The translations under genes were made by a program, and so were the position numbers. The notes under the pieces were generated by a model. It was not told the DNA's origin, did no database searches, and worked only from the letters and a program-made list of their open reading frames with translations. From a virus, in IMG/VR virus record IMGVR_UViG_3300017917_003057, positions 1 to 21,404 of that record: 21,404 bases of DNA, one strand, 5' to 3'. Of this stretch, positions 1 through 21,404 are shown piece after piece (the stretch's first letter is position 1; every line of letters begins with the position of its first letter).

Positions 1-620
1 ACTTGATCTGACCCGTTGGCTCCATTTAAACCGCCCGAAACGCTGGATCCTCCTCCACCACCGCCGCCGTTGGCTCTAGTTGTTGCGCCAACTGCGCCCG
101 GGACAGTAGTCGAGCTACCTCCTGCGCCGGCCGAATTCGAACTGGTACCGTTTATGCCACCTGCGCCGCCTGCAATAACAAGTATGCTACCATTAGTATT
201 ATAAGGACTACGCACTACAAAAGATCCGCCACCACCTGATCCATAAAACGCATTGTTGTTGGCGCCAGACTGCCCAGCAATAATCTTAATAATCTCGCCA
301 CGATTAAGAGTAAATGTGCCAGTTATTGATGCACCGCCAGCAGCTCTGTTACCACCACCGCCTCGTGCGCCTACAGCAGTTACTGTGTATGTTCCAGTGG
401 TTGGCACAGTCCATAATTGTATTCCATTATCTGTGCCAAAATAACTGTCTTCGTTAATCCAAGTATTAGCAGAGGTATCGTACAATGCTCTTAAGTTAGA
501 GGTTGTCGGACCAAATTGGCCGACGCTGTTACCGTTGGTAAATGTAAAGTTAGTAAAGGTATATAGTGAACCAACACCAGTTATACTAACCCCGTTTATA
601 TTACCACCTCGAATATCCAT
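1..620 (-). CDS. Glycine-rich phage tail/adhesin-like protein (partial, 3' end cut by window edge)
   Basis: The reading frame opens at an ATG one base after the stop of the preceding virion gene and runs to the window edge without a stop (about 206 codons visible). The first 60 residues are polar and beta-like. A stretch reading WTVPTTGTYTVTAVGARGGG then begins a glycine-rich domain with many Gly-Gly runs (GGAGG, GGGGG) and a FTLNRGEIIKIIAGQSG segment. This pattern (tyrosine/beta strand, GA-GG, 'G-x-F-x-L-x-x-G', then 'V/I-x-x-G-Q-x-G') is what I know from the Pfam glycine-rich family (ALK-like Gly_rich), which is also found in phage and bacterial adhesins. Position at the end of the fibre operon suggests a receptor-binding or fibre-tip role; that is inference. 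The C-terminus is not seen, so total length is unknown. Confidence 0.75.
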   Translation of the reverse strand, partial: MDIRGGNINGVSITGVGSLYTFTNFTFTNGNSVGQFGPTTSNLRALYDTSANTWINEDSYFGTDNGIQLWTVPTTGTYTVTAVGARGGGGNRAAGGASITGTFTLNRGEIIKIIAGQSGANNNAFYGSGGGGSFVVRSPYNTNGSILVIAGGAGGINGTSSNSAGAGGSSTTVPGAVGATTRANGGGGGGGSSVSGGLNGANGSDQ

Positions 621-621
621 A

Positions 622-1155
622 TTATACTAAACGTTCCATTACAATAAAGTTACCTTTGTAACCATTACCAATGCTTAATGTGATCCTATAGAAACGGCCG
701 TTGGTCATATCTTGTAAATTGTAGACAGCGTTGTCATTAGCCCAGGGAAAATCCCAGCCAAACGGTTGTTGCCACGATGTATTTAAGACTTTACTTTGCC
801 AGTAATTAGCTCCTACATTACCAACACCGTTGTTAGTCCAGTAAAGAATACCGCTAATATGCACACTCATAGTACCTGCGGTTACTCTGAACTGTAGACT
901 TCGTGGACTTGCTGTGTTTAGTTTAACAGCAATAGTATCTAATACAACTTCAACGCCATCATCCACTCGTGCTGATTTGAATCCAGGTAATTGTGGCGCA
1001 CCACTAGGAGCACCAATTTTAGTTTCTAACATACCAGTAGGATCTGGTAATAGGATTGTATTTGTTTGATCATCAAAAAATAGTTCAGTGTATTGCTTGG
1101 CAATACTAGCTCTGGTATCAGTGGTGTTATGTGAATGTAATTTTCGAATTGTCAT
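622..1155 (-). CDS. Probable tail fibre-associated virion protein, 177 aa
   Basis: The ATG at 1155 is preceded by AGGA six bases upstream, and this Shine-Dalgarno sequence is formed by the last codons of the long fibre gene (fibre stop at 1159, three-base gap). Residues about 18-40 (ELFFDDQTNTILLPDPTG) resemble the start of the long fibre (GELVFNTDTYTLHLQNG), so both may share a short attachment or trimerisation beta-motif like the Mtd/fibre N-terminal domain. The rest is rich in aromatic and beta-branched residues, with no signal peptide, membrane segment or catalytic motif. Operon position between the giant fibre and the glycine-rich protein makes a structural or carbohydrate-binding role likely. 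I do not recognise a named family. Confidence 0.75.
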   Translation of the reverse strand: MTIRKLHSHNTTDTRASIAKQYTELFFDDQTNTILLPDPTGMLETKIGAPSGAPQLPGFKSARVDDGVEVVLDTIAVKLNTASPRSLQFRVTAGTMSVHISGILYWTNNGVGNVGANYWQSKVLNTSWQQPFGWDFPWANDNAVYNLQDMTNGRFYRITLSIGNGYKGNFIVMERLV

Positions 1156-1158
1156 CGT

Positions 1159-4100
1159 TTATCCTATGAATGTGACACTCCAGCTGTCGTTACTATCTAA
1201 GTTAACGTTACCTGTTATAACTTGTAATCTTATAGTGTCCCCGGCTATCAATTTGGCATAACCACTCATAGTAAAATGTGTTGCTGTACCAATGTTAGTA
1301 TCTGTTTCCCAGAATGCAATAATGTTTGCGCCCGAACCACTACTATTCTTTTGTAGACTTGCTTGATTTAAACCATTATTGGATCCAACACGTAATGTAG
1401 CTACAGCGTGGTATATTCCTGGTACTGGTGCAGTGAATATACCAGTAGCGTTGTTATAGTGGTCGCCTTGATTATAATCGACAACTTGATTGGTTATTGT
1501 AGTTCCGCCTGTATATTGCGTTGAAGTATTACCATACACTCGGAACGCTGGCAAGTTAGGTATACTAATAGCATTAGAACCAGTAACAATCACATTACTT
1601 GTAGTTGTAACAGCACCGTTACTCAAGAAGCTGGTTACATAAGTTCCTGCGGTAATCGTAGTATTTGAAGTTATACCAACAAGGTTACCGACACCAGTAA
1701 TATTACCCACACCAGCCGCTGCTAATGTCAAATTTCCTGTGGTTATTGTGTTGTTAACTGTAATATTACTGTTGGTTATAATATTACCAACTAGCAAGTT
1801 GCCAGTTAGAGATCCAACTGTTACCACAGTGGTTGCAGCACCCATATTAATTGCTGTGGCCACACCACCTAAGTTAATTGTAGTTGCCGTGGTGTTAAAC
1901 AAGTTACCTGTGGTTTGTGTAGTTACTAGACCACTTGCACCTTGTACAGTTAATGTACCAGCACTGGTAATACCAATACTGTTTTGTGTAGCAAGTGCTG
2001 TACTGGTAAGACTCATTCTTGCACCCAAACCAGCTGCAGTGTTGGCTGTTGCACTACTTGATGCATTCCATGCAAATGTACCACCATCTATACTGAACTG
2101 CCCCGCACCACTTGCATAGGTATTACGAGCCATCAATTGGCCGTTGGCCTGGAAGTACAGGTTGTTCATCATATAGCTGGCACTGTTTGACGAGCCGCCA
2201 GCAGTAATAGTAGTGTTATTACCTATGAAAACTGTTGTAATGTTGCTTGCTGTGGGATATGCGGTTACCACATTGCCTAAATACAATGCTGTATTAGCTG
2301 CCAACATTGACACCACATTAGCATTAGTATAGTTACTGCCACTAGCAACGATACCAGTTAGTAAACTACCGTTACCAATAAAGAAGTTACCGGTTACATT
2401 ACCTGTGGCAGTAAGAGCGCCTGTAACAGAAACTATACCTGTGCCGTTTGGAGTCAAACTTATGTTACCATTACTGCCTGTGATAATGCTCAACGCACCT
2501 GTGTCAACAATGTTGCCTGTAATGTTTAAGTTACCAGCAGTAATGTTGCCAGTTGTTGATATTGCGTTAGAACCAAAGCTGGCTAGCAATGTGGCCACAT
2601 TAGAATCATTGTAGTTAGCTGTTGCAGTAATTCCAGTTAACAATGCGCCGTTACCAACAAAATAACCAGCAGTAATATTACCTGTAGTAACAATAGTGTT
2701 GCTACCATAGCTACCCAAGAATGAAGCCACATTGGCGTTGCCATAGTTAGAACTACCACCAGTAATACCACTTAAGATGCTTGCACCATTTGGATAAATG
2801 ATTGTAGAACTGTTTGATGGTAATATTAAATTACCATTGGCTGAAAAGTCCCAACTATTACCGTTCGAACTAATCGCTACAGTGTTGCTTATTAAGAATA
2901 AATCTTGATCCTGTATATCAACATAGGTAGTGCCGTTACCAACATCTATCCTGGCGTTATTTGTACTAAACGTTATAGTTGCACCGTCACCGTTGGTAAT
3001 TCTACTAGGAACAGTTAAATTACCGTGTACGTCAAACTTCCAAATGCTGTTGCTTGCTCTTACGTAGGCATTGGCATTAACAGAACTTAATTCGATATCA
3101 TTAGCCGAGGCATTTCCAAGATTTGCTAGAGTTCCGAAAGTTAATCTACCGCCAACCGAATGTCCTGGGCTATCGCTAAAACCAATAGATTTAATACTAC
3201 TGTCCAGTATCCAAGTGTTTGCTGCGGAGTCTGTACCAAAATACCAATTACTTAAAGTAGTTGATAAAGAATTAAAACTTAATGTAATTGTATCACTGAC
3301 TGGGCCTGCTGGCTCATTGAAATTCCAATAGTATGATGAACTGTTGGCTAGCGTAACTGTATTGCCAGAAGTTTTTGTTCCATCGGGGAAAGTTAAGTTT
3401 CCTGTTGAATCGAACGCCCAAACACTAGTTCCTTTAACGATATTGGCTGCAATGTTACCAGTGTATGTTGGTAAGTATGCGGCTACATTGGCATCGTTGT
3501 AGGTGCTGCCTAAACCAGTTAAAATGCTTGTGCCGTTAGGGTATGTAAAGCTGCCTGCACTAACTGTAGCAGCACTAACGACACTAAACCCAGATATGTT
3601 GGCGCCGCTACTTGCAGTCATACCAACAATACCTTTTACATTAAGTAAAGTTCCTGCTTGGTTAAACGGAGTTTGTACACCACCCAAATCTATATTGCCA
3701 TTTGCAAAAGAAATGTTACTGATGTTGCCACTATATGTTGGCAAGTAACTAGCAACGTTTGTGTTACTGTAGTTTGAACTACCGCCAGTGCCAGTAAATG
3801 CTGTACCGTTAGCATAGTAGTAGCCTGTGGCAAAAATGTTACCAACACTAGTATTTGCTGTTACTGTTAAATTGCCAGGGAAACTTACATTACCAACATT
3901 ACTAAACACATAGCTGTATGTGTTTGCAACCAATGTAACATTTGGCTCGTTACCAGAAATATTACCAACTACAATGTTACCAGTTAGGTAACTGGCTACG
4001 TTAGTATTGCTGTAAGTTGTGTTGGCAACAATACCTGTCAGTAATGCGCCGTTACCAATAAAATAATTACCAGAAATGTTACCAGTATAAGTTGCTGTTG

Positions 4101-5922
4101 TTCCTGATGCGTTACCAATGTGTGTGCCAAGTAAATTACCAGCAGTAATGTTACCGGTAGTAACAATAGTATTGCTACCATAGCTGCCCAAGAAAGATGT
4201 TACGTTTGTGTTTCCATAATTGCTACTTGCAGTAATACCAGTTAGTAACGCACCGTTACCAATAAAGAAGTTACCGGTAATGTTGCCAGTTGCAACTACA
4301 GCACCACCTGCATATACATTGCCTGCAATGCCTGCACCACCCGATACTGTTAACGCACCAGTACTGGTTGAAGTTGCTGCTGTAGCAGATGTTACTTTAA
4401 GTGGTACTTGAACTGTTAAATCAGCGGTATTAAAGATCGCGTGTACGCTGCCATTTGGCGCAGCCAAACGACCTGCGCCCCCAATTACCACACTAGGGAA
4501 TCCAGCAACACTGGTATTAGGCTGAAGTGTTATGCTTCCTGGTCTGCTTACAGTATCGCCATAAATGTAAGCGCCAGTGTTAAATGTTAATGCGCTGGTA
4601 TTATTTGTAAGTGAAATATTAGCCGCAGATATGTTACCAGTATAAATTGGCAAATATGCTGCTACATTAGTATTACTATAAGTTGCAGGTAACCCAGTTA
4701 ATTGACTGCCGTTACCAAATATATAAGTGCCTGTAATATTTCCATTTACAGTAAACGCACCTGCTGCTACCGTAGCAACAACATCGTGGTCGTGTCCACC
4801 GCCTGCAATAATCTTAACTACTTTGCCTTCAGTGCCTGCGCCAACAATTAAGTTACCGCCCTGATTGCCTGCGCCGTTGCCTAAAGTATACAAATAAGCA
4901 TCGTTAGCTCGTACACTGTTACCAACAATATTAGGACTTAGGCCATCAAAGTTGCTGCTGGCAATACCCATATCAACATAATATGTTGCGTCGGTGCCGT
5001 TGTCGGCAGTAACAATATAATCTCCTGTAGCTGCATTTCCACTGTTAACATTTTCTAAGTTAATCTGAACATAGTCGTTATAATTACCGCTAGACTGAAC
5101 TATTGTTTGTTGCAGTGGAGTATAGCCTGCGGCTATACCAGTATACAATGCGTTAAAGCCTGTGGCAGCATTACCAAAGAACTGTCCACTATTACCACTG
5201 ATCTGTGTAATATTACCAATGATAGTAGAGTTACCAGTTACTATTAAGTTACCAATCGTAGCATTACCACCAACTTGAAGCGTAGTTGTATTAGTTGTGC
5301 CAGATACTGCTAGGCCAGTTAGTGTACCAACGGTGGTAATTCCTGTTTGACTGGCTGTGCCTATAGTGCCATATATTGTGTTAAATGTACCTGTGTTGCC
5401 GGTTACATTGCCTAAAAAGTAACCAGCAGAAATATTACCTACAGTTTCAATTTCTCCGGGTGCTGTTAGTACGCCCGTTTCATCAAATACCCAATCACTG
5501 ATTCCCACCGTCAAAGTTAAATCAGCACCATCTGTAGTAAGCGAAGTTGCTTTTACTGCGCCATTATACACCGTCAAATAAGCAGCGACATTAGTATTGC
5601 CGTAATTGGCATTAATTCCAGTCAGTTGACTACCATTACCAAACAAATAATTACCAGTAATATTAGCTGTTGTTAATATCACAACATTGCTGTTACTGGC
5701 CAAATATGAACTTACATTTGAATTAGCATAGTTAGCATTAGCTGATATATTAGCTAAGTCTGCAACTGTGGCTAGGGCGTATCCACCAGCAGAAACACCG
5801 TTCTGTAAATGTAAAGTGTAAGTGTCAGTGTTAAAGACCAGTTCACCTTGTAGGCCAGTAAAAGCTGCCACTGCTGCGCTATTGCCTCTTAATAATCTTA
5901 ATCGTCTGGTGCTTATTGTCAT
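1159..5922 (-). CDS. Giant repetitive tail fibre with C-terminal C1q-like domain, 1587 aa
   Basis: Residues 1-45 (RGNSAAVAAFTGLQGELVF..LHLQNG) match the short N-terminal motif of phage fibres and the Mtd N-terminal domain, which attaches the fibre to the baseplate. Residues about 60-1450 are Gly/Asn/Thr/Ser-rich and built from degenerate units: about ten copies of Y(G/S)NTNVA(S/A)YL, about nine of GNG(S/A)xLTG(I/L) or variants, and many GNITGN/GNISGN steps, giving an elongated beta-helical or triple-stranded shaft. Residues 1457-1587 look like a C1q/TNF-type jelly roll (GIFTAPVPGIYHAVATLR, then LIAGDTIRLQV, ending in WSVTFIG), a domain usually trimeric and able to bind ligands. The ATG overlaps the preceding stop by one base (TAATG). 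Cysteine is almost absent. Likely host-recognition fibre; the assignment as fibre is firm, the receptor is unknown. Confidence 0.92.
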   Translation of the reverse strand: MTISTRRLRLLRGNSAAVAAFTGLQGELVFNTDTYTLHLQNGVSAGGYALATVADLANISANANYANSNVSSYLASNSNVVILTTANITGNYLFGNGSQLTGINANYGNTNVAAYLTVYNGAVKATSLTTDGADLTLTVGISDWVFDETGVLTAPGEIETVGNISAGYFLGNVTGNTGTFNTIYGTIGTASQTGITTVGTLTGLAVSGTTNTTTLQVGGNATIGNLIVTGNSTIIGNITQISGNSGQFFGNAATGFNALYTGIAAGYTPLQQTIVQSSGNYNDYVQINLENVNSGNAATGDYIVTADNGTDATYYVDMGIASSNFDGLSPNIVGNSVRANDAYLYTLGNGAGNQGGNLIVGAGTEGKVVKIIAGGGHDHDVVATVAAGAFTVNGNITGTYIFGNGSQLTGLPATYSNTNVAAYLPIYTGNISAANISLTNNTSALTFNTGAYIYGDTVSRPGSITLQPNTSVAGFPSVVIGGAGRLAAPNGSVHAIFNTADLTVQVPLKVTSATAATSTSTGALTVSGGAGIAGNVYAGGAVVATGNITGNFFIGNGALLTGITASSNYGNTNVTSFLGSYGSNTIVTTGNITAGNLLGTHIGNASGTTATYTGNISGNYFIGNGALLTGIVANTTYSNTNVASYLTGNIVVGNISGNEPNVTLVANTYSYVFSNVGNVSFPGNLTVTANTSVGNIFATGYYYANGTAFTGTGGSSNYSNTNVASYLPTYSGNISNISFANGNIDLGGVQTPFNQAGTLLNVKGIVGMTASSGANISGFSVVSAATVSAGSFTYPNGTSILTGLGSTYNDANVAAYLPTYTGNIAANIVKGTSVWAFDSTGNLTFPDGTKTSGNTVTLANSSSYYWNFNEPAGPVSDTITLSFNSLSTTLSNWYFGTDSAANTWILDSSIKSIGFSDSPGHSVGGRLTFGTLANLGNASANDIELSSVNANAYVRASNSIWKFDVHGNLTVPSRITNGDGATITFSTNNARIDVGNGTTYVDIQDQDLFLISNTVAISSNGNSWDFSANGNLILPSNSSTIIYPNGASILSGITGGSSNYGNANVASFLGSYGSNTIVTTGNITAGYFVGNGALLTGITATANYNDSNVATLLASFGSNAISTTGNITAGNLNITGNIVDTGALSIITGSNGNISLTPNGTGIVSVTGALTATGNVTGNFFIGNGSLLTGIVASGSNYTNANVVSMLAANTALYLGNVVTAYPTASNITTVFIGNNTTITAGGSSNSASYMMNNLYFQANGQLMARNTYASGAGQFSIDGGTFAWNASSSATANTAAGLGARMSLTSTALATQNSIGITSAGTLTVQGASGLVTTQTTGNLFNTTATTINLGGVATAINMGAATTVVTVGSLTGNLLVGNIITNSNITVNNTITTGNLTLAAAGVGNITGVGNLVGITSNTTITAGTYVTSFLSNGAVTTTSNVIVTGSNAISIPNLPAFRVYGNTSTQYTGGTTITNQVVDYNQGDHYNNATGIFTAPVPGIYHAVATLRVGSNNGLNQASLQKNSSGSGANIIAFWETDTNIGTATHFTMSGYAKLIAGDTIRLQVITGNVNLDSNDSWSVTFIG
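2300..5740. repeat. Degenerate intragenic repeats of the fibre shaft
   Basis: The DNA shows many near-copies of the coding blocks for GNG-x-LTG and NTNVASYL. The clearest pair lies at about 2687-2757 and 4157-4230, which are almost the same over about 70 bases and encode the same FLGSYGSNTIVTTGNITAG stretch. Blocks around 2349-2404 and 4231-4286 are also nearly identical. Copies differ mostly at third codon positions, as expected for old tandem duplication with occasional recombination between units. The spacing is irregular and the repeats are coding, so this is not a CRISPR array. Confidence 0.85.
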
Positions 5923-6422
5923 TATAGTGTACCTAAGTCTTCAATCGGGTCGCTTACAAAAATATTAGCTGTAAATTCTGGATATGCTGTACCTACAACG
6001 ACCATTTGGCCCTGCGCTCCCCAATTATCGTCAACATAAGCAGGTTGCTGGGTATTGCCTGAAGTATAGTATATACTGTAGATATATTGTTCACGGTCAA
6101 ACGCATTTATGTTAATCACTGGAATAGTAACAGTACCTATGCCCGCTGTAGCATTGCTGATTGTTACATTGCTTTGAAAAATAACATTTGCGTTGCTGGT
6201 CACATAGTCGTCAATTACACTAAAAACCAAGGGCTGTACATTGCTAAGATTGTAGGGTTTTTGATCCTGATTTTGTACTTTTAATTTGATGATGTTGTCT
6301 ACACCTTTGTAGACTGTGATAGTTCTTGTGTACACGACTCTGTTCCTTTGTTCAATTTCGGGATCCGTAGCTATTTGTACTAGGATCGTATTGTCGTAGA
6401 TATATGTGTTTATCTGTTGCAT
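5922..6422 (-). CDS. Small phage structural protein upstream of fibre, 166 aa
   Basis: Opens at the ATG at 6422 and ends in TAATG overlap with the fibre start. There is no clear Shine-Dalgarno sequence. A T4-like late promoter motif lies only four bases upstream, so its transcript may be leaderless. The middle (VYKGVDNIIKLKVQNQDQKPYNLS, then FSVIDD, then TIPVININAFDREQYIYSIYY) has the strand pattern of N-terminal beta-sandwich domains found in baseplate or fibre-attachment proteins such as BppU, but this is a weak match. No membrane segment or signal peptide. As first gene of the late fibre operon it may be an adaptor or fibre-hinge protein; the exact role is not established. Confidence 0.75.
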   Translation of the reverse strand: MQQINTYIYDNTILVQIATDPEIEQRNRVVYTRTITVYKGVDNIIKLKVQNQDQKPYNLSNVQPLVFSVIDDYVTSNANVIFQSNVTISNATAGIGTVTIPVININAFDREQYIYSIYYTSGNTQQPAYVDDNWGAQGQMVVVGTAYPEFTANIFVSDPIEDLGTL

Positions 6423-6426
6423 AGAG

Positions 6427-6433
6427 TATTTAT
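6427..6433 (-). promoter_or_regulatory. T4-like late promoter motif
   Basis: The minus strand reads ATAAATA here, matching the core of the T4/cyanophage late promoter (TATAAATA) used by the gp55-gp33 sigma factor system. It sits directly before the first gene of the fibre operon, the right place for a structural-gene promoter. Transcription would start about 5-7 bases downstream, on or next to the ATG at 6422. A seven-base AT-rich match can occur by chance, so placement is the main support. Confidence 0.5.
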
Positions 6434-6465
6434 TTCAAAGCCATATTCAAATTACGGCAAAAAAA

Positions 6466-6855
6466 TTGCAGCTAAATAAATTCGTGCAAGAATACCAAAA
6501 ACTATTAGACGACTATCCCTTTCTAAGCTTTTTAACTTACGGGGGCAATGAATACATAGGCATTATACAAAATATAGATGATATAATTACCAGCATCTAT
6601 GATTTTGCAGTGCTAAAAACTCCTGAACAAAAACTCTTATACTTAGAACTAGGAGAAGCGTGGTGGTGGGAAAGTAATAGGATGGTTCCTATTAATATAT
6701 TCTTGAAAACAGAATGGAACCCGTTTAGACCTACGCTAAAAACATTCAACAGTAAAGATGTTGAAGTAAAATACGGGCCAGCGTTAAGCCTTAAAGAAAA
6801 CGCTCAAAAGCGTTCAAAGCGTCGAAGCATTACCCTTGTACGAAGGGTCATTTAA
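6466..6855 (+). CDS. Conserved T4-like phage protein on the opposite strand, about 129 aa
   Basis: This is the only convincing plus-strand gene. The frame is open from a GTG at 6406, but that start lies inside the divergent gene; a TTG at 6466 or GTG at 6484 is more likely, and neither has a good Shine-Dalgarno sequence. The protein contains YGGNEYIGIIQN (about residues 25-36 from the TTG), a WWWESNR segment, an FLKTEWNPFRP..KTFNSKDVEVKYGP block, and a basic tail QKRSKRRSITLVRR. From memory this pattern belongs to a conserved uncharacterised family in cyanophage-like T4 relatives. The basic tail suggests nucleic-acid contact, which is inference. It converges on the mini-DnaE gene and overlaps its 3' end by 42 bases. 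Confidence 0.75.
   Translation: MQLNKFVQEYQKLLDDYPFLSFLTYGGNEYIGIIQNIDDIITSIYDFAVLKTPEQKLLYLELGEAWWWESNRMVPINIFLKTEWNPFRPTLKTFNSKDVEVKYGPALSLKENAQKRSKRRSITLVRRVI
6799..6814 (-). terminator. Probable intrinsic terminator after the mini-DnaE gene
   Basis: On the minus strand a 6-bp stem AACGCT / AGCGTT with a TTTG loop begins at the stop codon of the gene ending at 6814 and is followed by TTCTTT. The stem is short and only half GC, so strength is uncertain, but it is the natural end of the operon that starts upstream of uvsW and faces a convergent gene. Confidence 0.45.
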
Positions 6856-7413
6856 ATTCATGTTTACAGCTACTAATGTTGCGTAGCTGACACTGTGGCT
6901 CTTTTTGAAGAAATAACTGTTGTCTTGAGGTTTATCCCAAACAGTAGCAGCAACTTCACGCCAAGTTTTACCAATTAAATGTCGTTTGGCAGGACGGATT
7001 ACTGCTAGAAACATAGCCATTCTAGGTATGCTGTCTACGGGCTCGGGCATTTTTATCAGTGTATCGTAATGGTTACCTATGTGAATTAACTGCTCACAGA
7101 ATTCTCTGTTATACAAATTTGCCCAATTGGGTTCAGTTTGCATAAGTTCCAATAAATGTTGTTCGCTGGCAACTCTTGTGTAAACGCTGACATTCAAAAA
7201 GTCCAGTTTCAAATAGCCCCTATCTTCGGCAGCTTCATAATCTAAACTGGCATAACCTGTAAAAGGATCTTGGGGGATACTTTGAAAATAAACACCTGTA
7301 TTATGCTTGGATACTTTGCTATCTTTGATCATACTAGCAGGCGTATGCTTTAACAATGCCAGTATTTGGTCTCTATTGGCAAAATCGATGTCGATGTCTG
7401 ACTTAAACTTCAT
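6814..7413 (-). CDS. Miniature DNA polymerase III alpha (DnaE)-like protein, 199 aa
   Basis: The start is set by the ATGA overlap with the upstream gene (ATG at 7413, preceded by GGAAAAAAGA). Residues 5-16 (SDIDIDFANRDQ) match the DnaE motif DFDVDF-x3-KRDQ, giving the catalytic pair D8 and D10. Residues 36-41 (KHNTGV) resemble the DnaE HAAGV motif. Residues 67-75 (YLKLDFLNV) match LVKFDFLGL, which carries the third catalytic aspartate (here D71). An IRP at 139-141 recalls the RPGP motif, and 171-178 (KSHSVSYA) matches KSHAAAYA. The motifs are in DnaE order but squeezed into 199 residues, against more than 1100 for DnaE; the PHP domain, most of the fingers, the clamp-binding region and OB fold are absent. 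Possible minimal polymerase, end-processing enzyme, or non-catalytic partner of the phage replisome. The resemblance is read by eye. Confidence 0.7.
   Translation of the reverse strand: MKFKSDIDIDFANRDQILALLKHTPASMIKDSKVSKHNTGVYFQSIPQDPFTGYASLDYEAAEDRGYLKLDFLNVSVYTRVASEQHLLELMQTEPNWANLYNREFCEQLIHIGNHYDTLIKMPEPVDSIPRMAMFLAVIRPAKRHLIGKTWREVAATVWDKPQDNSYFFKKSHSVSYATLVAVNMNLNDPSYKGNASTL
6832..6848 (+). terminator. Small hairpin at the 3' end of the plus-strand gene
   Basis: ACCCTT and AAGGGT form a 6-bp stem around a 5-base loop inside the last codons of the plus-strand gene. No real T-run follows, so it may be a weak terminator or an mRNA 3'-end structure only. Confidence 0.25.
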
Positions 7414-7619
7414 TCTTTTTTCCATTTTAGCGAAAATAATGTGGCATAACTTTCGCAATGATCTTCAAAGTAAAATACTGTTATTTGCTCTTGCGGTTTG
7501 AACTGCCAGTTATAATCAAGTTTGTCAACTAGTCCGTGTTGTTTACACCAACGGCTCAACTCAATTGACATGTCAGCACCAGTTCGTTGATCTCTCCACG
7601 GTACTTCTACCCTGATCAT
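7410..7619 (-). CDS. Small conserved phage protein of unknown function, 69 aa
   Basis: ATG at 7619 overlaps the stop of the zinc-finger gene by four bases and its own TGA overlaps the mini-DnaE start by four, so it is translationally coupled on both sides. The sequence is soluble and aromatic-rich (WRDQRTGAD, ELSRWCKQHGLVD, YNWQF, VFYFEDHCESYATLFSLKW), with no motif I recognise. The strict coupling to the DnaE-like protein suggests the two could work as a pair or be made at equal level; this is inference. Confidence 0.75.
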   Translation of the reverse strand: MIRVEVPWRDQRTGADMSIELSRWCKQHGLVDKLDYNWQFKPQEQITVFYFEDHCESYATLFSLKWKKE

Positions 7620-8299
7620 AGCCCTGCCTGCTGTAGTATGTTTTTTATATATTCTGTGTCAGCAACATAATCTTTAAATTTACGCTGCCAAAAATCGGGA
7701 TCAATCCAGGGCATGATGATTGTTAATTGTTCTTCATTTAACGAGCTGAGAAATTCAACGCCGCTGTCGCAGTTGTAAACAATCCACGGACTGATTCTAC
7801 CATTTGCAATGTGATGACAAATAATATTAGTGCCACCTTGTCGAAAGTAATCTAAAAATCCGTTTGCTAACTGCGGATGACTGTCGCTGTAGTCCTGCAT
7901 TTCTTTAAATGCTCGCTCCACTGCATCATCAACACTTTCCTTACGCATATACTGTTGTAGCCATTCTACATAAAATGCATCTTTAGTCCATTGGTCTAGT
8001 TTTTTATTGTTCTTCAACAGCCAATCTGCATAACTGCCGAAGTTAACACATCTAATGCCTCTACAATGGCGTCCAAACTTTACAAAAGCTGAATAAAAAC
8101 TACTGCCAGCAAAGTCATCATAGGTTTTTAGTTTAGCACTGCCCTGCGTAATTTCATAAAATCTCAAATAAGCCTTATAACCCAACTGCACATCAGGATC
8201 GTTTTGATTCTGTGCTCGGCGTTTAGGCTCACAAAGATGGGCACTAAGTGTACTTTCTTTTGTGTATGACTTTTTGCAGTATTGGCAAGTAAATGTCAA
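7616..8299 (-). CDS. Zinc-finger phage protein, 227 aa, conserved in T4-like phages
   Basis: The N-terminus carries a single zinc finger with ligands C5, C8, H21 and C23 (C-x2-C-x12-H-x-C), followed by a basic patch CEPKRR. The body contains GYKAYLRFYEITQGSAK, AFVKFGRHCRG, a helical DDAVERAFKEMQDY segment, and a C-terminal GRISPWIVYNCDSGVEFL..PWIDPDFWQRKF block. I recall this layout (finger, then the RISPW and PDFW blocks) from uncharacterised cyanophage proteins. Nucleic-acid binding is likely from the finger plus basic patch. ATGA overlaps connect it with the genes on each side. The function in the phage is not known to me. Confidence 0.8.
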   Translation of the reverse strand: MTFTCQYCKKSYTKESTLSAHLCEPKRRAQNQNDPDVQLGYKAYLRFYEITQGSAKLKTYDDFAGSSFYSAFVKFGRHCRGIRCVNFGSYADWLLKNNKKLDQWTKDAFYVEWLQQYMRKESVDDAVERAFKEMQDYSDSHPQLANGFLDYFRQGGTNIICHHIANGRISPWIVYNCDSGVEFLSSLNEEQLTIIMPWIDPDFWQRKFKDYVADTEYIKNILQQAGL

Positions 8300-8760
8300 C
8301 CTAATTCCTTTTTAATGTCCTGATCAGTCATGCCCATTTTTTTAGCCAGCTCTTTTAATTCTTTGTCAGAATTAATTTCAGCTAACAACTCTGCTTCATC
8401 CTGTTTGATGTGTGGATAAAGTTTAATAATAAATTTTACTGCCTTGTTGTTTGCACTGTCTTTCTTTTTGGCAGCTTGCCAGTAATGCCTCTGAAGGCCC
8501 ATACCTGGACTAATAGTTGCACACAGCAACCATTGTAGTTTTGGATGTCGGTTTAAGTCAAAGAAGTTTTGATTTACACGGTCATTGGTAGCTCTAAGGT
8601 ACCATTCTTGAAGATCCGGAGAACCTTGTACACTGGCTGCATAACGCAACATTAAGTAAGTACTAAACTTCTTGCGCTCTTCATCGTTAAGCTCATCGTA
8701 GAAGTCATAGTTTTTGGCATCTAGTTGTGCCATTTCATTGTTGATTGATAGTTTATCCAT
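8296..8760 (-). CDS. Conserved T4-like phage protein; weak resemblance to clamp-loader small subunit gp62
   Basis: Starts at ATG 8760 (TAATG overlap) and ends in an ATGA overlap. The protein (154 aa) is charged and largely helical: KKFSTYLMLRYAASVQGSPDL, then a NRHPKLQWLL segment, SPGMGLQRHYWQAAKKK, and a C-terminal lysine-rich helix with EINSDKELKELAKKMG. The order 'Y-L-x-x-R-x-x-S ... D-L ... HPKLQ ... W-x-x-x-KKK' loosely follows that of gp62, which has Y-x-x-N-x-x-L-S, an ANEMN helix and a basic R/K-x-x-K-W. It may be a distant gp62 relative or an unrelated helical protein; the similarity is too weak to name it. Neighbouring polymerase-like and zinc-finger genes fit a DNA-metabolism role. 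Confidence 0.7.
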   Translation of the reverse strand: MDKLSINNEMAQLDAKNYDFYDELNDEERKKFSTYLMLRYAASVQGSPDLQEWYLRATNDRVNQNFFDLNRHPKLQWLLCATISPGMGLQRHYWQAAKKKDSANNKAVKFIIKLYPHIKQDEAELLAEINSDKELKELAKKMGMTDQDIKKELG

Positions 8761-9044
8761 TATACTGGGTGATGCATTACTGTGGTGTCGGGCTCTTTGG
8801 TCAGCAAGTATAACATTTTAACACGATCCAAGGCATCTTGTAAAGCAGGATTGGTTTTAGCAGCATCAGATATTGCTACTAGTTCTGCAATTTCTCTTAC
8901 AGGTTTGCCAAACATAGTAGATTCTCCGGGGTAATCTCTACCAATTTCAAATCTATCATTGGGTGGTGCTCCTAATTCTCTGGCATAAGTTATGCCATCG
9001 GCTCGTTCATAAATGTATGAAACGCCGGGTTTTAATTGACTCAT
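8760..9044 (-). CDS. Small conserved phage protein, 94 aa
   Basis: ATG at 9044 overlaps the stop of the SGNH gene by four bases. The sequence opens MSQLKPGVSYIYERADGITY, continues RFEIGRDYP, and ends with a helix (ALQDALDRVKMLYLLTKEP). From memory this is a recurrent uncharacterised protein of marine T4-like phages. It is soluble, without cysteines, membrane segments or known motifs. Its function is unknown. Confidence 0.75.
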   Translation of the reverse strand: MSQLKPGVSYIYERADGITYARELGAPPNDRFEIGRDYPGESTMFGKPVREIAELVAISDAAKTNPALQDALDRVKMLYLLTKEPDTTVMHHPV

Positions 9045-9760
9045 CGATTATTCCAATCAGCAATAATATCGTAATATATTTCTGCCAAATATTCTTGCCC
9101 TTTTGGATCACTGTGATAGCCAGGATCCCAATTGTTATATTTCACAGGGTGTAGATATCTAGCATGAGATGGTGTAAATTTATCTTCGGTGATTAAAAAC
9201 TTATCCGGAACTATATCAGGTATAATGGTTCTTACAGTGTTTACTGACCACAAATTATCAGGCAACACAATAAATTTAATTCCTTCTAAGAAAGCTTGAA
9301 CAATACCGTCTCTCATTATCCATGTATCTAATTGTTGCTTCCAATTACTGTCGTATAAGTTACTGATGTAGTGTTTGACAGCATTGTATTTTGTTGGACT
9401 TAGTGGTTTACTACGGTCAGCATTTAAGCGATTTTCAGACAAAGTTCTTAATGATTCACTGAGCAAACTATAATGATCTTTAATATAATTTATATTCTGT
9501 AGCCCACGAACTGGTTCATAAGAACCAACTGGCACTTCTATTCTGTCATGAAAAGTAGGAGCAATGATAGCAAAATCAGGTTTTAACCTTATGCACTCAT
9601 CTATCTGTAACCGTATACCACCATTACTGATACCCTGTCTTGCTAAATGAATTAACTTATAATCTAGTTTTTTAGCTAATAATTCTGCGTAGCTAGTACC
9701 GGGGTAGCTGTCACTGGCAGCACTAGAACTGCATCCACAAACTACCAGTGTCTTCGTCAT
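9041..9760 (-). CDS. SGNH/GDSL-like hydrolase family protein, 239 aa
   Basis: The N-terminus has a beta strand followed by GCSSSAASDSYPGTSYA (nucleophile serine among S11-S13, block I of SGNH enzymes). GISNGG around 43-48 would be block II, and the C-terminal D212-P-G-Y-H216 fits the D-x-x-H catalytic dyad, followed by SDPKGQEYLAE as in the usual DGxHPNxxGHxxxA block V. The block III asparagine is not evident; FHDRIEV may occupy it. The family removes acyl or acetyl groups from lipids and polysaccharides. A phage version could trim host surface O-acetyl groups or modify a phage component. There is no signal peptide, so it acts in the cytoplasm or after lysis or in the virion. It starts in ATGA overlap with a 58-aa gene. 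Confidence 0.7.
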   Translation of the reverse strand: MTKTLVVCGCSSSAASDSYPGTSYAELLAKKLDYKLIHLARQGISNGGIRLQIDECIRLKPDFAIIAPTFHDRIEVPVGSYEPVRGLQNINYIKDHYSLLSESLRTLSENRLNADRSKPLSPTKYNAVKHYISNLYDSNWKQQLDTWIMRDGIVQAFLEGIKFIVLPDNLWSVNTVRTIIPDIVPDKFLITEDKFTPSHARYLHPVKYNNWDPGYHSDPKGQEYLAEIYYDIIADWNNR

Positions 9761-9933
9761 TGATGATTTTTGTTCGTTAGGTCAGGCTTACTGTAAAAGT
9801 AACCGTATTGCTGATATACCCATTCAACAAATTTGTAAACTTCATCAGCTTGAAAATCTCTATGTGCTCGTTGCTCGTTATAAAGAACGCTGAGCTTGTG
9901 TAAGTCTTTAATCCATTCGTGTTCTAATTTCAT
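9757..9933 (-). CDS. Small phage protein, 58 aa
   Basis: This short frame fills the gap between two larger genes. Its ATG at 9933 has AAGGAG five bases upstream, and its TGA overlaps the next start codon as ATGA, the same coupling seen throughout the operon. The protein begins MKLEHEWIKDLHKLSVLYNE and is mostly one or two amphipathic helices with aromatic residues (FVEWVYQQYGYFYSKPD). No known motif. The ribosome site and perfect fit into the gap make it a real gene. Confidence 0.8.
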   Translation of the reverse strand: MKLEHEWIKDLHKLSVLYNEQRAHRDFQADEVYKFVEWVYQQYGYFYSKPDLTNKNHQ

Positions 9934-9942
9934 AATTACTCC

Positions 9943-10449
9943 TTACCAACATTTTGTATAGTTAACTATCTCACTTTGCCTACTGATATCTTTAACAAAG
10001 TAAACACACAAGGGTTTTTCTTTGTTAGTTTCTAAAGGTACTGCTAGCATTTGTCCTGGCTTTAGTTTAGGAAAATACCATTTAATGTCTTGATAAATGT
10101 CAATGACTTCTATCTTAAAAAATTCAGGCCTAAAGCTGGCCAATGGATTAAAAGCAAAAGCACTGAATCCACGATCATTGATGCTGGTTAGGGGCACAAC
10201 TTCTAAGTCTCCGAGATCGGGCTCGCCTATTAGTATTTGCCAGTCCATGGGCATTTTTACTACATTGCCCCCAATGTTTAAGACCAGTGCAGGACTGTTA
10301 AAACTTTCTAAAAATATTAAAGGTATAAAAAAGTAGTCAGGATCTTTTGGGTCACTGTTATCTAGTACACAAAATCTAACATCATCAACTTCTTCGGGTA
10401 TTTCGTTTAGCTCGTAGGCTGCGTTATGTTCTAAGGTTAGTAATCGAAT
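9943..10449 (-). CDS. Conserved T4-like phage protein, about 168 aa, apparent ATT start
   Basis: The coding frame with good phage-like protein extends far above the first in-frame ATG (10254): IRLLTLEHNAAYELNEIPEE, then DVRFCVLDNSDPKDPDYFF, and so on. The frame is closed by TAG at 10459-10461, and there is no ATG, GTG or TTG between. AGGAG lies six bases before an ATT at 10449, so ATT is the best start. Other blocks are PMDWQILIGE, RGFSAFAFNP, QDIKWYFPKLKPGQMLAVPL and VYFVKDISRQ. I believe this is a conserved cyanophage-type protein of unknown function. The loss of a normal start next to the inserted homing endonuclease may be connected with the insertion. If ATT is not used, the product would start at 10254 and lose 65 residues. 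Confidence 0.7.
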   Translation of the reverse strand: MRLLTLEHNAAYELNEIPEEVDDVRFCVLDNSDPKDPDYFFIPLIFLESFNSPALVLNIGGNVVKMPMDWQILIGEPDLGDLEVVPLTSINDRGFSAFAFNPLASFRPEFFKIEVIDIYQDIKWYFPKLKPGQMLAVPLETNKEKPLCVYFVKDISRQSEIVNYTKCW

Positions 10450-10462
10450 TTTTGTCTCCTAA

Positions 10463-11269
10463 TTATTTGTTTTTACAGTTGTCAAAATGATAACGTTTTA
10501 AACCGCTGGCGCCACCTACAAACAAGCAGTGAGGACACATTAATCGATCTTGCTTAATTCCTCTACGTTTTTCTCCGTTTAGTATATTTGCATTTGTGAG
10601 ATTAGTCAAGTGTTCTTTACTTCTTGGTGGTTTTGGTATACCAGTTAACGGACTTACATAGCCGTTTTCTCGTTTTTCTTTCCAAGTCTCGTTGATTTTT
10701 TTCATAAAATCTTCACTGTGTTTTTTGCCAGTCATTCCTGCGTTGTGGCCTTTCTTACCTTCACTAACTTTTTGGCAAAATTCAACTGAGCGTTTTCTAC
10801 CAGTTAATGTGTATGAACGCTTTTTATTTGATTCTTCAGAATGTACTATTCCTGTTACACCTTTATTCCAGGGCGTTCTGCCCCGGGCACGGTTAGACAT
10901 TTTAATCTTGGATTCGATACTATGTTTTTTACCAATTCGTGCTTGGGATATTGTTTCCCTTATCTTTTTATATTCCCAAGATGTAAATATACGGTCCTGC
11001 CCGGGCGATGATTGAACAAATTTGCCAACTGCAAACTTCATCAGCTGCTGATGATGCCCAGTTACCATTTTAATTAAAAGTAAATGACATACAAAATGCT
11101 CGCGAGCGGTTAGTCTTGCAATATTACTTTTGTCATCTGTACCATTTAAACTACGGGGAATAATATGATGCTTTTCGATGTAACCCTCAATGTTTCTATG
11201 CTGGGAGTTTTTAATTATATTAAAATACCAACGAGTGTATTTGTTTTCTAAAAAGACTATTCTTGCCAA
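10463..11269 (-). CDS. Free-standing HNH homing endonuclease with NUMOD3-like repeats, 268 aa
   Basis: Residues about 32-66 carry the HNH core: EKHHIIPRSLNGTDDKSNIARLT followed by AREHFVCHLLL. The middle has several GKKHSxExxxKMS / GRKRSVEFCQKVSEG / GKKHSEDFMKKI units typical of NUMOD3 DNA-binding repeats in phage homing endonucleases. The C-terminus has a zinc-finger-like C-P-H-C ... H-F-D-N-C. The start is TTG at 11269 with GGAG eight bases upstream, both inside the last codons of uvsW (13-base overlap). It makes a site-specific break in an allele lacking the insertion so that the gene copies itself. It splits no gene visibly: uvsW keeps its full C-terminus. Basic composition contrasts with the neighbours. 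Confidence 0.9.
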   Translation of the reverse strand: MARIVFLENKYTRWYFNIIKNSQHRNIEGYIEKHHIIPRSLNGTDDKSNIARLTAREHFVCHLLLIKMVTGHHQQLMKFAVGKFVQSSPGQDRIFTSWEYKKIRETISQARIGKKHSIESKIKMSNRARGRTPWNKGVTGIVHSEESNKKRSYTLTGRKRSVEFCQKVSEGKKGHNAGMTGKKHSEDFMKKINETWKEKRENGYVSPLTGIPKPPRSKEHLTNLTNANILNGEKRRGIKQDRLMCPHCLFVGGASGLKRYHFDNCKNK

Positions 11270-12717
11270 TTTATTTTCTCCAAAGAATAATTGTATTTAG
11301 CTTCTTTGTAAAAACTCTTGCGTTTAGTAAGGTGTCGTTTTGCAAATTTGCAGGTGCTGGTAATGTCCCAAATTTCAACATGGTCTTTATCCTGCGCTTT
11401 TCTAATACCTCGCCCAATAGACTGTATAACCCTGACAAAGCTCTTTCCGGGCTCCACAAGAACCAAATTAAAGATCCTAGGAATATTAATGCCCACAGCG
11501 GCCACACCATAAGTCGCCACAATAACCTTCCCATCTGAGACAGCCACCTCATCATATTCTTCCTTTCGATCTTTTGCTTTGGTTGCACCACTGACAAATA
11601 CAGCGTTATTGATTTTACTGGCCAATTCTTTACCTGGGCCAACTCTATCTACTAGAACCAGTGTATTACCTGATTCAGCAATTTTATTAATCACTGAACT
11701 GATATAATCTATTCTAGATTCAGTTTCTAGCAAGTAACGCAGTTCTTGTTGATAGTCTTTGTACTCAACATAGTCTACCAATTGAACTATATTTACATGA
11801 CAGTTGCTGAGATGACCTGCTTCTTGAAGTTCGCTGGCGCTGAGTCTACCCATTACAGGCCCAATGCAACAATTTAAGGCTTGAAAAGCAAAGTCTTCTT
11901 TAGGAATAGTTCCTGTTAGTCCCCAACGAATAGGAGTGCGAGCAAACACTGAAGTTAGTAGTGTTTTAAGTGCATCTGCTTTGGCACTGTGAGCTTCGTC
12001 TACCATAACGCAGACAACATTTTCTACAAATTCATTTATAGTAACATCTGCTTCATAGTTTTTAGTGTTCTTTAACAAGGTGTTCAAACTTTGCCAAGTA
12101 CAGATAGTATGTGTGCGATTATATTCTTTTCTATCGCCAAACAATACACCAACATCCAGGCCCATGTTGATATAGTCTGCTTCTGTTTGTGTTACTAAAC
12201 TTTTACTGGGCACAATAACAACACTACGACCATATTTTTGCACACTTGCAGACAGGGCCGCTGTCATGATGGTTTTACCTGCACCTGTGGCTACTTCTTG
12301 TATACACTGCGGATTTTCTAAAAATTTATTAACAATCTCAACTTGATAATCACGCAACAGTATAGGATCGCCCGCCGCAGGATGACCTTTAGGCCATTTT
12401 ATATCCTGAAATGTAGTTTCAGTTACGGGTTCAAATTCAAAAGTAACGCTGTATTCTCTACGGTCTTGTATGTCAATATCATATCCCCGTTCTTCAATGA
12501 TGGGCAGTATTTCGGGCAGTAAGTTAATGTAAGTACTGCCGCCTAGATTAAAGTAAGGCACTTTGCCGTCCCAACGACCAAGTCGAACTGCAGGCAAGTA
12601 TCTTGCTCCGGGTATTTCGTATTTGAACTTTTCAACTAATCGTTTACGGTCAGTTAGTTCAAGATTGTGAAGTTTACAATTTACTTCGTCTTTGATTTCA
12701 ATTATACAGGTTGTCAT
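11257..12717 (-). CDS. uvsW: UvsW-type superfamily 2 DNA helicase, 486 aa
   Basis: Full-length compared with T4 UvsW (about 500 aa). The N-terminal 1-110 has the UvsW DNA-binding domain pattern (RYLPAVRLGRWDGKVPYF). Helicase motifs: Walker A ATGAGKT at 143-149, motif Ia IVPSKSLVTQ, DEAH at 240-243, LTGTIPK at 267-273, and motif VI QSIGRGIRK at 432-440. In T4, UvsW unwinds R-loops, branches and Holliday junctions, drives fork regression, and helps switch origin-dependent to recombination-dependent replication. Its start overlaps the HARP-like gene by ATGA, so both are made together. The 3' end carries the TTG start and ribosome site of the HNH gene. No truncation is visible. Confidence 0.96.
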   Translation of the reverse strand: MTTCIIEIKDEVNCKLHNLELTDRKRLVEKFKYEIPGARYLPAVRLGRWDGKVPYFNLGGSTYINLLPEILPIIEERGYDIDIQDRREYSVTFEFEPVTETTFQDIKWPKGHPAAGDPILLRDYQVEIVNKFLENPQCIQEVATGAGKTIMTAALSASVQKYGRSVVIVPSKSLVTQTEADYINMGLDVGVLFGDRKEYNRTHTICTWQSLNTLLKNTKNYEADVTINEFVENVVCVMVDEAHSAKADALKTLLTSVFARTPIRWGLTGTIPKEDFAFQALNCCIGPVMGRLSASELQEAGHLSNCHVNIVQLVDYVEYKDYQQELRYLLETESRIDYISSVINKIAESGNTLVLVDRVGPGKELASKINNAVFVSGATKAKDRKEEYDEVAVSDGKVIVATYGVAAVGINIPRIFNLVLVEPGKSFVRVIQSIGRGIRKAQDKDHVEIWDITSTCKFAKRHLTKRKSFYKEAKYNYSLEKINWQE

Positions 12718-13760
12718 TCAATGTAAAATATTTTTTCGGCTTGGCTTAACCAGCTTTGTTTTCTAGTGCCAACTAGTATGCTAGATTCACTGACAAAACA
12801 TTTAATTTCAGTGTCTGTAGATTCATGTCGTAAGTATTTAATGTCGTCTGTGCTTTGTTTGGGTAAACCCGTAGCATAAACATATACTGGTAGTCTATTA
12901 GTAACCCTAGCATAGTTTACAACATCTTCAACAGTAAGTCTATCTTTATTAAACTTTTTGTTATTGCGAATTACCAACAGTCTTTGCATGACCGTAAGTT
13001 TAGGATTCGAATTATAAAATTTTAACAATATATCTTTAGGAATAGTGTAGCCTAACACTGTGCTGTTGTCAATAAGTGCTAACAGATTATCGTAACCAAA
13101 GCCACCACATTTTTCTACGATGTATAGTTTAAGACTGTCTGCGGCATTAGTAATGTCGTAACCAGATCCAGTATCAACTAGTTCAATCACAAACTGCTGT
13201 TTTTCGCAGTCTAGAATTTTTTGATAAAGATCTTTAATTTCATCATCTAGTTCAATTTGATATTTTTCCGCTACAGCACAAAGCCAATTTACAGTGCTTT
13301 CGGTGATGGCCAACTTCCAAATTTTATTGTCGAAATCAAATTCGCCACTACCATCACCTGCTTTTACTTGAACTTTAATGCTGTTAATTAATTCAGTATC
13401 GTAGGGGAATCTTAAATAAATTTTTTGATCTTTAACATAAGCTCGCTTAGACCTATCAATGGTCCTAATAGTCATTCGGTACTTGTCAAAGTTTTCTGGC
13501 ACTGCCACAGGTGTAGGCAGTTGGCTCAATTGTTTACGATATTTGTTAACAATTTTTTTGGCCAGTTCTGCTTGTTTGTCTGTGTAAGCAGTATTCTTTT
13601 CCGAAGTTTGACTGGCTAAACTGGCTACAATTTGTACATCATATCTGGCCAAACTCAAAGGACTGGAAGTTTGATCAAACAATCCCAATTTACGATTGTT
13701 GATGTCTCGGTAACCACCAATAAATTCCAAGTAATCTTCAATGTATTGAAAAGTAATCAT
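12714..13760 (-). CDS. HARP-like phage protein upstream of UvsW, 348 aa
   Basis: The ATG at 13760 gives MITFQYIEDYLEFIGG; an upstream TTG lies inside the promoter -10 box and is rejected. Residues 35-80 (LSLARYDVQIVASLASQT...LTDKQAELAKKI-like) and 107-172 (AYVKDQKIYLRFPYDTELINSIKV, then NKIWKLAITESTVNWLCAVAEKY) have the pattern of the HARP-like DNA-annealing module that often precedes SNF2-type helicases in phages and SMARCAL1-like proteins. No Walker motif is present, so it is not a helicase itself. The C-terminal part (LPVYVYATGLPK...ILVGTRKQSWL) has no family I can name. Coupling to uvsW suggests a DNA-binding partner for fork or branch processing. There is no Shine-Dalgarno sequence; the promoter predicts a leaderless mRNA. 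Confidence 0.8.
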   Translation of the reverse strand: MITFQYIEDYLEFIGGYRDINNRKLGLFDQTSSPLSLARYDVQIVASLASQTSEKNTAYTDKQAELAKKIVNKYRKQLSQLPTPVAVPENFDKYRMTIRTIDRSKRAYVKDQKIYLRFPYDTELINSIKVQVKAGDGSGEFDFDNKIWKLAITESTVNWLCAVAEKYQIELDDEIKDLYQKILDCEKQQFVIELVDTGSGYDITNAADSLKLYIVEKCGGFGYDNLLALIDNSTVLGYTIPKDILLKFYNSNPKLTVMQRLLVIRNNKKFNKDRLTVEDVVNYARVTNRLPVYVYATGLPKQSTDDIKYLRHESTDTEIKCFVSESSILVGTRKQSWLSQAEKIFYIE

Positions 13761-13766
13761 AGGACA

Positions 13767-13795
13767 ATTATACAATATTTAAAATAACAAGTCAA
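13767..13795 (-). promoter_or_regulatory. Sigma70-like promoter for the HARP-uvsW operon
   Basis: On the minus strand a -35 box TTGACT (13795-13790) and a perfect -10 box TATAAT (13772-13767) are separated by exactly 17 bases. The seventh base after the -10 box is the A of the ATG at 13760, so the predicted mRNA begins at the start codon. The -35 box overlaps the T-run of the terminator just upstream. Confidence 0.85.
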
Positions 13796-13819
13796 AAAAA
13801 TCCCTGCCGAAGCAGGGAT
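13794..13819 (-). terminator. Strong intrinsic terminator with cTTCGg loop
   Basis: Minus strand: an 8-bp perfect stem ATCCCTGC / GCAGGGAT closed by the extra-stable TTCG tetraloop and followed by a run of T. It ends transcripts of the acidic-protein genes upstream and insulates the HARP-uvsW promoter. Stem, loop and T-run are all textbook. Confidence 0.93.
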
Positions 13820-13826
13820 ACAAAGG

Positions 13827-13862
13827 CCAATTGTCAAAGGAGCTAGCTTAAAAGACAATTGG
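13827..13862. repeat. 9-bp perfect inverted repeat with 18-base loop
   Basis: CCAATTGTC (13827-13835) and GACAATTGG (13854-13862) are perfect complements around an 18-base loop that contains the palindrome AGCTAGCT. It lies between the stop of the acidic gene and the terminator. No T-run follows on either strand, so it is more likely an RNA structure protecting the 3' end, or a protein-binding operator, than a second terminator. Confidence 0.7.
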
Positions 13863-13866
13863 GATT

Positions 13867-14409
13867 TTATTCTTCCTCAAAATCTGATACATTACCATCT
13901 TCGTCTGCGATGATGATTCTGCGGTAATCGTTGTCACCTTCGATTAAGATAGGACCCCAAATATATGTTGCACTGTCGCCTTGATACCATCCGTCTTCTT
14001 CAAGAGCATAGAAACCTTCTTCTTCGATTAGTTCTTCAAGACGCTCGCGTTCTTCATCGTCCATGTCTTCAGGCCATTCGATATCTTCCCAACAGCCATC
14101 CCATGTTTCGTTAAGTTCAACTTCTTCGATGTTGTTACCGTATGCATCGTAAATGCTGATGCTGTCAGTTTTACCATCTCCGCCTGGAACTTCTGTAAAC
14201 TCGAACTCTGGAGGATTTCCATCGTTGGTATACACAGTCCACGAACCGCCACGCCATCCGGTTTTACGAATGATAGTCATACCATCTTTGGTATATTCTT
14301 CGTGCTCTTCGATAGACTTTTTGTAGTATGTACTAACAGTCCAAGCAGTTAGCTGTTTTTTCTCTTCTGGTTTATCAGTAGGTTCGGGTCCGTTAGGCCA
14401 TGCCATCAT
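13867..14409 (-). CDS. Very acidic phage protein, 180 aa, unknown function
   Basis: Two adjacent ATGs (14409 and 14406) follow GGAG; the second has better spacing, giving 179 or 180 residues. The start overlaps the preceding gene by 17 bases. By my count the protein holds about 50 Asp/Glu against about 14 Lys/Arg, concentrated after residue 100 (EDMDDEERERLEELIEEEG), plus many Trp, Tyr and Gly residues. The first half has beta-like YTKDGMTIIRKTGW and GGSWTVYTNDG strands. No enzyme motif is visible. Such charge is typical of DNA-mimic or other inhibitor proteins, but also of many uncharacterised phage proteins, so function stays open. It is the last gene before a strong terminator. Confidence 0.8.
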   Translation of the reverse strand: MMAWPNGPEPTDKPEEKKQLTAWTVSTYYKKSIEEHEEYTKDGMTIIRKTGWRGGSWTVYTNDGNPPEFEFTEVPGGDGKTDSISIYDAYGNNIEEVELNETWDGCWEDIEWPEDMDDEERERLEELIEEEGFYALEEDGWYQGDSATYIWGPILIEGDNDYRRIIIADEDGNVSDFEEE

Positions 14410-15379
14410 TGTTCTCCAAAATAATATTGTCTAGCTCTTCACGAAGATAATGCTCATCTGGGTCATAAGCAATGCCCTGCCATTCCTTGATTTTAAGCGG
14501 CACATCATCTTCACTGCTCCATGTATAACGCCAATCAGTGCCATTCCAGCGGGCTTGATGCGTGTAGCTATCTTTGCCAGAAAGTTTAATGTTGTAGATA
14601 CCTTCGCGAACTGGCGTGATCTTTTTAGGGAACCAATCGGTCATGGTGTAGGCAATATCATCCATGTTAGTGTACTTTTCCCACTTACCGGTGGTCTTTT
14701 GTGAGCCAGCAATATAAAAGCCAAAATCTGAACCTTTGCCGTTGGTATCACCGCCCCAGTTGTCAATGTCTTCATCGTTGTATTTGACTCCAGTGATGAT
14801 TTCGTTACCATCAATTTCATCATAAACTAATGCAATCTTACCGGGATTAAAAGGCATAGTAAGCGGAAGTTCACCTTCAAAGAATGTGCCTTTTTCTGAA
14901 CTAGTACCAATAAATACCACGGTGCCCGCAGGTTTAGAATCAATCCAAATTTCGTCGCCCCCGTGCCATTCTGGATCAGGGTTCTCGTCATCTTCACCCC
15001 AGCCGTTGATATCTTCAAGGCGTACTTCATACACAGTGTCACCGTTTTCATCTTCGACTTGTAGTGTGCCAGCACTGCGATCCACACCCCAGCAATGACC
15101 CATGTCATCGCAGTCATGCCATGAACCCGGGTAAAAGGGTTGCATGTCTTCGGGAATATTTTGTTCATCGGCATAATCACCGTCCCAAGCAAACTCATTA
15201 AGGTCTAATCGACGGTTGCGGAAATAATCGTAAATTTTACGATCTACTGTGCCCATTACATACTCACCACCATACCCCCAAAGACGAATCTTATAAGTGC
15301 GTGGAGTGAATTTTAATGTTTCAATAAGTTTGTCGTGCTCTGGATTAGATTCTACGACTTCAGCTTTTTTACGGCCCAT
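14393..15379 (-). CDS. Acidic tryptophan/aspartate-rich phage protein, 328 aa, unknown function
   Basis: ATG at 15379 with AGGAG six bases upstream. After a short basic N-terminus (MGRKKAEVVES), residues about 29-45 read YKIRLWGYGGEYVMG. The remainder is rich in D, G, W and Y, with a WHDCDDMGHCWG cluster (two cysteines and two histidines, possible metal site, about 107-118), and many beta-like repeats such as DDENPDPEWHGGDEIWIDS and GIYNIKLSGKDSYTHQARW. Its composition and position resemble the acidic gene after it, which it overlaps; the two may be related in function. I recall similar uncharacterised proteins in cyanophages but cannot name the family. Confidence 0.8.
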   Translation of the reverse strand: MGRKKAEVVESNPEHDKLIETLKFTPRTYKIRLWGYGGEYVMGTVDRKIYDYFRNRRLDLNEFAWDGDYADEQNIPEDMQPFYPGSWHDCDDMGHCWGVDRSAGTLQVEDENGDTVYEVRLEDINGWGEDDENPDPEWHGGDEIWIDSKPAGTVVFIGTSSEKGTFFEGELPLTMPFNPGKIALVYDEIDGNEIITGVKYNDEDIDNWGGDTNGKGSDFGFYIAGSQKTTGKWEKYTNMDDIAYTMTDWFPKKITPVREGIYNIKLSGKDSYTHQARWNGTDWRYTWSSEDDVPLKIKEWQGIAYDPDEHYLREELDNIILENNDGMA

Positions 15380-15391
15380 CTGTTTCTCCTA

Positions 15392-15574
15392 TTAATCTTT
15401 GTCTATGGGCAAACATAGCAGGTTTTTGCGATAGCGGTCCTTGATCTGTGATACCTTGGGTAAATCGCGATTACATTCCTGCATGGTCTTGTATTGCCCT
15501 TGTACTTCATACACTGTACTAGAATTATTGGGCAAAGTCAAGACCGCAACCAAAACAAAAGCAGCATCAAGCAT
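15392..15574 (-). CDS. Small protein with hydrophobic N-terminus and two cysteines, 60 aa
   Basis: The start chosen is ATG 15574, with AAGGA eight bases upstream and an overlap with the stop of the 40-aa gene. Residues 4-14 (AAFVLVAVLTL) are hydrophobic, too short for a firm membrane helix but possible as a signal or anchor. The remainder has two cysteines (C34, C54) and the pattern YKTMQECNRDL..YRKNLLCLP, like small exported proteins with a single disulfide. Role unknown; it may act at the host envelope. Confidence 0.65.
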   Translation of the reverse strand: MLDAAFVLVAVLTLPNNSSTVYEVQGQYKTMQECNRDLPKVSQIKDRYRKNLLCLPIDKD

Positions 15575-15689
15575 TATAGATTTCCTTGACTGTATAGCCC
15601 TGTTCAGCGTAAAGATCTGCTTCTGCTTCAAAGTCTACCGTAAACAAAAACATGTCACCGTCCCAAATTTCAAACATAATATTTTCCAT
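15567..15689 (-). CDS. Tiny acidic protein, 40 aa
   Basis: ATG at 15689 follows the stop of the preceding gene by two bases, and the TGA overlaps the next ATG by eight bases. The product begins MENIMFEIWDGDMFLFTVDF and continues EAEADLYAEQGYTVKEIYNA, a compact beta-beta-alpha-like sequence with strong acidic character and phage-like codon use. No Shine-Dalgarno beyond the preceding coding end is clear, so translation would be coupled. No function assigned. Confidence 0.65.
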   Translation of the reverse strand: MENIMFEIWDGDMFLFTVDFEAEADLYAEQGYTVKEIYNA

Positions 15690-15691
15690 GA

Positions 15692-16087
15692 TTAAACCAA
15701 CCTTTCCACTTCTTTTTCAGTCTTGTTGGCTAGAATAGCAAACATCTTTTTCTTTTCTTCACGCTCTTTGGCAACACGCTGACGCTCAACTTCTTTAGCT
15801 TCGTACTTTTTGCGTTTCTTTTCATCCGTCAAACGCAACAACATGTCATACTGTTGAGCACGAGCCCAACCTGTCAAGAATGTTTCAACTTGGCTAAAGG
15901 TACCTGTAAAAATATCTGCATCACGACTGTATACAGGTAATGTGTCATCGGCGGGATATAATGCGACCATGTCTCCATCTGTTCGATTCCAACCTGAACT
16001 GGCACGGGGATTTCCTAACTGAAACCCCAAAGACTTAGCCTGTGCTTCAATCCGTTGATATCTTGTATATGTGCTGTATCCACTCAT
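15692..16087 (-). CDS. Small phage protein with C-terminal charged coiled coil, 131 aa
   Basis: ATG at 16087 is in ATGA overlap with the upstream gene. The N-terminal 70 residues form a compact domain (YQRIEAQAKSLGFQLGNPR..WNRTDGDMVALYPADDTLPVY). Residues about 80-131 are a long Lys/Glu/Arg helix (LTDEKKRKKYEAKEVERQRVAKEREEKKKMF), likely coiled-coil. No catalytic motif or membrane segment. Unknown function. Confidence 0.75.
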   Translation of the reverse strand: MSGYSTYTRYQRIEAQAKSLGFQLGNPRASSGWNRTDGDMVALYPADDTLPVYSRDADIFTGTFSQVETFLTGWARAQQYDMLLRLTDEKKRKKYEAKEVERQRVAKEREEKKKMFAILANKTEKEVERLV

Positions 16088-16320
16088 GCAATTCTCCCCA
16101 AACCATAATAAATCAAGTCATCCAATTCTTTAGCAAAGTCTTGGCCTTGTCTGCGTTTCAGCCACACTTGCGTCAACATCTCACGCATTTGATCACCGTC
16201 AATAAACCGGCTATTCAAGTCTAAACTTCTACGCTCAATTTCGTCCAGCAATTCTTCGTCATCTAGTTCGTCTAGTACATCACGAACATCAATTTCTACG
16301 CTAGTGCTTATATATGACAT
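16084..16320 (-). CDS. Small acidic helical phage protein, 78 aa
   Basis: ATG at 16320 has AAAGGA upstream. The protein has a highly acidic helix near the N-terminus (DVRDVLDELDDEELLDEIERRSLDL) and a second helix (QMREMLTQVWLKRRQGQDF..LDDLIYYGLG). No family recognised. It is co-transcribed with the following 131-aa gene through an ATGA overlap. Confidence 0.75.
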   Translation of the reverse strand: MSYISTSVEIDVRDVLDELDDEELLDEIERRSLDLNSRFIDGDQMREMLTQVWLKRRQGQDFAKELDDLIYYGLGRIA

Positions 16321-16350
16321 GATTTTTCCTTTATCGAAACAGGACTTACT

Positions 16351-16385
16351 TCACGCATCCGACACACTTGCTGTCACGCATCCGA
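16351..16385. repeat. Two 12-bp direct repeats in an intergenic spacer
   Basis: TCACGCATCCGA occurs at 16351-16362 and 16374-16385 (period 23 bases) in the 90-base gap between the AAA+ gene and the 78-aa gene. The gap shows no convincing promoter or terminator. The repeats could bind a regulator; on the minus strand each copy contains an ATG, the first opening an 11-codon frame (MRDSKCVGCVK) of doubtful meaning. Confidence 0.6.
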
Positions 16386-16410
16386 ATGCCTGTTACGCAC
16401 ACGGCAGGGG

Positions 16411-17439
16411 TTATTCGGCGGGCTTCATGCAAGTGGTTGCTGCCATGGCCTTCCAACGCAAGGGGAAGCTCTTGCGAAGATCTGCAATCTTCAGTGCCAT
16501 ACGCAGGCTCATCTCACGCAATTTATTTTGGTTTTCGTACATGAAGTCCAAAATCTCTTCACGGCCAATGTCACCAAAATCATAGTCCTGGAACAATTCA
16601 CCGTCACCGGCAATTTGCTTGATGCGAAGGAACTTGTCACGCATGGTGTCCAAGGTCAAGTCTAGATAGTGACAACGGCTTTGCAGTGCATCCAAGTGGT
16701 CACGCAACTTTTGGCTCTTCATTTTGTCAAACTTCAAGTTGGTAATGAAAATAATACTGCCGTTGAAGTTGAACTGATCTGGCACACCTTCACGGCGCAA
16801 CATAGAACTGTCACTCAACCAACTGATCTTACGCTTCTTGCCTGAGTCCAGGGCACCCTTCAATAAGTTAAGAGCAACATCGTCAAGAAGGATGCTGTCA
16901 CAATCGTCAAACACCAAGACGCAATTAGGGTCAGAATACTTGTAAAGAGTACAGTACAGGCCAAGAGCAGTGGCTGAACCTTTGACAACTTCTGCACGAA
17001 GACGCTTGCCAGCGATCTGATCAAATAAGCAGGCCTTTTCAACTTCAGTTTCAACGCCATAAGATTTACCAACCCCAGGAGGGCCACTCACAATCATAGC
17101 ACGAATGTCGCCGTTAGTAGCGGCTTTAGTCATTTCATGCAGAATTTCAAAACGCTCGCGGATACGAACCATTGCATCTTCGTCGGACTCGCTCACGGTG
17201 GCCTTAGCACTTACAGTGGCTTCATTAACTGTGGGCTCACCAGATACAAATTCGTAAGCGTCAACACCAGAAACTTTGATGCGGATGGTGTCGGGAAAAC
17301 CAGGGAAAGTGTCGCCGTTACGAACAGTAACATGACCACCTGTTGCGGTGCGTTTATACTGCTCAACCAATTCAAAGGTCTTGCCGTTAACTTTTTGGTT
17401 ACGATAAGTGCCTTTGCTGATACGAATCACTGCTGACAT
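16411..17439 (-). CDS. AAA+ ATPase, phage type, 342 aa
   Basis: The start MSAVIRIS (ATG at 17439) is chosen because AAGGAG lies five bases upstream; the frame is open further but lacks a ribosome site. Residues 1-65 form a small beta-rich domain (HVTVRNGDTFPGFPDTIRIKVSG). Walker A GPPGVGKS is at 119-126, Walker B VLVFDDCD at 174-181, a sensor-1-like IIFITN ends at N234, and a candidate arginine finger is R255 in LQSRCHYLDL. The C-terminal lid has EEILDFMYENQNKLREMSLRMALKIADL. The layout is that of clamp-loader/MoxR-like ATPases of T4-like phages; substrate unknown. It has its own promoter and stands apart from uvsW, consistent with early expression. Confidence 0.88.
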   Translation of the reverse strand: MSAVIRISKGTYRNQKVNGKTFELVEQYKRTATGGHVTVRNGDTFPGFPDTIRIKVSGVDAYEFVSGEPTVNEATVSAKATVSESDEDAMVRIRERFEILHEMTKAATNGDIRAMIVSGPPGVGKSYGVETEVEKACLFDQIAGKRLRAEVVKGSATALGLYCTLYKYSDPNCVLVFDDCDSILLDDVALNLLKGALDSGKKRKISWLSDSSMLRREGVPDQFNFNGSIIFITNLKFDKMKSQKLRDHLDALQSRCHYLDLTLDTMRDKFLRIKQIAGDGELFQDYDFGDIGREEILDFMYENQNKLREMSLRMALKIADLRKSFPLRWKAMAATTCMKPAE

Positions 17440-17469
17440 ACTAGCTCCTTGTTGTTTCATCATGTCATT

Positions 17470-17498
17470 ATTATAGCAAATTAACCATTTTCGAGCAA
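17470..17498 (-). promoter_or_regulatory. Sigma70-like promoter of the AAA+ ATPase gene
   Basis: Minus strand: -10 box TATAAT (17475-17470) and a weak -35 box TTGCTC (17498-17493) separated by 17 bases. The leader of about 25 bases carries the AAGGAG ribosome site. The -35 box is part of the shared 9-mer GGGTATTGC. Confidence 0.75.
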
Positions 17499-17499
17499 T

Positions 17500-17547
17500 A
17501 CCCATTCTTAGTGATGGGTTATTACAATTGTAATACTAAAGTATTAC
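17500..17547 (-). terminator. Paired hairpins after the membrane-protein gene
   Basis: On the minus strand the stop codon at 17546-17544 is part of a hairpin with 7-8 bp arms (GTAATAC / GTATTAC on the plus strand, 17530-17547). The 14-base palindrome ATTACAATTGTAAT (17521-17534) follows, and then a 6-bp stem ACCCAT / ATGGGT (17500-17519). There is no T-run, so a conventional terminator is not certain. The layout matches that after the 51-aa gene. Confidence 0.45.
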
Positions 17548-17765
17548 TGTTTGCTGATTTCGTTGAGTCTTGCTAAAATTTCTAATCTATCTAATTCAAT
17601 TTTGTAAGTAGTTCTAATTAGAAATGCCAGTACTGCTAGAGCCATACCTACTGCAATATACTGTAAGGGCACCAAATCAAGTAACAATGCAATAGCAAAA
17701 CCAGTAAGGACTGCTGAAGCGAAAAATTTGAAAGTGTTAAATGCGGCTGTTTGTTTTAAAGTCAT
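17544..17765 (-). CDS. Small membrane protein with two helices, 73 aa
   Basis: ATG at 17765 has AAAAAGGAAAA upstream. Two hydrophobic segments, about residues 12-29 (KFFASAVLTGFAIALLLD) and 33-50 (PLQYIAVGMALAVLAFLI), are joined by a short turn. A charged C-terminal helix (YKIELDRLEILARLNEISK) probably stays in the cytoplasm. Such small early phage membrane proteins can act in superinfection exclusion or host membrane control, but nothing here identifies the role. It has its own sigma70-like promoter. Confidence 0.8.
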   Translation of the reverse strand: MTLKQTAAFNTFKFFASAVLTGFAIALLLDLVPLQYIAVGMALAVLAFLIRTTYKIELDRLEILARLNEISKQ

Positions 17766-17792
17766 TTTGTTTTTCCTTTTTGCGATAATGCA

Positions 17793-17821
17793 ATTATAAC
17801 AGAAAAAAGAATTAATTGCAA
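17793..17821 (-). promoter_or_regulatory. Sigma70-like promoter of the small membrane-protein gene
   Basis: Minus strand: -10 box TATAAT (17798-17793) and -35 box TTGCAA (17821-17816) with a 17-base spacer. The -35 again lies in the GGGTATTGC 9-mer directly after a CCC...GGG hairpin. Confidence 0.8.
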
Positions 17822-17824
17822 TAC

Positions 17825-17858
17825 CCCTACAAGTTGTAGGGTTAATACTAGAGCATTA
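17825..17858 (-). terminator. Hairpin cassette after the 51-aa gene
   Basis: CCCTACAA and TTGTAGGG (17825-17841) form a stem of 6-7 bp upstream of the membrane-protein promoter. Between it and the gene lies TAATGCTCTAGTATTA (minus strand, 17858-17843), which contains the stop codon and matches the equivalent stretch after the membrane-protein gene at 13 or more positions. No T-run follows, so termination is only possible. Confidence 0.45.
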
Positions 17859-18011
17859 CTCTTCAGATTTGTTGTCTGCGTCAATGTATTGCTTAATGAC
17901 TCGCATAAGTTTACGACTAGTATCATAAACATATTCTTTGTCTTCGTCCTCGGTATGGACTACAAGAATAAAGCCATTTGCGGCTTTGCGGATTTCAATT
18001 GATTCGAACAT
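17856..18011 (-). CDS. Small phage protein, 51 aa
   Basis: ATG at 18011 has TGGAG five bases upstream, the same GGAGCTA-type site as the AAA+ gene. The product starts MFESIEIRKAANGFILVVHT and continues with acidic EDEDKEYVYD, then a basic amphipathic helix (TSRKLMRVIKQYIDADN). This beta-beta-alpha pattern resembles small phage proteins seen near early genes. Function unknown. It is isolated between two intergenic regions, consistent with a separate transcript, though I see no clear promoter in the 51-base gap upstream. Confidence 0.75.
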   Translation of the reverse strand: MFESIEIRKAANGFILVVHTEDEDKEYVYDTSRKLMRVIKQYIDADNKSEE

Positions 18012-18062
18012 TATAGCTCCAGGTTAGTTGAGCCATAATGTTAGCATATTATGTAATATAGA

Positions 18063-18431
18063 TCAAGCAATTCGGCAAAATACCGAATGTAAAACTTTGC
18101 TGGCATTATCAAAGTTACTTTCCATTACGGTTAGATTAGCCATACCATAAGCAATGGTGCCCATGTCTCTATAGTAAGTTGGAGATGGCCAGCGTCGTTG
18201 TTTTAATGGATAACTGTTGATTAACAAACATTCATCACCGATGTGTTGGTAATCACGGCCCTGCATAATTTGAATTGCAATAGCTTCGTTATGTATGTTT
18301 AGGTTATTGAAATTTTTTGCCAGCAAGTGTACGATATAAGTTTCAACTTCGTCTTGCAAATATGTATTGCTAAGACTTTCGCTTTCCATTATTAAATCGT
18401 AACTTGCTCTTACAAAATCATTCCAGCTCAT
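18063..18431 (-). CDS. Uncharacterised phage protein, 122 aa
   Basis: ATG at 18431 comes four bases after the stop of the TPP enzyme C-subunit, so it is in the sugar operon, although no good Shine-Dalgarno sequence is visible. The protein is soluble and helical, with VETYIVHLLAKNF, YQHIGDECLLINSYPLKQRRWPSPTYYRDMG and GMANLTVMESNFDNASKVLHSVF. No motif recognised, and no evidence beyond co-location that it acts on sugars. Confidence 0.75.
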   Translation of the reverse strand: MSWNDFVRASYDLIMESESLSNTYLQDEVETYIVHLLAKNFNNLNIHNEAIAIQIMQGRDYQHIGDECLLINSYPLKQRRWPSPTYYRDMGTIAYGMANLTVMESNFDNASKVLHSVFCRIA

Positions 18432-18435
18432 GCAG

Positions 18436-19185
18436 CTATTTAATGTCTACAATCATTTCTTCAGCTAGTTCTGCATCACTTAAGAACGGAGTCATATCAT
18501 GCAGACCTGCTTGTTTACCGTTTTTCAATGCTTGGGCAGGTAATATTTCTTGATTCTTTAAACAAACACAATCAAAAATAATTTGGCCGCCGTACCCACT
18601 TAGTAAGCTGGCATAGCGATCAAAATCGTCCTGTGTTGAAATTTTGAAATACTCAAAGCCAAAAGTCTCTGCTACAAGTTTAAAGTCTGGAAACCATAAA
18701 CCTTTTTCACGGCTGGTTCCGTAAACACGGCCATCAAAGTATTTTTCCTGTGTGTTTTTAATGCTGAGATAGCCGCCGTTGTTTAGCAGTACAATACTTA
18801 CATTTAAGTTATGCTCTCTTATTACGGCCAGCTCTTGAATGTTACTCATAAAGCTGCCGTCACCAGTAATACAAATTACGGGTCGATTACCATTGGCCAG
18901 TGCTACCCCAATGGCGCCCGGTACTGCCCAACCCATATCTGCTTGAGCAGGACTAAACACTAATTTTTGTCCTGGCTTTGTTTCTAATGCCGTAGGACCA
19001 GCATAGCTAATGCTACCAGCATCACCCATTAGAACTTGTTCAGGCCTACTATGCGTGTTAATCCAATCTAGAACTGCATAGATGTTGACAGCACCTGTGG
19101 TGTTGTCTGCTGAATATTCAGGTTGAATTACAGGCCATTTTTGTTTCCAGTGTAAACACTTTGCTAACCATTCTGTTCTTGTCAT
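18436..19185 (-). CDS. TPP-dependent enzyme, C-terminal (TPP-binding) subunit of a split YerE/ALS-like enzyme, 249 aa
   Basis: The protein corresponds to the TPP-binding domain of acetolactate-synthase-type enzymes. The diphosphate/Mg motif is GDGS at 108-111, followed at the usual distance by NNGGY (135-139); MGWAVPGAIGVALA at 84-97 matches the MG-x-x-LP-x-AIG-x-x-A stretch before it. SIKNTQEKYFDGRVYGTS resembles the SIRQTQ..F-x-GR-x-VG-x-S segment of polysaccharide-cluster TPP enzymes such as YerE, which move a two-carbon unit from pyruvate to a keto sugar. In most relatives it is fused to the N-terminal domains; here those are in the preceding gene, joined by an ATGA overlap. Both chains together (584 residues) equal one normal enzyme. 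Confidence 0.88.
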   Translation of the reverse strand: MTRTEWLAKCLHWKQKWPVIQPEYSADNTTGAVNIYAVLDWINTHSRPEQVLMGDAGSISYAGPTALETKPGQKLVFSPAQADMGWAVPGAIGVALANGNRPVICITGDGSFMSNIQELAVIREHNLNVSIVLLNNGGYLSIKNTQEKYFDGRVYGTSREKGLWFPDFKLVAETFGFEYFKISTQDDFDRYASLLSGYGGQIIFDCVCLKNQEILPAQALKNGKQAGLHDMTPFLSDAELAEEMIVDIK

Positions 19186-20189
19186 AGCATTGCCTCAAAA
19201 AAGTTTTCTAAGTAATCGTTGTACTTGTGATCAATATGTACAATATCTTTGTTTAATTCATTCCAGTCAATGTCAACAAGAACTTTAGTGCTAGCAGGAC
19301 TAAACTGTCGAGGGTCATATCCAACAACACTAGCATTTAAACTACTGCCCAAAATCAGCAATAAGTCGCAATTTTGAACAGCAAAGTTTCCGGCTCTACT
19401 GCCTTTTTGTCCCACAGTGCCCATACTGTAGTGATGGTTACCAGGTGTGTAATCTCGGCCGCCGTAAGTGCTGGCAAAGGGCAGTTGATATTTTTCGATG
19501 AATTCATTGAATTCAGCGACGGTATTACTTTGTCTAATACCGTATCCTGCCAATATCAAAGGTCGTTCTGCTGTCACTAACAATTCTTTAACCACAGTGT
19601 AGTCCTGTGGTTTAACTAAGCTAGCCGGCGGATGAAATTGTCTAGGATTATCAGGCATTTCTGCTAATTGGATATTGCCAGGAATATCAATCCACACGGG
19701 CCCGGGCCTGCCTGTTTGCGCTAACCAAACTGCTTGTTGTAACATATAAGCAACATCTTTTACATCAGTAATAAACTCGCTTAGTTTAGTCATTGAACGG
19801 TATGTTTCCACAACATGGTGTTCTTGAATTCCGTACTTGCGAATGTTAAGACCTTTTTCTTTATTAATGTAACCACTACAAGTATCAAGTCTTACATTAC
19901 CACTGATGAACAGCACAGGCACACTGTCTTGCCAAGCATTTAATACGCTGGTAGCGCAGTTGGTACCAGCACAGCCTGTTGTTGGGTTAACTACTGCTAG
20001 TTGACCTGTATACTTGCTTTCACCAATGGCAGCATGACCAGCACCCTGTTCATGATGATAACAAATATACGGCAAACCCGATTTAATAAAGCCATCGTTA
20101 AGACCAGCAGCACCACCACCCATAAGGCCATGTACACGCTTGACTCCAATTGACTGCAAATACTGGGGGATCCAATCACATACTCTCAT
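19182..20189 (-). CDS. TPP-dependent enzyme, N-terminal and middle domains of a split YerE/ALS-like enzyme, 335 aa
   Basis: Residues 1-165 are the pyrimidine-binding domain: GVKRVHGLMGGGAAGLND, then the cofactor-activating glutamate E47 in YHHEQGAGHAAIG, PTTGCAGTN, and ISGNV. Residues about 200-330 are the central domain (AERPLILAGYGIRQS, FASTYGGRDY, GTVGQKGSRAGNFAVQNCDLLLILGSSLN). The gene ends where the linker to the TPP-binding domain would be, at the ATGA start of the next gene. Normal relatives carry all three domains on one chain of 550-600 residues. GGACT precedes the ATG at 20189, overlapping the end of the RfbH gene. Expected role: two-carbon transfer from pyruvate to a keto sugar nucleotide rather than amino-acid synthesis. 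Confidence 0.88.
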   Translation of the reverse strand: MRVCDWIPQYLQSIGVKRVHGLMGGGAAGLNDGFIKSGLPYICYHHEQGAGHAAIGESKYTGQLAVVNPTTGCAGTNCATSVLNAWQDSVPVLFISGNVRLDTCSGYINKEKGLNIRKYGIQEHHVVETYRSMTKLSEFITDVKDVAYMLQQAVWLAQTGRPGPVWIDIPGNIQLAEMPDNPRQFHPPASLVKPQDYTVVKELLVTAERPLILAGYGIRQSNTVAEFNEFIEKYQLPFASTYGGRDYTPGNHHYSMGTVGQKGSRAGNFAVQNCDLLLILGSSLNASVVGYDPRQFSPASTKVLVDIDWNELNKDIVHIDHKYNDYLENFFEAML

Positions 20190-20197
20190 TCTAGTCC

Positions 20198-21404
20198 TTA
20201 AATGTATAAACTAATAAAGCCTTGAACAATTTTACCAATGTAAGCAATTTGCTCAGGTGTAATCACAGGACTTGTTCCGTGGAAGTAAGTATGTGTCATA
20301 GCATGAGTTGCTCGAGGGAAATTGTTTTTAGCCGCAGTCGGATCCATCAAATGGCTGTAAGCTGGCTGTAACATAATATTGCCAGCAAAATACGGACGAG
20401 TCTGAATAAGGTTTTCTTCCAAATAGTCTACTATATCACTTCGACTAAATGGTGCGCCCTGCCTTATTGTTAAGGGAAAAGCAAACCATGATGGATCCGA
20501 CTTAGCCTGTGCTCTAGGTAAGTGGAAAAATTCTTCATAGGGTTTATAAATGTCAAACAACAATTTATAATTACGCCTACGAAGTTTATGAATCTCGGGC
20601 AACTTCTTCAACTGCTCGAGACCCATGGCACACTGTAGTTCGATTGGTTTTAGATTGTAACCAATTTCATCATATACATATTTGTGGTCAAACACTTCAT
20701 CGGGCAGTGTTGGAATCCAATTGTTAAATCGCTTACCGCAAGTACCACATTTAAGTTTGTTGGCTTCGGGTCCTACACAATAGCAACCACGACCCCATTC
20801 TCGGAAACTACGCAAAATAATTTCTTGTTCAGCGTCATTAGTAGCAACAAAGCCGCCTTCACCCATGGTCATATGGTGTGCAGGATAAAAACTACATGAG
20901 GACATAAGGCCAAAACTGCCTAAAGGAACGCCGTCGTACATACTGCCTAGTGCATCACAACAATCTTCTAATAGAATTAGATTATAGCGTTTGACTAAAT
21001 CCATTAGTCTATGCATGTTAGGAGGATTGCCTAGTACATGAGCAAATGTAATTACACGGATAGAAGGATCCGAGCTTAGTTGCATTTCAACTTGATCTAA
21101 ATCTAGATTAAGTGTGTCCAGTTCAATGTCTACAAACACGGGCTCAAAGCCCATTTGCAGTGTAGGATTAAGTGTGGTGGGGAATCCGGCGATAGGCATT
21201 AAAACTTTAGTGCCCTTAGGTAAATTATAACCACGCTTGCTAGTTAATGATGCCATCATTAACAAGTTACTGCTGCTGCCGCTGTTGGTAACAATGCCAC
21301 GAGTTTTACCAAATTGTTGGGGGAACTCATGCTCAAACTTAAGGCCTGCATCGCCCATGGCCAGCCAGCCTTTGAGTAAACTTTCAACTCCTGCTACATA
21401 TTCG
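20198..21404 (-). CDS. rfbH: RfbH-type CDP-4-keto-6-deoxyglucose 3-dehydrase (partial, 5' end outside window)
   Basis: The frame is open to the window edge; 401 codons are visible. Counting from the Met encoded at 21358, SFYPAHHMTMGEGG at 156-169 carries His in place of the PLP lysine of ordinary DegT aminotransferases, the mark of PMP-dependent E1 dehydrases. Cysteines C134 (EDCCDALG), C192, C194 and C204 follow C-x57-C-x-C-x9-C, close to the C-x57-C-x-C-x7-C iron-sulfur pattern I recall for E1, and KCGTCGKRF matches TCGKRF. The enzyme removes the 3-hydroxyl of CDP-4-keto-6-deoxyglucose, with a reductase (E3) giving a 3,6-dideoxy-4-keto sugar. No reductase is in this window. Host O-antigen type sugar synthesis is implied. 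Confidence 0.93.
   Translation of the reverse strand, partial: EYVAGVESLLKGWLAMGDAGLKFEHEFPQQFGKTRGIVTNSGSSSNLLMMASLTSKRGYNLPKGTKVLMPIAGFPTTLNPTLQMGFEPVFVDIELDTLNLDLDQVEMQLSSDPSIRVITFAHVLGNPPNMHRLMDLVKRYNLILLEDCCDALGSMYDGVPLGSFGLMSSCSFYPAHHMTMGEGGFVATNDAEQEIILRSFREWGRGCYCVGPEANKLKCGTCGKRFNNWIPTLPDEVFDHKYVYDEIGYNLKPIELQCAMGLEQLKKLPEIHKLRRRNYKLLFDIYKPYEEFFHLPRAQAKSDPSWFAFPLTIRQGAPFSRSDIVDYLEENLIQTRPYFAGNIMLQPAYSHLMDPTAAKNNFPRATHAMTHTYFHGTSPVITPEQIAYIGKIVQGFISLYI

What the first reader, a model, noticed from the sequence alone, without database searches (positions are those of the whole stretch)
6814..7413. A 199-aa miniature of the bacterial replicative polymerase (DnaE) core
The protein keeps, in the right order, the D-x-D motif (D8/D10), an HAAGV-like KHNTGV, the third catalytic aspartate in KLDFLN (D71), an RP motif and the KSHxxxYA motif of C-family polymerases, yet it is about one sixth of normal length and lacks PHP, most finger, clamp-binding and OB parts. 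It is co-translated with a zinc-finger protein and a charged helical protein. Either it is a minimal nucleotidyl-transferase or a binding module that kept the fold.
Basis: partly seen in the sequence, partly recalled or inferred. Interest (0 to 1): 0.8.

Follow-up and report, generated by a model that had tools for sequence, protein, structure and literature searches.

The report
Half of a split mini DNA polymerase
This gene encodes the catalytic-metal half of a tiny two-piece version of the bacterial replicative DNA polymerase that large T4-like phages carry beside their ordinary polymerase; the family was predicted in 2021, and we found no report of an activity test.

Summary
The 199-aa protein at 6814-7413(-) is a real member of a widespread jumbo-phage family (PHROG 11778; 63 phage records, at least 600 IMG/VR stretches). 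Profile and structure comparisons align it with bacterial DnaE/PolC from the catalytic aspartates to the steric-gate helix, without the thumb and most of the fingers. All three catalytic aspartates are invariant in 133 relatives. It is not a stand-alone miniature. [quoted passage not shown] The two proteins meet end to end: the partner aligns to E. coli DnaE 277-396 and this protein to 397-784. Nearly every record with one half has the other (59 of 60 listed phage records; 8 of 8 large IMG/VR records). None of those eight has a detectable full-length DnaE; all have a family B polymerase. Iyer et al. (2021) already described this split minimal Pol III alpha, so it is a new member of a known kind. 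Most likely it is the metal/dNTP-binding subunit of a two-subunit C-family DNA polymerase. The partner is not in this 21-kb fragment; activity is untested.

The parts
6814..7413 (-). C-terminal half of a split minimal Pol III alpha (PHROG 11778): D6/D8 and D71 = E. coli DnaE D401/D403/D555; K69 = K553; H37 = H511; R140 = R639; K171 = K758; H173 = steric gate H760
7616..8299 (-). Zinc-finger protein (PHROG 11058, unknown function; N-terminal C2H2-like motif), conserved upstream neighbour that overlaps its own neighbours in the run
8296..8760 (-). 154-aa charged protein (PHROG 11758, unknown function), conserved in the same gene run
7410..7619 (-). 69-aa protein between the zinc-finger gene and the polymerase half; not conserved in the family (9 of 134 loci), so probably not part of the system
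6406..6855 (+). Convergent gene (PHROG 11637, unknown function) overlapping the 3' end of the polymerase half; convergent homologue in 110 of 112 related loci
11257..12717 (-). UvsW-like helicase, upstream neighbour in 35 of 36 related loci with enough flank

Best explanation
The protein is the C-terminal subunit of a two-subunit, minimal C-family (Pol III alpha-type) DNA polymerase of T4-like jumbo phages. Homology and placement of the two halves are shown here by sequence and predicted structure; assembly and catalysis are inferred. A separate about 170-aa protein (PHROG 11127) supplies the first part of the polymerase beta-like palm with the GRGS loop, the predicted nucleotide-binding part. 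This protein supplies the strand with the two metal-binding aspartates (D6, D8), the strand with the third (D71, with K69), the arginine of the RP motif (R140) and the KSH helix whose histidine (H173) is the steric gate for deoxyribose. Together they rebuild one palm plus the nucleotide-binding part of the fingers (about 375 aa instead of 1160) and would add deoxynucleotides to a primer by two-metal catalysis. Without a thumb, clamp-binding motif or OB fold, it should be distributive and depend on other phage replication proteins. Since the same genomes carry a family B replicase, the likeliest job is a limited one: primer extension next to the primase-helicase, or gap filling or repair.
For: Homology: PHROG 11778 E=1.4e-62; hhalign to DnaE E=1.4e-10, far above shuffled controls. 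Structure: AlphaFold2 pLDDT 93.1, pTM 0.83. All 15 PDB entries with Z above 4 are DnaE or PolC, led by the PolC ternary complex 3f2c (Z 9.5, 193 residues, rmsd 4.1); the next, unrelated entry has Z 3.7. Partner: PHROG 11127, Pfam DNA_pol3_alpha E=4.6e-9, PDB DnaE E=3e-5, model aligned to E. coli 277-396. This protein aligns to E. coli 397-784, and the two ranges also abut in PolC (967|968), Taq (458|459) and 5lew (416|417). Concatenated halves from 10 genomes align collinearly to DnaE, E=4.2e-21. Co-occurrence: 59 of 60 listed phage records with the C half also have the N half; 8 of 8 IMG/VR records of 302-371 kb have both, tens to hundreds of kb apart. In these, the only match to the full-length alpha model is the N half, and all carry a family B polymerase. 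Active-site conservation: D6, D8, D10, H37, K69, D71, R140 and H173 are invariant in 133 relatives, and GRGS is invariant in the N halves. H760 is the steric gate and D401/D403/D555 the active-site residues in E. coli (PMC8485763). dN/dS median 0.08 over 162 pairs.
Against: I found no biochemical test of either half. The partner gene is not in this 21-kb fragment; its presence in this phage is inferred from the closest large relative. The N-half model alone is only moderate (pLDDT 76.8, pTM 0.55, with the GRGS loop under 50), and the complex could not be modelled. Loss of the thumb may abolish ordinary template-directed synthesis. No fused version was seen among 199 C halves.
Confidence: 0.69

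Rival explanations
1. One reading: a self-sufficient minimal nucleotidyltransferase or polymerase of 199 aa that works alone.
For: It carries all three metal ligands, the RP arginine and the steric-gate histidine, and the lone chain is predicted to fold confidently.
Against: It lacks the GRGS-bearing start of the palm, which is conserved as a separate gene ending exactly where this one begins and found in nearly every record that has this gene.
Confidence: 0.05
2. One reading: the pair still folds and binds nucleotide, DNA or replication proteins, but it is a catalytically dead structural or regulatory module of the phage replisome.
For: Thumb and most of the fingers are gone, a family B replicase is present, and neighbouring genes are replication genes.
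Against: Complete invariance of all catalytic and dNTP-contacting residues in 133 relatives down to about 30% identity is not what a dead enzyme usually shows.
Confidence: 0.13
3. An active nucleotidyltransferase with a job other than templated DNA synthesis, such as untemplated end addition or modification of a nucleotide or protein, using the polymerase-beta-like palm.
For: The palm belongs to the polymerase beta-like nucleotidyltransferase fold, and the template-gripping thumb is missing (D8 to H37 is 29 residues, against 108 in E. coli).
Against: The steric-gate histidine and the KSH helix typical of C-family DNA polymerases are kept, and the genes lie among primase, helicase, UvsW and clamp-loader genes.
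Confidence: 0.12
4. A pseudogene or truncated relic of a host dnaE gene.
For: Only about one sixth of the normal length; one paper called the partner half 'truncated' (PMC5259590).
Against: Same boundaries in all relatives, invariant active site, dN/dS median 0.08, and no close bacterial relative in the one genome scan.
Confidence: 0.01

Closest known systems
Split minimal DNA polymerase III alpha of group 2.2 jumbo phages (Iyer et al. 2021, Viruses 13:63, PMC7824862); PHROG 11778 and PHROG 11127
   Same: Same family: phage-specific minimal Pol III alpha split into an N-terminal NTP-binding and a C-terminal Mg2+/template-binding protein encoded at distant loci, beside a family B polymerase. 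That PHROG 11778 and 11127 are the two proteins of that paper is my inference from its description; its figure was not readable.
   Different: Nothing essential. Added here: the exact junction (E. coli DnaE 396|397), the residue map including the steric gate, invariance in 133 relatives, co-occurrence counts, and conserved gene neighbours. The window's protein is a new sequence, at most 77% identical to those found.
Bacterial DnaE / PolC (Pol III alpha, C-family polymerase)
   Same: Palm strands with D401/D403/D555 equivalents, K553, HAGGV-like motif, RP motif and KSH helix with H760; GRGS in the partner protein.
   Different: Two polypeptides instead of one; no PHP, thumb, most of the fingers, HhH, beta-binding motif, OB or C-terminal domain.
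Truncated 'Pol III alpha' CBB_328 and relatives (RaK2 ORF162, 121Q gp56, Atu_ph07 gp316)
   Same: These are the other half of the same system.
   Different: They hold the GRGS part and none of the catalytic aspartates.

Membership tests
Split minimal Pol III alpha of jumbo phages (C half) | Significant match to the family profile over nearly the whole length | tested here: met
   PHROG 11778, E=1.4e-62, residues 2-187
Split minimal Pol III alpha of jumbo phages (C half) | Three metal-binding aspartates and KSH motif conserved | tested here: met
   D6, D8, D71 and H173 invariant in 133 sequences
Split minimal Pol III alpha of jumbo phages (C half) | Partner N half encoded elsewhere in the same genome | tested here: inconclusive
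   Absent from the 21-kb fragment; present in the closest large relative (77% identity, 338.5 kb) at 331.4 kb, with the C half at 94.2 kb
Split minimal Pol III alpha of jumbo phages (C half) | Family B polymerase in the same genome | tested here: inconclusive
   Not looked for in the fragment itself; found in 8 of 8 large related records
C-family DNA polymerase (DnaE/PolC) | C-family palm fold with D401/D403/D555 equivalents | tested here: met
   only for the part this half covers
C-family DNA polymerase (DnaE/PolC) | PHP, thumb, full fingers, beta-binding, OB and C-terminal domains in one chain | tested here: not met
   199 aa; D8 to H37 is 29 residues against 108 in E. coli, R140 to H173 33 against 121, little after the KSH helix. 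It is therefore filed as a split minimal variant, not as a DnaE
C-family DNA polymerase (DnaE/PolC) | Template-directed dNTP polymerisation | not testable with these tools
   No biochemical data found

The most novel reading that the evidence does not exclude
The pair is an active, thumb-less two-subunit C-family polymerase of about 375 aa that extends primers at the phage fork (a Pol alpha-like hand-off enzyme beside primase and helicase) before the family B replicase takes over. Its active site would be assembled from two chains, and it would be far smaller than the C-family polymerases characterised so far.
Probability: 0.25. Interest if true: 0.75.

Novelty: new member of a known kind. Interest (0 to 1): 0.45.

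Why it matters
A C-family polymerase cut down to palm and nucleotide-binding helix and divided between two genes would show the minimum needed for this kind of catalysis. It also raises the question of why phages that already own a family B replicase keep it under strong purifying selection. The precise split point makes a direct reconstitution test easy to design. The idea was published in 2021, so the gain here is sharper evidence, not a new kind of system.

Tried and rejected
Single-sequence searches were too weak for homology: Pfam gave nothing, NCBIfam polc E=0.041, PDB phmmer nothing. The profile A1 against PDB sequences also gave only spurious P-II protein hits, so homology rests on hhalign, PHROG profiles and structure. 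The Foldseek PDB search alone was marginal (best E=1.4e-3), presumably because large parts are deleted; VIA-align gave full-length matches. I looked for a fused version of the two halves: tblastn segments that seemed to run upstream (L184, L201, L222 and others) have no GRGS upstream, and several have stop codons in the extension; none in 199 C halves (some loci are fetched twice). A relic of a host dnaE was rejected (dN/dS 0.08). The single match among bacterial and archaeal genomes is a 3.7-kb contig of an archaeal MAG (L175), probably a misbinned phage contig. Trans-splicing by a split intein was considered: the N halves end at EFL[KRE] with at most a few more residues, so there is no room for an intein. 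The 69-aa neighbour as a third subunit was rejected because it is not conserved. The first alignment of N halves failed on a coordinate slip for L103.

Full report
Check of the observation. The minus-strand ORF 6814-7413 encodes 199 aa from an ATG that overlaps the stop of the upstream gene. It sits in a run of overlapping minus-strand genes (9044 to 6814). It matches PHROG 11778, 'DNA polymerase', with E=1.4e-62 over residues 2-187. tblastn finds it in 63 phage records, nearly all of them jumbo phages of about 285-490 kb (RaK2-like, Atu_ph07, PA5oct, XacN1, SCTP-2 and others), and in at least 600 IMG/VR stretches.

Relation to DnaE. Single-sequence searches of Pfam, NCBIfam and PDB did not establish the link. 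A profile of 133 relatives aligned by hhalign to a DnaE profile (E. coli plus six phage DnaE) gives score 84.6, probability 96.9%, E=1.4e-10, while 30 column-shuffled versions reach at most 23.0. The alignment of concatenated halves gives this residue map: D6=D401, D8=D403, D10=D405; H37=H511; K69=K553; D71=D555; R140=R639; P141=P640; K171=K758; H173=H760. In E. coli, D401, D403 and D555 are the active-site residues and H760 is the steric gate (PMC8485763). Deleted relative to E. coli: everything before 397, about 80 residues between D403 and H511 (thumb region), about 90 between R639 and H760 (fingers), and everything after about 784.

Structure. The AlphaFold2 model from 58 sequences has mean pLDDT 93.1 and pTM 0.83. 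VIA-align places residues 1-196 on DnaE/PolC palms: 3f2c Z 9.5 (193 residues, rmsd 4.1), Taq 4iqj Z 9.4, E. coli 4jom Z 8.3. The 15 DnaE/PolC entries have Z 6.3-9.5, and the next, unrelated entry has Z 3.7. Foldseek alone was marginal (best E=1.4e-3).

Conservation. D6, D8, D10, H37, G40, P47, K69, D71, W97, I139, R140, P141, K143 and H173 are identical in all 133 relatives, which reach down to 30% identity to the window protein. Median dN/dS is 0.08 over 162 pairs with dS 0.2-1.5.

The other half. Iyer et al. 2021 (PMC7824862) report that group 2.2 jumbo phages have a minimal Pol III alpha split into an N-terminal NTP-binding and a C-terminal Mg2+/template-binding protein encoded by distant genes. 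I tested this directly. Atu_ph07 gp316 (PHROG 11127, E=1.7e-70) matches Pfam DNA_pol3_alpha (E=4.6e-9), and a profile of 17 N halves matches E. coli DnaE up to residue 393/394 (E=3e-5). GRGS is invariant. All N halves end within a few residues of the EFL[KRE]-type motif. The N-half model aligns to E. coli 277-396, and the window protein to 397-784. The same exact abutment appears in PolC (967|968), Taq (458|459) and 5lew (416|417). Concatenated halves from ten genomes align collinearly to DnaE with E=4.2e-21. The N half modelled alone is weaker (pLDDT 76.8, pTM 0.55) and its GRGS loop is below 50, as expected if it needs its partner, though the alignment was also shallow (12 sequences).

Co-occurrence. 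Of the 60 listed phage records with the C half, 59 are also among the listed N-half records; the exception, PP728206, is a 109-kb record, and the N-half list was cut at 60 rows. Of eight IMG/VR records of 302-371 kb, all eight have both halves, all eight have a family B polymerase, and none has a match to the full-length alpha model other than the N half. An RNase_T/DnaQ-type exonuclease is found in five of the eight. Three N-half contigs of about 110 kb lack the C half, but they are probably fragments. In the closest large relative of the window (338.5 kb, 77% identity) the C half lies at 94.2 kb and the N half at 331.4 kb. In XacN1 the two halves are only about 15 kb apart. The window itself, a 21-kb fragment, has no N half. 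No fused gene was seen in 199 C halves.

Neighbourhood. Around the C half, the zinc-finger protein (PHROG 11058) is present in 129 of 133 loci, the 154-aa protein in 117 of 125, the 103-aa protein in 59 of 64, UvsW in 35 of 36, and the convergent PHROG 11637 gene in 110 of 112. In named phages primase and DnaB/gp41-type helicase follow a few genes downstream, while the N half lies near the gp44 clamp loader in several. In this window the genes on that downstream side are tail-fibre-like instead.

Mechanism. Shown: homology, complementary coverage of one palm by two genes, invariant active site, co-occurrence, purifying selection. Inferred: the two proteins bind each other, form one active site and add deoxynucleotides; low processivity; a limited role such as primer extension or gap filling beside the family B replicase. 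A dead structural module, and an active transferase with another substrate, remain possible.

Novelty. The family, its split and its company with a family B polymerase were published in 2021 as a prediction; the partner had been noted earlier as a truncated or predicted Pol III alpha (PMC5259590; PMC6102473). I found no experimental test in the searched library, which lacks most subscription journals. This is a new member of a known kind, with sharper evidence.

Noticed in passing
18436-20189 (-): A thiamine-pyrophosphate enzyme (acetolactate-synthase type) encoded as two adjacent overlapping genes: N plus middle domains (19182-20189) and C domain (18436-19185). Next to it is a DegT/DnrJ/EryC1 aminotransferase (20198-21358), suggesting a phage sugar- or surface-modification cluster.
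   Followed up: partly
7616-8299 and 8296-8760 (-): Two proteins of unknown function (PHROG 11058, C2H2-like zinc finger; PHROG 11758) stay next to the polymerase half in almost every relative; candidates for accessory subunits.
   Followed up: partly
6406-6855 (+): PHROG 11637 gene of unknown function, convergent with and overlapping the 3' end of the polymerase half; convergent homologue in 110 of 112 related loci.
   Followed up: partly
10463-11269 (-): HNH/NUMOD3 homing endonuclease-like gene directly downstream of, and overlapping, the UvsW helicase gene.
   Followed up: no
1159-5922 (-): 1587-aa repetitive fibre-like protein with an Mtd_N-like start and a C1q-like end.
   Followed up: no
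16411-17505 (-): AAA+ ATPase of PHROG 1250, unknown function, with weak similarity to clamp-loader and helicase-loader families.
   Followed up: no
L175:1704-2234: A 47% identical relative of the C half on a 3.7-kb contig of a Natrialbaceae archaeon MAG; probably a misbinned phage contig.
   Followed up: no
phage records NC_073456, PP405126, MW055913: Other phage DnaE polymerases appear split over two annotated genes (for example ChewyVIII gp70/gp72, Wollypog gp56/gp59 with an HNH endonuclease between), apparently independent of the jumbo-phage split.
   Followed up: no
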